From NCBI RefSeq assembly GCF_037126435.1, contig NZ_CP147020.1, forward strand, positions 3,390,001 through 3,454,000: a stretch of DNA of 64,000 nt, given 5' to 3'. The stretch is from Bernardetia sp. ABR2-2B. Lineage in GTDB: Bacteria > Bacteroidota > Bacteroidia > Cytophagales > Bernardetiaceae. Shown here piece after piece: positions 1 through 64,000 of this stretch; the stretch's first letter is position 1, and each line of letters begins with the position of its first letter. Both the position numbers and the translations under genes were made by a program. The notes under the pieces were generated by a model. The model had not been told where the DNA came from, did no database searches, and saw only the letters and a program-made list of their open reading frames with translations.

Positions 1-1002
1 TTGAGAAAGTTCAAAATTATTGCTTTTAAAAAGCTCTTGTAATTGTTGTGGCGTTTCGATATTCAACAAAAATTCTGTTCCCCAAAAATCAAAAATACTT
101 TCTAAAACAAGCAGTACAGAATCCTGTTTTTGTTCTTTCTCTAATCTTTGCAAAACAGAATATGTTTTTTTAAGTAACTGAATTGTTTCAGTTTCTACTT
201 GCATATAATTATGAGGGTAAGCAACTTGCTCATAGAAGTTTACAGCTTCGATAATATTACCCTCTTTGACTGCTTTTTGTGCTTTTGCAATAGATTCTAA
301 CGAAAAATCAGTTGCTGTCTGGTATTCAAAATTGAGCATGTTTTTGGCTAAATCAAAATCGAATATCCCACAAATAACGGTCGCCTTATAACTCTGCTCC
401 GAACAAATAAAAATTTTTCCATCTTTATAATATGATTCTATTTTCTTATAGGGATTAAATAGAAAGTCTGTCGGGATTTTAGCTAGTTTTTTGAGGTTTC
501 CCTCATTACTAAGTCCGTATAAATACTGTTCTTCATCTTCTTTTTCTGCTCCTACATACAGATTTTTGGTGTTTTTGGGCAATAAATTTGTAGGGAAAGA
601 ATCTACTTTCATATATAAGTAGGTACTCAAGTTTTTAGGCAATTCTTTTTGAAAAGTTTTTAAACCTCTATTTCCTTCTTGATTTGGATTGCTTTTTTGA
701 AGACTTTTTGCTTCATTTATCATTTTACTCATCGTTTCAGAAAGCTCTTGAGCCTGTGCTTCACTTACTTCTAAGTTATTAAGAACGTTTTCGACAGAAT
801 CGTTATACGCAGCAAAATAAGCACTATCAGCTTCTTTTACAGTAATCAAAGTAGAGTTATTGAGTTTTGGTAAGGTCAGAAGCGTATCAGAAGGTGTTTT
901 TATCGTTATATCTTCTTTATATTTTGTCTCATCTGTACTACAAGACGTACAGAAAACAACTAGCAAAATTGCAATCACTGCTTTATCAAAAAGTAGTTCC
1001 AT
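1..1002 (-). CDS. Lipoprotein of unknown function, C-terminus beyond the window
   Basis: Reading leftward from the ATG at 1002, the minus strand stays open to the window edge, so at least 334 residues are encoded and the stop lies outside. The N-terminus is a short hydrophobic stretch (about residues 4-17) ending in Cys-Thr-Ser-Cys, a plausible lipoprotein signal with Cys18 or Cys21 acylated. The rest is soluble, rich in Lys, Glu and Asn, with no motif I recognise. A helical stretch around residues 225-290 could resemble a TPR-like fold, but I cannot claim it. The gene is divergent from rnhA. It is real because codon use is normal, there are no stops over 1 kb, and the signal peptide is good. 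Function is unknown. Confidence 0.85.
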   Translation of the reverse strand, partial: MELLFDKAVIAILLVVFCTSCSTDETKYKEDITIKTPSDTLLTLPKLNNSTLITVKEADSAYFAAYNDSVENVLNNLEVSEAQAQELSETMSKMINEAKSLQKSNPNQEGNRGLKTFQKELPKNLSTYLYMKVDSFPTNLLPKNTKNLYVGAEKEDEEQYLYGLSNEGNLKKLAKIPTDFLFNPYKKIESYYKDGKIFICSEQSYKATVICGIFDFDLAKNMLNFEYQTATDFSLESIAKAQKAVKEGNIIEAVNFYEQVAYPHNYMQVETETIQLLKKTYSVLQRLEKEQKQDSVLLVLESIFDFWGTEFLLNIETPQQLQELFKSNNFELSQ

Positions 1003-1451
1003 TATATTATTTGTATTACTAATCATGCTATGTATCAAAATCTAGGGAACAATTACGAATTAAAAATTACGGATTACGAAATGAAAATTCAGTATATCTA
1101 ATTTAAATAACTATCAATCAATTTATTTAAAATCTATTCCTTAGGGTAAACACACGAAAATAAAATACGTGATTTTATACTGACTTATTTTTTTAATTTT
1201 AAAACTCAAGTGAGGATGCTTGAATTAGACAAAAACTGGTTTAAGTGTCCTCGCTTGAATCAGTTTTAAAAAAATAGTGAGTTTGCCCTTGTTTCTAATT
1301 GATTTATAACAATTTTCGAGCAATTTTGTGTAATAACTACATTTTTGAGCTATAAATGCTATCAAATTCTATTAGTAAGGTCTTTTTTACGACAAATTTT
1401 ATAATTTTATAGTCAATAATTACCCCAAATTAATCATAAATTAATAGCAAA
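1003..1451. other. Intergenic region between divergent genes, with a palindrome
   Basis: No gene is seen in these 449 bases. They hold the divergent promoters of the lipoprotein and rnhA, the dispersed motif with the core attcgtaatttttaatt (on the minus strand near 1046-1080), and a large imperfect palindrome at 1197-1271, listed separately. Confidence 0.6.
1197..1271. repeat. Imperfect inverted repeat (hairpin or small palindromic element)
   Basis: The left arm tttaaaactcaagtgagg followed by a gcttgaa tract (from 1198) pairs with the right arm ending near 1270, which reads tttaaaactgattcaagcg on the other strand. About 15 of 19 central positions pair, and most mismatches are G-U compatible. 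No T-run follows on the plus strand, so it is not a typical terminator. A degenerate mobile palindrome or an mRNA leader structure are the alternatives. Confidence 0.55.
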
Positions 1452-1928
1452 ATGATAGAAATGTACACTGATGGAGCAGCACAAGGAAACCCAGGAAGGG
1501 GAGGATACGGAACCGTTTTGATGGCAAAATCATTAGGACTAAGAAAAGAGTTTTCAGCAGGTTTTCGCTGTACAACCAACAACAGAATGGAGCTTTTGGC
1601 TGTAATTATCGGATTAGAAGCACTCAAAAAGCCAAATATGAAAGTAAAAGTCTATTCAGATTCAAAGTATGTAGTTGATGCAGTAGAAAAAAAATGGGTC
1701 TTGGGTTGGGAGAAAAAAAAGTTCATCAATAAAGGCGAACCACGATTAAATGCAGACCTTTGGAAACGGTTTTTAGAAATTTATAGAAAACATCAAGTAA
1801 CTTTTCAATGGGTAAAAGGACACGCAGGAATACCAGAAAATGAGCGTTGTGATGAATTAGCTGTGGCTGCTGCCTCCAACTCAAATCTACCAGCAGATGA
1901 ATATTATGAAAAATATCAAATGAAATAG
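1452..1928 (+). CDS. rnhA: Ribonuclease HI
   Basis: This is a cytoplasmic endonuclease that cuts the RNA strand of RNA-DNA hybrids, as in R-loops and primer removal. At 158 residues it has the normal bacterial RNase HI length. The active-site carboxylates are visible: Asp7 in YTDG, Glu47 in NRMELLA, Asp70 in YSDSKYV and Asp134 in NERCDELA. His124 of KGHAG is the flexible catalytic histidine. The basic handle region, WEKKKFINKGEP, is present. The ATG at 1452 gives the conserved N-terminal beta strand directly. It stands alone, 190 bp upstream of dut on the same strand. Confidence 0.96.
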   Translation: MIEMYTDGAAQGNPGRGGYGTVLMAKSLGLRKEFSAGFRCTTNNRMELLAVIIGLEALKKPNMKVKVYSDSKYVVDAVEKKWVLGWEKKKFINKGEPRLNADLWKRFLEIYRKHQVTFQWVKGHAGIPENERCDELAVAAASNSNLPADEYYEKYQMK

Positions 1929-2119
1929 AGAGAAATAAGTTTTTTCGAATCTTGTAGCATTATAGAACAAAAAAAATGGATATGCTAAAAGAGTTTTAGA
2001 CCATACATATCAAACCGATGTCGTCTTGATGCCATCTTCATGTTGTCGTTTTTTTCGTTTTTATATTAATATTCTTAAATTTAGCTTTTCAATTTTCAAA
2101 AAAATACTCAATTTTAATT

Positions 2120-2584
2120 TTGAATACAATTATAGAAAATATACTTCAAGTCAAGATAATAAACAAATCTTCAAACCCTCTTCCTTTTTATCAAACAGAA
2201 GGTAGTGCAGGAATGGATTTGTATGCAAACATAGAAACTCCTATCGAACTAGACTCTTTAGAAAGGCAACTTATTCCAACAGGAGTTTTTATAGAATTAC
2301 CTCTAGGCTTCGAAGCTCAAATACGTCCTCGTAGTGGTTTAGCATTCAAACACGGTATTTCAATTGTCAATTCACCTGGTACTATTGATGCTGATTATAG
2401 AGGAGAAATAAAGGTTTTATTAGTTAACCTTTCTAAAAATAAATTTGTTATTCAAAGTGGGGAGAGAATTGCTCAAATGGTTGTTGCAAAACACGAACGC
2501 ATAAATTGGCAAGAAGTACAAAACATAGAAGAGCTTTCTCAAACAGCACGAGGAAGTGGTGGATATGGAAGTACAGGCAAATAA
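2120..2584 (+). CDS. dut: dUTP diphosphatase (dUTPase)
   Basis: This enzyme hydrolyses dUTP to dUMP and diphosphate, keeping uracil out of DNA and supplying the dTMP pathway. All five motifs of the trimeric family are present: I AGMDLYAN (30-37), [12 protein letters not shown] (70-79, catalytic region), [15 protein letters not shown] (86-97), [11 protein letters not shown] (114-122) and [11 protein letters not shown] (144-153, the P-loop-like C-terminal arm). No ATG lies upstream of motif I in frame, so the TTG at 2120 is the likely start, giving 154 residues, close to the family norm. The coding end sits 90 bp before a repeat-containing spacer. Confidence 0.95.
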
Positions 2585-2811
2585 ATCAGTTATGTAGTTA
2601 CCAGTTAATTTCAAATACATAAACAAAGTGAGAAATTAGATTTAAGTAAATACGAAGCATAAGTAATTAGAATATGTCTTTTGTATTCTCTTTCAACTCT
2701 CTAAACTCTGTGGTTCAAAAATGTATTCGTATTTTCATTCTTTGTGTGCTCTGTAACTCTGTGTTTAATAAAAAAACAAAAGCATTCAAACAACATAAAC
2801 ATAAAAATATA
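2585..2811. repeat. Spacer with a dispersed repeat (second copy at 13575)
   Basis: The segment 2749-2769 (core tctgtaactctgtgtttaat) recurs at 13575-13595, in both cases just before the next gene. An open frame continues upstream of the nucleotidyltransferase through this spacer, but the repeat shows that part is non-coding. Confidence 0.5.
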
Positions 2812-3825
2812 GTGAAAATAATTATTCCAATGGCAGGACGTGGTTCTCGCCTTCGCCCTCATACACTTACAGTTCCCAAACCTTTAGTTCCTGTGGTGGG
2901 AAAGCCAATTGTTGAGCGTTTGGTAGAAGATTTGGCTCGTAGCTCAAAAGAAAAAATCGAAGAAATTGCTTTTATTATTGGAGACTTTGGAGAAGAAGCT
3001 GAAAAAGAACTTCTTAAAGTAGCCGAAAATGCAGGTTCGAAAGGCAAAATTTATCATCAAGATGCGCCTCTCGGAACAGCACATGCAATCATGTGTGCGA
3101 AAGAATCTTTGTCAGGAAATATAATTGTAGCCTTTGCAGATACGCTTTTTAAAGCTGATTTTTCGATAAATACAGAAAATGATGGCGTTATTTGGGTACA
3201 GAAAGTAGCAGACCCATCGGCTTATGGTGTCGTTCAGTTAGATGAGCATGAAGTAATTAATAACTTCGTAGAAAAACCAAAAGACTTTGTTTCTGACTTA
3301 GCAATTATTGGTATTTATTACTTTAGAGATGGCGAATATTTGCGTTCAGAATTACAGTATGTTATTGATAACAATATTAAAGATAAAGGCGAATATCAGC
3401 TTACGACAGCATTAGAAAATATGCGTCAAAAAGGAACAAAATTCCGTACTGGACAAGTAGAAGAGTGGCTAGACTGTGGAAATAAAGATGCAGTAGTCTT
3501 TACAAATCAACGTTATTTAGAGTACCTAACAGATCGAAAAACAGAAACTTTGGTTTCTCCGAGTGCCAATATTGAAAATTCTGTTATTATCGAACCTGTA
3601 TTTTTGGCAGAAGGAGTACATCTGAAAAATAGTGTAGTTGGTCCTCATGTTTCTATTGGAAAAAATACACATATTCATAATAGCAGAGTGCAAAACTCTG
3701 TTATTCAATCAGATACGCTTGTCGAAAATGCACTTTTAGAAAACACCATGTTAGGTAATTTTGTTAAATATAATGGTAAGTCTGAAAATGTGAGTTTGGG
3801 AGATTATTCAGAAGTAAAAAAGTAA
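2812..3825 (+). CDS. Sugar-1-phosphate nucleotidyltransferase with beta-helix tail
   Basis: This is probably an NDP-sugar pyrophosphorylase of the glucose-1-phosphate thymidylyl/uridylyltransferase family, joining a nucleoside triphosphate to a sugar phosphate for envelope glycans. The N-terminus KIIIPMAGRGSRLRPHT is the GXGXRLRP-type nucleotide-binding loop, followed by PKPLVPVVGKPI. DTLF, around residue 105, contributes to metal and nucleotide binding. The tail (about 245-337) has hexapeptide-like repeats (NSVVGPHVSIGKNTHI) typical of a left-handed beta helix. The frame is open upstream to 2674, but that part is repeat-derived, so the GTG at 2812 was chosen; it gives 337 residues and the family's normal N-terminus. 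The exact sugar cannot be read from the sequence. Confidence 0.88.
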   Translation: MKIIIPMAGRGSRLRPHTLTVPKPLVPVVGKPIVERLVEDLARSSKEKIEEIAFIIGDFGEEAEKELLKVAENAGSKGKIYHQDAPLGTAHAIMCAKESLSGNIIVAFADTLFKADFSINTENDGVIWVQKVADPSAYGVVQLDEHEVINNFVEKPKDFVSDLAIIGIYYFRDGEYLRSELQYVIDNNIKDKGEYQLTTALENMRQKGTKFRTGQVEEWLDCGNKDAVVFTNQRYLEYLTDRKTETLVSPSANIENSVIIEPVFLAEGVHLKNSVVGPHVSIGKNTHIHNSRVQNSVIQSDTLVENALLENTMLGNFVKYNGKSENVSLGDYSEVKK

Positions 3826-3879
3826 TTTCTTCTATTTATCTTACAAATTCTATTAAAGTAAATTAAAATTAGTGTTTGT

Positions 3880-3930
3880 GGCATAGTTTCGCTTATATAA
3901 TCGTATAAGAAACTATGCCCTTTCTGTTTT
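3880..3930 (+). terminator. Rho-independent terminator after the nucleotidyltransferase
   Basis: The arm ggcatagtttc plus ttat (3880-3897) pairs with ataagaaactatgcc (3904-3918), with a two-base bulge. A T-rich tract follows. Confidence 0.75.
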
Positions 3931-4040
3931 TAAGAAGAAAATTGATACTATTTTCGTAAATTGATACCTATTCCAACACTTGTAAGTTTTTTAAAGTCTT
4001 ATTGAGTTGAAAAAAGATACTAAATACAATCAACAACTAT

Positions 4041-5852
4041 ATGAAAAATGACAAATTTATAAACTCTCATTTTAGTAGGAGATTAGCTATGTTCCTGCTT
4101 TTTTGTGTTTTGGCAATTTCGTTTTCAGATGCTACTGCACAACGTAGAAATAAAAAAGATAGAAAGAAAGATAAAAAAGAGCAGTCAAAAGTGATTCAAA
4201 AAGAGCCTATTGATGGTCAGGTAGATAATACTTTGTTAGCAGAACAAGCTTTCTTTGAAGGAATGAAAGAATATATAAAAGAAGAGTATAAAAGAGCAAT
4301 TCCTTATTTTGAAGAATCTCTAAAAAATGATGGAAATAATCCAACGGCATATTATCAAATCTCACTTTGTTACTACAGAATGAATAATTTGCAGGAGGCT
4401 CTTATGTATGCAATGGAAGCCAAAAAAATGGAAAATGAAAATTTTTATTTTCTCTCACATCTTGCTACTGTTCAGCTAGATATGCGAATGCTTGACGCAG
4501 CTGAAAGAACTTACAAACAAATTCTTGCTAAAATTGGAGGTGATGAGGTTACTTATCTCAATCTAGCAGCTCTTTATATTGAAATGAATGAATATAAAAA
4601 AGCAATCCAAGTGTATGATAGAATGGAAAAAGAGTTGGGATTAAATCAAAATGTAATCCGTCAGAAGCAGATTTTGTATTTACAGATGCAAGACACAGAG
4701 TCAGCCATTAATGAAGGAGAAAAACTAATACTCGAATTTCCAGGTGTAATTGATTTTCGATTAGCTCAAATAGAATTATTATTAAATCAAAAACGGTATC
4801 CTGATGCAGAACTTCTCTTAAATGGGATTATAAAAGAACAAGAAGAATTTCCTGCACAAGTTCATCTAATGTTTGCTCAAGTATATCATCAACAAGAAAA
4901 ATCAGAGCAAGAAGTAGAAAGTCTCAAAAAAGCATTCCAGTCAAAAGAAATTCCTTTAGACTCAAAACTTAATTTGTTGATGGGATTGTATCAAAATGCA
5001 AATCCAAATACAGAAAAAGGACAAAAAACAATAGACATGAGTAGTGGACTTGCTCAAACTCTTACTCAAATCCATCCAAAAGAATCTTCTTCTTTTGGTG
5101 TTTTGGGAGATTTTTTATTAAAACAAAAAAAATATAAAGAAGCTTTTGAAGCCTACGCAACAGCACTCAAAAATGACCCAAACAATTATTCTCTTTGGGA
5201 ACGAACTACTCAACTCGCTTTGGAATCTCAAAATTATGAATATGCTATTTCTACAAGTGAAGATGCTTTAGAATACTTCCCCAATCAGCCTAATTTGTGG
5301 TTTCTCAATGGAGTTGCTTATATGTCTAGTACAAAAAATGAAGAAGCAATTACATCATTAGAACAAGGTAAAAAAATGGTTTTCAATAATCCAGAACTTT
5401 TAAGCCAATTCGAATCACAGTTAGGGGATATTTACTATAAAGATAAAAACTATAAAAAAGCTGATGAAGCCTACGAAAAGGCACTAAAACAAAATCCAAA
5501 TAATGCACATGCGCTAAATAATTATGCTTATTATCTTTCTTTGAGGGAAGAAAAAATGGAACGTGCAACTGAGCTAGGAGCAAGACTTGTAAAGCTATAT
5601 CCTAATAATGCTACTTATTTAGATACTTATGGTTGGGTTTTATTTATTAAGCAAGACTATAAAGAAGCCGAAAAATATTTGTCTTTAGCTGCTCTGAACA
5701 CAAGAAGTGCAACCATTGTCGAACATCATGGCGATGTGCTTTTAGAGTTAGGAAAAAAACAGGAAGCTATCTTGGAATGGAAAAGAGCTCTTGAATTAGA
5801 TGCTGGGAATAAATTACTAAAACAGAAAATAGAAAAGTATGTGGAAAACTAA
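4041..5852 (+). CDS. TPR-repeat protein, exported
   Basis: This 603-residue protein has an N-terminal hydrophobic signal segment (about residues 16-32, ending ATAQ) and then a very basic linker (RRNKKDRKKDKKEQ). The rest is tandem tetratricopeptide repeats. Examples are the repeats starting near residues 72, 107, 172, 370, 440 and 475, with the usual Ala/Gly-Tyr-Pro spacing (for example NPTAYYQISLCYYRMN and KKADEAYEKALKQNPNNAHA). TPR proteins scaffold protein complexes, and exported ones in Bacteroidota often serve gliding, secretion or envelope assembly. The partner here is unknown. A small membrane-protein gene follows after 6 bp, so the two probably share an operon. Confidence 0.85.
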   Translation: MKNDKFINSHFSRRLAMFLLFCVLAISFSDATAQRRNKKDRKKDKKEQSKVIQKEPIDGQVDNTLLAEQAFFEGMKEYIKEEYKRAIPYFEESLKNDGNNPTAYYQISLCYYRMNNLQEALMYAMEAKKMENENFYFLSHLATVQLDMRMLDAAERTYKQILAKIGGDEVTYLNLAALYIEMNEYKKAIQVYDRMEKELGLNQNVIRQKQILYLQMQDTESAINEGEKLILEFPGVIDFRLAQIELLLNQKRYPDAELLLNGIIKEQEEFPAQVHLMFAQVYHQQEKSEQEVESLKKAFQSKEIPLDSKLNLLMGLYQNANPNTEKGQKTIDMSSGLAQTLTQIHPKESSSFGVLGDFLLKQKKYKEAFEAYATALKNDPNNYSLWERTTQLALESQNYEYAISTSEDALEYFPNQPNLWFLNGVAYMSSTKNEEAITSLEQGKKMVFNNPELLSQFESQLGDIYYKDKNYKKADEAYEKALKQNPNNAHALNNYAYYLSLREEKMERATELGARLVKLYPNNATYLDTYGWVLFIKQDYKEAEKYLSLAALNTRSATIVEHHGDVLLELGKKQEAILEWKRALELDAGNKLLKQKIEKYVEN

Positions 5853-5858
5853 TACCTT

Positions 5859-6044
5859 ATGAAAGCAACTTATTATCTGACTTTTATTGCTGCCAACGCA
5901 CTTATTGCTTTAGGTTTGGGATATTTTTTCTTTAAGCCTCCAAATGATTATTGGCAAGGACTTTTAGTTGCTGGTGCATTTAATGCCTTTCTGTGTTGGA
6001 AATCTTATAAACAAATGAAAGAAGAAGACAAAAACACTGAATGA
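5859..6044 (+). CDS. Small two-helix membrane protein
   Basis: A 61-residue protein with hydrophobic stretches at about residues 5-25 and 33-48 and a charged C-terminal tail (KQMKEEDKNTE). The start ATG lies 6 bp after the stop of the TPR gene, which supports co-transcription. I do not recognise a family. The good start and tight spacing make it a likely real gene. Confidence 0.65.
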   Translation: MKATYYLTFIAANALIALGLGYFFFKPPNDYWQGLLVAGAFNAFLCWKSYKQMKEEDKNTE

Positions 6045-6126
6045 AGTAATAAGTAGAATTATTAGTAGCTTAGAGCTATTCATTTATCGAAATTTCTTAC
6101 TATTTCTCATTATTTAGAGTTAGAAT

Positions 6127-6157
6127 ATTGAGAGTTACATCTTTTTTTGTATTTTTG
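6127..6157 (+). promoter_or_regulatory. Bacteroidota-type promoter for the 6236 gene
   Basis: ATTG at 6127-6130 is followed after 19 bp by TATTTTTG at 6150-6157, matching the TTTG / TAnnTTTG consensus of the phylum's primary sigma factor. It sits about 80 bp before the next start. Confidence 0.5.
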
Positions 6158-6235
6158 AAATGATAGAATTTATTCTGTTCATTAAGATTTTTAAGTTACA
6201 TTGTTTAATAGAGGGCAAATTTTCCCTAAAATCCC

Positions 6236-6601
6236 ATGACAAGTCAAGAAAAAAAGGCATATATCTTACTCAAATGCGTGATTTTTCATTATCACGGACT
6301 TGATGAAGAAGAAAAGAAAATTTTAAAGGAAACAGCAGATGCGCTCAATGCTCATCAAGAATTAGCGTGGGCAAATGATTTTATTGGAGAAGATTACTAC
6401 AATGCCTTCGAACGTGCTAGAGAAGAGTTGCAACCTACAATGTTAGAGCTAGACAAACCAAAACGATTAGAATATCTATCAAAAGTATGGAATGCAAACA
6501 TGACAAAAGGATATATTTCTGAAATGGAAGCTATGGCAATGATAAAACTAGCAAAAGACTGGGATATAGAAACTGAACTTATAGAGTCAATTAAGAAATA
6601 A
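6236..6601 (+). CDS. TerB-like small helical protein
   Basis: A 121-residue, all-helical acidic protein. The C-terminal part (about residues 78-121, SKVWNANMTKGYISEMEAMAM then IKLAKDWDIE) resembles the TerB/DjlA-type helical fold, in which an acidic D/E-x-I-S-x-x-E turn is conserved, but the match is by eye only. It stands alone behind its own promoter and ahead of a strong bidirectional terminator. Function is unknown. Confidence 0.65.
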   Translation: MTSQEKKAYILLKCVIFHYHGLDEEEKKILKETADALNAHQELAWANDFIGEDYYNAFERAREELQPTMLELDKPKRLEYLSKVWNANMTKGYISEMEAMAMIKLAKDWDIETELIESIKK

Positions 6602-6620
6602 AAAGTAAGAAATTGAATAA

Positions 6621-6658
6621 AAAAAAGGCATTATTTCAAGAGAAATAATGCCTTTTTT
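6621..6658. terminator. Bidirectional terminator
   Basis: The perfect stem aaaaaaggcattattt (6621-6636) pairs with aaataatgcctttttt (6643-6658). It carries A/T runs on both sides and sits between convergent genes, so it serves both strands. Confidence 0.9.
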
Positions 6659-6678
6659 GCAATAGAATTATAAAATCC

Positions 6679-7791
6679 TTATTGTCTTTCCAAATGCACA
6701 TAAATAGGAAAATGATCGCTATAACCACCTAAAAATTTTGTTCCTACATACATTCTAAACGGATTTCCTTTGTATTTTCCTGATGCTTCTTTCAAAAATT
6801 CTTTATCATAGATATTTCCATCTAAATAACGCCAACCTTTTGCATCATTATTAGCTACAAAAAAGCCTTTATTAATAATCATTTGGTCAAGCATATTCCA
6901 ATCGCCTCTATAATTATATGTTCCTTTTCCTTCTTTTTCTAAAGAGGCAAGGACATTAAAAAGTTGTTTGTCTTTTAAGTCTGGCGAATCAACGGCTTGT
7001 AAACCTTTTGTAAGGCTTTCATTGAAAGGCTCATCATTAAAATCTCCCATCAAAAGAATTTTTGCATTTGGATCTTTAGCTTCCAAATCATCTACAATCT
7101 GACGAGCAACTAGAGCAGAAACCATACGTTTAGGACGGCTTTTTTCTTCTCCTCCACCTCTTGATGACCAGTGATTTACGATAAAATGAATTTCTTCGCC
7201 TTCTAGTTTGCCTGAAACCAATAAGACGTCTCTTGTTTTGTCATTGTCAGCCAATTTTGCTTCGTAATTCTTTGATGAGCTTACTTCAAAAACAGGCTCT
7301 TTATAAAGAAGTGCTACATCAATTCCACGCTCATCAGGCGAATCATAATGAACATAATTATATCCGTATTTTTTCAGTTGTGGGTCATTAATTAAATCTT
7401 TCAATACTTTTTCATTCTCTACTTCACAAACGCCAATTATTTCTGCGCCGTCTTCATCACCTATCATACTGATTACTTTAGCTATTTTCTTGATTTTTTC
7501 TTGATAGCGTTCAATTGTCCACTTTTGCTTTCCAGTAGGTGTAAATGCTTCATCAAATGTATCTGGGTCGTCTTCTGTATCAAATAGGTTTTCTACATTA
7601 TAAAAAGCAACTGTATGCACAGAAGGGTTTGAGTTATAAGTAGGCATATTCTCAATAGCTTTAGTAGCAGAATCTACTTCTGTTTTTTCGTTAGCTGAAG
7701 TTGTATTTCCTTTTTCTGTAGTATTCTTTGAAGGAGAACAGGAAAAAAGAATAGCAGCACTAATTATAGAAAGTAAGAATGTATTTTTCAT
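6679..7791 (-). CDS. Endonuclease/exonuclease/phosphatase-family lipoprotein
   Basis: A 370-residue lipoprotein with the signal peptide and lipobox ILFSC, Cys18 being the lipidation site. From about residue 58 it has the EEP (DNase I-like) fold: N66 in FYNVENLFD, Glu125 in GVCEVEN, His207 in VNHWSS, Asp250 and Asn252 in LMGDFNDEP, and Asp359-His360 in YSDHFP. All the catalytic metal and phosphate ligands are therefore kept. The substrate could be extracellular DNA, a phosphodiester or a phospholipid head group; the sequence does not say which. The N-terminal linker 19-55 is low-complexity. It is followed by a bidirectional terminator and stands apart from the phosphatase gene upstream. Confidence 0.9.
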   Translation of the reverse strand: MKNTFLLSIISAAILFSCSPSKNTTEKGNTTSANEKTEVDSATKAIENMPTYNSNPSVHTVAFYNVENLFDTEDDPDTFDEAFTPTGKQKWTIERYQEKIKKIAKVISMIGDEDGAEIIGVCEVENEKVLKDLINDPQLKKYGYNYVHYDSPDERGIDVALLYKEPVFEVSSSKNYEAKLADNDKTRDVLLVSGKLEGEEIHFIVNHWSSRGGGEEKSRPKRMVSALVARQIVDDLEAKDPNAKILLMGDFNDEPFNESLTKGLQAVDSPDLKDKQLFNVLASLEKEGKGTYNYRGDWNMLDQMIINKGFFVANNDAKGWRYLDGNIYDKEFLKEASGKYKGNPFRMYVGTKFLGGYSDHFPIYVHLERQ

Positions 7792-7835
7792 CAGAGTTTT
7801 AATTTTGAAATAATTTGAAAATAGTTGTCGTTTCT

Positions 7836-9710
7836 TTAAGTATTAAGTTGAAGACCTATCAATAAAACATCATCTACTTGGTCTTCATTTTCTTTCCATT
7901 TACTAAAGGTCGTTTTAAATAACTTATGCTGCTCTTCCATTGGTTTTTGGTGATTTTCGAAGAGCATTTGTTTGAATTTAGATTTCATAAATTTTCGTCC
8001 TTTTTCTCCTCCAAATTGGTCTTGATAGCCATCAGAATATAAATAAATTGTTGTTGGTTTACTGACATCAATAGTATGTTTTTGAAATTTTATTTTTTTA
8101 TTTCTATAAAATGCTCCTCCTACACTTGCATTTGTTCCTTTTATTTCGTGTAGTTCATTGTCTTGAATATAAATAAGAGGGTTTTTTGCACCTACAAAAT
8201 CAATGGTTTGTTTTTCAGAATCATAAACACAGATAGACAAATCCATTCCATCACGATTTTCTGTATGCTCTTGTTGAAGTGACTGAATAACTCCATTATG
8301 TAGTTTTTCAACTAATAAATGAGGCTCTGCTAAAGTAGCTTGATTCGAAAACTGATTCAATAAATTATAACCAATCATAGACATAATTGCCCCTGGTACG
8401 CCGTGCCCTGTACAATCTACGGCAGCGATGGCAATACGCATATTTCCACTTTCATCTACTTTCCTATCAACCCAATAAAAATCTCCTGAAACAATATCTT
8501 TTGGTTTATAAAATATAAAAGAATCAGAAAAAAGAGCTTTTATTATTTCTTTAGGTGGCAAAATAGCACTTTGAATGTGTTTTGCATAATTAATACTTTG
8601 ATGTAAAGTTCTAGTTTTAGCTTCCAAAGCAAGATAAGAATGTTCTAAGGCTTGATTTTGTGCTCCAATTTGTTGTGTTCTTCTCTCTACTTCTTTTTCT
8701 AATCGCTGTTCTGATGTTTGTAATTCTTCATTAATACGATTCATTTCCATCATAGCTTGTTGCATAATGGCTTCTTGTGCTTGCATTTGTTCTGTTCGCT
8801 CTTGTAATTCCTCAAACGAATTACGCATCAATTCTTCTTGTTGTTCTATTTGATAGAGTTGAAGTTTATTTTCCTCTGCTTTTAATCGTAGTGTATTTTC
8901 TTGTTTTGTTAGTTGTTCATTTACACTTGTTAGTTCTTCAACGGTTTGTCGCATCTCTTCCTCTTGAGATTGTAACTCATTGTTTTTAATAACGATTTCT
9001 TTTTTATCTTTCTCTACTTGATTTAAAGCATCTTGAAGAGATTTTTCTGTGGCAGTTAATTCCTCATTTTGTTCTTGAGTTATTGTATTTAGCTGCTCAG
9101 TTTCTTTGAGTGTATTTAATAGTTCTTTTTCTGATTGCTCATTACTATTTGAAAGAGAGGCTACCATCATTGCAATCACAGCAATTACGAGTGTAATAAT
9201 AACTGTAGAGAGAATGTAGTGTATGGTCTGACTCAAAACTAAAAAAGTAGGAAGTTGATTCAACTCTTGTAACCAATACAAGGCTAGTGCAGATACAATG
9301 GAAAGGGTAAGTAAAGATATTATTTGTGTGCGTTCCTTTACAGAATAAACAAGAAAAGGAGAAACAGCAACAGCATAAAAGAGGTCTATTATTGTTGATT
9401 CTTTTCCTAAGAGAATTGTAAAAGATACGGCAGTGCCCCAAAAAAGGAAAAATGTAAGGATACGTAAAAAAGCAAATTTTTGAATTTTACTTAAATAAAG
9501 GTTAAATGCAAAGCCACATCCAATTAAAAAAACTAGAAAAGCAACACGTACGTCTGTAAAAAAATGTATTATTATAAAAGGAGGTACAAAAAATAGAATC
9601 AAAAAATTAATTTGATTTAGCAAACGTACACGTTTTCTCTCTCCTCTTTCCATAGAACTATCTATACCAAGAGAGGAAATTTTTTGCCAATACTTTTCGA
9701 TAAAACCCAT
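7836..9710 (-). CDS. Membrane PP2C (SpoIIE-type) serine phosphatase
   Basis: A 624-residue signalling protein. Residues 30-185 contain about six membrane helices. Residues 190-365 form a long Gln/Glu-rich coiled coil. Residues about 380-624 are a SpoIIE/PP2C phosphatase domain, with metal-binding Asp residues in SGDFYWVD, AAVDCTGHGVPG and YLYSDGYQDQFGG. Proteins of this build dephosphorylate Ser/Thr sites, often on anti-sigma factor antagonists, in response to a membrane or coiled-coil signal. No partner kinase or STAS protein is adjacent, so its target is unknown. It is transcribed alone. Confidence 0.9.
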   Translation of the reverse strand: MGFIEKYWQKISSLGIDSSMERGERKRVRLLNQINFLILFFVPPFIIIHFFTDVRVAFLVFLIGCGFAFNLYLSKIQKFAFLRILTFFLFWGTAVSFTILLGKESTIIDLFYAVAVSPFLVYSVKERTQIISLLTLSIVSALALYWLQELNQLPTFLVLSQTIHYILSTVIITLVIAVIAMMVASLSNSNEQSEKELLNTLKETEQLNTITQEQNEELTATEKSLQDALNQVEKDKKEIVIKNNELQSQEEEMRQTVEELTSVNEQLTKQENTLRLKAEENKLQLYQIEQQEELMRNSFEELQERTEQMQAQEAIMQQAMMEMNRINEELQTSEQRLEKEVERRTQQIGAQNQALEHSYLALEAKTRTLHQSINYAKHIQSAILPPKEIIKALFSDSFIFYKPKDIVSGDFYWVDRKVDESGNMRIAIAAVDCTGHGVPGAIMSMIGYNLLNQFSNQATLAEPHLLVEKLHNGVIQSLQQEHTENRDGMDLSICVYDSEKQTIDFVGAKNPLIYIQDNELHEIKGTNASVGGAFYRNKKIKFQKHTIDVSKPTTIYLYSDGYQDQFGGEKGRKFMKSKFKQMLFENHQKPMEEQHKLFKTTFSKWKENEDQVDDVLLIGLQLNT

Positions 9711-9862
9711 TAAGTTTGTTATGTTTTATAAAACTAAGTAGAAATCAAAAGTTTCTACTCAAAAAGTAGTAGTTATAGTTATTTGTTTTTCTTAATAATT
9801 ATTTTAATTAATCAGAAATTTACCATAATTTATTGAATCTAAAAAATTAAAATGAATCAAAA

Positions 9863-9891
9863 AAAACTCTTTCTCAAAGAGAAAGAGTTTT
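9863..9891 (-). terminator. Terminator of the SDR gene
   Basis: A perfect 13-bp stem (aaaactctttctc / gagaaagagtttt) with an AAA loop. On the minus strand it is followed by eight T residues. It lies 70 bp beyond the SDR stop. Confidence 0.9.
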
Positions 9892-9962
9892 CGACCTAAC
9901 ACACAAACACAAACAATAGAGATTATTCTTTAGTAAAAAAGAATATTGCTCTATATGTTACG

Positions 9963-10862
9963 CTATTTGATAGCAGGAATTTCCTGCTCTTGGGTTGCGC
10001 TTCCCAAGTCTTTTGAATGCTTTTGAGTAGAAGAAACTTCATTTCTTCCTGTAAATTTGCTCATTGAGTTATATACGTTAAAAATATTTCCTGCTAGGAA
10101 ATCGTAAGCTCTTGCTGGCATTACTCCTCTTAATAAAGGCAATAATTTTACCATAAACGGCTCTTGAACCAAAATTTCGTTTGACTTGACAGCCTTAATA
10201 ATCTCTTCTGCAATTTCTTCTGGAATCAAAAGTGGCGTAAGAAGTGGTGCAGAAGCTCCATTAAACATTCCTGTATCGATATACCCTGGCATTACTGTCG
10301 TTACGTGTAAATCTGTTTTCTGACGGTCGTTGATTTGTTCCATCTCCAAACGAAGTGATTCTGACCAACCCAAAACGGCCCACTTGCTACCTGCATAAAC
10401 AGACATACGAGGATTTGGTGTAAATGCCGAAGCTGAAGAAATATTAACAATATGTCCTGCTCCTTTTTTTATCATTCCAGCTACAAATGCTCTAGCAATG
10501 TGCATCACACCCAAAACATTAATACGAACCGTTTTTTCAATATCTTCGTACGAGTGGTCTTCAAAATGCTTTCCTACTACGATTCCTGCATTATTGAATA
10601 AAATGTCTATTGTTCCTACTTCTGTTGCTACCCTAGAAGCTGCACTTTGAATGCTCTCTAAATCAGAAACATCAACTTTGTAGGTATGAACTTTATATCC
10701 TTTACTTCCAAATTCTAAAGCTACTTCGTCAAGTCCTTTTTGATTAATATCCCAAATTACAAGTTCGGAAGCACCTTCCTCCATACATTTGCGACCCATA
10801 ATCTTGCCGATTCCACTTGCTCCTCCTGTAATAAGTACAATTTTATTGGTTATTCTTGACAT
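9963..10862 (-). CDS. Short-chain dehydrogenase/reductase (SDR)
   Basis: A 299-residue NAD(P)-dependent oxidoreductase of the classical SDR type. The cofactor loop is TGGASGIG (12-19), NNAG is at 90-93, and the active-site set is Asn115, Ser143, Tyr156 and Lys160 (YAGSK). The C-terminal half (about 190-270, LLTPLLIPEEIAEEIIKAV then MVKLLPLLRGVMP) is like the SDRs that act on lipids or long-chain alcohols and lie at membranes. The substrate is not determinable. The TetR regulator just upstream on the same strand is the usual partner of such genes and probably controls it. The last 25 residues are a polar tail. Confidence 0.9.
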   Translation of the reverse strand: MSRITNKIVLITGGASGIGKIMGRKCMEEGASELVIWDINQKGLDEVALEFGSKGYKVHTYKVDVSDLESIQSAASRVATEVGTIDILFNNAGIVVGKHFEDHSYEDIEKTVRINVLGVMHIARAFVAGMIKKGAGHIVNISSASAFTPNPRMSVYAGSKWAVLGWSESLRLEMEQINDRQKTDLHVTTVMPGYIDTGMFNGASAPLLTPLLIPEEIAEEIIKAVKSNEILVQEPFMVKLLPLLRGVMPARAYDFLAGNIFNVYNSMSKFTGRNEVSSTQKHSKDLGSATQEQEIPAIK

Positions 10863-10932
10863 AATAGTAATATAAGTTTAGGTTTCTTTTCTATTTTATT
10901 TATTTCTTAGCTGGTTGATTTTTTATATTTTA

Positions 10933-10956
10933 AAATACTCGGCGTGCAGAGTATTT
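10933..10956 (-). terminator. Possible terminator between the TetR and SDR genes
   Basis: The 8-bp stem aaatactc/gagtattt, with surrounding A/T-rich DNA, lies between the TetR stop and the SDR start. It has no clean T-run, so partial read-through is possible. Confidence 0.4.
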
Positions 10957-11066
10957 ATATAAAACGATTTTCCTAGGAATAAGTTGTAAAAAATGGAAAT
11001 TATTTATTTTGATTATAAAATTTTCATTCCCTAATTCCTAATATCGATTTCCTAATTCCCAATATT

Positions 11067-11699
11067 TTATTTTAGCATTCTTTCTACCATTCTCCAATGT
11101 GTAATTAACAAATCTTCTTTTGTAAGAGAAAAATAATGCTCAATAATATTTATTTTTCGTTTCATGACTTGCAAAACACCTGTAAACTGACTCCAAAGAA
11201 CAAAAGCTGTTTCAAAAGGATTTCCCTGCTCGGCAATACTTCCGTCTTTAGCCCCTTCCTTGATTGCTTTTACCAAAATTGTAATCACTGCATTTCCTTC
11301 TTCTAAAGCTTGTAATGATTCGGCTTCGGCAGAAGCAAGGTTAAATGAGTCATTTTCATAGTCCAAAATAGTCGTGAAGTAATTTGGATACTTTTCAGAA
11401 AACTCAACATATGTCCTTCCTACAATAATCACTTTCTCATATCCTGAATTTCCCTCTTTAATAGCTTCACGAAGCATTTTTTTGAGAATAATAAAACCTC
11501 TCAATATAATAGCTCTATATAACTCTTCCTTGCTTTTGAAGTAAAGATATAATGTTCCTTTGCTAAGTTCGGCAGCTTTGGCTACCTGTGCCATTGTTGC
11601 TACTGAAAAACCATGCTTGAAAATTACATCTTCGGCTGCATCAACGATTGCATTTCTTCTATGCACTCGCTCTCGTGCTTTTCGTTCTGCTATTCCCAT
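11067..11699 (-). CDS. TetR-family transcriptional regulator
   Basis: A 210-residue repressor-type protein. Residues about 13-58 are the TetR helix-turn-helix (AIVDAAEDVIFKHGFSVATM, then VAKAAELSKGTLYLYFKSKEEL). The C-terminal ligand domain is divergent, as usual. The frame is open to 11771, but the stretch 11700-11771 carries the operator at 11763-11779, so the ATG at 11699 is preferred. It probably represses itself and perhaps the SDR gene downstream. An unexpected second promoter with an operator-like site points the other way, toward mreB. Confidence 0.9.
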   Translation of the reverse strand: MGIAERKARERVHRRNAIVDAAEDVIFKHGFSVATMAQVAKAAELSKGTLYLYFKSKEELYRAIILRGFIILKKMLREAIKEGNSGYEKVIIVGRTYVEFSEKYPNYFTTILDYENDSFNLASAEAESLQALEEGNAVITILVKAIKEGAKDGSIAEQGNPFETAFVLWSQFTGVLQVMKRKINIIEHYFSLTKEDLLITHWRMVERMLK

Positions 11700-11762
11700 T
11701 TGAAAATTTAGATTCTGGCTAGATTGTGTGTATTGTTTTTTGGTTGAATGCTGGATTTTTAA

Positions 11763-11779
11763 AATGACCAACAGTCATT
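11763..11779 (-). promoter_or_regulatory. TetR operator (palindrome)
   Basis: AATGAC-caaca-GTCATT is a perfect 6-bp-arm palindrome with a 5-bp spacer. It lies about 10 bp past the -7 box of the TetR promoter on the minus strand, the position expected for autorepression. Confidence 0.65.
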
Positions 11780-11788
11780 ATATGAACG

Positions 11789-11819
11789 TAAAGGTAGCAT
11801 AAAGGTTTGAGTTTGCAAA
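11789..11819 (-). promoter_or_regulatory. Promoter of the TetR gene
   Basis: Read on the minus strand, TTTG (11819-11816) is followed after 19 bp by TACCTTTA (11796-11789), close to TAnnTTTG. The operator palindrome lies directly downstream. Confidence 0.6.
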
Positions 11820-11895
11820 TATTTTCGATAAAAAAAGTGTAAATAATTTGTAATTTAACATTTGCAAGTCGCTTTTTATCAATTGATTACGATTT

Positions 11896-11950
11896 TTTGG
11901 TACTTTTCTTAGTCTTTTGTATTTTTGTTAAAAATGACCGAGTGTTCAAT
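11896..11950 (+). promoter_or_regulatory. Rightward promoter with an operator-like site
   Basis: TTTG at 11896-11899 is followed after 20 bp by TATTTTTG at 11920-11927, a full match to the phylum consensus. Directly behind it, aatgaccgagtgttcaat (11933-11950) is an imperfect palindrome sharing AATGACC with the TetR operator. The next real gene in this direction is mreB at 12481. Confidence 0.5.
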
Positions 11951-12480
11951 AGTGTTGAAATTAAACTATCAAAATACTTTATTAATTAAATTTAGGTGGA
12001 GGTACATAAAAAGAATATCAAGATTAATTTTACTAAGAGTAGGTATCAGTAGTCGTATTGATAATTTGAAAAAAATAGAAAATAAATTTAATATGAGTTT
12101 GATTTCTCTTTAAATTATCTAATTTTGCACATGATTTTGTAGAATAATCCCTCCAACTTTACATAAAAGTTTAGTTTTTAGGTGAAAAAAGGTTATTTAG
12201 TTTGAAAATAACCTTAACTTGAAACTATGCAAAGGTAATTTTCTCAAACATCAGCAACTATCAACTACGCACAAATAAATCATTAAAATCTGATTTGTAA
12301 AATATAGTTTGTTCTTTATTCAATACAAATCAGATATAGTTATCTAACTAATTTAATTTTAATTAGAATTTCTACTTTACTTTATATTCTAAAGTAAGTT
12401 TAATATAAAAATATTTCCATTTATTTTATTGAAGTAATTTTCATAAAATAAAGAAACAATCCTGCTATTCACTCTACTTT
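11951..12480. other. Long leader upstream of mreB, no gene seen
   Basis: This spacer holds no convincing gene. It has a 10-bp-stem hairpin at 12189-12215 (aaggttattt/aaataacctt) whose minus-strand side is followed by T residues. It also has a 12-bp inverted repeat at 12288-12299 and 12324-12335 (atctgatttgta/tacaaatcagat). Both could structure an mreB mRNA leader or end antisense transcripts. Confidence 0.5.
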
Positions 12481-13500
12481 ATGGGCTTCTTTGACGTATT
12501 TACTAGCGATATTGCCATTGATTTAGGCACAGCTAACACACTAATTATTCATAGAGGGAAAATCGTCGTGGACGAGCCTTCTATTATTGCACTTGATAAA
12601 CAAACAGGAAAAGTAATGGCTATCGGACGAAAAGCCATGCAAATGCACGAAAAGACACACGAAGATATTCGCACTATTCGTCCACTTCGTGATGGTGTGA
12701 TTGCTGATTTTGATGCAGCTCAACAAATGATAAAAGGGCTTATTAAGATGATAGAACGTAGTCGTTTTAATCTTTCCAACCGAATTGTGATTTGTATTCC
12801 TTCTGGCATCACAGAAGTAGAAAAACGTGCCGTAAAAGAATCTGCTGAACAAGCAGGTGCAAAACAAGTCTATATGATAAAAGAACCAATTGCAGCAGCT
12901 ATCGGTATCGGTATTGATATTGAGCAGCCTGTCGGTTCAATGATTGTCGATATAGGAGGTGGAACAACCGAAATTGCTGTTATTGCCCTTTCAGGAATTG
13001 TTTGTGACCAATCTATACGTACTGCAGGTGATGTTTTTAATAAAGATATTTTAGATTATATGCGTCGTCAGCACAATCTTTTGATAGGAGAACGCTCTGC
13101 CGAACGTATCAAAATTGAAGTAGGTGCTGCTATGTCAGAGCTTGAAAATGCACCCGATGATTATGAAGTTCGTGGGCGAGATTTGATGACAGGTATTCCA
13201 AAAGTAGTAAAAGTTTCATACAGTGAAATTGCTTTTTCATTAGATAAATCTATTTCAAAAATTGAAGAAGCCGTCTTAAAAGCACTTGAAATTACTCCTC
13301 CAGAATTGGCTGCTGATATTTACGAAAATGGTATTTATCTAACAGGAGGTGGTGCGCTTTTGCGTGGACTTGATAAGCGTCTTTCTCTCAAAACAAAACT
13401 TCCTATTCATATTGCAGAAGATCCTTTACGTGCCGTAGTGCGTGGAACAGGGATTGCGCTCAATGACGTTGCTCGTTTCAAACCTGTTTTATTAGACTAA
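12481..13500 (+). CDS. mreB: Rod-shape determining actin homologue MreB
   Basis: A 339-residue cytoskeletal ATPase that forms membrane-bound filaments and guides peptidoglycan synthesis in elongating cells. It shows the actin-fold phosphate loops: DLGTANTLI (14-22), then DIGGGTTEIAVIALSG (about 157-172) and LTGGGALLRGL (about 288-298). The N-terminal MGFFDVFTSDIAI is the usual MreB start. It heads the mreBCD cluster, with mreC 157 bp and mreD about 1.1 kb downstream on the same strand. Confidence 0.97.
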   Translation: MGFFDVFTSDIAIDLGTANTLIIHRGKIVVDEPSIIALDKQTGKVMAIGRKAMQMHEKTHEDIRTIRPLRDGVIADFDAAQQMIKGLIKMIERSRFNLSNRIVICIPSGITEVEKRAVKESAEQAGAKQVYMIKEPIAAAIGIGIDIEQPVGSMIVDIGGGTTEIAVIALSGIVCDQSIRTAGDVFNKDILDYMRRQHNLLIGERSAERIKIEVGAAMSELENAPDDYEVRGRDLMTGIPKVVKVSYSEIAFSLDKSISKIEEAVLKALEITPPELAADIYENGIYLTGGGALLRGLDKRLSLKTKLPIHIAEDPLRAVVRGTGIALNDVARFKPVLLD

Positions 13501-13657
13501 TTTGGAGAATGGGGGTTGGAAATTAGGAATTAGTATAAATTTCAATTTATAGAATGAAAAAATAGTTTTTAGTTCTCTGTAACTCTGTGTTTAATTCGTA
13601 ATTTTTAATTAGCTACGCTGATTATTTCATAATTCGTAATTCGTATATTGACAAAAG
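13501..13657. repeat. Spacer with dispersed repeats
   Basis: It contains the second copy of tctgtaactctgtgtttaat (13576-13595) and the motif attcgtaatttttaatt, related to one near 1046-1080. It separates mreB from mreC without a visible terminator. Confidence 0.45.
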
Positions 13658-14584
13658 TTGAAAGAATTAATTAATTTTCTTTATCGGTTTCGTAATTTTT
13701 TGCTTTTTCTTTTACTAGAAGCAGTTTGCTTTTGGTTGATTATAAATCATAATACGTATCAGCGAATTGTGGTGCTTACTTCGGCTAGTTCTGTTGTGGG
13801 AACAAGTTTGAACATGCAAAATTGGATAGCTACTCGTTGGAACTTAAAAGATGAAAATGAACGACTTTTAGAAGAAAATGCAAAACTTCACTCTCTTTTG
13901 GCGACACAAATACGCAAAAATCAAGTTGAGGATACGCTTGCATTTGATAATTTGTATCTCAATTACTCTGAAAAACAAAAGGATAGTTTAAGATTACTTT
14001 CTCTGTCTGATAAGTTTATAAATCTAGATTCTCTTCAGCTTTTATCTGTTTCTGAATATCAACTCATTCCTGCCAAAGTAATTAAGCATTCTTATTTATT
14101 AGAAAGAAATTTCTTGACTATCAATAAAGGAAGTAAACAAGGAATAAAAAAAGGAATGGGAGTAATTACAGGCTCTGGTATCGTAGGAAAAATAGAAGCA
14201 GTTTCTAGTAATTATGCAACAATAAGAAGTATTCTACATGTCGATTATCAAGTCGCTTCACAGATAAAGCGCAACGGAATAAATGCAACTACAAAATGGG
14301 ACGGAATAGATTATAGAAATTCAAATTTATTATATACTTCAGCAAAAGATATAAAAGTAGGTGATACAGTAGTTACAAGTATAGAAAATAACTTTTATCC
14401 AAAAGAGTTTTTGATTGGCTATGTAGAAGAAGTCAATTTTACTTCTGCAAAAGGAAATTTTAATGAAGTAAATATACGTTTGGCTACTGATTTTACGACA
14501 CTTTCATATGTTTATATCATCGAAAATCAATACAGACCAGAAATAGACTCTTTAGAACAAGTTACACTAGAAAAACTGAAATAG
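13658..14584 (+). CDS. mreC: Rod-shape determining protein MreC
   Basis: A 308-residue inner-membrane protein that links MreB filaments to the periplasmic wall-synthesis enzymes. One membrane helix sits near residues 10-30 (FLLFLLLEAVCFWLIIN), a coiled coil at about 62-80, and the periplasmic MreC beta domains from about 135 on (INKGSKQGIKKGMGVITGSG is the signature). No ATG precedes the conserved N-terminus; the TTG at 13658 gives the expected length. The stop is 4 bp before mreD, so the two are co-translated. Confidence 0.93.
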   Translation: MKELINFLYRFRNFLLFLLLEAVCFWLIINHNTYQRIVVLTSASSVVGTSLNMQNWIATRWNLKDENERLLEENAKLHSLLATQIRKNQVEDTLAFDNLYLNYSEKQKDSLRLLSLSDKFINLDSLQLLSVSEYQLIPAKVIKHSYLLERNFLTINKGSKQGIKKGMGVITGSGIVGKIEAVSSNYATIRSILHVDYQVASQIKRNGINATTKWDGIDYRNSNLLYTSAKDIKVGDTVVTSIENNFYPKEFLIGYVEEVNFTSAKGNFNEVNIRLATDFTTLSYVYIIENQYRPEIDSLEQVTLEKLK

Positions 14585-14588
14585 GAAA

Positions 14589-15098
14589 ATGAATCCAAGT
14601 ACAATTACTCACTTTATAAGTTTTTTTATTTATTGGCTTCTTCAAGTCTTGCTTTTCAGAAATGTAGCACTTTTTGATACAGCTTTTTGTTTTGTCTATG
14701 TAGGTTTTCTTCTGTTGCTTCCTCTTGAAATAAGCCTTACAACACTTTTGCTTTTGGGATTTGGAATGGGATTAGCCATAGATATTTTTTATGATACGGC
14801 TGGTGTACACGCTGCAACAATGGTCATTATTGCCTTTATTCGCCCTTCTCTTATTCAATTCATACGACCAAATGGAGGTTATGATGGTGTAGAAAATCCT
14901 ACACTTTCAAAACTTGGTTTTAACTGGTTTGTTATGTATGCAGGGATTACCTTATTTCTTCATCATGCTATTTTATTTTTAATACAGGGAAGCAATTTTT
15001 CATTATGGCTGTCTAACTTTTTTGTAATAGTAGCTAGTACACTTTTGAGCTTGTTTGTACTTGTAATTGGACAGTATTTATTTTACAGAAAGAAATAA
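14589..15098 (+). CDS. mreD: Rod-shape determining protein MreD
   Basis: A 169-residue, very hydrophobic protein with five or six membrane helices, the expected size and place for MreD. It follows mreC after 4 bp. Family sequence conservation is low, so the call relies on position, size, topology and the motif GMGLAIDIFYDTAGVHA (about 59-75), which fits the MreD GLXXD region. In many Bacteroidota mrdA (PBP2) and rodA follow mreD; here a convergent hldD follows instead. Confidence 0.88.
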   Translation: MNPSTITHFISFFIYWLLQVLLFRNVALFDTAFCFVYVGFLLLLPLEISLTTLLLLGFGMGLAIDIFYDTAGVHAATMVIIAFIRPSLIQFIRPNGGYDGVENPTLSKLGFNWFVMYAGITLFLHHAILFLIQGSNFSLWLSNFFVIVASTLLSLFVLVIGQYLFYRKK

Positions 15099-15109
15099 AA
15101 TAAATATTA

Positions 15110-15146
15110 TTTCAAGTCAAGTTAAGTATCGATACTTGACTTGAAA
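15110..15146. terminator. Stem-loop between convergent mreD and hldD
   Basis: A perfect 13-bp stem (tttcaagtcaagt / acttgacttgaaa) with an 11-base loop. It lacks strong T-runs, but its position between two convergent stops fits a shared terminator. Confidence 0.6.
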
Positions 15147-15161
15147 CAGTAAATAAAAACT

Positions 15162-16127
15162 TTAATAATATTTATTTTCTATCAAATAATTTTTGACATA
15201 ATCTTCTACACCTTCTTCTAGGGTATGGAATTTTTTAGTATAACCAGCCTTTTTTAGTTTTTCCATGTCAGCCTGTGTGTAGTATTGATATTTATCACGA
15301 ATATCGATAGGCGTATCCATAAAATCTATTTCAGGAGTTTTGTCAAGAGCATAAAACGTATTCTTTGCTAAATCTAAGAAAGTACGTGCTGTTCCACTTC
15401 CAAGATTATAAATAGCTGATTTAGGCTGTTCGTTCATCAAAAACAAACATACTTCTATCAAATCTTTTACATATACAAAATCACGAAGCTGTTCGCCATC
15501 TTTAAAATTAGGGTTATGAGAACGAAAAAGTTTCATCTTTCCTGTTTTCAAAATCTGATGATACGTATGAAAAATAACAGAAGCCATACGTCCTTTATGA
15601 AATTCATTAGGTCCATAAACATTAAAAAACTTCAAACCAGCCCAAAAGGGAGGTGTTTTTTCTTGTTCCAATACCCAAATATCAAATTCTTGTTTTGATT
15701 GTCCGTAAGGATTAAGAGGTTTTAGAAGTGGAATTCGGCTTTCTTCATCTTTATAGCCGTGCTCTCCTGCCCCATAGGTAGCAGCCGAAGAGGCATAAAC
15801 TAATGGAATAGAATACTCAACACACATTTTCCAAATTTTTTTACTATAACCCACATTTAGGTGTTCGAAAATCTCATAATCAAATTCGGTAGTATCAGTA
15901 CGTGCGCCAATGTGATATATAAATTCGACATCAATATAATTTTTTTTGAGCCAATCAAAAAAATCTTCACGTTCGACACGTTCACTAATTTGCTTTTCTG
16001 CTAAATTTTTATTTTTTTCGATGAAGGAAAAATCATCTACGGCAATAATATGATTATGACCAGCTTCTAAAAGACGGCTAATCAATGCACTGCCAATAAA
16101 ACCTGCTGCACCTGTTACTACAATCAT
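15162..16127 (-). CDS. hldD: ADP-L-glycero-D-manno-heptose 6-epimerase
   Basis: This NADP-dependent epimerase makes ADP-L-glycero-heptose for the LPS core. At 321 residues it is an extended SDR with the GAAGFIG cofactor loop (6-12), Tyr141 and Lys145 of the YxxxK active site, and two signatures typical of HldD: GARTDTTE (74-81) and NVYGPNEFHKGRMASV. The ATG at 16127 starts the first beta strand directly. The other heptose genes (hldE, gmhA, gmhB) are not in the window. Confidence 0.9.
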   Translation of the reverse strand: MIVVTGAAGFIGSALISRLLEAGHNHIIAVDDFSFIEKNKNLAEKQISERVEREDFFDWLKKNYIDVEFIYHIGARTDTTEFDYEIFEHLNVGYSKKIWKMCVEYSIPLVYASSAATYGAGEHGYKDEESRIPLLKPLNPYGQSKQEFDIWVLEQEKTPPFWAGLKFFNVYGPNEFHKGRMASVIFHTYHQILKTGKMKLFRSHNPNFKDGEQLRDFVYVKDLIEVCLFLMNEQPKSAIYNLGSGTARTFLDLAKNTFYALDKTPEIDFMDTPIDIRDKYQYYTQADMEKLKKAGYTKKFHTLEEGVEDYVKNYLIENKYY

Positions 16128-16521
16128 GTGTATTATATTTTGTGTGTAGGACGAATTAGAACAAAACGAGTATCTATTTTATTTAAGGATGTTTCTATTT
16201 ATTCGTCTATCAAAAAAATAGACGAAATAAAAATACCAAAATTAAGAATACTAAACCTAATTTAAAAGCCATACAGCAAAGATTTTTGTATATACATCGA
16301 ATCAGGTTAAAATAAATGTTTAGAAGACAAAATAGGTACTTTGTTTGCTAATTTGATATTATAATACCTTATTTGATAAAAATACTTGCTAAATACAAAC
16401 TCTGAACTAACTTTTATTTTAATAGACTTTTATAAAATTTTAACGAGCTATTAGTAAAGTATTGATTTTTGATGTATTTTTGAACTAGAAACTAAGACTT
16501 TATCACAAATATTACTTACGT
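16128..16521. other. Intergenic region with divergent promoters
   Basis: No gene is seen. A hairpin sits at about 16198-16231 (tttattcgtctat pairing with atagacgaaataaa, one-base bulge) upstream of hldD. A TATTTTTG box at 16475-16482 lies 40 bp before the next plus-strand start and is a likely -7 element. Confidence 0.5.
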
Positions 16522-17193
16522 ATGCAACTGTTTTTTTACTCATTACTTTTGATTTTTAATTGGAATTTTTTCACACTTCCTGCCTCAAATTTATCTATTA
16601 GTACAGAAAATAAGGCGATAGAAGTAGCTGAGAAACCCCAATTTAAACTTACCGAACGTAGCACTCCAAATGGCTGTAAGCAAGGAGGATGTAGCTTTGA
16701 TAGAGGTTATGTCAGTACCCGTTCGACAGATTGGGTAGTTGTAGCTATTTTTGTACAAACAAAAGCTGGATATTGGGAGAAAAAAGAATATACAAGACAA
16801 GGAGCAGGGTTTATCGAACTCAAACTTTCTGACTGTAATTATACAGGAAACTATTATGCTTTTGCTTGTTTTCAAGATGATGGAACGTGTTCTTTTCCTG
16901 ATACTTATAAAGTAGAAAAAATGCACAAACAAAAAGACCAAACTCCAAAATTTAAAGTATTTAAGGTTAATAAATTGCCTTGTGAAGGAAATGATACAGG
17001 TGCAATAGCAGAAAAAGGATATGTTTATTCTCCCAACGGAGGGCAAGTAGAAATCACACTTTTTATGGAGAAAAAGGATGGTTCTTGGAGAAAGAAAACC
17101 TATCTGTATTTTGGGACAGGAATGGTAGAGCTTGATATGAAAGGATGCGACCTAACAGGAAATTATAAAGCAACTATTAGATACGCAAGTTGA
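16522..17193 (+). CDS. Secreted protein of two repeated beta domains
   Basis: A 223-residue protein with an N-terminal hydrophobic signal (about 1-22). The mature part is an internal duplication. Residues 43-117 and 147-221 share the pattern GYV...V.I.LF...K.G.W.KK.Y...G.G.(I/V)EL....C..TGNY.A....., with the cores SDCNYTGNYYA and KGCDLTGNYKA. The conserved Cys of each copy (105 and 209) and the nearby Cys residues suggest disulphides and an extracellular location. I do not know the family, and no T9SS tail is visible. Confidence 0.75.
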   Translation: MQLFFYSLLLIFNWNFFTLPASNLSISTENKAIEVAEKPQFKLTERSTPNGCKQGGCSFDRGYVSTRSTDWVVVAIFVQTKAGYWEKKEYTRQGAGFIELKLSDCNYTGNYYAFACFQDDGTCSFPDTYKVEKMHKQKDQTPKFKVFKVNKLPCEGNDTGAIAEKGYVYSPNGGQVEITLFMEKKDGSWRKKTYLYFGTGMVELDMKGCDLTGNYKATIRYAS

Positions 17194-17251
17194 TAAGGTT
17201 TAAGTCTGATTTTGTGATTCAGAGGTTAAATCAATATGACGAATTGAAAAT

Positions 17252-17287
17252 AAAAGTCATTTGCAATCAAAATTGTAAATGACTTTT
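17252..17287. terminator. Bidirectional terminator
   Basis: A 16-bp stem with one G-U pair (aaaagtcatttgcaat / attgtaaatgactttt) and T-runs on both strands, between the convergent secreted-protein gene and egtD. Confidence 0.9.
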
Positions 17288-17308
17288 TTGTGTACCATAA
17301 ATTAGCAT

Positions 17309-18304
17309 TTATTTTACTCTCAAAAGCATATCCATAAAATAGCCTTTACAGTCAGTATAAGATTCTATAAATTCAAAACCTGCTTCATTTGTGATTTCTT
17401 TCATGTCGGATGCACTATATTTTCTAGATATTTCTGTATGAATAGTTTCTCCCCATTCAAATTGAATAGTTGTATTTAATTTCTTTAAAAAAACTTCTTG
17501 TTTTGCAGCACTTACAATATAGCTTCTTACTTCTCCTGTTTCTGGAATGTAAGTAGAATAAAAATCAAATTTTTCTACATTAAAGTTTCCATCTAATTCT
17601 CTATTTATTCTTTTGAGAAGATTTATATTAAATGCTTTTGTTACGCCATTAGCATCGTCATATGCCATTTTGATAATCTGTGGATGTTTTTTTAAGTCAA
17701 AGCCTAAAAGTAAGTAATCATCTTTACGTAAATTTTGAGCTAATTGGGTCAGAAAATTAAGGCTTTGTTCATTTCCAAAATTTCCGATATTAGAGCCTAA
17801 AAAGAGAACAATATTCCTTACTTTTTCATTTTGTAAAGAATTTGTTTTCAATTTCGCTAAGGCTTCAAAATACTCTCCTTCGATTCCTTCAAAATCAAGT
17901 GAAGGAATTGTTTTATTGAACCTCATCTTTAACTGATGAAGAGCTTCTGCTGAAATATCAATTGGACGATATGAAAAAGAGGTGTTTTGTTCTACAAAAT
18001 GAGAAAGCAAAACTTGAGTTTTGAGACCATCTCCTGCACCTAATTCTATCAAATTAAATGCTTTCGTATCTTTCGAAAACTGCTGATAAAAGTTTTGCTT
18101 ATGGGATTCAAATATCTCATATTCACTACGAGTTAGGTAATATTCGGGCAAATTCATTATGGCTTGAAATAACTTACTGCCTTCATCATCATAAAAATAT
18201 TTAGAAGAAAGCTTTTTAGGAGTAGTCTCTAAACCTTCTAAAATATCTTTTTCGAAGGTAGAGAGTTGATTTGTTAGTTCAGAATTTGGAGTAGAGGAGG
18301 TCAA
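17309..18304 (-). CDS. egtD: L-histidine N-alpha-methyltransferase (EgtD-like)
   Basis: A 331-residue SAM-dependent methyltransferase of the EgtD/DUF2260 family, which trimethylates histidine to hercynine, the first step to ergothioneine. The family N-terminus is clear: SSKYFYDDEGSKLFQAIMN, then LPEYYLTRSEYEIF (33-65). The SAM loop LIELGAGDGLKTQVLL is at 85-100, with DIS after the second strand. A stop lies just upstream in frame and no ATG is near, so the TTG at 18304 is the start. No egtB gene is adjacent, so the final product of the pathway here is open. Confidence 0.87.
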   Translation of the reverse strand: MTSSTPNSELTNQLSTFEKDILEGLETTPKKLSSKYFYDDEGSKLFQAIMNLPEYYLTRSEYEIFESHKQNFYQQFSKDTKAFNLIELGAGDGLKTQVLLSHFVEQNTSFSYRPIDISAEALHQLKMRFNKTIPSLDFEGIEGEYFEALAKLKTNSLQNEKVRNIVLFLGSNIGNFGNEQSLNFLTQLAQNLRKDDYLLLGFDLKKHPQIIKMAYDDANGVTKAFNINLLKRINRELDGNFNVEKFDFYSTYIPETGEVRSYIVSAAKQEVFLKKLNTTIQFEWGETIHTEISRKYSASDMKEITNEAGFEFIESYTDCKGYFMDMLLRVK

Positions 18305-18602
18305 AAGTATAGCGTTTAAAAATAAATGATATTAATTTTATACTTCTGCTAACTTATGGAATCACTTTTGGTTTATTTTTTAGATAAAAATATAATGCTT
18401 CAAAAATAGTCCTTTCTCAAAGGAAGAAGAGTTAAATAAATGACTCTTTTCAAATAAATAATATTCTGAAAATCAATGAATTAAAAATGCAATACATAGC
18501 TGGTAATTTTTAATTGTTATCAATTATTGTTGTTTATCGTTTTTTGAATCTGTATTTTTGAAAAAGCATCTAATTTTGAATTTCTCTTTTCCCTTTGTTT
18601 TT
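18305..18602. promoter_or_regulatory. Divergent promoter region, with a +strand promoter at 18530-18560
   Basis: TTG at 18530-18532, a 20-bp spacer and TATTTTTG at 18553-18560 form a good promoter for the GldM-like gene. This argues against the earlier in-frame TTG at 18558 as a start. Confidence 0.5.
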
Positions 18603-19559
18603 ATGAAAAAAACTACATCATCTTTGGTTTTATGGGTCTTGTTTTTTGTTGTTTCACTAAGTTTGGGTTATGATATTTTTTCACGCAAACAAACGCTTGA
18701 GCAAACAACAGCTTTAGTAGGGCAGTCAAATGAGCGTTTGAGAGAGTTTTTTAGTCTTTATCAACAAGATAAAAATAAAATAGGCTATTTTAAGATAAAC
18801 TGGAAACAAGCAAAAGGAGATTCATTAAGACATCTTCAAAGTATGGAGTATGCTTATGAAAAAAGTCAGTCTTTAAGAGAACGTATTGATGCTTTTCGTC
18901 AAGAAATGATAGGAACAAATTATAACTCAGCAGAAAATAAAGAATCTATTTTTTTATCTCAAAATGCACAAAACTTACTAAAAGACAGTCTTCAAGCCTA
19001 TCATTACAATATTATTTCTGAGGAGTGTAAAGATTGTGCGCTCGGCTCTGATGCTTATTCAGATACTGAATTAGAAGTTTGGAAATTAGAGAATACACTT
19101 CCTTTGGTTTGGAATACAGCCTTGCTTAGTTTGGAAGCCAAAACGTGGCTTTTACAACACCGAGTTATAGATTTTCACTCTAAGAAATATATGCGTAAAG
19201 AAACAACTAATTTTCCTTATGCCAATGGAAAATTATACGTAAAATCTGAATTTAGAGTGGTTGAGGAGGGAAAGCTGTATAATGCACAAGCGTTTTACGG
19301 AATGAGCGTTCCGATGTTGTACAATTATTTGTCGATGAAAACGGACTTTCAGAAAGTCATGGTAAATAACCAAGGAGAAGGGCGTGTTTTATTTACTACT
19401 TGGACGAGTAGCTATGACGAGTCAGGGGAGTTTCACAAGACATGGGAAGGCGATATTTATATCATGAAAGATTTTATGTTGTTAGATAATGCCCTTGAGT
19501 TTAATGATACAACATTGAATGTAGAAGATGATTATATGCTAATAAGAGAAAGCTATTAA
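18603..19559 (+). CDS. GldM N-domain-like anchored periplasmic protein
   Basis: A 318-residue protein with one N-terminal membrane helix (about 6-24), then an extended helical periplasmic region and a beta domain. Its organisation resembles the first two periplasmic domains of GldM, the T9SS and gliding motor shaft: a helical bundle ending in a Pro-Leu-x-x-x-x-x-x-Leu-Leu-x-Leu-x-x-x helix (about 165-195), then a YVKSEFRVVEEGKLYNAQAF strand region. It lacks the later GldM domains and GldL is not adjacent, so it would be a paralogue, not the core component. The match is by eye. The ATG at 18603 is chosen because the promoter overlaps the upstream TTG. Its stop overlaps the convergent DUF5522 gene by 4 bp. 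Confidence 0.6.
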   Translation: MKKTTSSLVLWVLFFVVSLSLGYDIFSRKQTLEQTTALVGQSNERLREFFSLYQQDKNKIGYFKINWKQAKGDSLRHLQSMEYAYEKSQSLRERIDAFRQEMIGTNYNSAENKESIFLSQNAQNLLKDSLQAYHYNIISEECKDCALGSDAYSDTELEVWKLENTLPLVWNTALLSLEAKTWLLQHRVIDFHSKKYMRKETTNFPYANGKLYVKSEFRVVEEGKLYNAQAFYGMSVPMLYNYLSMKTDFQKVMVNNQGEGRVLFTTWTSSYDESGEFHKTWEGDIYIMKDFMLLDNALEFNDTTLNVEDDYMLIRESY

Positions 19560-19732
19560 TCTAACTTTTGTCTTTGTTTTTTTCTCTTTTTATAATTCCA
19601 AGGACAGTTCAAACATACGTTTTTACAGCAATACCCTCTTTTTGAGTGGTACTGGGAAGTAAAAACCATTAATCCTTCTTTATTAAAATAAAAATCGCCT
19701 TTTTCTATTGTTGGTAATGGTTTTTCAGTCAT
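19556..19732 (-). CDS. DUF5522-like small Cys-rich protein
   Basis: A 58-residue gene starting at the ATG at 19732 and ending TAA at 19556. The product reads MTEKPLPTIEKGDFYFNKEG, then LMVFTSQYHSKRGYCCKNVC and LNCPWNY plus a basic tail. The four-Cys cluster (YCCKNVCLNCPW) and the preceding H-x-x-R-G fit DUF5522, a small family common in Bacteroidota and probably metal-binding. Function is unknown. It overlaps the end of the convergent GldM-like gene. Confidence 0.85.
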   Translation of the reverse strand: MTEKPLPTIEKGDFYFNKEGLMVFTSQYHSKRGYCCKNVCLNCPWNYKKRKKQRQKLD

Positions 19733-19804
19733 TTTCTAATGATATAAATTTGAAACTTGTAGATAGAATCAAAAGAATTTGTTTGTCTTTATTGTTTTAG
19801 GTCT

Positions 19805-21028
19805 TTATAAACTCTTTAAGTAGTTTGCAAATTTTTCTTTATTCAAAACCATTTGCATTTCATCTTTTAGGTCCAAGAGTTCAAAAACTAGTTCTTCTTT
19901 ATGGCGATTGACTTTTATACCTGTCATTTCTCCTTTTGGGTCATTGGGAGCGCAAAACTGACGATACAAAATAGCATCTTCTCCAAAAACAGTCATTTCT
20001 TTATAATCCTCCTGTAATTTTTTGATTTGTGAAAGCAGTGTCTCATTGATTACCTTTAGCTGTTCTTCTGGAAGTGCATCTGTATAATTCTCAGAGCTAT
20101 CAGCATTATATTCAAACTGAATTTGTAAAAGTTCATACAAATCTTCATTTTTATAGGCTTCTGTTAGACGGCGCATCACCTCATTTTTTTCAACTTTTCG
20201 CTTTTCATCTTGTTCCAAATCGGGATGTAAATCTTTGGCAAGACGAGTATATAGAATGCGTAACGCCTGTGCAGTATCGAATGGCTTATTTTTTTTATCT
20301 GAATGAAAAACAACTCTTTTTTTGTTTCCTTTATCAAGGTCTTCTATTCTAAATCCTTCACTATCACTACCTAAATCATCCGAGTCATCATTTATATCAA
20401 AGCGTTTTTTACCGTTTTTTTTATTTTTTTCTCTGTCTTTTCTCCAATCAAAAAGTAAATCATTTACAGCCTCTGCAAATTCTTTGGCTGCATCACTAGC
20501 CGAATTGAATACATCTGTATCCAAATTTCTATTGTGCTTAACATACTTTTTATACATCTTACGAGCAGGTTCGAAACGATACTGTTGCAAAAGCTGATGA
20601 CTACGCTCTTCGATGAGTTTTCGTATATGTTCTTTTTGCTTGAAGGTGAAAAATTGCTTTTCATAAGCTTCATCTAAAATACGTACATACTCAAATTTTT
20701 GAGTTGCAATTCTATCAATTATTGGCATTAAATCCTTACGGACGTGCTGACGAGCCTTCTCTATTTGGTTTCGTGTCGTTCCAATATCTTTTTTGATATA
20801 CTGCAAACGCTGCATACGAAACTTATAGACACGTTCTTGGTGTGTGCTTTGTTTGTTTTTATCATCATCACTATTTCCATTTCTTGATTGCTTAGAAAGT
20901 GGAATAAGTACATTTTTCGTTTCTTTTTGCTGTTTACTCTTGTATTTATTCAAATCCAAACTACTAAAATCATCAGTCATTGATGTTTTACTAGTTGTTT
21001 TAGAATTTTTTGTATCGTCTTTTTTCAT
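19805..21028 (-). CDS. J-domain-like coiled-coil protein
   Basis: A 407-residue hydrophilic protein. Residues 1-65 are low-complexity and charged, and 65-200 are long helices. Residues about 245-310 contain a J-domain-like segment with the HPD motif (LYTRLAKDLHPDLEQDEKRK, then a helix), followed by an acidic C-terminal part. HPD is the residue set by which J-proteins stimulate Hsp70 (DnaK), so a co-chaperone role is plausible. No zinc finger or classical DnaJ C-domains are present. It lies 130 bp downstream of the large four-module protein on the same strand and could be co-transcribed with it. Confidence 0.7.
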   Translation of the reverse strand: MKKDDTKNSKTTSKTSMTDDFSSLDLNKYKSKQQKETKNVLIPLSKQSRNGNSDDDKNKQSTHQERVYKFRMQRLQYIKKDIGTTRNQIEKARQHVRKDLMPIIDRIATQKFEYVRILDEAYEKQFFTFKQKEHIRKLIEERSHQLLQQYRFEPARKMYKKYVKHNRNLDTDVFNSASDAAKEFAEAVNDLLFDWRKDREKNKKNGKKRFDINDDSDDLGSDSEGFRIEDLDKGNKKRVVFHSDKKNKPFDTAQALRILYTRLAKDLHPDLEQDEKRKVEKNEVMRRLTEAYKNEDLYELLQIQFEYNADSSENYTDALPEEQLKVINETLLSQIKKLQEDYKEMTVFGEDAILYRQFCAPNDPKGEMTGIKVNRHKEELVFELLDLKDEMQMVLNKEKFANYLKSL

Positions 21029-21158
21029 ATCAGTTTTATACCCAAATATAAGTTTAGCAGATAAACGAGATTTTATGAGTTAGGGTTTTGGTTTGTAGTA
21101 TCTTTTCATTTGCTAAAATGCTTTGAATTAAAGCTAGTGGAAAATCAATATTTATTTT

Positions 21159-23660
21159 TTAAATAGTTTTTGTGATATAATCTTGATAAGCTACTTCTAC
21201 ATCATCACGACGAGAACGAATTTGAAAATTCACAATAGAGGACTCAAAGTAGTCTGTCAAGATTTTTATTCTATCTTCAACAGAAATTTGTTTATCAGCT
21301 TCTTCTCTAATCAATAAAATAGGTAACAATATAAGGTTATGATTTGGGTCTATTCCAGAACCAGTTGCAGAAACAAAATTTCGCACTTCATCTTTTGAAA
21401 TTCTATCTTCCAAATATAAGCCTATCGTTAGACTTTCTTCTTCTTGATACCACAGCTCAACACTAAATATATCCTCTTTTATACTTTGTCTTTTTACACT
21501 TCCTTTATAAGCTTTATTGTTTTTAAAAACAACACTTCCATCAGTAAAAATTTCAAAAAATGCTCTTGTATAATACAATTTTTCTGAACTTTCTACCTCC
21601 TCTTGGTATTTTCTCTTAACTGGTTGAGGGTAGTAAGCAACATAATTTCCTAAAAATTTTTTGGGTACTATTTTCTCTCCTAAAAATTCTTTTAATGTAT
21701 TTGTAGTAGAAATAGCATCTTTAGTTTCAGCGTATAAATCCTTAGGAGAAGTAGTTAAGAAAGAAATTATGTCTAACCCTAAACTACCTGTATCTATATT
21801 TAAACCTAAGTTACTACTAATTGCTTCTTGAATAGAAATAATCTTTCTACTTTCTAACATGTTGACATCTTCCAAAATATCTTTACTCTCTTTATACCAA
21901 ATTTCTGTTTGTGCTACAAACTCATTTTTGTAAGTAGGTCCTGTATATAAACCAATAAATAATTCTATATTTTCTAACTGATTGATAGTAAAAGTAAAAA
22001 GTCCCCAAACATCTTGCTCTTCAAAATCAATATTTCTGATGGAACGCACTTGAAAAAAGTTTATTCTTTTCTCTATAAACCCTTCGTGTATACCACTCTT
22101 TCCTTGTACATAAGATTTTAGTTTTTTCCCTTCTCTTTTTATACATGCTGAGTTTATATTAATATCGTGGTTTTGATTAGTTTTAGAGTTGCGAGAACGA
22201 GAGTAAATTTTGTATGTTCCTTCTAGTTTAGATGTAATCTTACCTTGATTATTACTTTTGACTGGAATACCTAATATTTCAGGTGTGATATTTTCTAACT
22301 TTCTATAATCCTTCACTTGTGCATGTATTTCATTTATTCTTTCTTTGGCAACTTCCCAAAAAGAAGAAATATTTTCTAATGCTTTTATTTTTGCTTCTAG
22401 TTCTTCCTCTTTTTCGTCAGCTTTTTCTTTTACTAAAACACAAACAAATGAGTCTATTAAACTAGAGTAAGAACCTTGAAGCAGACCTATTAAATGCTCG
22501 AATGGTTCTATTTTGTCCCATAGCTTTATAATTAGATGTTGTGGTGTACTTCCCCTTTCTAAATAAAGATAAATACATAATATATTATCATCAGAAACCC
22601 CAGCCCAACCGTACATGTTTGTTGTTGTTCTATTGTTACAATACTCTGCTGATAAAAAATTTCTATCATTTAATTTTAAGGTAAGTACAGCATCAGAATA
22701 AATTTGATTTTTTTTATTAATATATACTAACCTATATTTACCTTCGATTTTAGAAAGTAATTTTCGCTTAGATTTGTTAATCGGTAAATATTTTTCTACT
22801 TCAAAGGTATGTCTAAGCTCTATAAAGCTATCATCAATTTTATCTAAGTAAAGCTTCGATGCTGCATTGTCTAAAAAATAATGAGTTCGGTGTGCTTTAT
22901 CCCAAAATTGATTATTTTTCTTTAGTATAGTTATATCGTCCTTATCTTCTGTATTTCTTTTGTTTATCAATACTCCGATATGGTGGTATTGAATACTTTG
23001 ATATTTTCCTAAAAATGAGCCAACCAACAATTCATAGTTCTTTTCAATTCTATGAGGTAGTTTGAAAACTGCATGTTGTTTATAATTATTTTTCTCTGAA
23101 TAGTTTAATTCTAAATGGTTATCTTCAGTAATTTCTCCTCTTCCTACTAAACTACTGTTCTCCATTCCATCTTCAATATTTCGTTTTAAGACTACATCAA
23201 AAACGTCTTTGTCTTTTTTATCTAAAGTGAGAATTAACTCTCTCTCTTCTAATTCCTCATCATAACTATTGTAAAACATAAATGTAAACTCCCCTTCTAA
23301 TTGTATAGCATTGTGAGAATGTACATAAGCATTTCTATTTTTTTCTTTTAAACTTTTTATTAAAACTTCCCGAAACTCCCCTTCCAAGTAAATTAGCAGA
23401 TTATTTTCCATGAAGTGTTCATATATTTTTATATGAAGGTCATTAGCATGGTCATACTTTTTCATCTTCTTAGCAGTAGAACAATGTTTTATAAGCATTC
23501 CTCTTTCTTTTTGTAACACAGGATATATGTCCATTAGTTTTTTAGTAGGAACATCTGGAGCTGTCTTGAACTCTTCCATTTTATCTTTATACTTTTCTAA
23601 TTGTTCTTGAAACTTCTGAATCTCATGAGGTGCTGGAATATCACGTGGTGGTTTAGACAT
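21159..23660 (-). CDS. Large protein of four repeated beta modules, unrecognised family
   Basis: An 833-residue soluble protein with no signal peptide. Residues 1-117 are helical (a coiled coil at about 12-35, then paired helices). After that I see four copies of one module at about 120-235, 302-413, 479-586 and 668-788. Each begins (L/I/F)xGxYxxxY or a near form (LEGEFTFMFYNS, IEGKYRLVYINK, LEGTYKIYSRSR, FLGNYVAYYPQP). Each runs through beta-like strands with a middle G-x-(G/V) turn and ends in an (I/L)-x-G-x-Y/L...(V/I)L(I/V)-x-(K/R)-(E/K) strand. Copies are joined by helical linkers. The frame is open to 23744, but those 28 residues are a Phe/Tyr-rich artefact; the ATG at 23660 starts the polar N-terminus. 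Function is unknown. Confidence 0.8.
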   Translation of the reverse strand: MSKPPRDIPAPHEIQKFQEQLEKYKDKMEEFKTAPDVPTKKLMDIYPVLQKERGMLIKHCSTAKKMKKYDHANDLHIKIYEHFMENNLLIYLEGEFREVLIKSLKEKNRNAYVHSHNAIQLEGEFTFMFYNSYDEELEERELILTLDKKDKDVFDVVLKRNIEDGMENSSLVGRGEITEDNHLELNYSEKNNYKQHAVFKLPHRIEKNYELLVGSFLGKYQSIQYHHIGVLINKRNTEDKDDITILKKNNQFWDKAHRTHYFLDNAASKLYLDKIDDSFIELRHTFEVEKYLPINKSKRKLLSKIEGKYRLVYINKKNQIYSDAVLTLKLNDRNFLSAEYCNNRTTTNMYGWAGVSDDNILCIYLYLERGSTPQHLIIKLWDKIEPFEHLIGLLQGSYSSLIDSFVCVLVKEKADEKEEELEAKIKALENISSFWEVAKERINEIHAQVKDYRKLENITPEILGIPVKSNNQGKITSKLEGTYKIYSRSRNSKTNQNHDININSACIKREGKKLKSYVQGKSGIHEGFIEKRINFFQVRSIRNIDFEEQDVWGLFTFTINQLENIELFIGLYTGPTYKNEFVAQTEIWYKESKDILEDVNMLESRKIISIQEAISSNLGLNIDTGSLGLDIISFLTTSPKDLYAETKDAISTTNTLKEFLGEKIVPKKFLGNYVAYYPQPVKRKYQEEVESSEKLYYTRAFFEIFTDGSVVFKNNKAYKGSVKRQSIKEDIFSVELWYQEEESLTIGLYLEDRISKDEVRNFVSATGSGIDPNHNLILLPILLIREEADKQISVEDRIKILTDYFESSIVNFQIRSRRDDVEVAYQDYITKTI

Positions 23661-23990
23661 AATAAAGTAATTAAAAGGAAATTTTCTGTAAAAAAAGATA
23701 GAATTGAGAAAATAAATATAATAAAAAAAGAAGACTACATACATATACTACCTACTTTTTTACAGGAAAAAAAAGACATCAAATTTATTTTCTTTTATTT
23801 CTGCTAACTTCTTTTTACAAAAATAGTAGTCTGACCATATTGAAATTAGTGTAACATTGCTTTTAAAATGAAGCAACAAAAAATATAATTTTACTACAGA
23901 GTCACTTTCTACTAGTTGAAATTTGATAAAAGCATAAAACTAATCTATCAATTACTTTATTAAATTTTTATGTAAAAATCTACGATTATT
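23661..23990. other. Divergent intergenic region, no gene seen
   Basis: A 330-base A/T-rich spacer between the four-module protein and the secreted amidase. I see no hairpin, repeat or small gene that I can support. Confidence 0.5.
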
Positions 23991-26900
23991 ATGAATTACA
24001 AATCTCGTTTTTTATTAGTTCTGCTTTTACTTTTTGGTGTTTTGCCAAATCTATCAGCACAAACGCTTACATCAGAGTATGAAAACTACTTTGATGAGGC
24101 ACAAAATGAAACAGGAGTTCCGAAAGAGCTTTTGAAGTATTTTTCTTGGACACAAACACGATTACGACATATCAAAGCCCAAGATTATCAACAACATGGA
24201 CATGACGAAGCTCCTCAAGCACTCACTCTCTTTGGTTTGTATGCTGATGGTAAAGGCATTTTTCAAAACACACTCTCAGAGGTAGCTCTAGGTTCAAGTT
24301 TTACAGAGGAAGAGTTATTAAATTCACCTCAAAAAACTATTTTAGCTACTGCAAAATGGATTGAGCAATACGTTGGAATCCAACTCCAAAATGGATATGG
24401 TCTAACAGAAAAAACAGCTTATTTGAATGCTTTGGTTAGTTTGACAGGTATTGATGTTAATGCAAAGGCATCAGCTTATGTTATCGCAATTTTGAAATAC
24501 GATACGCACAAATTTCTTTCTGAAGGCTTAATGAATCAGCAATTACATATTACTCCTATTTGGAAGGATGTAGAAGTTGAATCTTTACTTTCAGTAAATG
24601 AAATTAATTTAGCAAAACAAGAAAATGCTGTATTTAGAGTTGAAGCTGTTGATTATTCTTCGGCAGAGTGGATAGGTTCTCCTAATTTTAGACTAGGAAG
24701 AACGCAAACTGTTTCACAGGTCGCTATTCACGTGCCACAAGGTAACTTTAGAAGTGTTCTCTATACGTTTGCTAATGCTGCAAATCAAGTGTCTTATCAT
24801 TATTTAGTTAGTTCAGATGGTAATAGAGTTGTACAATTTGTTAATGAAGATAATACAGCTTGGCATGTAGGAAGTGCAAATCCTTTTACTATTGGAGTAG
24901 GGCATGAAGGCTATGTAGACAACCCTGCTTGGTTTACACAAGCAATGTTTGAACGTTCTGCTGATGTAACAAAGTCAATAGCAGAAAGACATAATATTGA
25001 CTTGCAAAAATGTTATAACGGAACAGGACTTTATGCACTTTCAGATTGGCAAAGCTATACAGTCTTGGGGCATACTAATTTTCCAGCCAGTATCAACATA
25101 AATGGGCATACTGACCCAGGACTACATTGGAATTGGAATACTTATTACAGTCTTTTGAATGAATCAGATATTACTCTTCGTATCCAAGAGCCGATGAAGT
25201 TTATGGATTATCAAATTACTTCAAATCATAATACTCCTTATAATATCTGGACGATAGGGCAATCCAAACAGTTTATCATAAGAGTTAAAAATATTACTAG
25301 TGCTTTTATCTCTAAATGGCTACAATTGGTAGCTATATCACCTTCTGGAGAAAGATTGGTTGTTTGGAATAATGAAGGAAGAAATGTGAGTTTTTTTGCT
25401 GGTCAGACTCGTACCCTTACATTAGATAACAGTACCTTAGTTCATCATGTGACACGTTCAGATGCTGGAGGTTACAAACTTGTATTAGAGGGAGGGAACA
25501 ACCAAAACGACATTCATGTAGTGGCTTCTCAAGAAAATCAAACTTATAACCCTCATTCAGAAGATGTAGTTATAGAAAACCCATATATTACTATTAGTGA
25601 GTCCACTATGAATTACCCTGCTTACTCTAGTTTTCAAAACAGAACTATTGAAGCGAATATGATTGTGACATATCAAGCCTCTGAACCTTGGATTACTTTC
25701 ACACCTTCTGCACCTAGTATTGGTACTGGATTTTATGCTAGAAATTCATCTACAAGAATCAATGTATCTGAAAATACATCTAGTGTAGAGAGAAGAGGAA
25801 CTATTACTATTACAGAATTTAGATTGAATGGAATTCCTTCAAGTTATAATTTGCCACAAAGAATAGTAAGAACAATTCCAATTGTACAGGCAGGAGCAGT
25901 TCAAAACGACCCTGCCGAAATGCAAATCAGAGATATGCGTTCAGAAAGCAGCACAATTCCTGCAAACGGTATAAACTGGGAAGCATTCATAGATAATCCT
26001 GGAGACCAAACAATGGAATGGACAGTATCTACCTATCTAAATAATGCTGGTGTATCAACTGTTGTAAATCCTAGTGGTGGAAATCTTGTAGGAGATGGAA
26101 CACGAAATCTAAATGTTTGGATTCCAGAAAATACAACTACAAGTAGCCGTGAGTGGAAAATTACCTTTGAAAATCGTGAAGCTGCTCCTTCTGACCCTAA
26201 TCGCTTTAAAACGTTTATTTATACACAAGAAGGGAGTACGCCTATTCTTACTGCTGCACGTTTGGATGTAAGAAATGCGCCAAATGAGTCTCGTCGTATT
26301 GCTGCAAGTGGAGAAAGCTTTACAGGAATTTATATAAATAATATCGGGCAACAGCTTATGGATTGGATTTCTACGACAACTTTAAATGGAACTACTGTTG
26401 CTAGTGTTGTAAATCCTTCAAGTGGAACTGATTTGAGGGCAGGTGGCTTTACAGAAGTTGCTTTTGATTTCCCTCCAAACACCACATCTAGTGAAAAAAT
26501 ATGGGAAATTGAAATCGAAAATGAAGATGCTGCACCTAACGATCCAGAAAGGTTCTTTCGTCGTCGTTATATTCAAGAAGCAGAACAGCAAACTAACCTA
26601 CAGTTCTTTGATGAGAATAATAGAGAAATATTTTCTGATAGTTATACAATAGAATTTGGTAACCTTAATTTAGGGAGTGAAATAGATAAATTTATCACAA
26701 TTTCAAATCCGAATAGCAATAGTATTACTATACAAAATGCTACTATTGATGGTGTTGGTTTTAGTTTCGTAAATCCTGTTTCTGATATTCCTCTCTCAAA
26801 TGGAGGTAGCTATCGTTTGATGGTCAAGTTTTCGCCTACAAGAGTTGGTAGTCATTTAGGTATTCTGACAATCAATTATGGTAATGGTTTAGTCTTTACG

Positions 26901-28739
26901 ACAAGTTTAAGTGGAAATGGAACAGAAAATATATCTATCTGTGATACTCCTGTTGATTTTGAAGCATCAAATATAACAGAAAATAGTGCCTTGGTAAGTT
27001 GGAATTCAAAGCCTAATGATATGAAATATCTTTACAAATTAGCTAAAGCTAATGAAGACTATTCTGTCTTGGTATCAACTGTGTCTCCTTCATTTGAAAG
27101 TCAGAATTTAGAACCAAATACAATGTATAAAGTATCTGTTTCTACAACCTGTCTGAATGGAAGTTCTGAATACTCTGAGGATTTCTTTTTTACAACATTG
27201 CCTACTATTACTCCACCAACAAGTGACTTATTTTTGAAAGCAAACAACGTAATCTCTAATCAAAACGAAGTAGAACAGAGTTATACATTAGAAGGAGATA
27301 ATACACCACTTGCTTCTTATCTTACGTTTAATGTTACTTATACTGGGGTTACTACAATTGAGGTTTTACCTTCTTCATTTGCTATTAGTCACAGAATCAA
27401 TGAAATAGCTCCTGATGTGTTTGAGCTTAGAGCAGTTGTTTCTAGTAATAATGGTTCTTCTTTTGGTCTGACTTCTGGAGATGAATTATTGAAAGTCCAA
27501 GTAACAAGAAGCAGTACAGCCGAAGACTGTATTACAGCAGAGATTACTAGAGTAGCTGCCATTGATCAGGACAGAAATAGACTTGATATAGAATCAATAG
27601 ACGGAACTATCTGTTTGGCTACTTTAGCAGATGTAACTGTAAGAGTAAAAACGGCTGATAGTAAGCCTGTAAATAATACAAGAGTGATTGTAGATGGACA
27701 GATCTACACTACAAATACAGATGGCGAAGTAGTTATCCCTTACTCGGTTGATACAGAATTTTCTGCTCTAGTAGAAAAGGATAATTTCACGATTTCTCAT
27801 GCTGAATTTGTAGAAATCCTTGATATCGCCATTGCAAACGACTTAGTAATTGCAGATGAGGGAGAATATCCTTCGTATATTCAAATCGCTGGAGATGTAA
27901 ATCGTGATAATGAAAATTTTTTAGACGATTTAGACAGGATCATCAATGCGTTCTTTGGAGATGAGTTCCCTTGGGGAAATGATACTCCAGATTGGGTATT
28001 TACTACCATTGATGCGACTACTAATCCCTTTTCGCCTCGTTATACAGAAGGAATTCCTGCAAGAACAATTACAGAAAATACAACAATTGAAGTAACTGCA
28101 ATTGCGCTGGGTGATTTAGACTTTGAATATGCTAGACCGACAGATAGAATACAAATGTTGCCTCTTCATGTAGAGCGTAAAGTAGAACAGCTACGAAACG
28201 GAGAGTTCAGAGTTTCTTTTATTACTACCAATACAGCTGATGTAGAAATATTTTCTGCTCGTTTTGAGGTAGAAGGTAAAGAGCTTACTTCACAAGTTTT
28301 TGATTTGAAACACAGAAGTGGAGAAAACAAACTTACAGTTCTTGGTATGGATGGTAGTGGTAGAGATAAGTTTGTAAATGAAAATACAGTATTACTGTCA
28401 TTTATTACAAATAATCCAAAAGCCAATATTACTTCTTTTGAATATGTCAATGAAAATAAAATTCCTTATCCAATTTTATTAAAAACAGATTCAGAAGAAG
28501 GAGAAGAAATAACTGATGAGATTGTTATTTTCCCCAATCCAAATAAAGGAACATTCTTTATCAATAGTCCAGAAATAGGTTTCGTATCTATTATTGATGC
28601 CACAGGACGTACTATTTTTGAAACAGAAATTGAGGTAGGAAAGAATCAAGTTATTCTTCCAAATGCTGCAAAGGGAATGTACAATTTGATTATCAGTTCT
28701 CCTTCTTTTTCTACTGTCAAAAAAATAGTGATAGAATAA
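23991..28739 (+). CDS. T9SS-secreted peptidoglycan amidase with cohesin-like domain
   Basis: A 1582-residue secreted protein. A signal peptide (1-24, ending LSAQ) is followed by a helical domain (about 25-190) that looks like a lysozyme-type fold but lacks a motif I can name. At about 215-390 is an N-acetylmuramoyl-L-alanine amidase (Ami_2/PGRP) domain with zinc ligands in VAIHVPQG and INGHTDPGLHW. Then come a BACON-like domain (about 535-640), two copies of another module (about 640-755 and 756-870, sharing WxxxxxNxxAAPxDPxRF), a Hydin/choice-of-anchor-D type domain (880-980), a fibronectin III domain (985-1070), a cohesin-like domain (1078-1208), a carboxypeptidase-regulatory-like/dockerin-like part with GDVNRDN (about 1300) and a T9SS type A sorting domain (IVIFPNPNKGTFFIN to the end). 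It likely cuts peptide stems from glycan strands outside the cell. Confidence 0.88.
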   Translation: MNYKSRFLLVLLLLFGVLPNLSAQTLTSEYENYFDEAQNETGVPKELLKYFSWTQTRLRHIKAQDYQQHGHDEAPQALTLFGLYADGKGIFQNTLSEVALGSSFTEEELLNSPQKTILATAKWIEQYVGIQLQNGYGLTEKTAYLNALVSLTGIDVNAKASAYVIAILKYDTHKFLSEGLMNQQLHITPIWKDVEVESLLSVNEINLAKQENAVFRVEAVDYSSAEWIGSPNFRLGRTQTVSQVAIHVPQGNFRSVLYTFANAANQVSYHYLVSSDGNRVVQFVNEDNTAWHVGSANPFTIGVGHEGYVDNPAWFTQAMFERSADVTKSIAERHNIDLQKCYNGTGLYALSDWQSYTVLGHTNFPASININGHTDPGLHWNWNTYYSLLNESDITLRIQEPMKFMDYQITSNHNTPYNIWTIGQSKQFIIRVKNITSAFISKWLQLVAISPSGERLVVWNNEGRNVSFFAGQTRTLTLDNSTLVHHVTRSDAGGYKLVLEGGNNQNDIHVVASQENQTYNPHSEDVVIENPYITISESTMNYPAYSSFQNRTIEANMIVTYQASEPWITFTPSAPSIGTGFYARNSSTRINVSENTSSVERRGTITITEFRLNGIPSSYNLPQRIVRTIPIVQAGAVQNDPAEMQIRDMRSESSTIPANGINWEAFIDNPGDQTMEWTVSTYLNNAGVSTVVNPSGGNLVGDGTRNLNVWIPENTTTSSREWKITFENREAAPSDPNRFKTFIYTQEGSTPILTAARLDVRNAPNESRRIAASGESFTGIYINNIGQQLMDWISTTTLNGTTVASVVNPSSGTDLRAGGFTEVAFDFPPNTTSSEKIWEIEIENEDAAPNDPERFFRRRYIQEAEQQTNLQFFDENNREIFSDSYTIEFGNLNLGSEIDKFITISNPNSNSITIQNATIDGVGFSFVNPVSDIPLSNGGSYRLMVKFSPTRVGSHLGILTINYGNGLVFTTSLSGNGTENISICDTPVDFEASNITENSALVSWNSKPNDMKYLYKLAKANEDYSVLVSTVSPSFESQNLEPNTMYKVSVSTTCLNGSSEYSEDFFFTTLPTITPPTSDLFLKANNVISNQNEVEQSYTLEGDNTPLASYLTFNVTYTGVTTIEVLPSSFAISHRINEIAPDVFELRAVVSSNNGSSFGLTSGDELLKVQVTRSSTAEDCITAEITRVAAIDQDRNRLDIESIDGTICLATLADVTVRVKTADSKPVNNTRVIVDGQIYTTNTDGEVVIPYSVDTEFSALVEKDNFTISHAEFVEILDIAIANDLVIADEGEYPSYIQIAGDVNRDNENFLDDLDRIINAFFGDEFPWGNDTPDWVFTTIDATTNPFSPRYTEGIPARTITENTTIEVTAIALGDLDFEYARPTDRIQMLPLHVERKVEQLRNGEFRVSFITTNTADVEIFSARFEVEGKELTSQVFDLKHRSGENKLTVLGMDGSGRDKFVNENTVLLSFITNNPKANITSFEYVNENKIPYPILLKTDSEEGEEITDEIVIFPNPNKGTFFINSPEIGFVSIIDATGRTIFETEIEVGKNQVILPNAAKGMYNLIISSPSFSTVKKIVIE

Positions 28740-28767
28740 AAGTTAGTCAGTAAATTCAATAAAAATT

Positions 28768-28800
28768 AAAGTAGGTGGCATTTTCTGCTGCCTACTTTTT
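28768..28800 (+). terminator. Terminator after the amidase gene
   Basis: aaagtaggtggca pairs with tgctgcctacttt with two imperfect positions. A T-run follows. Confidence 0.75.
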
Positions 28801-28832
28801 GTAAAAACCTTCTTAACTCTAAATTTAAAACT

Positions 28833-31100
28833 ATGAAATATTTAATTATCTTTTTTCTTATTTGCTTCTGCTCATTTATTTTTGAAGTGAAGGCGCAAAG
28901 TTTGATAGGCTCAAATACAGAAAGCATTCCAAATCAAACAGCTACAATAACTTATGTTTTGATAGCAGATGATGTAAAAGGAGGACAAATGGCTATTGAC
29001 TTTGATGAAAATAAGCTGTCTTTCGTTAATGTTACTTCTACCTTGGACGGTTTTAGATACCGTACTTCTTCTAATAAAATTACGCTTTTGTGGATAACCA
29101 CCACTGCAAGTGATTTTGAAAATGAAACTGTCATATCTATAGATTTCCAAGTAAAATCTTCTGTAAGTACAGGAAGTAGAATTGATTTGCCTTTCTCTGC
29201 TAGTCCTATTACATCTTTGGTTCGTTCTGATAACTCTAGAGTTACTCCTAGTTTGACAGCAGCTTATATTGATGTGATTTCTGCTACTGATATTCAAAAC
29301 CTAACTACTTTATCTTTATATAATTCTCTACAAACAGCCACTGACGAAGCAAACCCAGATGATATTTTAAAGATATTAACTTATCGTAATTATGATGAAA
29401 ATGTAGTCATTGATAAAAGTTTGACATTCACTTCTGATGCAACTTCATACAGCCAAATAGAAATAAATCAAATCAAAATAAATAATGGAAACAAGCTTAC
29501 AATTGCAGGGAAAATGAGTGTTTCAGAATTGGTGCATTTAGAAACAACTGGACAAATTAAAGTAAATTCAAACACAGACTTCGCCTTACGTTCCACTTCA
29601 GAAAAAACAGCTATGGTAATAAATGAATCTGAAACAAATACAATCGAAGGCAATGTAATCATGGAAAGGTATTTACCAACTCCTTCTACTATTCCTAACT
29701 CTAATAATATTGGTTTTGATGGGAAAAGTTATCGTTTGTTGTCTTCTCCTTTTTCAGATGCCACAATTAGTCAGTTTGCACCTTTTATGAATTTGGTTCT
29801 GAACACAACTTATAATACAGCTTCCGAACCTGCTTATGTACGTCCATACCCAACTTTTTTTCAATATGATGAGACAAATGCAGGAAGAAAAACAAGTCAG
29901 TTTTACGGGAATTTTATTTCCAATTATAAAGTTCCAACTAATAATTCAAGTGCTTTTTTAGAAGTTGGAAAAGGGTATCAAGCAAATATTACTACTTCTC
30001 AAACATTAAAATTCAATGGAACTCTAAATAATGGGACTCAAACTCTAACCATTACAAATAGTGGAGGAGCAGAAATTATGGCTCTTAATCAAGATGGTTT
30101 TAATTTGGTAGGAAATCCATTTCCTTCGCCTTTAGATTGGGAAAAAGTAATTAGTAATTCAGGAAACAGCAATGTTTCGAACACTATTTACTATGATATT
30201 CCGACAAGTCAATATGAAGGTACTTTTGCATATTATGTGGCAGGAACTGGCGTTAGTATTAATGGAGGGACGAAAGATATTGCTGCTGGACAAGGTTTTT
30301 TTGTACAAGCAACTGCACCAATAGGAACGCTAGTGTTCAAGAATGAAAATCGTCCGACAGTGTATCAAGATGTTCGTTTTTTTAAAACAAAGCAAACAAA
30401 AAATCTAAAAGAAGGTGTTGTCAAATTATCTATTTCTAAAGATGGAAAAAAAGATGAGACAGCAATTTATTTTATAGAAGGAGCAACTCAAAACTTCGAT
30501 TGGAAGTATGATGCTATTAAGATTCATAAAGCGAATAGTAATTTTTCTACACTTTATTCCTATGATAATAAAGGCAAAAGTTTTGCAATTAATGGACTTG
30601 ACTTTTTTGATAAAAACATAACTATTCCTTTAGCTATCAATGTTATTGAAGCTGGAGTACATACAATTAGTGTAGAGGAAATAAAATATTTTCATTCATT
30701 GAGTGAGTTATACCTTTATGATTCGCTTACCCAAACACTTCACGACTTAAAGCAAAGCAAGGAGTATGAATTTGTAGCTGAAAAAGCAAATAATGCAAAG
30801 CGATTTACACTTCTTTTCAAAAAACCTGCAAATTTGGATTTTTATGAAATGAATAAATTGAATGTTTATCCGAATCCTTCTCAAGAATTTGTGTCTTTTA
30901 GTATCCAAAATAGAAATCAAGGAAAGCAAGTTGTTTCTTTGTATAATACTTTAGGTTTTGTCGTCTATCAAGAAGTTTTTGATAAAGAAGAGGCATTTTT
31001 GGAAGGAAAAATAGATTTAAAAAACTTTCCAAAAGGAATCTATATTATGGAATTGAAAAGTAATGAGCAACGTATTACAAAAAAACTTATCAGAAACTAA
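28833..31100 (+). CDS. T9SS-secreted cohesin-like surface protein
   Basis: A 755-residue secreted protein. A signal peptide (1-21, ending VKAQ) precedes a cohesin-like beta domain at about 24-150 (MAIDFDENKLSFVNV...VISIDFQVK), the family that binds dockerin modules in extracellular assemblies. A long beta-rich middle follows, typical of Bacteroidota surface proteins, with LVGNPFPSPLDW at about 430. The end is a T9SS type A sorting domain (LNVYPNPSQEFVSFS to KKLIRN), which directs export and surface attachment. It lies 93 bp after the amidase and terminator. Since both genes carry cohesin-like domains they may act together, but this is inference. Confidence 0.85.
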   Translation: MKYLIIFFLICFCSFIFEVKAQSLIGSNTESIPNQTATITYVLIADDVKGGQMAIDFDENKLSFVNVTSTLDGFRYRTSSNKITLLWITTTASDFENETVISIDFQVKSSVSTGSRIDLPFSASPITSLVRSDNSRVTPSLTAAYIDVISATDIQNLTTLSLYNSLQTATDEANPDDILKILTYRNYDENVVIDKSLTFTSDATSYSQIEINQIKINNGNKLTIAGKMSVSELVHLETTGQIKVNSNTDFALRSTSEKTAMVINESETNTIEGNVIMERYLPTPSTIPNSNNIGFDGKSYRLLSSPFSDATISQFAPFMNLVLNTTYNTASEPAYVRPYPTFFQYDETNAGRKTSQFYGNFISNYKVPTNNSSAFLEVGKGYQANITTSQTLKFNGTLNNGTQTLTITNSGGAEIMALNQDGFNLVGNPFPSPLDWEKVISNSGNSNVSNTIYYDIPTSQYEGTFAYYVAGTGVSINGGTKDIAAGQGFFVQATAPIGTLVFKNENRPTVYQDVRFFKTKQTKNLKEGVVKLSISKDGKKDETAIYFIEGATQNFDWKYDAIKIHKANSNFSTLYSYDNKGKSFAINGLDFFDKNITIPLAINVIEAGVHTISVEEIKYFHSLSELYLYDSLTQTLHDLKQSKEYEFVAEKANNAKRFTLLFKKPANLDFYEMNKLNVYPNPSQEFVSFSIQNRNQGKQVVSLYNTLGFVVYQEVFDKEEAFLEGKIDLKNFPKGIYIMELKSNEQRITKKLIRN

Positions 31101-31108
31101 ATTAAAGA

Positions 31109-31242
31109 TTATCACGGTTGATTCTTCATGTGCCTTCGTTTCCCCAGAAAAGAATCATTGTATTGCTTGAACCACCAAATACGGCTATTCAGTTCAGTGG
31201 AACTGAAGATACAAATACTTCTTACAAAATCAACCGTGATAA
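31109..31242. repeat. Palindrome-ended repeat element, copy 1
   Basis: It has perfect 15-bp terminal inverted repeats, ttatcacggttgatt (31109-31123) and aatcaaccgtgataa (31228-31242), with an internal hairpin (cagttcagtggaactg). A diverged relative lies at 44221-44327. No coding frame is present. Confidence 0.7.
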
Positions 31243-31262
31243 GGTTTATTATATACAAAAAT

Positions 31263-31289
31263 CCTAAGAACTTTCTAAAAACTCTTAGG
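31263..31289 (+). terminator. Probable original terminator of the cohesin gene, interrupted by a MITE
   Basis: cctaaga (31263-31269) pairs with tcttagg (31283-31289). In the inferred pre-insertion sequence this stem is followed by the GTTT that now lies beyond 31611. Confidence 0.5.
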
Positions 31290-31604
31290 GTAGGGTGTTT
31301 AGAGTTTGCTTATTTTTTCACTCACTTTTGTAATGAAGTTTAGCTGCATCGCAGCGTTCTATTTGTAGAAAAAATAAGGCTAAACATATAAAAAGCTACG
31401 TAGCTGCGCTCTATTGAAACTTGGAAATATATGTTAAAAATAGCAATAGGACGCAGCTACGCAGCTTACAATATCATTTTGTTTCTTCTTTGACTACAAA
31501 TAGGTAGCAGCTACGCAGCTAGAAATACGGTCAAATTTTATATTTTTCTGAATTAAAAAAACATAAAATTGAATGAAGAAATTTGAAAATTCTGAACACC
31601 CTAC
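31290..31604. mobile_element. Fold-back MITE (315 bp) with 7-bp target duplication
   Basis: The ends gtagggtgtttagagttt and its imperfect complement form ~44-bp terminal inverted repeats (31290-31333 and 31561-31604, about 80% paired). TCTTAGG flanks both sides (31283-31289 and 31605-31611). Inside are two more nested inverted arm pairs, 31341-31368 with 31494-31521 and 31394-31416 with 31444-31466, all built on GCAGCTACGCAGCT. There is no transposase, so it must be mobilised in trans. Confidence 0.8.
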
Positions 31605-31621
31605 TCTTAGGGTTTAATGCT

Positions 31622-34600
31622 TTACAAATCCTTCAAAGAAAAAAGCTCATTTAGTTCTCCAGTATTCATTTCGGTTATCCAAGCGTTGTTTGTCGTGATT
31701 GCCATATCTGCAATTTCTTTTTTAGACTGTAAAAGCTCATTTATTTTTTCTTCTAGCGTTCCTTTGGTTATCATTCTGTGTACCAAAACATTATTTTTTT
31801 GCCCAATTCTATACGCTCTATCTGTGGCTTGTGCTTCTACGGCAGGATTCCACCACAAATCAAAATGAATGACATGACTTGCAGCAGTTAAGTTTAAACC
31901 AGTTCCTCCAGCCTTCAACGACAAAATCATAAAAGGACAATGCTCTTCATTTTGGAAAACTTCAACGGCTTCATCTCGTCCTTTTCGTGTTAAGCCTCCA
32001 TGTAAAAAGGGAACTTGTGTATGAAAAGTAGCTTGTAGAAAGTCCTTCAAAAGCTCTCCCATTTTGGTATATTGTGTAAAAATCAAAACCTTTTCTTCAG
32101 CTTCATAAATCTGTTTTACAATTTCTAAAAATAGCTTGGTTTTGCCTGAATCGCTTACTTTCATGGTGCTTTCCTTCAAAAAATGCGACGGATGATTACA
32201 AATTTGTTTGAGCTGCATCATCAGTTTCAAAATAACTCCTCTTCTTTTTATTCCTTGAAACTCTTCTACTACTTTCATTCCTTCACGAAGCGTAGTTTCG
32301 TAAAGCAAAGTTTGTTCTTTTGTAAGGCTACAAATTTGGTCTTTTTCTATCTTTTCTGGCAAATCATCAATGATACTTTTATCTGTTTTGAGCCTTCGCA
32401 TAATGAAAGGAGCAGTCATTTTTTTGAAAATATCAGAACGATGTTCGTCTCTATCTCTTTCTATTGGAATGGAAAAATTAGTTCTAAACTTCGATAAAAC
32501 ATCCAAATAATTTTCATTCACAAAATCAAAAATAGACCAATATTCACTCAAACGATTCTCCACAGGCGTACCCGAAAGGGCAATTTTACGAGGGCTTTGT
32601 AGCATTTTGATAGCTTCTGTCTGTCCAGCAGCAGGATTTTTAATAGCTTGTGCTTCATCAATGACCACACATGCCCACTCACGCTCTGCAAAACGTTTGT
32701 CTTCGCTTCTGACTGTTCCATAAGTAGTGAGCCAAACATCTGGCTTAAAACTATCTTTCTCATTATCCTTACTTTCTAGCCATTTTCGTTTTGCTCCGTG
32801 ATAAATGTAAAAAGAGAGCGAAGGCGCAAATTTTTCAATTTCTCGCTGCCAGTTGCTCAAAAGTGTTGTAGGAAGGACAGCCAAAGCAGGTTCATTATTT
32901 TTTCCTCCCAACTGATTTTCTTCTTTCAGTTTTAATAAAAAAGTAATGGTTTGTAGCGTCTTTCCAAGTCCCATATCATCAGCCAAAATAGAACCCAAAC
33001 CTAGTTTTGCATTTTGATACAACCATTCATAACCGACTTGTTGATACGGACGTAAAGTAGCTTTTAAGTTTTGAGGCGTTTCTATTTTTGGAGCTTCTTT
33101 TAGTTCTTGCAATAGCGTTCTTACTTTTTCGCTCAAATCAACTTTTGTTCCTTGATACTCTTCTGTAAGTGCTGTTTGGAGTAGTTCGGCGTTGGAGAGT
33201 TTCTTTTTTTTCTTCTTTAATTGTTCTACAATCAGTGCAATTTCTTTTTCATCTAATAAAACATACTGGTCTTTAAATCGCCACAAACCAGCTTTTTGAG
33301 CTATCATTTTTTCAAAATCGGCTGCCGAAATTTTATCTTCTCCCATCGCTACTTCCCAATCAAACTCCCAAACACTTCCTAACTTCAAGAATGATTCTTC
33401 TTTTTTGTTTTTAGAATTAATAGTCGCTTTTAATTTTGGTCTGACTATTTTTTCAAGTCGTTTTGGTAATAATATCTTTATTCCCAAAATCTGTAAAATA
33501 GGAAAAATTTCTGTCAGTATTTTACTCAATCTCTCTGCTTCAATTTGTTTCGAAATCTGTCCTTGTGATTCTATTATGTCTCTAATCTCGCCCAAAAAAT
33601 CAGACAAAATTTGTAAATCTTGTACAATTGGCAAACGTACATCTTCAAAAGAATCATCTTCAAAAATTACGGCAAGGGGAATATGTGGGGTTTCGTTTTC
33701 TTCGTGTTTGTGGCTTCTCTCTTTATCTTCAATCAGAACTTCTAAAGAAAACGTCTCATCAGCTTCTTGATAATCGCTGTATTCATTTATACTTTCCTCG
33801 TCTGGGTCGCCTTCTTCAAAATTTTCTTGAATAGACAGAATGGGAACATATTTCCGTTCAGACAACAAGAATTTGCCGAGCCAAGCACGAATCAAATGAG
33901 GCATATCTTTTTCTTGATAGCCTGTAAAATTCATTGCCAAATTCATAAAAAAGATACTTTCAACCTTCATGTTGAGTGAAGAAAGTCGTTTTTTGTAACG
34001 TGTCTTTATCCAAGATTCTTCAATATAAAACTGCAAAATCATTCCCAAAATAGTGAGAGTAGATTCTGTTTGGTCAGAATAATGAGGTTCTATCTTTGCC
34101 TTTGTTTTTTCCTTATTTTTTGCTTTTAACCCCACATTTACTGTCCTAATATCAAGCGTTTCAGAGATTTGATTTAGAATTTCTTTACTATTTGGATTTA
34201 AAATAGCAGGTTGCCAACGAATAAAAACTTCATTTTTTTGATTACTGAAAATTGTCGGAACAACAGCTCCACGCTCCAAAAGTGCAAGGGCAAACTGATG
34301 AATTTTGAATAAAACCTGCAACTGCTCCGAAAGGCGTTTTATTTCCGTTGTGGGAAGCGTGTAAAATAAATCTAACAAAAAACCAAAACCGTTATCAATC
34401 TTTGTCTTGATTAGTTTTCGCTTTTGTTTGGTTACCTTAAATGTATTTCGGAGTTTGTAGGAAGCATCAAACGTAAACTCAAAACGTTCTATTTCATAAT
34501 AATTCTTATCATCTTTTTTCTTTTGAGATTGATTTCTAGCATAAAACTCTTCATTATATTTTCTATCTTCTTCTCTTTCTTCTTCCGTTTCATAATCTTT

Positions 34601-35356
34601 CCAATATTCATCTATCGTTTTTGGTAATTTTTGATAGGTAGTTTGAAGAATGCTTTTAAAGTCTTCTTTTTCAAAAAATGGAGGATTCGGTGAAAGAAGT
34701 TGTAGTAAAGTCTGTTGAAGGTCTGGAATTTGAGCAAAAGAAATATCTAAACTCTCTATTTCTTTTGGTTCTGGAAGTTCTTGTATTTCATCTAATAAAA
34801 ACCATTTATCTTCCCATTTTGGCATAGAAGCCATTTTTTGTTTTTGGGCATTATCTTCAATATAAGAAAGCAAATCAAAATCGTGCAACAAGAAAATCAA
34901 GAAGGGATTAGCATCAATTTCTTCTGAAAAAGAATAAATAACAGCTGCAATGTGTTTGCAAGGCATTGCAAAATCTGGACACGAACAACCAGCCCTAAAG
35001 TCTCGCCAACGCTTAGGAAAAAGATGAATATCTTCTTGTTCTAATACATTAAAAAGTTCTTTTGGTAATTGTCTTTGAGTGAGTTGTTGCCAAAGTTCAG
35101 GCTTTTTTTGTAATGTTTCTAGGATAATTTTTTTATCCATCTCATCAAATTCCTTCATTTCTACATACGTAGAGTAAGGCGAAGATTTGCTTCCTTTTAC
35201 CTTTGCTTCTATGGCTGTTCCTCTTATTTGCTTTTTGGAAATCGAACCATTTCTAGCATACGTTTTTCCTCTCGTAAGTCTGCCTGTATCATCTATATCT
35301 GTGAAGGCTTCTAACCATTTTTGTCCCCACCACGTTTTGCCAAATCCTTTTGCCAT
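31622..35356 (-). CDS. SWIM-domain SNF2-family helicase
   Basis: A 1244-residue nucleic-acid translocase. A SWIM zinc finger is at 124-135 (CSCPDFAMPCKH), followed by a long bacterial SNF2-associated region (about 150-700). The SNF2 ATPase comes next, with Walker A in LADDMGLGKTLQT (about 790) and the DEAQ box in VVIDEAQAIKNP (about 900). The helicase C-terminal lobe has LHGGLTRKGRDEAVEVF and the arginine motif QATDRAYRIGQ (about 1180). These proteins remodel protein-DNA complexes or act with RNA polymerase; the target is not known. It stands alone with no defence genes around it. Confidence 0.92.
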   Translation of the reverse strand: MAKGFGKTWWGQKWLEAFTDIDDTGRLTRGKTYARNGSISKKQIRGTAIEAKVKGSKSSPYSTYVEMKEFDEMDKKIILETLQKKPELWQQLTQRQLPKELFNVLEQEDIHLFPKRWRDFRAGCSCPDFAMPCKHIAAVIYSFSEEIDANPFLIFLLHDFDLLSYIEDNAQKQKMASMPKWEDKWFLLDEIQELPEPKEIESLDISFAQIPDLQQTLLQLLSPNPPFFEKEDFKSILQTTYQKLPKTIDEYWKDYETEEEREEDRKYNEEFYARNQSQKKKDDKNYYEIERFEFTFDASYKLRNTFKVTKQKRKLIKTKIDNGFGFLLDLFYTLPTTEIKRLSEQLQVLFKIHQFALALLERGAVVPTIFSNQKNEVFIRWQPAILNPNSKEILNQISETLDIRTVNVGLKAKNKEKTKAKIEPHYSDQTESTLTILGMILQFYIEESWIKTRYKKRLSSLNMKVESIFFMNLAMNFTGYQEKDMPHLIRAWLGKFLLSERKYVPILSIQENFEEGDPDEESINEYSDYQEADETFSLEVLIEDKERSHKHEENETPHIPLAVIFEDDSFEDVRLPIVQDLQILSDFLGEIRDIIESQGQISKQIEAERLSKILTEIFPILQILGIKILLPKRLEKIVRPKLKATINSKNKKEESFLKLGSVWEFDWEVAMGEDKISAADFEKMIAQKAGLWRFKDQYVLLDEKEIALIVEQLKKKKKKLSNAELLQTALTEEYQGTKVDLSEKVRTLLQELKEAPKIETPQNLKATLRPYQQVGYEWLYQNAKLGLGSILADDMGLGKTLQTITFLLKLKEENQLGGKNNEPALAVLPTTLLSNWQREIEKFAPSLSFYIYHGAKRKWLESKDNEKDSFKPDVWLTTYGTVRSEDKRFAEREWACVVIDEAQAIKNPAAGQTEAIKMLQSPRKIALSGTPVENRLSEYWSIFDFVNENYLDVLSKFRTNFSIPIERDRDEHRSDIFKKMTAPFIMRRLKTDKSIIDDLPEKIEKDQICSLTKEQTLLYETTLREGMKVVEEFQGIKRRGVILKLMMQLKQICNHPSHFLKESTMKVSDSGKTKLFLEIVKQIYEAEEKVLIFTQYTKMGELLKDFLQATFHTQVPFLHGGLTRKGRDEAVEVFQNEEHCPFMILSLKAGGTGLNLTAASHVIHFDLWWNPAVEAQATDRAYRIGQKNNVLVHRMITKGTLEEKINELLQSKKEIADMAITTNNAWITEMNTGELNELFSLKDL

Positions 35357-35876
35357 TTTTTATACGGTCTTTTTTTAATTGCTATTCTAGTTTGCAAAAT
35401 TACAATTTTTTACTCTGAAATGATAATTTTTTCAGAATGGGGATATAGGACTTTCAAAATGGAATACTTATCTGATTTATTTCGAAACAAAAGGATAGGA
35501 TATTTTTTTTATAAAAAGATAAACACGGCTTTAAAAGCTGTTAGGGTTGTTTTTTGATAAAAAATAAGAGTGGTTTAGAAATAATTTTTACAAAAATGAA
35601 GTTGGCAAGTCTATTGAAATAAGTAAGTCATAATACAGATAAAATAAAAGCTCTAAAAGTAGCTCTCATTTGTTTTGGTAGAGGAAGGACTTCAAAGCGA
35701 ATTATTTTTTAAAAGAAACTTTATTTTTAAGAATTTATATTTTAACTGTAAAATAAGAATAGAAATAGCAGGTTAAGTTTGTGGCGCAAGTCTATTTTTT
35801 TCAAACCCCTATTTTTAGCATTTCTATGTAGATAAAAAGACCCTTTTTCTATTCATTTAGAAGAAGGGTTTCTTTT
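35357..35876. other. Intergenic region with non-coding element A (about 35524-35822)
   Basis: No gene is seen. About 290 bp from 35524 is clearly related to 57074-57345. Shared blocks in the same order are ggctttaaa.agct, ttggcaagt..attgaaata, gaagga...ttcaaa, aactttatttttaagaat (one T more in the other copy) and atttttagca. In both places a strong terminator-like hairpin follows within about 60 bp. Confidence 0.6.
35840..35872. terminator. Bidirectional terminator after element A and the HD gene
   Basis: accctttttct pairs with agaagaagggt (one G-U pair) over an 8-base loop, with T-runs on both strands. It ends the minus-strand HD gene (stop at 35877) and any rightward transcript of element A. 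Confidence 0.85.
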
Positions 35877-36443
35877 TTAAACAAAAAACTGTTCATAATT
35901 TTCTATTTTTTCTTCTAATCGTTTGGTTAAATAAGGATTTGCTTGTCTTAGCTTTTCCAAAATAAGTTTAGCTTCCTTTTGGTATTTTTTTTTCTTTTCT
36001 AAATTCCAATAATGAGGTGGCTCTTTGAGGTTTACAATTCGGTCAGCTAGTTTTACAAACTGTACTTCTATTGGCTGTCTTGATAATTTTTCCAAACTAT
36101 CATTCATTTGTTGTTCCTTTGGTAGTTTTTCATTTTTTGTCATTGCCCAAACGCCATTTTTTACTTCTTCTCCAAATTGCTTCTCTATTTCTTCTAAAGT
36201 AACTGAAGTATCTTCAACTGTATCGTGAAGAATAGCAACCAATACACCCAAATCTTGATTAAGGTTTTTATCAGTTGTATTCTTGAGTGTTTCTTGAAAA
36301 GCAGATAAGGTTTCTGTCATTACTTCTGTGATATGAAGAAAATAAGGAAATTCTATATTCGGTACAGAAGAACTCATTTTTTGTCCTTCGTGTGCCTTAC
36401 AAGCAAAATATAAAGCCTCTCTATACAAATCGGTATTGTTCAT
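35877..36443 (-). CDS. HD-domain phosphohydrolase (SpoT/MESH1-like)
   Basis: A 188-residue protein with the HD metal site: a His in FPYFLHITEV, then the His-Asp pair in ILHDTVEDT. Downstream VKLADRIVNLKEPP is also typical of the SpoT hydrolase domain. Such small stand-alone proteins may hydrolyse (p)ppGpp or NADPH, which is suggested here only by family. The frame is open from a TTG at 36458 that overlaps the preceding stop; the ATG at 36443 is preferred, 11 bp after the DUF1569 stop, so the two are an operon. Confidence 0.85.
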   Translation of the reverse strand: MNNTDLYREALYFACKAHEGQKMSSSVPNIEFPYFLHITEVMTETLSAFQETLKNTTDKNLNQDLGVLVAILHDTVEDTSVTLEEIEKQFGEEVKNGVWAMTKNEKLPKEQQMNDSLEKLSRQPIEVQFVKLADRIVNLKEPPHYWNLEKKKKYQKEAKLILEKLRQANPYLTKRLEEKIENYEQFFV

Positions 36444-36454
36444 AAACTTTAAAA

Positions 36455-36910
36455 TCAAACATTAAATTGAGATAAATGATGGTCAAGATGCTTGTAAAAC
36501 ATATTATTCCATTCTTTTTTAGATAGTTTTCCAAAAGAGTGAGACTCTTTGTTGTCAAAATAGTTTTCTCCCAATTCTTGTGTTTTTTGGAGATACTCTA
36601 TCAAACGTTTTTTTTCTATTTCAAAAGTTCGCTTATCTTTTATAATGAATTGAGGTGCTGTTTGTCCGTTTTTAGGAAACGGATTTTCACTAACAACTTT
36701 GTTTTTCACAAAAGATTTTAAAATAAATTTTACAAACAGATTTGGTTTTTTGTGCTTTCCTTCTTCATAGACCATTTCATAAGCGATGTTACAGTGAGCA
36801 AGCATTTTTTCTACACTCATCGTTCCCCAAAGAGGTTGTGTTTCTGGAGTTAGTTTTTCTATTCGGTGAATAATTTGGTCAGTAACGCTTTTTTCAAAAA
36901 TATTCTTCAT
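36455..36910 (-). CDS. DUF1569 protein (DinB-like fold)
   Basis: A 151-residue protein recognised by the C-terminal signature FGKLSKKEWNNMFYKHLDHHLSQF and the early PLWGTMSVEKMLAHCNIAYE. Both belong to DUF1569, a four-helix-bundle family related to DinB, with His residues (39, 142, 143) able to hold a metal. Biochemical role unknown. It forms a two-gene operon with the HD gene downstream. Confidence 0.85.
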   Translation of the reverse strand: MKNIFEKSVTDQIIHRIEKLTPETQPLWGTMSVEKMLAHCNIAYEMVYEEGKHKKPNLFVKFILKSFVKNKVVSENPFPKNGQTAPQFIIKDKRTFEIEKKRLIEYLQKTQELGENYFDNKESHSFGKLSKKEWNNMFYKHLDHHLSQFNV

Positions 36911-36945
36911 TAGGTTTTTATTGAGGTTTTCTTTAGAACTCTTTT

Positions 36946-36965
36946 CCCACGATTAAAATCGTGGG
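36946..36965. terminator. Hairpin between lnt and the DUF1569 gene
   Basis: cccacgatt pairs with aatcgtggg, with T residues following on the plus strand only. It sits 40 bp beyond the lnt stop. It could also be a short palindromic repeat of the REP type. Confidence 0.5.
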
Positions 36966-37004
36966 TTTTGTTTAATTCTGCTTACTTGTCGGTAGTAACT
37001 ATGT

Positions 37005-38717
37005 TTACTTATTTCGTAATTTTCTAACAAGAGCAGAGATAAAAAACAAAATAGCTAAAAATCCTGCAAGTCTGCCTAAATAATCTCCGTGAAGGGTGTA
37101 AAAAGTAATTTCATTGTTCAGTTTTACTTTATGTTTTAAAGCTGCTTGTTCTCCGTAGTTGCTTTTCGAAATAGTTTTTCCTCTTTGGTCTATAAAGCCA
37201 GAAATTCCTGTATTTGCTGCCCGTGCTACACTACGTCGTGTTTCTATGGCACGTAAAGCTGAAAGTCCCCAAAGCTGACGAGGTGCAGGTGTATTTCCCC
37301 ACCAGCCTTCATTTGTAGGAACGACAATTACATTTGCGCCATTTTGAGCATATTCTGTGCAAAACTCGCCATAAACAGCCTCCCAGCATATTACAGGAGC
37401 TACTTTTGCCTCTGAATTTGGCGATTCGAAAACGCTTCGGTAGTCTTGCGTTCCCAATGTTCCCATAATATCTACAAAAACTAAGGAAGCACTTTGGTTA
37501 GGCAGAACCATTTTGATAGGATTAGTTTCTGCTCCGATAACAAGTTTTGATTTATGATAAAATGAAACTGAATCTTCTATAGAAGGAACAAACTGTACTG
37601 CCGAATTATACATATCATAATACGAATCTCCTCCTTTAGATTTTCGTGCTGTTTTCGGAACAGTATCATTTCCTGTGTAAAATTTATAGGTATCTGCCCC
37701 TGAAATAAGAATTAGGTTATTTTCCCTACAAAAATTAAAAATAGGTTCTAAATCAAGCTGATTTGTATAATTATATTCAGTAGAATTTTTATGAAAAGCT
37801 GTTTCAGGCAAAATAACATACTTTGTAGAATCTGTAATTATACTTTTAGCTAAATCGATATATCTCTGAATTTGATTTTGAAAAGGAATATGATTGGTAG
37901 AAGGTTCGCCTGTTTTTGGATTATTAGCAAATTTTTCAGAATAACAATCTAAGTTGGGTTGAATGACAGCTATTTCTACTGTTTTTTGATTATCGTCTAG
38001 TATATTCTCATCATAAACCGAATAAAGTCCGTAAGAAAAACCTATCGGAACTAATATCCAAACTAAAAAAGCACCTACTTTTATTTCTGATTTTATGAAA
38101 ACGTGATATGCCAAAATATTTGCCAAAAGCACCCAAAGTGTTCCCCCAAATGCTCCTGTATATTCGTACCATTGTACCCACTGAGGAACTTCGCCAAATG
38201 CATTTCCGATATTCATCCAAGGATAAGACAAAACCCAATTGAGATGAACGTATTCGAAAAATAACCAACACGAAACAAAGGATAGGTAATTGATAAAGCC
38301 AACTGAAAAACGCCTTGTAAAAATATAAAAGACAATAGGCAAGAGTTGTAGAAGAGCATTTAATAAAAATATACCTATTACAGCAAAACTCATTGCATTC
38401 CAAAGCCACCAATAAACACCAGCATTCCAAATCACAAAATAAACCCAAATAAAAAAACATAGACGAGTAAAGTATTTTTTCTTTTTTATTACTGTGTCAG
38501 TATTTTTTTGCTGTTTTTTGCTCTGAATTTCATTTTTATTGAAGTAAAACTCTATAAGTTCTATCAAAGGAACAAACCCCACAAAAAGCAAAGGCGAAAA
38601 AGGAAAGTACCAACCCAGAGCCATCAAAACACCTCCCAAAACAGAAAGAGAAAGTGCATAATATTTCTTTTGACGATATTCTTCTAAATGAGCCTGAAAA
38701 GATAAAAGTGAAGACAT
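37005..38717 (-). CDS. lnt: Apolipoprotein N-acyltransferase
   Basis: A 570-residue membrane enzyme that adds the third acyl chain to the N-terminal Cys of lipoproteins. About seven membrane helices (residues 20-235) precede a periplasmic nitrilase-like domain with the Glu of LPETAFHKN (about 302), the Lys of HKSKLVIGAET (about 387) and the Cys of PVICWEAVYGEF (about 445), the catalytic triad. A last helix closes the C-terminus. The 45-residue polar insertion after the second helix (KNEIQSKKQQKNTDTVIKKK) is unusual but in frame. The many lipoproteins in the window are its likely substrates. Confidence 0.93.
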   Translation of the reverse strand: MSSLLSFQAHLEEYRQKKYYALSLSVLGGVLMALGWYFPFSPLLFVGFVPLIELIEFYFNKNEIQSKKQQKNTDTVIKKKKYFTRLCFFIWVYFVIWNAGVYWWLWNAMSFAVIGIFLLNALLQLLPIVFYIFTRRFSVGFINYLSFVSCWLFFEYVHLNWVLSYPWMNIGNAFGEVPQWVQWYEYTGAFGGTLWVLLANILAYHVFIKSEIKVGAFLVWILVPIGFSYGLYSVYDENILDDNQKTVEIAVIQPNLDCYSEKFANNPKTGEPSTNHIPFQNQIQRYIDLAKSIITDSTKYVILPETAFHKNSTEYNYTNQLDLEPIFNFCRENNLILISGADTYKFYTGNDTVPKTARKSKGGDSYYDMYNSAVQFVPSIEDSVSFYHKSKLVIGAETNPIKMVLPNQSASLVFVDIMGTLGTQDYRSVFESPNSEAKVAPVICWEAVYGEFCTEYAQNGANVIVVPTNEGWWGNTPAPRQLWGLSALRAIETRRSVARAANTGISGFIDQRGKTISKSNYGEQAALKHKVKLNNEITFYTLHGDYLGRLAGFLAILFFISALVRKLRNK

Positions 38718-38871
38718 TCTATACTAATGAAGAGTGGAAAATTAAAAATGTAGAATTGAAATTATAACAAAGTTAATTAAAGCAAGTCAAAATTAGATAA
38801 ATTGTTTTTTAATGCAGAATTTGATAGCTTTCTATAATCAAAACGACTACTCATTTCTTTACTTATCAATT

Positions 38872-39456
38872 ATGAAATCATTTATTTTATCAGTCTTATT
38901 TTTTACTTTTTTACAGACCTCTTTTGCTCAAAAATATGAGTACAATATTATAGGAGAGCATTTTAGTGATACACTTTACTCAAATAGAGTTATTTCTATA
39001 AGAGAAGTAAATACAGCCACTACAACAGATAGAAAAGCAGTTTTTGAAAGACCAAAAGACACTACTTATATTTATCACTTAGTAGGAGAAGGCGAAAATG
39101 TTGAATATATTTTGAACTTGTACCAAACTTGTGCGCCTTGTTTTTCGAAGTGGAATGATGTAGAATATACAGAGTTTTCGACTTTCCTAAAACAACCTTT
39201 TTATGAAGGAGAATATCTAAAAGTAGCCTTAAAAAAGGAGTATCAAAACGGAACAGCAGCAGAGTTTAGAAAAAGAACAATATATAAAACTTTTAAGAAG
39301 CAAACCTATCTTTCCACTATTGCAAGAGATTATAGAGTAACCAAAGATGAATTGATTAAATGGAATAATCTACATGATGGTGTATATATGGTAGAAAGTA
39401 CAAAACTAATTGTGGGAGAAATGGAGTATAAATATACTTGTTCTTGTCTTGAATAA
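38872..39456 (+). CDS. Secreted LysM-domain protein
   Basis: A 194-residue protein with a good signal peptide (MKSFILSVLFFTFLQTSFAQ). Its C-terminal part (about 145-187) is a LysM module, TYLSTIARDYRVTKDELIKW then NNLHDGVYMVESTKLIVGE, which binds N-acetylglucosamine polymers such as peptidoglycan. The Cys pair CAPC (about 85-88) and terminal CSC are also present. The frame is open 20 codons upstream, but the ATG at 38872 starts the signal peptide. It precedes an L,D-transpeptidase gene, which suggests a wall-related role. Confidence 0.8.
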   Translation: MKSFILSVLFFTFLQTSFAQKYEYNIIGEHFSDTLYSNRVISIREVNTATTTDRKAVFERPKDTTYIYHLVGEGENVEYILNLYQTCAPCFSKWNDVEYTEFSTFLKQPFYEGEYLKVALKKEYQNGTAAEFRKRTIYKTFKKQTYLSTIARDYRVTKDELIKWNNLHDGVYMVESTKLIVGEMEYKYTCSCLE

Positions 39457-39650
39457 ATGTATCTCTGAATCTGCAATGCTATTTGATGTCTAAACATAGA
39501 AGTTGTTTAAGAATGTAGATTTTTCCTTAGAATTGGGTTTGCAAACTCAATTCCAAGGAAAAACAACCTAGCCTTTGTTGGTGTTTTAGCATAGTGACAT
39601 CAACAAATACACAACCTATTATTAAACAACTTTATAAACTATTGCCACTT

Positions 39651-40430
39651 ATGAAAACACAAAAATATTATTTTACTACCAGTTGTTGTCTATTTTTTTC
39701 AGCTCTTTTTTGCTTTTCTTTTGTCGCTTACAAAAAATACGATGACTTTATTTCTGAGCAAAAAAGATACAAAAAAGTCCGTCAAGCTTATCAAGAAAAA
39801 GAAGATTACCTAACGAATAAACTAAAACAAAAAAATCTCTCTCTTCAAAACATCAATATTTTGATGGTTGCTTACAAAGATGAAGAAGAATTAGAAATGT
39901 ATGTCAAAGCAAAATCAGATAAATCTTATCAAAAATTTCTGACCTATGATATTTGTAGAAGTTCGGGCAGTTTAGGAGCGAAAAATCAGCAAGGAGACTA
40001 TCAAGTTCCTGAAGGGTTTTATTATATCAATCACTTCAATCCAATGAGTAGTTATTTTCTTTCTTTGGGAATAAGCTATCCCAATCAAGCTGACAAAAAA
40101 CGAAATCCTACAAGAACAACAAAGGATTTGGGAGGAGCAATTTATCTACACGGTTCTTGCGTAACTATTGGCTGTATTCCAATTACAGATGAGTGGATAA
40201 AAGAAGTGTATGTTTTGGCAGTACAGGCACGAGCAAACGGACAAACCAAAATTCCAATTTATGTTTTTCCTTTTCGTTTTACAGAGAAAAATAAAGATAC
40301 ATTTTATCCAAAAAATCAAAAATTGGTAAGATTTTGGGACAACATAAAGATAGGATATGAAAAATTTGAGAAAAATAAGCAAAAATTATCTTTTCAGATA
40401 GATGCAAAAGGTAATTATATTTTTGATTAA
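39651..40430 (+). CDS. L,D-transpeptidase (YkuD family)
   Basis: A 259-residue exported protein: an N-terminal membrane anchor (about 10-27), a helical linker, then a YkuD catalytic domain. The active-site signature is HGSCVTIGCIPITDEWI, His and the Cys of IGC forming the pair that transfers peptide cross-links in peptidoglycan. The upstream GGAIYLHG fits. It resembles the YafK branch that trims or attaches lipoprotein-type links, but this is not certain. The frame is open from a GTG at 39594; the ATG at 39651 starts the anchor. Confidence 0.86.
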   Translation: MKTQKYYFTTSCCLFFSALFCFSFVAYKKYDDFISEQKRYKKVRQAYQEKEDYLTNKLKQKNLSLQNINILMVAYKDEEELEMYVKAKSDKSYQKFLTYDICRSSGSLGAKNQQGDYQVPEGFYYINHFNPMSSYFLSLGISYPNQADKKRNPTRTTKDLGGAIYLHGSCVTIGCIPITDEWIKEVYVLAVQARANGQTKIPIYVFPFRFTEKNKDTFYPKNQKLVRFWDNIKIGYEKFEKNKQKLSFQIDAKGNYIFD

Positions 40431-40528
40431 TAATTGCTCAACATATCTACTAAAAACAAGAACTCTTTTTAAAGCGTTGATAAACAAAATTTTTAAAACT
40501 CAACTCATTCATCTAATTTTTTAATACA

Positions 40529-41278
40529 ATGAAACAGCCTACTATTTATTCTGCATTAATTTTTACTTTTGCTTTTTTTATTTTCTCAACTGTTTCTTTT
40601 GCACAGCGAAACAAAAATCCATACAAAGACAAATCAAAGACAATTGCAGTAGATGAAAAGAATGTCTATGATGCAAGTAAAGACAAAAACAGAAAAGAAC
40701 TACACTTGAAAGATACAATTCCTGCTGAGGATTTTTCCGAATTTATAGATAAAATCAAGGAAGTAAAAACACCTTATGATTTGAGCGAAAAGTCAAGCAA
40801 AAAATCATTTTCGCCAGTTTCGATGACGACTTATAATAAATATTTCAATGTCATTAATGGATTAGGCGAGAGAGTAATGGTTGAGCCAAATGGTAAAAAT
40901 CGTTTATACTTGATTGGTCAATTAGCTGATATGCCAGAGGGAATCGTAGCACTTTTATTTTATGGTTATGATGGTTCTATTTTTCAGTTTACAAAATTGG
41001 TTACTTTCAATGAAGAAGGATATCCAATTGTAGAGCAAAATGTACAATATTATATCAGAGGTTCGCAAGATGGCTTTACACAAGAAGAAAAAGTAACTTG
41101 CAAAATCAATGAAGATAATACAGTAAACTGTATGACTTATGCAGCCGAAGGAGAAAAAGAAGAGATGACTTTAAAGTCAGGTACAATCCATGAAGTACAG
41201 CCAGATGGAACAATCGAAGAGATTGGAATTGTGGACTTAGAAGCTGAAACAGAAGTAGAAGAAAACGAAGATAAGTAA
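40529..41278 (+). CDS. Secreted hypothetical protein
   Basis: A 249-residue protein with a signal peptide (about 1-25, ending SFAQ) and a basic then highly acidic mature chain. The middle (about 105-195) has hydrophobic strands (NRLYLIGQLADMPEGIVALL and FYGYDGSIFQFTKLV) and a two-Cys pair. The last 40 residues are acidic repeats of E. I do not recognise a family. It is followed by a terminator. Confidence 0.65.
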   Translation: MKQPTIYSALIFTFAFFIFSTVSFAQRNKNPYKDKSKTIAVDEKNVYDASKDKNRKELHLKDTIPAEDFSEFIDKIKEVKTPYDLSEKSSKKSFSPVSMTTYNKYFNVINGLGERVMVEPNGKNRLYLIGQLADMPEGIVALLFYGYDGSIFQFTKLVTFNEEGYPIVEQNVQYYIRGSQDGFTQEEKVTCKINEDNTVNCMTYAAEGEKEEMTLKSGTIHEVQPDGTIEEIGIVDLEAETEVEENEDK

Positions 41279-41326
41279 TTCTTATTCATCAAATTAAGTA
41301 GTCAAAATTAGAAGAAAATCAAAACC

Positions 41327-41373
41327 AAAACGTTATTCACTTCGTTCTTTAAACAAAGAGAATAGCGTTTTTT
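41327..41373 (+). terminator. Terminator
   Basis: aaaacgttattc pairs with gaatagcgtttt across an imperfect inner loop. T residues follow. Confidence 0.75.
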
Positions 41374-41447
41374 TATGCTCAAAAGTGTATAAAATTATTT
41401 TGTTATTCCTTAATTCTAATTTCATCTAAAACAAATATATAAATTTT

Positions 41448-41954
41448 ATGAATAGCTCAAATAATAACGAAGTGCTAACACTCTCAGGGATTATACTTGG
41501 TGTTGGTTTGGTTTTGATTGTGGCAGTAGTTTCCCTTTTTAATAGTTCTTCTAGCGAAGAAGGCAAAACTACTACTGATACGGCTGAAAGTGCAGCACCT
41601 GTTGAAGATATAAATACAAAAGTAGCCTCTCTTGCCGAACCTCAGAAAGCAACTGTTTTGCAAGGACACGAACTTTTTCAAGGAAATTGCGCTCAATGCC
41701 ATGCCATTAATAAAAAGGTGGTTGGCCCTGCTCTGAAAGGCGTAATGAATCGTTGGGAAAACGAAGCAGCAATAGTTAATTTTATCAAATATCCTGAAAA
41801 AGTAATTACAGGAGGAAAGAATGATTATGCAGCCAAACTATATGAAGAATACGGACAGATGATGCCAAATCACGATTTTTTTAATGATGAGCAAATAAAA
41901 TCAATTCTTACTTATGTTAAGTTCGAATCTGGGGAAGAAATTGCTATGAAATAA
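41448..41954 (+). CDS. Membrane-anchored cytochrome c
   Basis: A 168-residue electron carrier: one membrane helix (about 12-32), an acidic Ser/Thr-rich linker, and a class I cytochrome c domain from about residue 70. Heme is bound covalently by Cys81 and Cys84 (CAQCH) with His85 as one ligand; Met138 or Met139 (QMMP) is the other. It faces the periplasm and probably passes electrons to a terminal oxidase, whose genes are not here. Confidence 0.9.
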   Translation: MNSSNNNEVLTLSGIILGVGLVLIVAVVSLFNSSSSEEGKTTTDTAESAAPVEDINTKVASLAEPQKATVLQGHELFQGNCAQCHAINKKVVGPALKGVMNRWENEAAIVNFIKYPEKVITGGKNDYAAKLYEEYGQMMPNHDFFNDEQIKSILTYVKFESGEEIAMK

Positions 41955-42004
41955 AATTCAGACATAAACTTTTCTATTCTATCTATCTCTACCAAGCATT
42001 TCCT

Positions 42005-42013
42005 GTTTTTGGT
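42005..42013. repeat. Target-site duplication, left copy
   Basis: gtttttggt; the same 9 bases occur at 43195-43203, directly outside the other end of the IS. Confidence 0.8.
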
Positions 42014-42014
42014 C

Positions 42015-43103
42015 TTACTCCATTGACAAAACTTTAATTTTTTGATCAAATTTAGTTTCACTAGTCATTGGATTATTGAGTATTTTTTTAATTTCTATTA
42101 ATCCATATCTGAAAAAAGAGTATTCATTATATCCATTTGAACAGACTCTTATTTTTGTTTTTTTATGTTTCCATTCTCCTACTTTGTAACACCAAACAAA
42201 GGCAATGGAACACAAAGCAATTAATTTAGCTATTTTATTTGGTTCTGTTAATTTTGTATTTTCTAAGTTAAAACCTTGTGATTTTAGTGCTTTAAACAAC
42301 GTTTCGATTTCCCAACGTTGTTTATAAATTTCAAAAATATTATCCAATAAAACAGGTGATGCTAAATAAATATATCCTTTTTGTGTTCGACTTACAGATA
42401 AATATACCTCTGCTTCATTGACTACAAATGTTCCATCTAGTTGATAGGTTTCTGAAATCGAAAGCCCTCTACACCATGCTACAATAGACTTTGTTTTCCC
42501 TTTTCTAGTAGCTTTAAAGTTAGATTTTATACGCATTACAAAATCAAATTTTTTTGTAGCTAAATAGAAAAACCATTTTTTACCTATAAACTCTCTATCT
42601 GCTACAAGAGCAGTAATAGATAAATTAGGAAATTGATTTAAGAAATCTTCTATCAAATCAATTCGTTGTTGAGTAGCTGAATTTCCTGTCCTCGAAAGTA
42701 CAGACCAACAAAGAGGAATAGATACCCCTTTATGAGCTGCTGAGAGAAGCAAAATATTAATATGCTCTTTTCCAACTTTCCAATTCGTTCTATCCAAACA
42801 CAGTACGATATTTTCCCATTGTTCAATGCCTTCTAAGGAAATAATCAAATTAGTAATTGCTTGAAAATCAAGCTCATAATAATTTAAAAAGCGTTCTATA
42901 CGACGTAAAGAAGAACTGTATTCTACATTCCTTTCAAACGCAGTTGCAATTTGAATTAAACCTCCTAGACCTACCTTTATAACAGCTATTACAAAAAGAC
43001 CTATAAATTGAACTCGGGCTAAATGAAACCCTTTTAAATGAGAAGATAAAACACTAACTAATTTTGTAACTTTACCACTAGAAGCATACTTTGCTTTCGC
43101 CAT
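42015..43103 (-). CDS. IS4-family transposase
   Basis: A 362-residue DDE transposase that cuts and joins the IS ends. Catalytic regions seen are LDRTNW (first Asp), ADREF (second Asp) and the YREK motif YKQRWEIETLFKALKSQG (third, Glu). The length is normal for the family and there is no frameshift, so it is probably active. An open frame extends to 43145, but the ATG at 43103 sits exactly in a hairpin (43099-43152), as in other IS elements where read-through mRNA hides the start. No partner genes. Confidence 0.93.
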   Translation of the reverse strand: MAKAKYASSGKVTKLVSVLSSHLKGFHLARVQFIGLFVIAVIKVGLGGLIQIATAFERNVEYSSSLRRIERFLNYYELDFQAITNLIISLEGIEQWENIVLCLDRTNWKVGKEHINILLLSAAHKGVSIPLCWSVLSRTGNSATQQRIDLIEDFLNQFPNLSITALVADREFIGKKWFFYLATKKFDFVMRIKSNFKATRKGKTKSIVAWCRGLSISETYQLDGTFVVNEAEVYLSVSRTQKGYIYLASPVLLDNIFEIYKQRWEIETLFKALKSQGFNLENTKLTEPNKIAKLIALCSIAFVWCYKVGEWKHKKTKIRVCSNGYNEYSFFRYGLIEIKKILNNPMTSETKFDQKIKVLSME

Positions 43104-43152
43104 AATTGAGAAAATTTTGTGAGAAAAATTTTGTGAGAAACTCAATTATGGC
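43099..43152 (-). promoter_or_regulatory. Start-codon hairpin of the transposase
   Basis: A perfect 12-bp stem, gccataattgag (43099-43110) with ctcaattatggc (43141-43152), includes the transposase ATG. The loop is a tandem repeat of aaaattttgtgaga (43111-43124 and 43125-43138). Transcripts entering from outside would fold and block translation; a promoter inside the loop would not make the full stem. Confidence 0.65.
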
Positions 43153-43242
43153 TTTTTTTTATCTAAATTTAAAATCTTTTGTCAGAGGACTGAGGTTTTT
43201 GGTAGAGATTTTTTTTAATTAATCCTTATTTATTTATTTATT

Positions 43243-44028
43243 ATGAAAAAACGAATATTGCTTTCAACTATTTTGGCTCTTCTTCTTCTTACAAGTTTTA
43301 TCATTTACCAAAAAGTAAAAATTGATACAGTTTCTACATATGAGGTAATACAAGATGATGAAAATTATAAAATAGACGAAACTAGATTACTGATTTATGA
43401 ACTCAATCCAAAAGAACAACAGCTAGATTTTTATTGGAAAGATAAAACAGGAAAGAACTATAAAAACTTTGGTGTTCTAAAAAAATCACTTCAAAGACAA
43501 AGTAAAGAATTAGTTTTTGCCACGAATGGAGGAATGTTTAAAAGAGATTTATCGCCACAAGGATTATTTATTGATAATGGAATTACTCGCTTTGAATTGG
43601 ATACTGTTCAAAAAGGCTATGGTAATTTTTATATGCAGCCCAACGGAATTTTTTATTTGACAAAAGATAATAAAGCTATTGTTTCTACTACACATGAATT
43701 TCTCAAAACAAATGATAAACAAAATATAAAATATGCTACTCAGTCAGGACCAATGCTTTTGATTGATGGAAATATTCATTCAAAATTTAGAAAAGGCTCA
43801 TCAAATCTCAACATCAGAAATGGTGTAGGAATATTACCAAATGGAAATATACTCTTTGCAATGTCAAAAGAAGAAATTAATTTTTATGATTTGGCTACTT
43901 TTTTCAAACAAAAAGGCTGTAAAAATGCTCTTTATTTAGATGGCTTTGTTTCCAAAGTCTATTTACCTTCCCAAAACTGGCAACAAACAGATGGAGTTTT
44001 TGGGGTAATTATAGCAGAAATTAAATAA
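43243..44028 (+). CDS. Phosphodiester glycosidase-family protein
   Basis: A 261-residue protein with an N-terminal membrane anchor or signal (about 5-22), then the phosphodiester glycosidase (DUF2233/NAGPA) domain: VFATNGGMFKRDLSPQGLFIDNG (about 92-114), QSGPMLLIDG, NIRNGVGILPNG and ALYLDGFVSKVYLP. Members cleave GlcNAc-phosphodiesters on glycoconjugates or exopolysaccharides; the substrate here is not known. It is followed after 4 bp by a small membrane-protein gene. Confidence 0.87.
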   Translation: MKKRILLSTILALLLLTSFIIYQKVKIDTVSTYEVIQDDENYKIDETRLLIYELNPKEQQLDFYWKDKTGKNYKNFGVLKKSLQRQSKELVFATNGGMFKRDLSPQGLFIDNGITRFELDTVQKGYGNFYMQPNGIFYLTKDNKAIVSTTHEFLKTNDKQNIKYATQSGPMLLIDGNIHSKFRKGSSNLNIRNGVGILPNGNILFAMSKEEINFYDLATFFKQKGCKNALYLDGFVSKVYLPSQNWQQTDGVFGVIIAEIK

Positions 44029-44032
44029 TCAC

Positions 44033-44191
44033 ATGACACACAATCAGAAAATTAATCTTATCAGTATTATCCTCATTATTGTAGCTATTGCTATGGTTGT
44101 AATCGGAATTATTTCAAAAATACTTCCTCCTCCTCTTACCGGAATTGGTTTTTTAGCAATTGCTTGGGGTTTTCAGCTCTTTAAAAAGTAA
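44033..44191 (+). CDS. Small two-helix membrane protein
   Basis: A 52-residue gene (ATG 44033, TAA 44189-44191) reading MTHNQKINLISIILIIVAIA then MVVIGIISKILPPPLTGIGF and LAIAWGFQLFKK. Two hydrophobic helices are separated by a PPP turn. It starts 4 bp after the glycosidase stop, so it is probably co-transcribed. No family recognised. Confidence 0.7.
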   Translation: MTHNQKINLISIILIIVAIAMVVIGIISKILPPPLTGIGFLAIAWGFQLFKK

Positions 44192-44220
44192 CCTTATCTT
44201 TTTATATTAAAAAATAAACG

Positions 44221-44327
44221 TTATCAGAGTTTGTTTTACGTAGTTTAGGCATCCTGCCTGAACACAAAAACAGCTTTTATTCTCAATGGTCAGTCTGGAA
44301 GACTGACATACAAAAATAACCGTGATA
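44221..44327. repeat. Palindrome-ended repeat element, copy 2
   Basis: Its left end ttatcagagtttgtttt and right end aaaaataaccgtgataa pair at 13 of 17 positions. The right end is nearly identical to that of the element at 31109-31242, including the following ggttta. The core has the hairpins gtcagtctggaagactgac and aggcatcctgcct. Confidence 0.65.
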
Positions 44328-44362
44328 AGGTTTAATACACAACGATAACTTAAAATGTAAAT

Positions 44363-47300
44363 CTACTCCACCAAAGGCAATTCAATAAAAAAGGTAGTTC
44401 CGAAATACGGTTCTGTTTCAAACCAAATTCTTCCTCCTGCATGTTCTATTCCACGCTTGGCAACTGAAAGACCAATTCCAGAACCTGTTGATTTAGTCGT
44501 AAAGTTAGGAATGAAGAGTTTTTTTGCTGTTTCTTCATCAATTCCTTTTCCATTATCACGAATATAAATAACTATCGTTTTTGGCGATTTTTGATTTGTT
44601 CTTTCTAAGACAACATTAATATGTGGGTCTTTTTCTTGTACGGCTTGTATGCCATTCAGAATAAGATTTGTAAGGATTCTTCCCATAAGTTTCGAATCTC
44701 CATTTACAAAAAACTCTCCTTGGTCAAGAATTGCATCCAGACGAACACTTCCGTCATTCTTATATAAAATCAAAGTTTCTTGAAGCACCATCGAAACATC
44801 AAAACGCTCTGTTTTTGGAATTGGCATCTTTGCAAAAGCAGAAAATGAAGTTGCAATATCACTCAATGTATCTACCTGTGTAAGCAAACTTTTGATAGAA
44901 CGCTCGGCAGGAGATTCTTCGTTTGCCAAAACTCGTTGCAAATGTTGCAATGTTAGTTTCATTGGTGTAAGAGGATTTTTTATTTCGTGAGCTACTTGTT
45001 TTGCCATTTCCCTCCACGCTGATTCCTTTTCACTAGCAGCAAGTGCAGCCCTACTTTCTTCCAACTTGACAAGCATTTTATTATATTCTCCTACCAAAAG
45101 GCCAATTTCATCGTCAGATTTATAATCTAACGGTTTGTTGTCTCCACTTAGCGTAATTCTTTTCAGACGAGAAGTAACAAGACTCAACGGTTTTGTCAAA
45201 TCCCGAGAAGCGAAAAAGGAAAGCACCACCAAGAGCAAAAATATTCCTGTAAAAACGTTTAGTATCGTCGAAACAACTTCCAAAATTTGTTCATCAGCAT
45301 AACGTTGGGATTCGAAAAAGGGAACATCTACTACTCCCACAATTTCGCCAGTTGCAGGAGATTTTACGACTACATATGCCGAATTATAATTTAGCCTTCC
45401 GATAGATTCACTAAGTATTGTCTTGCTTTGTTTTTGTTCTATCAAACGTGCCATCGCCTTAGGGTTTATAAGAGAAGACACTAATCCATTATCATAAATA
45501 GTTGGTTGAGAAGATGCCAAAAGTACACCATCTCTATCAAAAACATTGATTTCTGTTTGAGTCAGACGAGCAATTTCTTGAAGAGATTCTAATAATTCGT
45601 CTTTTGTAATGTCCTTATAAACTACATAATCACTAAGTTTTGTAGAGAAATTTTGAGCAACATTTTCAGCTTTTTGAAAGTAAGTTTCGATAGTTTGATT
45701 CTTATTTTCCGAATTCAAAATACTTACAATCAAGATACTCAAGAGAATTGTTGGTAAGAAAAAGGCTAAATTAAGATAAAGCTGAATCCTTCCAGTTAGG
45801 TTAAAAGCAAAAGGCTGTTGTCTAAAATAAAGACGATAAACTGCCAAAAGCAAAAGCATCATCAAGACAATACAAATAAATTGCATTGAAAAATTAGTCA
45901 AGACGGACTTTAAGGGATAATTTACCGAAGAAATAATAACTGATTTGTCGTTGCTTCCTTTTATAAAAAAGTGTTTGTAAGATGAGGTGGAAAATGTAGT
46001 TACAGAATCAAAATTGCTTAAAAATTCTTTAGAATAGACAAAATTCCCTTGTGAATAAACAGGTGTTGCATTCTCAAAAATTGAATAACTCCAAGCATTT
46101 CTTCCTCCCCAATGGTTATAATTTGAATAAGGATTATCTGATAAAAGGTTGGGATACACACTATTCGAAACTATTTTTTTGAGTTGTAATTCTATTACAA
46201 TTTTGCCAATCTTGACACCACTTCTACTAATTTCACTAAAGGCAAAATAGCGTTTTGTGTTTGTGGATAGGTCGTGAACCAAAAAAATCTCTTCATATTC
46301 TGTTGAATAGATAGGTTGTGCATACCTAGAATACATCTCATCAAAAGTCATTGTATTGTCATAAGGCATTCCATTTCCATTAAATAAATGAACTTTTATA
46401 TCGTATTTATCAAAATAATAATCCAAATAAAACTTCCTTATTTTTCGTGAGATAATATCCTTCGTAGTAAAAGAAGTCATTAATCTATTCTTAATGATTG
46501 GGTCAAATGGGAGTGATTCGACAACATCATTCAATAAAAACTCTCCTTGCAAATCATTTTCTAATAAAAGCTGGTCAGCAAAGTTTTCCTTTGCTGTTCT
46601 CTCTCTCGTTTGCTCAAAACAATAGATAATATAACTACTCATAATCGAAGTAGTGATTGCTCCCAAGAATATATAAATAAATATTTGATAGGTAAAAGAA
46701 CGCTCCGAACGAGGCAATTCTACAAAAATAACTATCAATATATAAACTGTATGGATAAGTGCAATCCAAGCATCGGAAAGATTTGCACGAATACTAAAAG
46801 CATAAATGACACTAACAACCCAACCTACCAAAACACCTAAAGCGACCAATAAAATCAATTTTCTACCTTCTACATGTAGCCATTCTATAAAACGAACTAA
46901 GATATGAACAAGTAAAAAATAAGTGGTAGCCGTCAAAATTGCTATAAAAAGAGCTATTATTTTGAGGAGTGAAAAATCTAATTCTCTAGTAAAATCTAAA
47001 GAAATTTGGGGAGAGTGAATATATAAATTTCGAATATTTAGAAAGTGATAAAAAGCAATGGCAAAAGAAAGTGCAATCGCTATCACAATACCAAATTGTT
47101 TGCGTTTTCGGCTGCCAATGCTTCTCATATGAGAGAGTTCGCTAAAATGCACAAACAAAAAACTACTTATGATAAAAATACAAATCACATTCAGAAATAA
47201 ATCGCCAAGCGAAGGAGCAACCCAAGAAGAAGCATAATAACGAGCATTGAAAAGAATGGTAGGAAATATACTGTTAGGTAAATTCAGAAAAAGCATAAAA

Positions 47301-48058
47301 AAACGAATCCCTAAAAAGGTAGCTACCAAAACAAAAAAAGCATACCAAACTTGCCCTTCTTTCAAAAAATGAAGCATCGAAACTCTTGCCTGTAAGAACA
47401 CAAAAACACACGCAATAAGCATAAAAAAGAGTACAGCATAGTTTTGAGAGGACTGCCAACTATAATCTAATGGAAAAACAAGCGCAAAGAGCAAATTACT
47501 TCCCGTTCCATAAACCCGATACGAAGATCCTTCTGGATTGAGTTGAAGGCTAATATCCGAAGTAGCAAAAAGCTTTGGATTGACTCCTGAAGTCAGAAAT
47601 TGATTATAAATTTTGTATTCAGAGGATAAAGGAATCAAAACGACTCCTGTCATATTATCGTATTTGGTAACGATGAGCTTTTGTTTTATCAAAAACAGAC
47701 CTTTTGGTGTTTCAAGTGTATATTCTGAATAATTATTTTTGAGTTGGTCATACGATAATAAGTAGGTATTATCTGTCCAAAAAAGAAGTTCACTATTTCT
47801 AAAAATATAAATGGGATATTTCCCTGTATTAGAAGTAATGAGTGAGAAGTCTAGCTTTTTATAATTCTGAATGACAGCTTCCTCTAGTTCTGTGAGTTCT
47901 TTTTCTGCTACTTCTAGTTCTTTATCTACTTTTTTTCGAACTTCTTGTGTGTATTCATTATAATCCTTCGTATTTACTAAAAAATATCGAAAGCCAAGCC
48001 CTGCCAATAGAGAAGCCAAGGCAATGAATAGAAAAGAATACGAAACAGATTTTGACAT
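44363..48058 (-). CDS. Large membrane sensor histidine kinase (NtrY-like)
   Basis: A 1231-residue sensor kinase. The N-terminus has one helix and a periplasmic loop, then a block of about ten membrane helices (residues 190-480). A large extracytoplasmic part follows (about 500-735), then a helix pair, a second sensor loop and a HAMP domain (about 955-1005). The HisKA domain carries the phospho-His in VAHEIKNPLTPMKLTLQHLQ (about 1025). The HATPase domain has N (NLILNGIQAV), G1 (DNGKGID) and G2 (GSGIGLSVAK) boxes. The HEIKNPLTPMKL box is that of NtrY/NtrB-type kinases, which act on sigma-54 activators, yet no response regulator is adjacent. The ATG at 48058 is chosen over an upstream TTG. Confidence 0.9.
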   Translation of the reverse strand: MSKSVSYSFLFIALASLLAGLGFRYFLVNTKDYNEYTQEVRKKVDKELEVAEKELTELEEAVIQNYKKLDFSLITSNTGKYPIYIFRNSELLFWTDNTYLLSYDQLKNNYSEYTLETPKGLFLIKQKLIVTKYDNMTGVVLIPLSSEYKIYNQFLTSGVNPKLFATSDISLQLNPEGSSYRVYGTGSNLLFALVFPLDYSWQSSQNYAVLFFMLIACVFVFLQARVSMLHFLKEGQVWYAFFVLVATFLGIRFFMLFLNLPNSIFPTILFNARYYASSWVAPSLGDLFLNVICIFIISSFLFVHFSELSHMRSIGSRKRKQFGIVIAIALSFAIAFYHFLNIRNLYIHSPQISLDFTRELDFSLLKIIALFIAILTATTYFLLVHILVRFIEWLHVEGRKLILLVALGVLVGWVVSVIYAFSIRANLSDAWIALIHTVYILIVIFVELPRSERSFTYQIFIYIFLGAITTSIMSSYIIYCFEQTRERTAKENFADQLLLENDLQGEFLLNDVVESLPFDPIIKNRLMTSFTTKDIISRKIRKFYLDYYFDKYDIKVHLFNGNGMPYDNTMTFDEMYSRYAQPIYSTEYEEIFLVHDLSTNTKRYFAFSEISRSGVKIGKIVIELQLKKIVSNSVYPNLLSDNPYSNYNHWGGRNAWSYSIFENATPVYSQGNFVYSKEFLSNFDSVTTFSTSSYKHFFIKGSNDKSVIISSVNYPLKSVLTNFSMQFICIVLMMLLLLAVYRLYFRQQPFAFNLTGRIQLYLNLAFFLPTILLSILIVSILNSENKNQTIETYFQKAENVAQNFSTKLSDYVVYKDITKDELLESLQEIARLTQTEINVFDRDGVLLASSQPTIYDNGLVSSLINPKAMARLIEQKQSKTILSESIGRLNYNSAYVVVKSPATGEIVGVVDVPFFESQRYADEQILEVVSTILNVFTGIFLLLVVLSFFASRDLTKPLSLVTSRLKRITLSGDNKPLDYKSDDEIGLLVGEYNKMLVKLEESRAALAASEKESAWREMAKQVAHEIKNPLTPMKLTLQHLQRVLANEESPAERSIKSLLTQVDTLSDIATSFSAFAKMPIPKTERFDVSMVLQETLILYKNDGSVRLDAILDQGEFFVNGDSKLMGRILTNLILNGIQAVQEKDPHINVVLERTNQKSPKTIVIYIRDNGKGIDEETAKKLFIPNFTTKSTGSGIGLSVAKRGIEHAGGRIWFETEPYFGTTFFIELPLVE

Positions 48059-48201
48059 TTTTATAAATAATGAAAACCAAGACAAAAATTAATATTAATT
48101 TAATAATGTTCTCAAATTTTGAACCTTAAATTTTCATTTCAAAAAATGTATTCAAATTCTTGTGTTCTTGCTCTTCATTCTCTTTGGTCTAAATGAGTTT
48201 G

Positions 48202-48275
48202 TAGCGATAGAGAGATTCGAACTCTCAAAACTTAGTTTCTAAAACTAATACGTATGCCAGTTCCGTCATATCGCT
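48202..48275 (-). tRNA. tRNA-Leu (anticodon UAG), atypical
   Basis: 74 nt. The acceptor arms AGCGATA/TATCGCT pair. The anticodon stem TTAGT/ACTAA holds the loop TTTAGAA with anticodon UAG (reads CUA, Leu). The T arm GAGAG/CTCTC has loop TTCGAAT. The variable loop is only about 5 nt (GTTTT), whereas bacterial tRNA-Leu normally has a long arm. Discriminator A is followed by CAA. Confidence 0.8.
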
Positions 48276-48280
48276 AGTTG

Positions 48281-48354
48281 TATAGTGGGTAGGACTCGAA
48301 CCTACATTTTCTTGCATCCAAAGCAAGATATTTAGCCAATTAATATACCACTAT
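48281..48354 (-). tRNA. tRNA-Pro (UGG)
   Basis: 74 nt. Acceptor ATAGTGG/CCACTAT; anticodon stem CTTGC/GCAAG with loop TTTGGAT; T arm GTAGG/CCTAC. Discriminator A is followed by CAA. Five nt separate it from the Leu gene. Confidence 0.88.
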
Positions 48355-48360
48355 ATATTG

Positions 48361-48434
48361 TGGAAAAGATTGGATTCGAACCAATGTCCAACAGATTTTC
48401 AGTCTGTCACTCTACCTGCCTGAGTTACTCTTCC
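48361..48434 (-). tRNA. tRNA-Phe (GAA)
   Basis: 74 nt. Acceptor GGAAGAG/CTTTTCC; anticodon stem ACAGA/TCTGT with loop CTGAAAA. Discriminator A is followed by CAA. Confidence 0.92.
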
Positions 48435-48442
48435 ATTTTTTG

Positions 48443-48513
48443 CACGTCCTAGAGGAATCGAACCTCTGTTTTCAGTTTTGGAGACTGATACATTACCACT
48501 ATGATAAGAACGT
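48443..48513 (-). tRNA. tRNA-Trp (CCA)
   Basis: 71 nt. Acceptor ACGTTCT/AGGACGT; anticodon stem TCAGT/ACTGA with loop CTCCAAA; T arm GAGG with TTCGATT. Discriminator G is followed by CAA. The D arm is short and AT-rich. Confidence 0.9.
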
Positions 48514-48518
48514 AGTTG

Positions 48519-48590
48519 TTACCTCGTCAAGATTCGAACTTGAAAAATCAGACTCAAAATCTGATGTGTTACCGATTACACCACAAGGCA
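48519..48590 (-). tRNA. tRNA-Gln (UUG)
   Basis: 72 nt. Acceptor TGCCTTG/CGAGGTA (with G-U pairs); anticodon stem TCAGA/TCTGA with loop TTTTGAG. Discriminator A is followed by CAA. Confidence 0.9.
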
Positions 48591-48606
48591 ATATTATTAT
48601 TTTTTG

Positions 48607-48690
48607 TGGGAACGCTAGGATTCGAACCTAGAAAGTTTTACAACTCCAGATTTACAGTCTGGTGCAGATTACCGTATCTACAAAGTTCCC
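48607..48690 (-). tRNA. tRNA-Tyr (GUA)
   Basis: 84 nt. Acceptor GGGAACT with CGTTCCC; anticodon stem CCAGA/TCTGG with loop CTGTAAA. The long class-II variable arm AGTTGTAAAACTTT is present, as expected for Tyr. Discriminator A is followed by CAA. Confidence 0.94.
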
Positions 48691-48697
48691 TTTTTTG

Positions 48698-48770
48698 TAC
48701 TCCATAAGAGATTCGAACTCTTTTTATGTCTTAGAAAGAGACATGTGATAGCCAATTACACTAATGGAGC
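48698..48770 (-). tRNA. tRNA-Glu (UUC)
   Basis: 73 nt. Acceptor GCTCCAT/ATGGAGT (first pair G-U); anticodon stem TGTCT/AGACA with loop CTTTCTA. Discriminator A is followed by CAA. The sequence is quite unlike the GC-richer Glu tRNA usual in the phylum. Confidence 0.9.
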
Positions 48771-48776
48771 AAGTTG

Positions 48777-48850
48777 TAAGACTAATAGGATTCGAACCTA
48801 TGACCTTCTGTGCATCAGACAGACGCTCTAACCGACTGAGCTATAATCTT
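48777..48850 (-). tRNA. tRNA-Ile (GAU)
   Basis: 74 nt. Acceptor AAGATTA/TAGTCTT; D arm GCTCAGTCGGTTAGAGC; anticodon stem TCTGT/ACAGA with loop CTGATGC; T arm ATAGG/CCTAT. Discriminator A is followed by CAA. It is the first gene of the array in the direction of transcription. Confidence 0.93.
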
Positions 48851-48903
48851 GTGTTATGCTATTACAAACTGTCATCTTCTTTTTTAAGTTCCTTAGTAGT
48901 TAG

Positions 48904-48948
48904 AAAAAATAAAAAACACCTTACTAGATAGATTTCTAATAAGGTGTT
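48904..48948 (-). terminator. Terminator of the serine hydrolase gene, upstream of the tRNA array
   Basis: A 9-bp stem, aacacctta/taaggtgtt, continued by taga/tcta, with a minus-strand T-rich run (48904-48916). It isolates the array from the gene upstream. Confidence 0.8.
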
Positions 48949-48978
48949 GATACGTACTACTCAATAGTTTTCAAATAA

Positions 48979-49067
48979 ATAGGTCAGTCCTAAAAGGCAG
49001 ACCGTTTACTGAAAATAAAAATAAGAAAGATTGACTACAAACGGTCTGCTCTACGAGACTGACCTAT
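48979..49067. repeat. Nested palindromic element
   Basis: Outer arms ataggtcagtc (48979-48989) and gactgacctat (49057-49067), and inner arms gcagaccgttt (48997-49007) and aaacggtctgc (49039-49049), pair perfectly with 7-base internal loops. The ggtcagtc unit also occurs in the element at 44221-44327. Confidence 0.7.
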
Positions 49068-49141
49068 ATCATATGCTAATTAAGTACAAAGCTAAAGGTA
49101 TAGTTTTAATGACATTATGCTAAAAATTCAGTTTGTGTATT

Positions 49142-50371
49142 TTACTCTACTTCTAGTGTGTTCCATATTCCCCAAAAAACATCATTGCTATTTTCTTTTT
49201 TGGAATCTGTATTTGCAATAAAAATTCTACCTGCCTTTTTTTCTGAATCAAAATACATAAGTGCATTTGTACCTGGGTCGCCTCCTGTATGTCCAATGGC
49301 ATTGTAAGCGAGTTCTTTATCTAAAAACAAACCAACATTAAAGTTTTCTTTTCCTTCAAAGTTTTCTTCTTTGAGTTGAGACTTAAAAAACTCTGCGTAA
49401 TTATCTTTGTTTAGAAGTGTTCCGTTTCCTTCATATCCTTTTATTAAATCTATCAAGAATTTACTCAAATCGCTACTTGAAGTAATCAGTCCTCCATCTG
49501 GATAAGAAAGAATAGTATAATAAGGCAATTCTTTATCATCAAAATAAAGTTTGGAATAAGCAGAACTATCCACCTCTTCAAAGAGCCAACTGGTAGCACT
49601 CATTTCTAAAGGCTCAAAAACATGTTCTTTCGTAAACTCATGAAAAGGTTTTTTGGCAACTGATTCTATTACTAACGCACAAAGAGCTGCACCGACATTA
49701 CTATACTCATAAATCTCGTTTGGTTTTCGGTTTGCATAAGTGGCTGTATCATAAAATTCATTTCCTTCTACTAAAATCTTTTCTAAGTATTCAGATAAAG
49801 GCATCCAATTTTTGGATGGATTTTGATAATACAACTCATATTTTTCTGTCAAACTCTCATCAATAACGACATCATTTCTATTGATATAATCCGTTTTCAT
49901 ATACATTTCTGTATCAATAATAGAACTTGTATGTGTAGCCAAATGACGAGCAGTTATTTTTTCATTTGGAAAGTTTGGATTAATAACTTCAAAAGGTAAA
50001 TAATCATTAATTGGCGCATCTAAATCAAGCAAATTCATTTCGTGCGCCTTCAAAAGAGAGATTCCGATAAATACCTTAGAAACAGAAGCTATATTAATGA
50101 TAGTGTTTTCTGTATATTTTTTCTGATTTTTCATATCTGCATAGCCAAAACCACGATTGTAAAGAACTCCAGAGGTATCTACCACAGTTGCTGAAAAACC
50201 ATTAAAAACACCTAAATTATGAAGGCTATCTAGTTCTTTGTTTATATTAGGGCGTAGAGAAGTTTTCTTTGATGGAGTTTTTTCTTGTTCTGTTTCTTTT
50301 GTTTGATTTGGTTTGTCTTGGCAAGAAGAAAGTAGAATAATTAGTGAGAATATAAAAGGTAGTAGTTTCAA
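49142..50371 (-). CDS. Beta-lactamase-like serine hydrolase lipoprotein
   Basis: A 409-residue class-C-beta-lactamase-like protein (DD-peptidase/esterase clan). A signal peptide with lipobox LLSSC (Cys17) is followed by the catalytic SVSK (Ser96, Lys99), the second motif YSN in YEYSNVGAAL, and HTGG in IGHTGGDPG. The fold is shared by penicillin-binding proteins, esterases and peptidases; nothing here decides the substrate. It is transcribed alone and divergent from the HAD gene. Confidence 0.88.
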   Translation of the reverse strand: MKLLPFIFSLIILLSSCQDKPNQTKETEQEKTPSKKTSLRPNINKELDSLHNLGVFNGFSATVVDTSGVLYNRGFGYADMKNQKKYTENTIINIASVSKVFIGISLLKAHEMNLLDLDAPINDYLPFEVINPNFPNEKITARHLATHTSSIIDTEMYMKTDYINRNDVVIDESLTEKYELYYQNPSKNWMPLSEYLEKILVEGNEFYDTATYANRKPNEIYEYSNVGAALCALVIESVAKKPFHEFTKEHVFEPLEMSATSWLFEEVDSSAYSKLYFDDKELPYYTILSYPDGGLITSSSDLSKFLIDLIKGYEGNGTLLNKDNYAEFFKSQLKEENFEGKENFNVGLFLDKELAYNAIGHTGGDPGTNALMYFDSEKKAGRIFIANTDSKKENSNDVFWGIWNTLEVE

Positions 50372-50440
50372 TTTTTGGAGGTTTAAGTTTTTTGTTTTTT
50401 TCTAAAGGTAAGTAAAAAACTTATCATAAATTATACAAAC

Positions 50441-50890
50441 ATGAATATCAGTTTTGACTTAGATAGCACACTTATTCCACATGGAAATGAATTTGAGGCA
50501 GAAAAACAAGGTTTATTGAGTAAGCTTTTGGGAATTGAACCTATTCGGGTAGGAACGGCAAAATTTATTTCTGACTTACAAAAACAAGAACACGAAATTC
50601 ATATTTACACAACTTCATTTAGAAGTCAAATCAAAATCCGATTGATGCTTTTCTATTATGGAATAAAAGTTGGAAAAATAATAAATCAATCTCAAAATCA
50701 GCATACATTAAAAAGCAGAAATATAAATGCTTCAAAATATCCTCCTGCATTTGGTTTTGACTTACATATAGACGACTTAAAAGGTGTAGGAATGGAAGGA
50801 GAAAGGTTAAATTTCAAAACAATTATTATAAAAACCAATGATAAGAACTGGATTGAAACAATACAGAAAGAAATTACTTTTGAACAATAA
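50441..50890 (+). CDS. HAD-like phosphatase-fold protein
   Basis: A 149-residue protein beginning MNISFDLDSTLIP, with Asp6 and Asp8 as the DxD(S/T) nucleophile pair of the HAD superfamily. IYTTSFRSQIKIRLML (about 55) holds the motif II Thr/Ser, and FGFDLHIDDLKGVGMEG (about 105) the acidic motif. It is short and lacks a clear cap, like small 5'-nucleotidase or polynucleotide-phosphatase types. The last 17 bp overlap the end of the convergent VCBS gene. Confidence 0.78.
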   Translation: MNISFDLDSTLIPHGNEFEAEKQGLLSKLLGIEPIRVGTAKFISDLQKQEHEIHIYTTSFRSQIKIRLMLFYYGIKVGKIINQSQNQHTLKSRNINASKYPPAFGFDLHIDDLKGVGMEGERLNFKTIIIKTNDKNWIETIQKEITFEQ

Positions 50891-53120
50891 CTTTCTGATA
50901 AACCTGTCCTTTTTCCGTATTAAAAACAAGAATATACAAACCAGCAGCAAAACGAGAAATATCAATTTCATTTTTAGAATTTTGAATCTGTTTTTCTATC
51001 AAAAGTTGTCCTTTTGTATCATATAAAATCAAACTTCCTTTTTCTTTTGTTTGAACAGTCAGAATATCTTTTGCAGGATTTGGAAACACTTTCAAAAACA
51101 AGTTTTCATTCGTTTTGTCATTATCAATTCCAGAAATAATTTCTCCATCAGGTGAAAGCCATTGCAGTCCCCCTCCAACTGTTCCAATCAGAATTTGAGA
51201 ATCGAATGCCACAGGAAAAACAGTGTTTCCAAAATATAAAGTAGCATTTTGGGAAGTTAATAAACTAGAAGGAAAATCTGTTGGTAGATTTTGAGTAGAA
51301 AGCGAAAGAGGAATCAAATCAAAACCTGTTTCTTGATTTTTGAAATCTTTAATTAAAAAAAGTCCTTCTTCTGGATTAGATAAAAGTAAGTCTTTTGAAG
51401 TCTGTCCATTTTCACTTCTTTCATAAAGTGTAAAGCTTCCTCTCGTGAAACTCAGATTGCCAAAATTTTGATTATCTAAATTAAAGCTACCATTATCTTG
51501 CTGTAAAAATGATTTTATTCCTCCTCTATTTTGCAAAACAAGTAAGTCTATTTTATCATCGTTATTTAATTCAGTCAAAATAATCTCATCGTTTCTTTCT
51601 AAGTTTATTCCAGTTAAAGTAACTTCTTTCAAATCATTCAATGAAAAATTAGCTTGATTATTATTTTGAGTATTTCCTTTATTTTCTATCCAAAAGACTC
51701 CTGCTTTTCCTGTATTCAACTCAAAGGCTGTAAATAATAAATCGTCTTTTTCGTCTCCATTAAAATCTGAAATAATTGGTTTTAAAAATTGAAACCTTAC
51801 TGTTGAAGAACTGGCAAAATTTAGATAATCATCATTTTTATATTGAAGTTTTGGGTTTTCATTGCTTCCAATATTCTCTAAAAAATGTAATCTTGCTTTA
51901 TAAGAAGTAGAAGAAAATAAATGTCCACGTTCTCCCACAATCATATCCAAATCTCCATCATTATCTATATCTATGAGTGCAGGACGAGCATTTTCTCCAA
52001 TATCAAATAGTTGTTCTTGTAAGAAATTTTCTTTCACAAACTCAAAACTTGGATTTTCTTTTGTTCCTTTATTTTCATAAAGCCAAGCAGAATTTTCATA
52101 ATCAATCAAATTTCCATCATTCGAATATAAATTAGGTGCAGCTATCAAATCAGGGTTTCCATCAAAGGTAACATCTTCATAAAAAACAGCTGCAAACGTA
52201 GGAATTTCAATTGGTTTTGAAGCAGGAAAACGAACTTGTGGATTTCTCAAAATGGCTTCTGTATTTGCACTCTGTCCTCTTTTTTCATTAAATAAAGCAG
52301 TCGTATAATTACAAGCTACATCACCAACCAATAAATCAAGAGCAGGATTATCATCTAAATTGAGAACCAAAAGTGACGAACCAGCGTGTTCTACTCTACC
52401 TGTCGCACCTATTCTACAACTATTTCCATCAAAAATATAACTCTCACAAACACACTCTTCAAAACCTCCCCATCTAATTGTTTCTTTCTCAAAAATAAGA
52501 CTATCAGAAATTGAATAGGTCTCTTGACTTAGATTTTTGTGCCATTCGACAGTCGTTCCGATAGAAGGTCTAAAATTTAGAATATCCATATCTCCATCGT
52601 TATCCAAATCCAAAATCGCAGGAATATCAGTTGCATCAATTCCTAGATTTAATCGATTTCCTGCTATTCCTGTACTAAAAAGCAAATCTTTGGCTACTTC
52701 AAAAGTCAGATTTCCAGTAGTATTTTTTGTGTTTTTATAGACAATAATACCAAAAGTTGTAGAAGCAAAAATATCTCTTTGTCCATCGCCATCATAATCA
52801 CGAAGCAAAACCCAGTTCCTTAGTTTGGGAAAGAGCTGCGTATATTCTGGTGCAAAAATCCATTCTTTCTGATTTTGAAAGTTTATTTTTTGAAGAAAAA
52901 TAAGAACTTGATTTGTTGTTCTATCAAAAATAAAAAGATCTTCCAAGTCATCATTATCTACCTTTAGAGTAGAAAATTGAGGAGAATTGAATCCATCTGT
53001 TAGAGCTAACTTTTTACCCTCTTTTATGATTTCGATATTTGTATCAAAACTAACAGGAAAAGTTTGTCCGAAAGTGAAACAAGGGATAAATAGAACAAGT
53101 AATAAGGTTAGATTTTTCAT
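50874..53120 (-). CDS. Secreted FG-GAP/VCBS-repeat protein with T9SS tail
   Basis: A 748-residue surface or secreted protein. A signal peptide (about 1-18) precedes repeats of the FG-GAP/VCBS beta-propeller type with calcium-binding DxDxDGxxD cores: RDYDGDGQRDIFA, DLDNDGDMDIL, DIDNDGDLDMIVGERG and LNNDDKIDLLVL. The C-terminal 75 residues are a T9SS type A sorting domain (LKVFPNPAKDILTVQ ... VYQKVIVQK). Such proteins often mediate adhesion; the ligand is unknown. Confidence 0.88.
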   Translation of the reverse strand: MKNLTLLLVLFIPCFTFGQTFPVSFDTNIEIIKEGKKLALTDGFNSPQFSTLKVDNDDLEDLFIFDRTTNQVLIFLQKINFQNQKEWIFAPEYTQLFPKLRNWVLLRDYDGDGQRDIFASTTFGIIVYKNTKNTTGNLTFEVAKDLLFSTGIAGNRLNLGIDATDIPAILDLDNDGDMDILNFRPSIGTTVEWHKNLSQETYSISDSLIFEKETIRWGGFEECVCESYIFDGNSCRIGATGRVEHAGSSLLVLNLDDNPALDLLVGDVACNYTTALFNEKRGQSANTEAILRNPQVRFPASKPIEIPTFAAVFYEDVTFDGNPDLIAAPNLYSNDGNLIDYENSAWLYENKGTKENPSFEFVKENFLQEQLFDIGENARPALIDIDNDGDLDMIVGERGHLFSSTSYKARLHFLENIGSNENPKLQYKNDDYLNFASSSTVRFQFLKPIISDFNGDEKDDLLFTAFELNTGKAGVFWIENKGNTQNNNQANFSLNDLKEVTLTGINLERNDEIILTELNNDDKIDLLVLQNRGGIKSFLQQDNGSFNLDNQNFGNLSFTRGSFTLYERSENGQTSKDLLLSNPEEGLFLIKDFKNQETGFDLIPLSLSTQNLPTDFPSSLLTSQNATLYFGNTVFPVAFDSQILIGTVGGGLQWLSPDGEIISGIDNDKTNENLFLKVFPNPAKDILTVQTKEKGSLILYDTKGQLLIEKQIQNSKNEIDISRFAAGLYILVFNTEKGQVYQKVIVQK

Positions 53121-53327
53121 AGTATTTGGGTTGATTTAGATAAAGATAAAAAAACGTTATCAATTTTTGTTTCAGCCCTATTTTTTTACATTATTTTATC
53201 ATAAAAATAGCGTACTTTGCATCCTTTTCAAAAACTATTTCGTTTACTTCTCAACTTGCATCTTTAGTTTTTTATCAATTGTTAATTATCTAATAATCAA
53301 AGGTTTATAGTTCAATCTTATCCACTA

Positions 53328-54464
53328 ATGAAACACTTGCTTTTTTTATTTTTATTTGTCTGCTCAGTTTCGATAGTTCATACTACCAACGGACAAAGTG
53401 CATTTAGAAAATATCTTTACAATTTAGTAAACGACACTACTGAAGCATCCAAACCTCGCTTTTTAGCTTATCCAACGTTGGCATATAGCCCAGAAACAAA
53501 TTTAGAAATTGGTATTAGTTCACTTTATATTTATTATGCAAAGCGTGATACAACGAATCGTTTGAGTGAGTTAAGTGCATTTACGTTTTTTACCTTAGAA
53601 AATCAGTATGGTATTTGGCTAGAAAATGCGATTTATAGTAATGACGATAAAATTTTTATTTTGGGCAGAACACGAATACAAAGTTTTCCTCTTCTTTATT
53701 ATGGAATTGGCTCAAATACACCAGAAGAATATCAAGCACGAGTAGATGCTAATCAGATTTGGGTAAGACAGCGTATTCTTCATAAAATTAAAAAAGATTT
53801 TTTTATAGGCTCTCAATTTGATTTTACACGCCTTTCAGGTGTAGATTTTGTCAAAAATGAAGAGTTTGAATCTTCTATTGAGCTACCTATGGGTTATGAA
53901 GGCTCTACCAATTTTGGTATAGGAGCAGGAATTGTTTATGACAATCGTCATAATGTCCTCAATGTACGAAAAGGTTTTTTCTCTGAACTTGGATTTCTTC
54001 ATTATAACGATGCTGTGAGTGATTTTCAGTTCAATAGCTTTTTGTCAGATACACGTATTTATCGTCCAATAGGAAAGCGTAATGTTTTTGCTGCACAGCT
54101 TTTGGGGCAATTTAATACAGGAAATGTTCCTTTCAACCAACTTGCTTTGTTAGGTGGAGAAACCATTATGAGAGGATATTATACAGGAAGGTTTAGAGAT
54201 AGAAATCAAATTGCAGCACAGACAGAATTTCGTTTTTTGCCATTGCCTTTAGGGTTTAGTAAGCGTATTGGAGCGACAGTTTTTGGCTCTGTGGCAACTG
54301 TTTTTCCAAATACAAGAGAAATTGCGATGGATAAAATTACCTTTTCTGGGGGAGCAGGTTTGCGTTTCTTGCTCTTTCCAAAAAAAGATATTTATACTCG
54401 TATAGATTATGCCCTTACTCGTGAAGGTGGTGGACTTTATATACTTATCGGAGAGGCTTTTTAG
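53328..54464 (+). CDS. BamA/TamA-type outer-membrane beta-barrel
   Basis: A 378-residue outer-membrane protein with a signal peptide (about 1-23). It is made of the Omp85 C-terminal barrel with no recognisable POTRA domains. The family motif GGETIMRGYYTGRFRDRN (about 276-293) and the final strand ending GLYILIGEAF (terminal Phe) are clear. Stand-alone Omp85 barrels without POTRA exist in Bacteroidota with unknown cargo. It is transcribed alone. Confidence 0.87.
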   Translation: MKHLLFLFLFVCSVSIVHTTNGQSAFRKYLYNLVNDTTEASKPRFLAYPTLAYSPETNLEIGISSLYIYYAKRDTTNRLSELSAFTFFTLENQYGIWLENAIYSNDDKIFILGRTRIQSFPLLYYGIGSNTPEEYQARVDANQIWVRQRILHKIKKDFFIGSQFDFTRLSGVDFVKNEEFESSIELPMGYEGSTNFGIGAGIVYDNRHNVLNVRKGFFSELGFLHYNDAVSDFQFNSFLSDTRIYRPIGKRNVFAAQLLGQFNTGNVPFNQLALLGGETIMRGYYTGRFRDRNQIAAQTEFRFLPLPLGFSKRIGATVFGSVATVFPNTREIAMDKITFSGGAGLRFLLFPKKDIYTRIDYALTREGGGLYILIGEAF

Positions 54465-54522
54465 GTAGGTAAAATTCGTCGGTGGAGACACCGACAACGG
54501 CTAGAGAATACAAAAGCAAAAA

Positions 54523-54556
54523 AAACCTATACCATTTCTGAAAATAGTATAGGTTT
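54523..54556. terminator. Bidirectional terminator
   Basis: aaacctatac pairs perfectly with gtataggttt between convergent genes; an A-run precedes the stem and serves the minus strand. Confidence 0.8.
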
Positions 54557-54563
54557 AGAATAC

Positions 54564-55649
54564 TTACTTCCACTTTACTTCATCAAAAATAATAACTGCT
54601 TTTTCTTGGTTTTCACCTAGCTTTGAGAGGTTTAGTTTGTCTTCTTTGAATGTTCCCCATTCTTGAAGTGTTTGAGCCATTTCTACATCAGTACGAACTG
54701 GATATTCCATTTCTTCTTTTACATAAACTTCCTGTGCTTCTTTGCTCGTCAGAAATTCAATCAGTTTAATAGCATTTTCTTTATTAGGAGCATGTTTTGT
54801 TACGGCTGCACCACTTACGTTGATGTGCGTTCCTCTTCCGTCTTGATTTGGGAAAATAATAGCTACTTTTTGTGCTGCTTTTACATTTTCTTCATCTGTG
54901 TCGTTGAGCATTTGAGCTAAGTAATAAGTATTTGTTACTGCTAGAGTTCCTTCTCCTGCTGCAATTCCTTTTATTTGGTCACGGTCGCCTCCTTTTGGAG
55001 TTCTTGCCATATTTTCTACTACACCAGCCGCCCATTTTTTGGCAGTTTCTTCATCAGAGTTTGCAATAATAGAAGCCAAAAGAGACTGATTATAAACATT
55101 ATTAGAAGAACGAATCAATAAATTTCCTTTTGCTTTTGGGGCAGCAAGACTTTCATAGGTAGCAAAATCTTCTGGTTTTACTTTTTCTTTATCATAAACA
55201 ATCACTCTAGCACGTTTCGTGATTCCGAACCACTGATTGTCTGCATCTCTCAAATGAGAAGGAATATTTGTAAATAAAGTCTCTGATTCGATTGGTTGTA
55301 AAAGGTCTTTAGATTTTGCTCTATACAAACGTCCAGCATCAACAGTAATCAAAACATCAGCAGGAGAATTTTGTCCTTCCATTTCCAATTTATTGATAAG
55401 CTCATCAGCAGAAGCTTTTACAACATTTACTTTTATGCCTGTTTGTTCTTCAAACTGCTTGAAAAGATTTTTATCAGATTCGTAATGACGATGCGAATAA
55501 ACATTTACTTCTTTTGAGCTTTCTATTACGGTAGTAGAATCAGAAGTAGTTTCTGTATTGTCTCTTTTCTTGTCGTTACAAGCAAAAAATGAAATAGAGA
55601 CTAAAAACAAAATAAATACTGAATTAATACTAGCAAAAATACGATTCAT
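54564..55649 (-). CDS. Fe(3+) ABC transporter substrate-binding lipoprotein
   Basis: A 361-residue periplasmic-binding protein of the FutA/IdiA/FbpA family, which captures ferric iron. The lipobox is SISFFAC (Cys24). The mature chain begins with NVYSHRHYESD, the conserved first Tyr region. Later tyrosines in VTNTYYLAQML form the iron site typical of the group. The end ATG (55649) is chosen over an upstream ATG at 55715, which would add 22 residues before the signal. No permease or ATPase gene is near, so it relies on a transporter elsewhere. Confidence 0.87.
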   Translation of the reverse strand: MNRIFASINSVFILFLVSISFFACNDKKRDNTETTSDSTTVIESSKEVNVYSHRHYESDKNLFKQFEEQTGIKVNVVKASADELINKLEMEGQNSPADVLITVDAGRLYRAKSKDLLQPIESETLFTNIPSHLRDADNQWFGITKRARVIVYDKEKVKPEDFATYESLAAPKAKGNLLIRSSNNVYNQSLLASIIANSDEETAKKWAAGVVENMARTPKGGDRDQIKGIAAGEGTLAVTNTYYLAQMLNDTDEENVKAAQKVAIIFPNQDGRGTHINVSGAAVTKHAPNKENAIKLIEFLTSKEAQEVYVKEEMEYPVRTDVEMAQTLQEWGTFKEDKLNLSKLGENQEKAVIIFDEVKWK

Positions 55650-55848
55650 AATTTTTGAGTTGATTTTGATAAAAATATAAGATGTTAATGTCTTATTTAG
55701 AATGATTTTAAACAATCACAAAGGTAACAATTCAAATCAGATTTATTGTATTTCTATTGTTTTTTTGTAAAAATTAGTAAAAAACAATTCTTTAAGAGCT
55801 ATGTTGAGTAAATACATTTTTTAATTAATCCCCATTTTTTAACCTTTT

Positions 55849-56976
55849 ATGAAAGACAAAACTATTAATCAAGAGCCAAAACGAATCAGATTTTACTTAA
55901 ATGATGAGTTAAATCCATTAGATGACAAAATTAGAGATGATATTTCTTCAGTTGTCCGAACAGGAAAAAATATTTGGATTGCCTTCGACGAGAGTTTAGG
56001 GTTGGAACGTTTGGAATTAGTAACTTTTGCTGACAATCAGCAGAGCTATAAAAAACACGCTCATTTTAAGTTAGAAGATTATATTGATTTGGTAGACGAT
56101 AGTGAAGTTGATATAGAAGGTTTGGCGTATGATGATTACTATTTGTGGCTGACAGGTTCGCAAAGCAAAAAGCGAAATGATGTAGATAAAGAAGATGATT
56201 TGAAAGAGCAAATTGATGATTTGTCAGAATTACAATATGATTATAATCGTTATACGTTAGCTAGGATTCCTTGTGTTCCAAACAAAGAAACTGGCGACTG
56301 GGAACTTCATAAAGAGACTCCACATCCAGAAAATAAAGACATTACACTCAGAGCAGCGCAACTAAAAAGAGGAAAAAAACATACACAATTATCTAAAAAA
56401 CTATCAAAGGATAGACATTTTGAAAAATTTATGGATTTGCCTTGTAAGGAAAATGGTTTTGATATTGAAGGGTTGGCAGTCAATGGAGACAGAATTTTCT
56501 TAGGAATGCGAGGACCTGTTTTGAGAGGTTGGGCTACTATTGTCGAAATTCAAGTTAAGGAAACCAAAAAAGGAAAGCTAAAACTCAAAAAAATAGGCGA
56601 AGAAATAGATGGCAAAACAATGAAATATCGTAAGCATTTTCTTGACCTCAAAGGAATGGGAATAAGAGAGCTTTGTTTGCAAACAGATGACTTACTGATT
56701 TTGGGAGGACCTACAATGGATTTGGATGGAACAATTTCTTTATACAGAATAAAAGATGGTCTTAAAGATGAAGAATATTCTATTACTCCAGAAGTGGAGC
56801 GTCTTTTTGATGTTGTGAAAGGAGCAGAGATAAAAAAAGGAAAAGATAAAGCCGAAGGAATTGCACCTATGCCCAATGGAGATTTATTAGTCGTTTATGA
56901 TGCACCAGTAGATGACCGTTTGATTGGAGAGACCGATATTGAAATGGATATTTTTCCTTATGCTCCTTATAAATAA
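55849..56976 (+). CDS. DUF3616 protein
   Basis: A 375-residue cytoplasmic protein with repeating beta strands (a propeller-like build) and the DUF3616 signatures DIEGLAYDDYYLWLTGSQS (about 86-104), DIEGLAVNGDRIFLGMRGPV (about 205-224) and KAEGIAPMPNGDLLVVYDAP (about 340-359). No catalytic residues can be assigned. It may be a ligand-binding propeller. It stands alone. Confidence 0.83.
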   Translation: MKDKTINQEPKRIRFYLNDELNPLDDKIRDDISSVVRTGKNIWIAFDESLGLERLELVTFADNQQSYKKHAHFKLEDYIDLVDDSEVDIEGLAYDDYYLWLTGSQSKKRNDVDKEDDLKEQIDDLSELQYDYNRYTLARIPCVPNKETGDWELHKETPHPENKDITLRAAQLKRGKKHTQLSKKLSKDRHFEKFMDLPCKENGFDIEGLAVNGDRIFLGMRGPVLRGWATIVEIQVKETKKGKLKLKKIGEEIDGKTMKYRKHFLDLKGMGIRELCLQTDDLLILGGPTMDLDGTISLYRIKDGLKDEEYSITPEVERLFDVVKGAEIKKGKDKAEGIAPMPNGDLLVVYDAPVDDRLIGETDIEMDIFPYAPYK

Positions 56977-57460
56977 TAATCTCTGAATTTTCCATACTGA
57001 AAAAATAGCCTTTTCATTATGAAAAAAGTAATCTACTAAAGAATTTCAATGGAAAAATAAAAAACACTCTTAACAGGCTTTAAACAGCTTTTTATGGTTG
57101 TTATGGATTACTTGTAGCTATTTTCTATCAATTGGCAAGTAGATTGAAATATATAAGACAAGTAAGCAAAACAAAATGAGTGATTTTTCAAAGTAACTGA
57201 TTTGTAGATTTGAGTTTTAAGAAGGAGATTCAAATAAGCAAAAATTTTTAACAGTAACTTTATTTTTTAAGAATCATTTATTTAGAAAGTTAAAATTGAG
57301 TAGTAGGTAATTTGTCAATCAGAAATGATTATTTTTAGCAATTCCTTATTTTTCAACTGCTCAGTTATACTTTTTATAATTATAAAATACAAAAAAACCC
57401 CTTTTCAATTTGATTTTAATTCAGAATGAAAAGGGATTTTTATTTTAATTCTCTACTCTA
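56977..57460. other. Intergenic region with non-coding element B (about 57074-57345)
   Basis: No gene is seen. The segment is a diverged second copy of the element at 35524-35822, with the same blocks in the same order, including ttggcaagt at 57132 and aactttatttt at about 57256. The terminator hairpin at 57395-57439 follows, as in copy A. Confidence 0.6.
57395..57439. terminator. Bidirectional terminator after element B and the hybrid kinase
   Basis: cccttttca pairs with tgaaaaggg (57399-57407 and 57427-57435), with an A-run before and T-run after. Confidence 0.82.
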
Positions 57461-60400
57461 CTAAACACGTTTTCCAATCCATTTACAGACTGTATAAACA
57501 AGCTGGTCATAATCAACAGGTTTTACGATATAATCATTTGCTCCTGCATCAAAACACTCTTGTTTGTCTTCTTCTTGTGCTTTTCCAGTAATGGCAACGA
57601 TAGGAAAATGTTGTAAATCTTCATCTTGACGAATAGTTCGCATAGCATCAAGTCCATTCATTTCTGGCATAACCGAATCCATCAACACCAAATCTATGTC
57701 TTCTTCACGAAGCATATCAATAGCTTGTTGTCCGTTCATAGCCTCCAAAATATTTGCTTCATAAGTTTCTAAAGCAGATGCAATTACAAAAATATTACGA
57801 ATATCATCATCGACAACCAAAATTGTTTTGTTTTTGATGAGTTTGATGGCTTCTTCTTTACTTATTTCTTTGGCAGCTTCATTAGCTGATTTATACTCTT
57901 CTTCGTCCTCATCTTCATCTCCGTTCATGTCTTCGTTGATAGAGTTGCGAGTAAGTGAACGAGGAGGAACATCTCCTTCTAGCTTTTCAGACTTCTTATT
58001 TGATTTATCTGTTTTAGTTCTTTTTGGAAGTAAATCCTCTAATTCTTTATCAACTTGAATTTCAGCTAATAAAGACTCTGCAAGTTCGGCCGTACGTGTT
58101 TTTTGCTCACTTTCTTCTTGCTTTAGTTTAGGAGTTTCTTTTTCTACTTCTTCTTCCATTCTATGTAAAAACAAAGCTACTTCTTCACGCAATTTTTCGC
58201 CTGTATCTCTTGTTTTTAAGATAATACTTTGAGCAGCTTGTCGAAGGTTTGTTTCTTCTTCATAAGAAAGTGTTTTGCCAGTATAAATAATGACAGGAAT
58301 ATTTGGGTAGTTTTCATTAATGTATTTACATACCTCCTGACCACTTCCATTTTTTAAGCCTAAATCTACAATTGCACCATCAAAAGTGCCATTTTCTATG
58401 GCATCGATAGCTTCTTTTTGATTCTTGACTCCTTTCACTTTTACATCATCGCCAATGATAAGCTCTTTGATAGCTTCCATTTGTGATTCATCATCTTCAA
58501 CAACTAATAAATCTTTGACTTTCTTTTGAGAGAGACGAAGCATATCAGCCATTGCCTTTTTCAATACATTTTCATCGATTGGTTTTTGAAGAAAACCAAA
58601 TGCACCCGTAGAAAGTAAATTATTATCTTTATCTCTAGCCGAAATAATTTCGATAGGAATATGACGTAATTCTTTATATGACTTTAATTTTTTCAAAACA
58701 TCTGTTCCATCAATATCAGGCAGACCTAAATCCAAGATAATTCCACTTGGCTTGTATTGTATTGCCAAATCAATTCCTTCTTCTCCACTTTGAGCAATGA
58801 GTGTTTTGATATTTTGAGATTGCAGCACTTCTGCCATACTTTCAGCAAACTGCACCTCATCTTCAATAATCAAAATAACATTATCATTTTTGTTGATATT
58901 ATTTCTATCATCTTCTACATCTTCTCTGATGAGTTTTCTAGGCAAACGCTTTTGAGGAGATTTGTTCTTTCCTGTTGCTAAATTCTTGACTACAACAGTT
59001 ACTCGGTCTTCTTTTTCTGCTAACTCCTCATCTAATTTTTTAGGTAAAATGATGGAGAACGTACTTCCCTTTCCTGCTTCTGAATCCAATTCGATTTGCC
59101 CTTGTAGTAGTTTTGTAAGTTCTCTAGCAATCGAAAGACCTAAACCAGTTCCTCCATATTCTCTTGAAGTAGTTCCATCGGCTTGTTTGAAAGCTTCAAA
59201 AATGATTTGTTGTTTGTCTTTTGGAATACCAATTCCTGTATCGATAATGCTGTATTTGTAATGCTCTTCGTCGTGTTCTGTAATCGAAAGTTTGACTTGT
59301 CCTTTTTTGGTAAATTTAAAAGCATTCGATAAGAAATTTCGTAAAATTTGTGCCAGTCGTTCCTTATCACTGTATATAAACGACTTGGTTTTGTCCTCTG
59401 CAATAAACTGAATTCCTTTTTCTTGTGCAATCCCTTGAAACAAATCATTCATGTCTGTAATGATTTCTTTGTTGGCAAATTCCACAGGATTAATGACCAT
59501 TTTACCAGCCTCAATTTTGGAAAGGTCAAGAATATCATTGATAAGACGTAAGAGTTCCCCACCTGATTTGTAGATAATCTTAGCTTTTTTGACATCTTTT
59601 TCTACCAATGTATCTTTCTCATTTTTTGAAAGCATTTTGGAAAGCATGATAATCGAATTAAGAGGAGTTCGGAGTTCATGCGACATATTTGCCAAAAACT
59701 CTGACTTATATTTGTTAGATAATTCTAATTGTTCGGCTCTTCTGTCTAGCTCTTCTTTTGCCGAAATTAGGCTTTCATTTCTACGTTTAAGCTCTTCCGA
59801 TTTTTCTTGTAGTTCTCCTTGCTGAACTTCTAATCTTTCGTTGGCTTGTTCGATTTCTTGCGCTCTTGCTTGTGCGCTTCTTGTTGCTTCTTCCGATGTT
59901 GCTAAAAGTCCCTTGATTCTATCAGTTTGAAGTACAGAATAAATATAAGTTACGATGGTATTGGCTGCTTGTTGTAGAAATTCTTGCTTTAATTGCGTAA
60001 ATGGTTCAAAAGAAGCCAGTTCTATAACTCCATACAATTCATATTCAAAAACCAAAGGAAAAGCATAAACGTGAGTTGGTGGCTCTTCGACTGTTCCTGT
60101 TGTGAGCGACATATCTTGTCTTCTAATATTTTTAAGCAAAATTGGGCTGCGTTCCAAACCTACTTGCCCGACCAAACCTTCTCCGATTTTGTATTCGTTC
60201 GAAAGACCAGAACGCTCTGTAAAGGCATACGAAGCATTTAGTTTTAATTTAGAGGAATAACTATCCACCAAATACATTACACCTTGAGCTGATTCGGTAT
60301 AACGAGAAATAAAATTGATTGCTTTTCTGCTAAGTTCTAAGGAAAGAAGATTTCCAGAAAGCTGTTGAGCAAGTTGATTAATGCCATCTTTTATCCAGTT

Positions 60401-61507
60401 TTGTTCGAAGGTTTCTACTTTATTGGCTCTCAAACTCTCTGTCATTCGCTGTAAGGCTGCACTAAGTTCGTCTTCTTCTCCTCTTTCTTTTACATTTACA
60501 GTATAATCTCCTTTTGCAATAACTTGTGCTTGATTGATAATATTTTTGAAGTTTTCAATCATTTGATTAATCGAAATAGCAAGTAAATCCTTTGCACTTT
60601 TTACTTCAATCTGTCTTGACAAATCTCCCTTTGCAATATTGTTGGTAATCTTAGAAACTTCCCTCAAATTCTCTACTACTTTTCTTACAGAAGTATAAAT
60701 ACTCTCTTGAGATTCTACTCTATTAAACTCCATCGTCAAATCACCAGCCGAAACCCTACGAGCTATTTCTGCAATGTCAGAAGGCTCTCCACCAATTTGT
60801 TTGCGAGTATTTCTGACAATGAAAAGGGCTACCAAAAAACTAGCAATAATAGAAACTAAGGTAAAACCAATAATCAAACGACTAGAATCAGTATAAATGT
60901 CTTCACTTCGTTTGGCTGCTTCTCGTGCATTTTCGAAGTTATCAAAGATGATTTGGTTAAGCGTTTGATTGCTTGATTCGAAGGCTAAAAATGAGCGTTC
61001 ACGTAGTTTTTCTTTTGCTTCTTCTTTGTTATTATATCTTGATAGTTGTTTTATTTTTTCACTTTCCTCTAAATATTTTTTATAATCATCTTGAAAGAGT
61101 TTGAAGTTATTTGCATTTTGTCTTAGGTCTTTTAAATCTGGATTATCTTCTTCATTTTTGTCTGCAATTCTATCAGTAAGAAGGTCTTCTCTTTCTTGAA
61201 GTAGTTCTTTGTATTTTTTTTCACTACGTGCGATATTTTCTTTATCTAATCGCATCAACCCCTCATATTCTGACATTTCAATTTCTGAAAGGGCAAAAAT
61301 ATGTTGTTGCTGACGTATCATGTGGTCAGAAGTATTGGCACTAATAGTCGATATTTCGTAGATGCTTGGCATCCAGTTTTCACTAATCTCAAGAGCTACA
61401 TTTTGTACCTGTGAGAGTTTGTAAATTGCAAAAGCATTGACTATAATTGACAAGATAAGTATAAAGGAGAAACCTAAAATTAGTTTCGTGGTTAAACGTT
61501 CAAACAT
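57461..61507 (-). CDS. Hybrid sensor histidine kinase with three receivers
   Basis: A 1348-residue signalling protein: membrane helix (9-30), a four-helix periplasmic sensor (about 31-205), a second helix (212-230), HAMP-like segments (about 232-360) and a GAF domain (about 385-525). A coiled coil (535-590) is followed by HisKA with the phospho-His in ANMSHELRTPLNS (about 607), HATPase (about 700-825) and three response-receiver domains: LIIEDE (about 876-990), LVVEDDE (about 998-1110) and LVVDDD (about 1226-1345). Phosphate can pass from His to the receivers. There is no Hpt domain; an outside Hpt protein or direct output is needed. No response regulator is adjacent. Confidence 0.93.
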   Translation of the reverse strand: MFERLTTKLILGFSFILILSIIVNAFAIYKLSQVQNVALEISENWMPSIYEISTISANTSDHMIRQQQHIFALSEIEMSEYEGLMRLDKENIARSEKKYKELLQEREDLLTDRIADKNEEDNPDLKDLRQNANNFKLFQDDYKKYLEESEKIKQLSRYNNKEEAKEKLRERSFLAFESSNQTLNQIIFDNFENAREAAKRSEDIYTDSSRLIIGFTLVSIIASFLVALFIVRNTRKQIGGEPSDIAEIARRVSAGDLTMEFNRVESQESIYTSVRKVVENLREVSKITNNIAKGDLSRQIEVKSAKDLLAISINQMIENFKNIINQAQVIAKGDYTVNVKERGEEDELSAALQRMTESLRANKVETFEQNWIKDGINQLAQQLSGNLLSLELSRKAINFISRYTESAQGVMYLVDSYSSKLKLNASYAFTERSGLSNEYKIGEGLVGQVGLERSPILLKNIRRQDMSLTTGTVEEPPTHVYAFPLVFEYELYGVIELASFEPFTQLKQEFLQQAANTIVTYIYSVLQTDRIKGLLATSEEATRSAQARAQEIEQANERLEVQQGELQEKSEELKRRNESLISAKEELDRRAEQLELSNKYKSEFLANMSHELRTPLNSIIMLSKMLSKNEKDTLVEKDVKKAKIIYKSGGELLRLINDILDLSKIEAGKMVINPVEFANKEIITDMNDLFQGIAQEKGIQFIAEDKTKSFIYSDKERLAQILRNFLSNAFKFTKKGQVKLSITEHDEEHYKYSIIDTGIGIPKDKQQIIFEAFKQADGTTSREYGGTGLGLSIARELTKLLQGQIELDSEAGKGSTFSIILPKKLDEELAEKEDRVTVVVKNLATGKNKSPQKRLPRKLIREDVEDDRNNINKNDNVILIIEDEVQFAESMAEVLQSQNIKTLIAQSGEEGIDLAIQYKPSGIILDLGLPDIDGTDVLKKLKSYKELRHIPIEIISARDKDNNLLSTGAFGFLQKPIDENVLKKAMADMLRLSQKKVKDLLVVEDDESQMEAIKELIIGDDVKVKGVKNQKEAIDAIENGTFDGAIVDLGLKNGSGQEVCKYINENYPNIPVIIYTGKTLSYEEETNLRQAAQSIILKTRDTGEKLREEVALFLHRMEEEVEKETPKLKQEESEQKTRTAELAESLLAEIQVDKELEDLLPKRTKTDKSNKKSEKLEGDVPPRSLTRNSINEDMNGDEDEDEEEYKSANEAAKEISKEEAIKLIKNKTILVVDDDIRNIFVIASALETYEANILEAMNGQQAIDMLREEDIDLVLMDSVMPEMNGLDAMRTIRQDEDLQHFPIVAITGKAQEEDKQECFDAGANDYIVKPVDYDQLVYTVCKWIGKRV

Positions 61508-61775
61508 TCGGATTACTTTTTTTATTTAAAAGTCTGCGATAATAATTTAGATAATCTATTACTTTCGCTTTATTTTTTCTAGTAGCTATTTATTTCACTT
61601 AGCTATAATTTACTACTAATTTAATCAAAATAGCAAACATAAAGCCTTTTATAATTAGAATAAGATAAAAATGGTTTGTCTTTCGACGAAATGGAATTTT
61701 TAATCGGTTGTTTTTTGAGAAATTATCTCATTCATAGGAGTAGCTTTCTTTATCAGTTCGTAACAAAAACTGTAT

Positions 61776-62240
61776 TTAGGTCATATTTAAGCTAATTTTG
61801 TACTTTATAGAATCTGATTGTTTGGCTATGTGATAGGCTTGGGTAGTTTTTACTTCCTTTTCCCAATCTTGAATATTTGTATAATCCATACTCCAAAAAC
61901 CACCTCCATCAACTTCTATAAAGTCTGCTTGATCATAGACAACGTTTACAGTAATTTGATAAAACTCTTCATTATTCTTTAGTAAAACTTGTCTAGTGAA
62001 ACTGAATTCAAAATAAGAATTGTTATCATCATCATCCCAGTTTTCGAATATTCCAAATTCTGCCAATAACTCATCAGCATCATCGTCTGGCTCATCAGAA
62101 CAATTTATTATCGCATAGTCAGATTTGAACTCTATCATTGCATCAAGTATAGCTTCTATTAATAAGTGTGTTGTAGAAGCTATTTTATTTTCAACGATTT
62201 TAGTCAAAAAACCTACTGAATCTTCAATCTTAATTTTCAT
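61776..62240 (-). CDS. Acidic hypothetical protein
   Basis: A 154-residue, very acidic cytoplasmic protein (DEPDDDADELL, DDDDN) with alternating hydrophobic and polar residues, suggesting one alpha/beta domain. No motif I recognise. It ends the three-gene operon with 62253 and 62675 (spacings 12 and 32 bp). Confidence 0.6.
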   Translation of the reverse strand: MKIKIEDSVGFLTKIVENKIASTTHLLIEAILDAMIEFKSDYAIINCSDEPDDDADELLAEFGIFENWDDDDNNSYFEFSFTRQVLLKNNEEFYQITVNVVYDQADFIEVDGGGFWSMDYTNIQDWEKEVKTTQAYHIAKQSDSIKYKISLNMT

Positions 62241-62252
62241 ATTTCAATTATT

Positions 62253-62642
62253 TCAAAAAACACAATACAAAATAAATCCACCAAAAAGCATAGAAAAAGG
62301 AAACAACAAACGAATATAAAGAGGTTTCAAAATATCGGCTGCTTGAGTTGCGTAATTATGATGATATTTTCGTGGTACAAAATAAAGCACTAAAGAAGTT
62401 CCAAGCATAAACCAACCTAATAGCTTAAAAAAATCGGGATAACGACAAAAATCAGCATACAAAACCATCGCAGCAGCAGGAATCATTCGAATAGTAATTT
62501 CGGCATAATTTATAAAATTAGTGCTTCCTGCTTTTCTCAATGTTGCTCTAGCTATTTTTGGTGCAAAAAGCATCAGAAAGCCAACCAAAATTAAAAAGAT
62601 TCCGAAAGCTACGACTGTCCATTTTGCAATAATTGTAATCAT
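62253..62642 (-). CDS. Four-helix membrane protein of unknown function
   Basis: A 129-residue protein with hydrophobic segments at about 8-28, 50-66, 72-88 and 106-129. A conserved-looking polar turn, LRKAGSTNFINYAEI (about 35-49), lies between helices. No family recognised. It is the second gene of the three-gene operon. Confidence 0.65.
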   Translation of the reverse strand: MITIIAKWTVVAFGIFLILVGFLMLFAPKIARATLRKAGSTNFINYAEITIRMIPAAAMVLYADFCRYPDFFKLLGWFMLGTSLVLYFVPRKYHHNYATQAADILKPLYIRLLFPFSMLFGGFILYCVF

Positions 62643-62674
62643 TCAAAGTAGTTTAGGTTTTGATGGTAAGAATT

Positions 62675-63358
62675 CTAGTCTAAGCACTCCATATCTTCCG
62701 TTTGATTTCTATATTTCAAAACTAACTCATAATCTGTCATCAGTTCTGTAAGGTCTGAACAAGCGACTTCTTTATTGGCTACTGTTGCCGAGGTAGGGTT
62801 ATTTTTAACAGACGAACGAATTGTAAATTCTTTTTCAAGACACTTTATTAATTGATTATCAATAATATAAAAGCGTTTTTCTGTCATGTCATCTCTAGTA
62901 GCACTTTCTTGTTTTGCTTCTACATCAAAATTCCAAGTGGAAGCATCATGGAAAATAAAAAAAGGTGTATTGTCTTTCAAAAAGTATTCTTTTATTACTC
63001 CTCCATGTTCGTAGCCACTACTGTATGTTATTCTTCTCAACTGTCCATTTTCTGAAAAATAAACTACTTCTCCTACTCCTCCATCGCATTGATATTTAAA
63101 AGAGGTAGAATCTATTTTTCCATTTGCTATATTAGACATAATGCTTTGATATTCTTCTCTAATGTCTTCAATCGTTCTTAGTTCTTTTGTTTCTGTTATT
63201 TCTTGATTTATCTTATTAGAACTAGCTTCTGTAACTGTTTCACTTTCAGATGAAGTAGTATTTTCTTCTATATCAGAAGATTCAGTTGTTTTAGTTTCTG
63301 AACTTCCACTACAAGCAAAAAATATAGGAATAAGAAATAGAAATAATAGATTCTTCAT
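62675..63358 (-). CDS. Lipoprotein of unknown function
   Basis: A 227-residue lipoprotein with the signal peptide MKNLLFLFLIPIFFAC (Cys16), followed by a Ser/Thr/Glu-rich linker (20-60). The mature domain has beta strands and Cys residues (91, 171, 199, 225). GEVVYFSENGQLRRITYSSG, then an EYFL strand, is the start of a MORN-like or DUF4929-type beta pattern, by eye only. First gene of the operon. Confidence 0.7.
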   Translation of the reverse strand: MKNLLFLFLIPIFFACSGSSETKTTESSDIEENTTSSESETVTEASSNKINQEITETKELRTIEDIREEYQSIMSNIANGKIDSTSFKYQCDGGVGEVVYFSENGQLRRITYSSGYEHGGVIKEYFLKDNTPFFIFHDASTWNFDVEAKQESATRDDMTEKRFYIIDNQLIKCLEKEFTIRSSVKNNPTSATVANKEVACSDLTELMTDYELVLKYRNQTEDMECLD

Positions 63359-63429
63359 AAAGAATTATTTTTTGATAAATGAATAATATTTGTTCATTAC
63401 AAGATAAGCATCAAAATACTCAAACACAA

Positions 63430-63460
63430 AAAAGGTCATAACATTTTGCTATGACCTTTT
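63430..63460 (-). terminator. Terminator of the nitroreductase gene
   Basis: The 11-bp perfect stem aaaaggtcata/tatgacctttt has an A-run that becomes a T-run on the minus strand. It is 30 bp beyond the stop. Confidence 0.85.
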
Positions 63461-63490
63461 TTATGAAATATTGAAAGAATCAATTAGAAT

Positions 63491-64000
63491 TTAGTCAATA
63501 AGAGTAACTAAATCCTCTTTAGATTTTCTTACTTTCTTTAAGTTTACCAACCAATCTTCTTCTGCTTTTCTGTAACCAACTGGTAAAAGGACACAACTTC
63601 TGAGTCCCTTTTCTCTAAGACCCAAAATTTCATCTACTTTATCTGGATCAAATCCTTCCATTGGTGTACAATCTACTTCTTGGAAAGCACAAGCTGTCAA
63701 AGCTTCTGTAAATGCAATATAGGCTTGTCTTGCAGCATGTTGGAAATTTTCTTCTGCATCTTTTTGTGGATAACTACCAAGTAACATTTGGCGATAGTTT
63801 TCCCAACCTTCGTTTTTAAATCCACGCACTTCATTTACCAAATCAAATGCTGTGTTTATTCTGTCAGCCGTATAAGTATCCCAAGCTGCAAAAACAAACA
63901 AATGCGAACAATCCGAAACGACAGACTGATTCCAAGCAACAGGCTTTATTTTGTCTTTGATTTCTTGATTTGTAATCACAACAACCTCAAAAGGCTGCAA
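63491..64000 (-). CDS. Nitroreductase-family protein, N-terminus beyond the window
   Basis: 169 residues are seen; the start lies outside. The visible fold is that of NfsB-type flavin (FMN) nitroreductases, which reduce nitro compounds or quinones with NAD(P)H. It shows AARQAYIAFTEALTACAFQE then VDCTPMEGFDPDKVDEILGL, which is the NfsB helix and loop with the (P/T)-M-E-G-F-D motif. The C-terminus LLPVGYRKAEEDWLVNLKKVR closes the domain. Confidence 0.88.
   Translation of the reverse strand: MQPFEVVVITNQEIKDKIKPVAWNQSVVSDCSHLFVFAAWDTYTADRINTAFDLVNEVRGFKNEGWENYRQMLLGSYPQKDAEENFQHAARQAYIAFTEALTACAFQEVDCTPMEGFDPDKVDEILGLREKGLRSCVLLPVGYRKAEEDWLVNLKKVRKSKEDLVTLID

Follow-up and report, generated by a model that had tools for sequence, protein, structure and literature searches.

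Sets of tRNA genes carried by phages are thought to sustain protein synthesis when tRNAs are destroyed. Dense clusters of such genes have been described as arrays in mycobacteria (PMC5966550) and in Cellulophaga and other phages (PMC6409571), and section 6 of the former paper defines a tRNA array unit by at least 20 tRNAs at a density of at least 2 tRNAs per kb. For an array on giant linear plasmids of Mycobacterium avium, a putative antidefence role has been proposed (PMC12803027), and the trn operon of Anabaena PCC 7120 comprises 26 plasmid-borne genes with a known repressor (PMC10272220). Among the open-licence papers listed in literature searches on tRNA arrays and phage tRNAs, none dealt with arrays of Bernardetia. 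The array considered here lies in a 64,000-nt stretch of the chromosome of Bernardetia sp. ABR2-2B (the window). Its density of 8 tRNAs in 649 bp is above that of an array unit, and its gene number, like the 14 genes of a second array in the same genome (array 2), is below 20 (PMC5966550). Dense one-strand sets found on phages, prophages and chromosomes are common to Bernardetia and the clusters covered in the relevant sections of PMC5966550 and PMC6409571; unlike those clusters, Bernardetia has a stray eight-gene copy, with no phage genes found beside it, and prophage arrays collinear with it occur both in this genome and elsewhere in the genus. As in phage tRNAs that evade anticodon nucleases, in the parts of PMC10264068 and PMC11555353 that deal with them, most of the genes are redundant, some anticodon loops are changed (4 of 7 comparable) and codon use offers no explanation. 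Unlike in that set, three of the seven comparable window-array loops are unchanged, and the Glu U37 and Ile G37 of the array are rare or absent in the viral sample described below. The M. avium array is likewise made of tRNAs that differ from chromosomal isoacceptors, but it is plasmid-borne, as outlined in PMC12803027, and the Bernardetia array is prophage-derived. Like the trn operon, as presented in PMC10272220, the window array is a spare tRNA operon beside housekeeping genes, with 8 genes on a chromosome instead of 26 on a plasmid. The window array is probably, if by no means certainly, a stray chromosomal copy of a temperate-phage tRNA set, that is, a phage countermeasure to tRNA depletion that is now stranded in the chromosome.

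The window array occupies positions 48202-48850 on the minus strand. ARAGORN, and Infernal with Rfam, each call the same eight genes and none elsewhere in the window, with Infernal scores of 40.5-73.2 bits (gathering score 29). In descending coordinates, they are tRNA-Ile(GAT) with G37 (48777..48850, 73.2 bits), tRNA-Glu(TTC) with U37 (48698..48770, 55.1 bits), tRNA-Tyr(GTA) with a long variable arm (48607..48690, 40.5 bits), tRNA-Gln(TTG) with A37 where host copies have G37 (48519..48590, 60.6 bits), tRNA-Trp(CCA) (48443..48513, 62.7 bits), tRNA-Phe(GAA) (48361..48434, 68.5 bits), tRNA-Pro(TGG) with A37 where the host copy has G37 (48281..48354, 60.8 bits), and tRNA-Leu(TAG), which has no long variable arm and carries A37 where the host copy has G37 (48202..48275, 59.4 bits). 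Spacers computed from the Infernal ends are, in ascending coordinates, 5, 6, 8, 5, 16, 7 and 6 nt. The initial annotation, made from the letters of the window, had described eight complete one-strand tRNA genes with these isotypes, ends and spacers, and the two programs agree with it. It had also called several of the genes (Trp, Glu, Gln and Pro) AT-rich and unlike the usual tRNAs of the phylum, which is borne out for the array by a G+C content of 0.36-0.44 and by an identity of only 0.49-0.70 to host genes with the same anticodon (seven comparable). ARAGORN called 42 tRNAs outside the arrays in the loci analysed; their G+C content is at least 0.45 in 41 cases and 0.39 in the remaining one.

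The genome that holds the window (G000; 5.38 Mb, 4 contigs) contains at least 66 tRNA matches, made up of the 8 of the window array, 14 of array 2, 2 of a tRNA-like RNA cluster and 42 others; the array-free relative G001 has at least 42, one of them weak, a number similar to the others of G000. These counts are lower bounds: of the candidates raised with the tRNA family, 150 of 460 were scored for G000 and 150 of 485 for G001, and the G000 list lacks at least one tRNA called by ARAGORN, a Leu-GAG at 2977910. Ordinary genes of G000 duplicate seven of the eight window-array anticodons, and array tRNAs are more alike among arrays (0.59-0.92 identity) than they are to host isoacceptors. Of the genomes compared, 4 of 7 in the genus and none of 4 others in the family gave matches that extend over several tRNAs of the array. 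A scan of 291 genomes of the order, with two candidates scored per genome, listed matches to several kinds of array tRNA only in G000, G003, G004 and G005; the other rows listed were short and mostly Gln or initiator-like Met. It is concluded from this complement and distribution that the window array is best regarded as accessory, not housekeeping, with seven of eight anticodons duplicated and Ile-GAT set aside. The accessory array proposed in the initial annotation thus stands on divergent duplicates and patchy occurrence, and for seven anticodons the genes are neither the only ones in the genome nor lone homologues in all relatives. That the array is a housekeeping tRNA operon has next to no chance of being correct. 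In its favour, no other non-array Ile-GAT gene was seen in G000; against it are the separate ordinary genes for the other seven anticodons, the three genus genomes that gave no multi-tRNA match, and the array-free G001, where the Ile-GAT pattern was negative as well. A pattern search of G000, G001 and G004 gave no non-array Ile-GAT, and because the pattern was negative in array-free G001 too, the missing gene seems to reflect a limit of the search. Ile-GAT genes usually reside in rRNA operons. A 16S rRNA search of G000 gave no match and was positive in 9 of 14 control genomes, so rRNA operons may be hidden from the search.

Collinear counterparts of the window array are found among phage genes. 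Array 2 of G000 comprises 14 tRNAs called by ARAGORN on the minus strand (C1:3879450-3880689), in the order Met (initiator-like), Ile, Glu, Tyr, Gln, Asn, Phe, Met (83 nt), Gly, Pro, Ser, Ser, Leu(TAG) and Leu(TAA). Seven isotypes are common to array 2 and the window array, and their order is identical. The gap between Gln and Asn holds a Trp remnant, with an alignment score of 21 to the Trp of G005 against at most 12 in 500 shuffles. Array 2 directly follows an endolysin gene (Amidase_3), in surroundings where PHROGs matches identify an integrase, a DNA methyltransferase, a terminase, an amidoligase, the endolysin, a portal protein, a head maturation protease and a major head protein. In G005, 20 of 22 ORFs near the array match the array-2 prophage, as do 5 of 12 ORFs on contig C62 of G003; both arrays are collinear with the window array and each follows an endolysin gene. 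The terminase of the array-2 prophage has matches in 98 phage records, all below 60% identity (24.5-32.1% for the 15 listed), and neither the portal protein nor a Leu pattern had a match in viral contigs. The DNA of the window array itself matches 12 phage records over 55-75 nt, each time inside one tRNA, and 9 plasmid records, with five of the matches inside one tRNA and a match of 115-117 nt (~72%) to the end of Tyr plus Gln in four mycobacterial plasmids. Because collinear arrays sit in prophages of G000 and two relatives, an origin can be assigned: judged by these syntenic prophages of the same genome and genus, the window array is of prophage origin. Two CAT-anticodon tRNAs of array 2 carry T73 (G000:C1:3879978-3880060 and 3880615-3880689, L031), one with a long variable arm and the other initiator-like.

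In tRNA-dependent lysogeny, a phage carries a tRNA of the same isotype as the host tRNA broken by its integration (PMC10865867, in the part that treats this mechanism). In the array-2 prophage, the integrase gene comes immediately behind tRNA-Arg(CCG), as such a replacement would have it, but this tRNA is called complete and neither array of G000 contains an Arg tRNA. Moreover, no repeat of the tRNA-Arg end of 14 nt or longer was found in the joined 60-kb stretch holding the prophage, where the attachment site is an inferred one. The idea that the array makes up for a tRNA broken in this way was rejected on the complete tRNA-Arg(CCG) and the arrays without Arg, and is considered extremely unlikely.

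The window copy is placed differently from array 2, since phage genes were found around array 2 and none around the window copy in the 40 of 50 ORFs scanned and by tblastn. It is flanked on one side by a histidine-kinase-like gene (44363..48085, minus strand; HATPase_c and HisKA in Pfam) and on the other by a beta-lactamase family gene (49142..50371, minus strand; PF00144). In G004, these two genes are neighbours and no array lies between them, with a gap between the matched flank segments of ~276 nt against ~1,022 in the window. The matches to the two flanks are far apart or on different contigs in G001, G002, G005 and G006, and the empty-site comparison is that with G004; that there is a single clean one counts against a stray copy derived from a prophage. 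The initial annotation had noted that no integrase lies in the window, and Pfam searches agree: of the 50 listed window ORFs of at least 100 aa, 40 were scanned and contained no integrase or phage domain, the sole recombination-type find being a DDE transposase (42015-43145). Nor did the ORFs of the 60-kb prophage stretch match the window by tblastn at 1e-3. The DDE transposase gene has at least 12 near-identical copies (98-100%) elsewhere in the genome. Two dispersed repeats of ~125-140 bp, each with many similar genome copies, lie at 44199-44337 and 48955-49081; the latter, which has inverted arms, adjoins the array from outside, between it and the next gene. A putative terminator-like hairpin upstream of the array (48915..48948, minus strand) was identified by consensus match and alignment.

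Further stray arrays occur in G003 and G004, at a site other than that in the window; their longer matching segments are 88-94% identical to the window array. The one in G004 lies between tsaD and a gene with a heavy-metal domain, and the one in G003 between the heavy-metal-domain gene and a phage-integrase-family gene. Their Tyr and Phe genes are called by neither ARAGORN nor Infernal and contain T-loop inserts of ~21 nt, at G004:C1:2251457-2251478 and 2251803-2251824 (L081) and at G003:C8:203351-203372 and 203698-203719 (L084); the array of G003 also has no Glu. The insert is identical in the T loops of both tRNA genes, and its exact pattern matched only these four places in five genomes. 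Beside the stray array on G003:C8 lie two phage-integrase-family genes (L084:11053-12216 and 14036-15466), the first ~80 nt past the last tRNA. Because these genes adjoin the G003 copy, the strays may have travelled with other elements, which again counts against derivation from a prophage. A search of the 20-kb stretch around the G003 array for a repeat of the Leu 3' end was negative. All three stray arrays share the terminator-like hairpin, near the end of clear similarity. Such an arrangement, with similar strays at two unrelated sites in the genus and a similar hairpin upstream of each, would suit a small cassette that is mobile in its own right and passes from one chromosomal site to another independently of phage. 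Yet no recombinase was found in or beside the window copy in the ORFs scanned and by tblastn, and a permissive alignment with the G005 prophage continues somewhat past the array start, so that the unit is not sharply bounded; a cassette of this kind is judged highly unlikely.

Codon frequencies allow a judgement on whether array tRNAs serve codons that are used more heavily in the phage than in its host. Frequencies from 42 ORFs of the window and from 60 of the prophage stretch, some of which may be host ORFs, correlate at 0.97. Per-tRNA codon ratios are 0.87-1.10 for array tRNAs against 0.89-1.52 for tRNAs outside arrays, and the codons read by the array show no general enrichment in the prophage stretch. 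A few of them are more frequent there (per 1000, GAG rises from 16.0 to 23.2, TTC from 8.5 to 11.6 and AGC from 5.2 to 7.1), which speaks for codon compensation and against a countermeasure to tRNA depletion. Compensation was nevertheless rejected on the high correlation and the missing general enrichment, and is regarded as distinctly unlikely.

The anticodon loops of the window array differ from those of host isoacceptors at positions 32, 37 or 38 in Glu, Gln, Pro and Leu (4 of 7), and are identical to them in Tyr, Trp and Phe. As a rule, A37 with t6A is found in tRNA-Ile, and m1G37 in tRNA-Pro and tRNA-Leu. Across six arrays compared, U37 is present in Glu (4/4), G37 in Ile (3/6), and A37 in Pro (5/5) and Leu(TAG) (4/5). 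A Pro pattern matched 68 of 148 genomes of the phylum and found G37 in 81 of 82 matches, the single A37 being that of the G000 prophage array; the pattern misses the Pro of the window array itself. A viral sample of 237 stretches, with 1,868 distinct tRNAs among the matches listed, was picked by Pro- and Ile-type patterns and is not random. Among the matches listed in it, U37 occurs in 0 of 65 Glu-TTC and G37 in 1 of 109 Ile-GAT, A37 is present in 19 of 133 Pro-TGG and 33 of 67 Leu-TAG, and 26 of the 67 Leu-TAG are short. In such a pattern-picked sample, a short Leu with A37 appears to be a common phage type, and U37 in Glu and G37 in Ile appear rare or absent.

The source of the window copy would be the tRNA array beside the endolysin gene in temperate phages of Bernardetia; a phage, or recombination with a phage, would have brought it in, and the remainder would have gone or never have come. 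In the phage, array tRNAs, once made and charged, would replace host tRNAs cut or depleted during infection, and their changed anticodon loops would make them poor nuclease targets; the window copy would then amount to a redundant set of spares. Such a rescue role is favoured by the altered loops and by the lack of support for codon compensation, as far as gene sequences can indicate one. Points against a countermeasure are the Tyr, Trp and Phe loops, equal to those of the host, the decay of the G003 and G004 strays (interrupted Tyr and Phe, and no Glu in G003), and the absence of a PrrC-type domain (PF13166), the one nuclease domain searched for, from the matches in G000. A more specific proposal is that the phage set serves as a chromosomal spare kit, whose unusual bases at position 37 (U37 for Glu, G37 for Ile, A37 for both Pro and Leu) would let it escape the usual modifications and the nucleases that read this site, such that translation continues when host tRNAs are cut or unmodified. 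This would be rather unlikely, and the position-37 changes provide a concrete biochemical prediction.

An inert relic of a lost prophage or of recombination, of no benefit and intact only because it is young, is a possibility of real weight, if well short of an even chance. Its redundancy with host genes, its patchy occurrence across the genus and the decaying strays of G003 and G004 would all fit a relic, as would the search upstream of the window array, restricted to sigma-70-type sites, in which no consensus promoter stood out. Against this, each of the eight genes in the window is scored as a complete tRNA, and where it differs from other copies the stems are maintained. In stem comparisons between the window array and the other copies, 65 both-side and 19 one-side changes keep the pair and 4 give a mismatch, counts that refer to comparisons and not to independent events, with changes that may date from life on phages. 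These comparisons show the predicted stems to be preserved by compensating changes. In the preferred reading, that of a stranded phage tRNA set, one small genus contains the same array in phage-borne form, as an intact stray and as decaying strays, together with array-free relatives. Two questions can thereby be addressed in Bernardetia, namely what makes temperate phages carry sets of tRNA genes and whether such sets are retained in bacteria that have lost the phage.

Other tRNA-like features are present in G000. A cluster of tRNA-like RNAs at G000:C1:4796259-4797155 (L117:3260-4420) has an insert in place of the anticodon arm and repeats the motif GGTCAA...TTACTTC...GATTACC. It is located upstream of a gene for a 798-aa protein that matches the MXAN_6230/SCO0854 RING family at 139.6 bits, below the cut-off of 600. 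A weak match to YrlA (Y RNA-like) suggests that the cluster may consist of Y RNA-like tRNA mimics. A combined pattern for the interrupted cluster gave no match, and conservation of parts of the cluster extends to further Bernardetia genomes. Near Leu-CAG, at G000:C1:2943508-2943581 (L042:708-782), lies a tRNA-like gene of 52.6 bits whose anticodon loop has eight bases (ARAGORN 'tRNA-???', ttcc), and G001 has a 51-bit match in a similar position.
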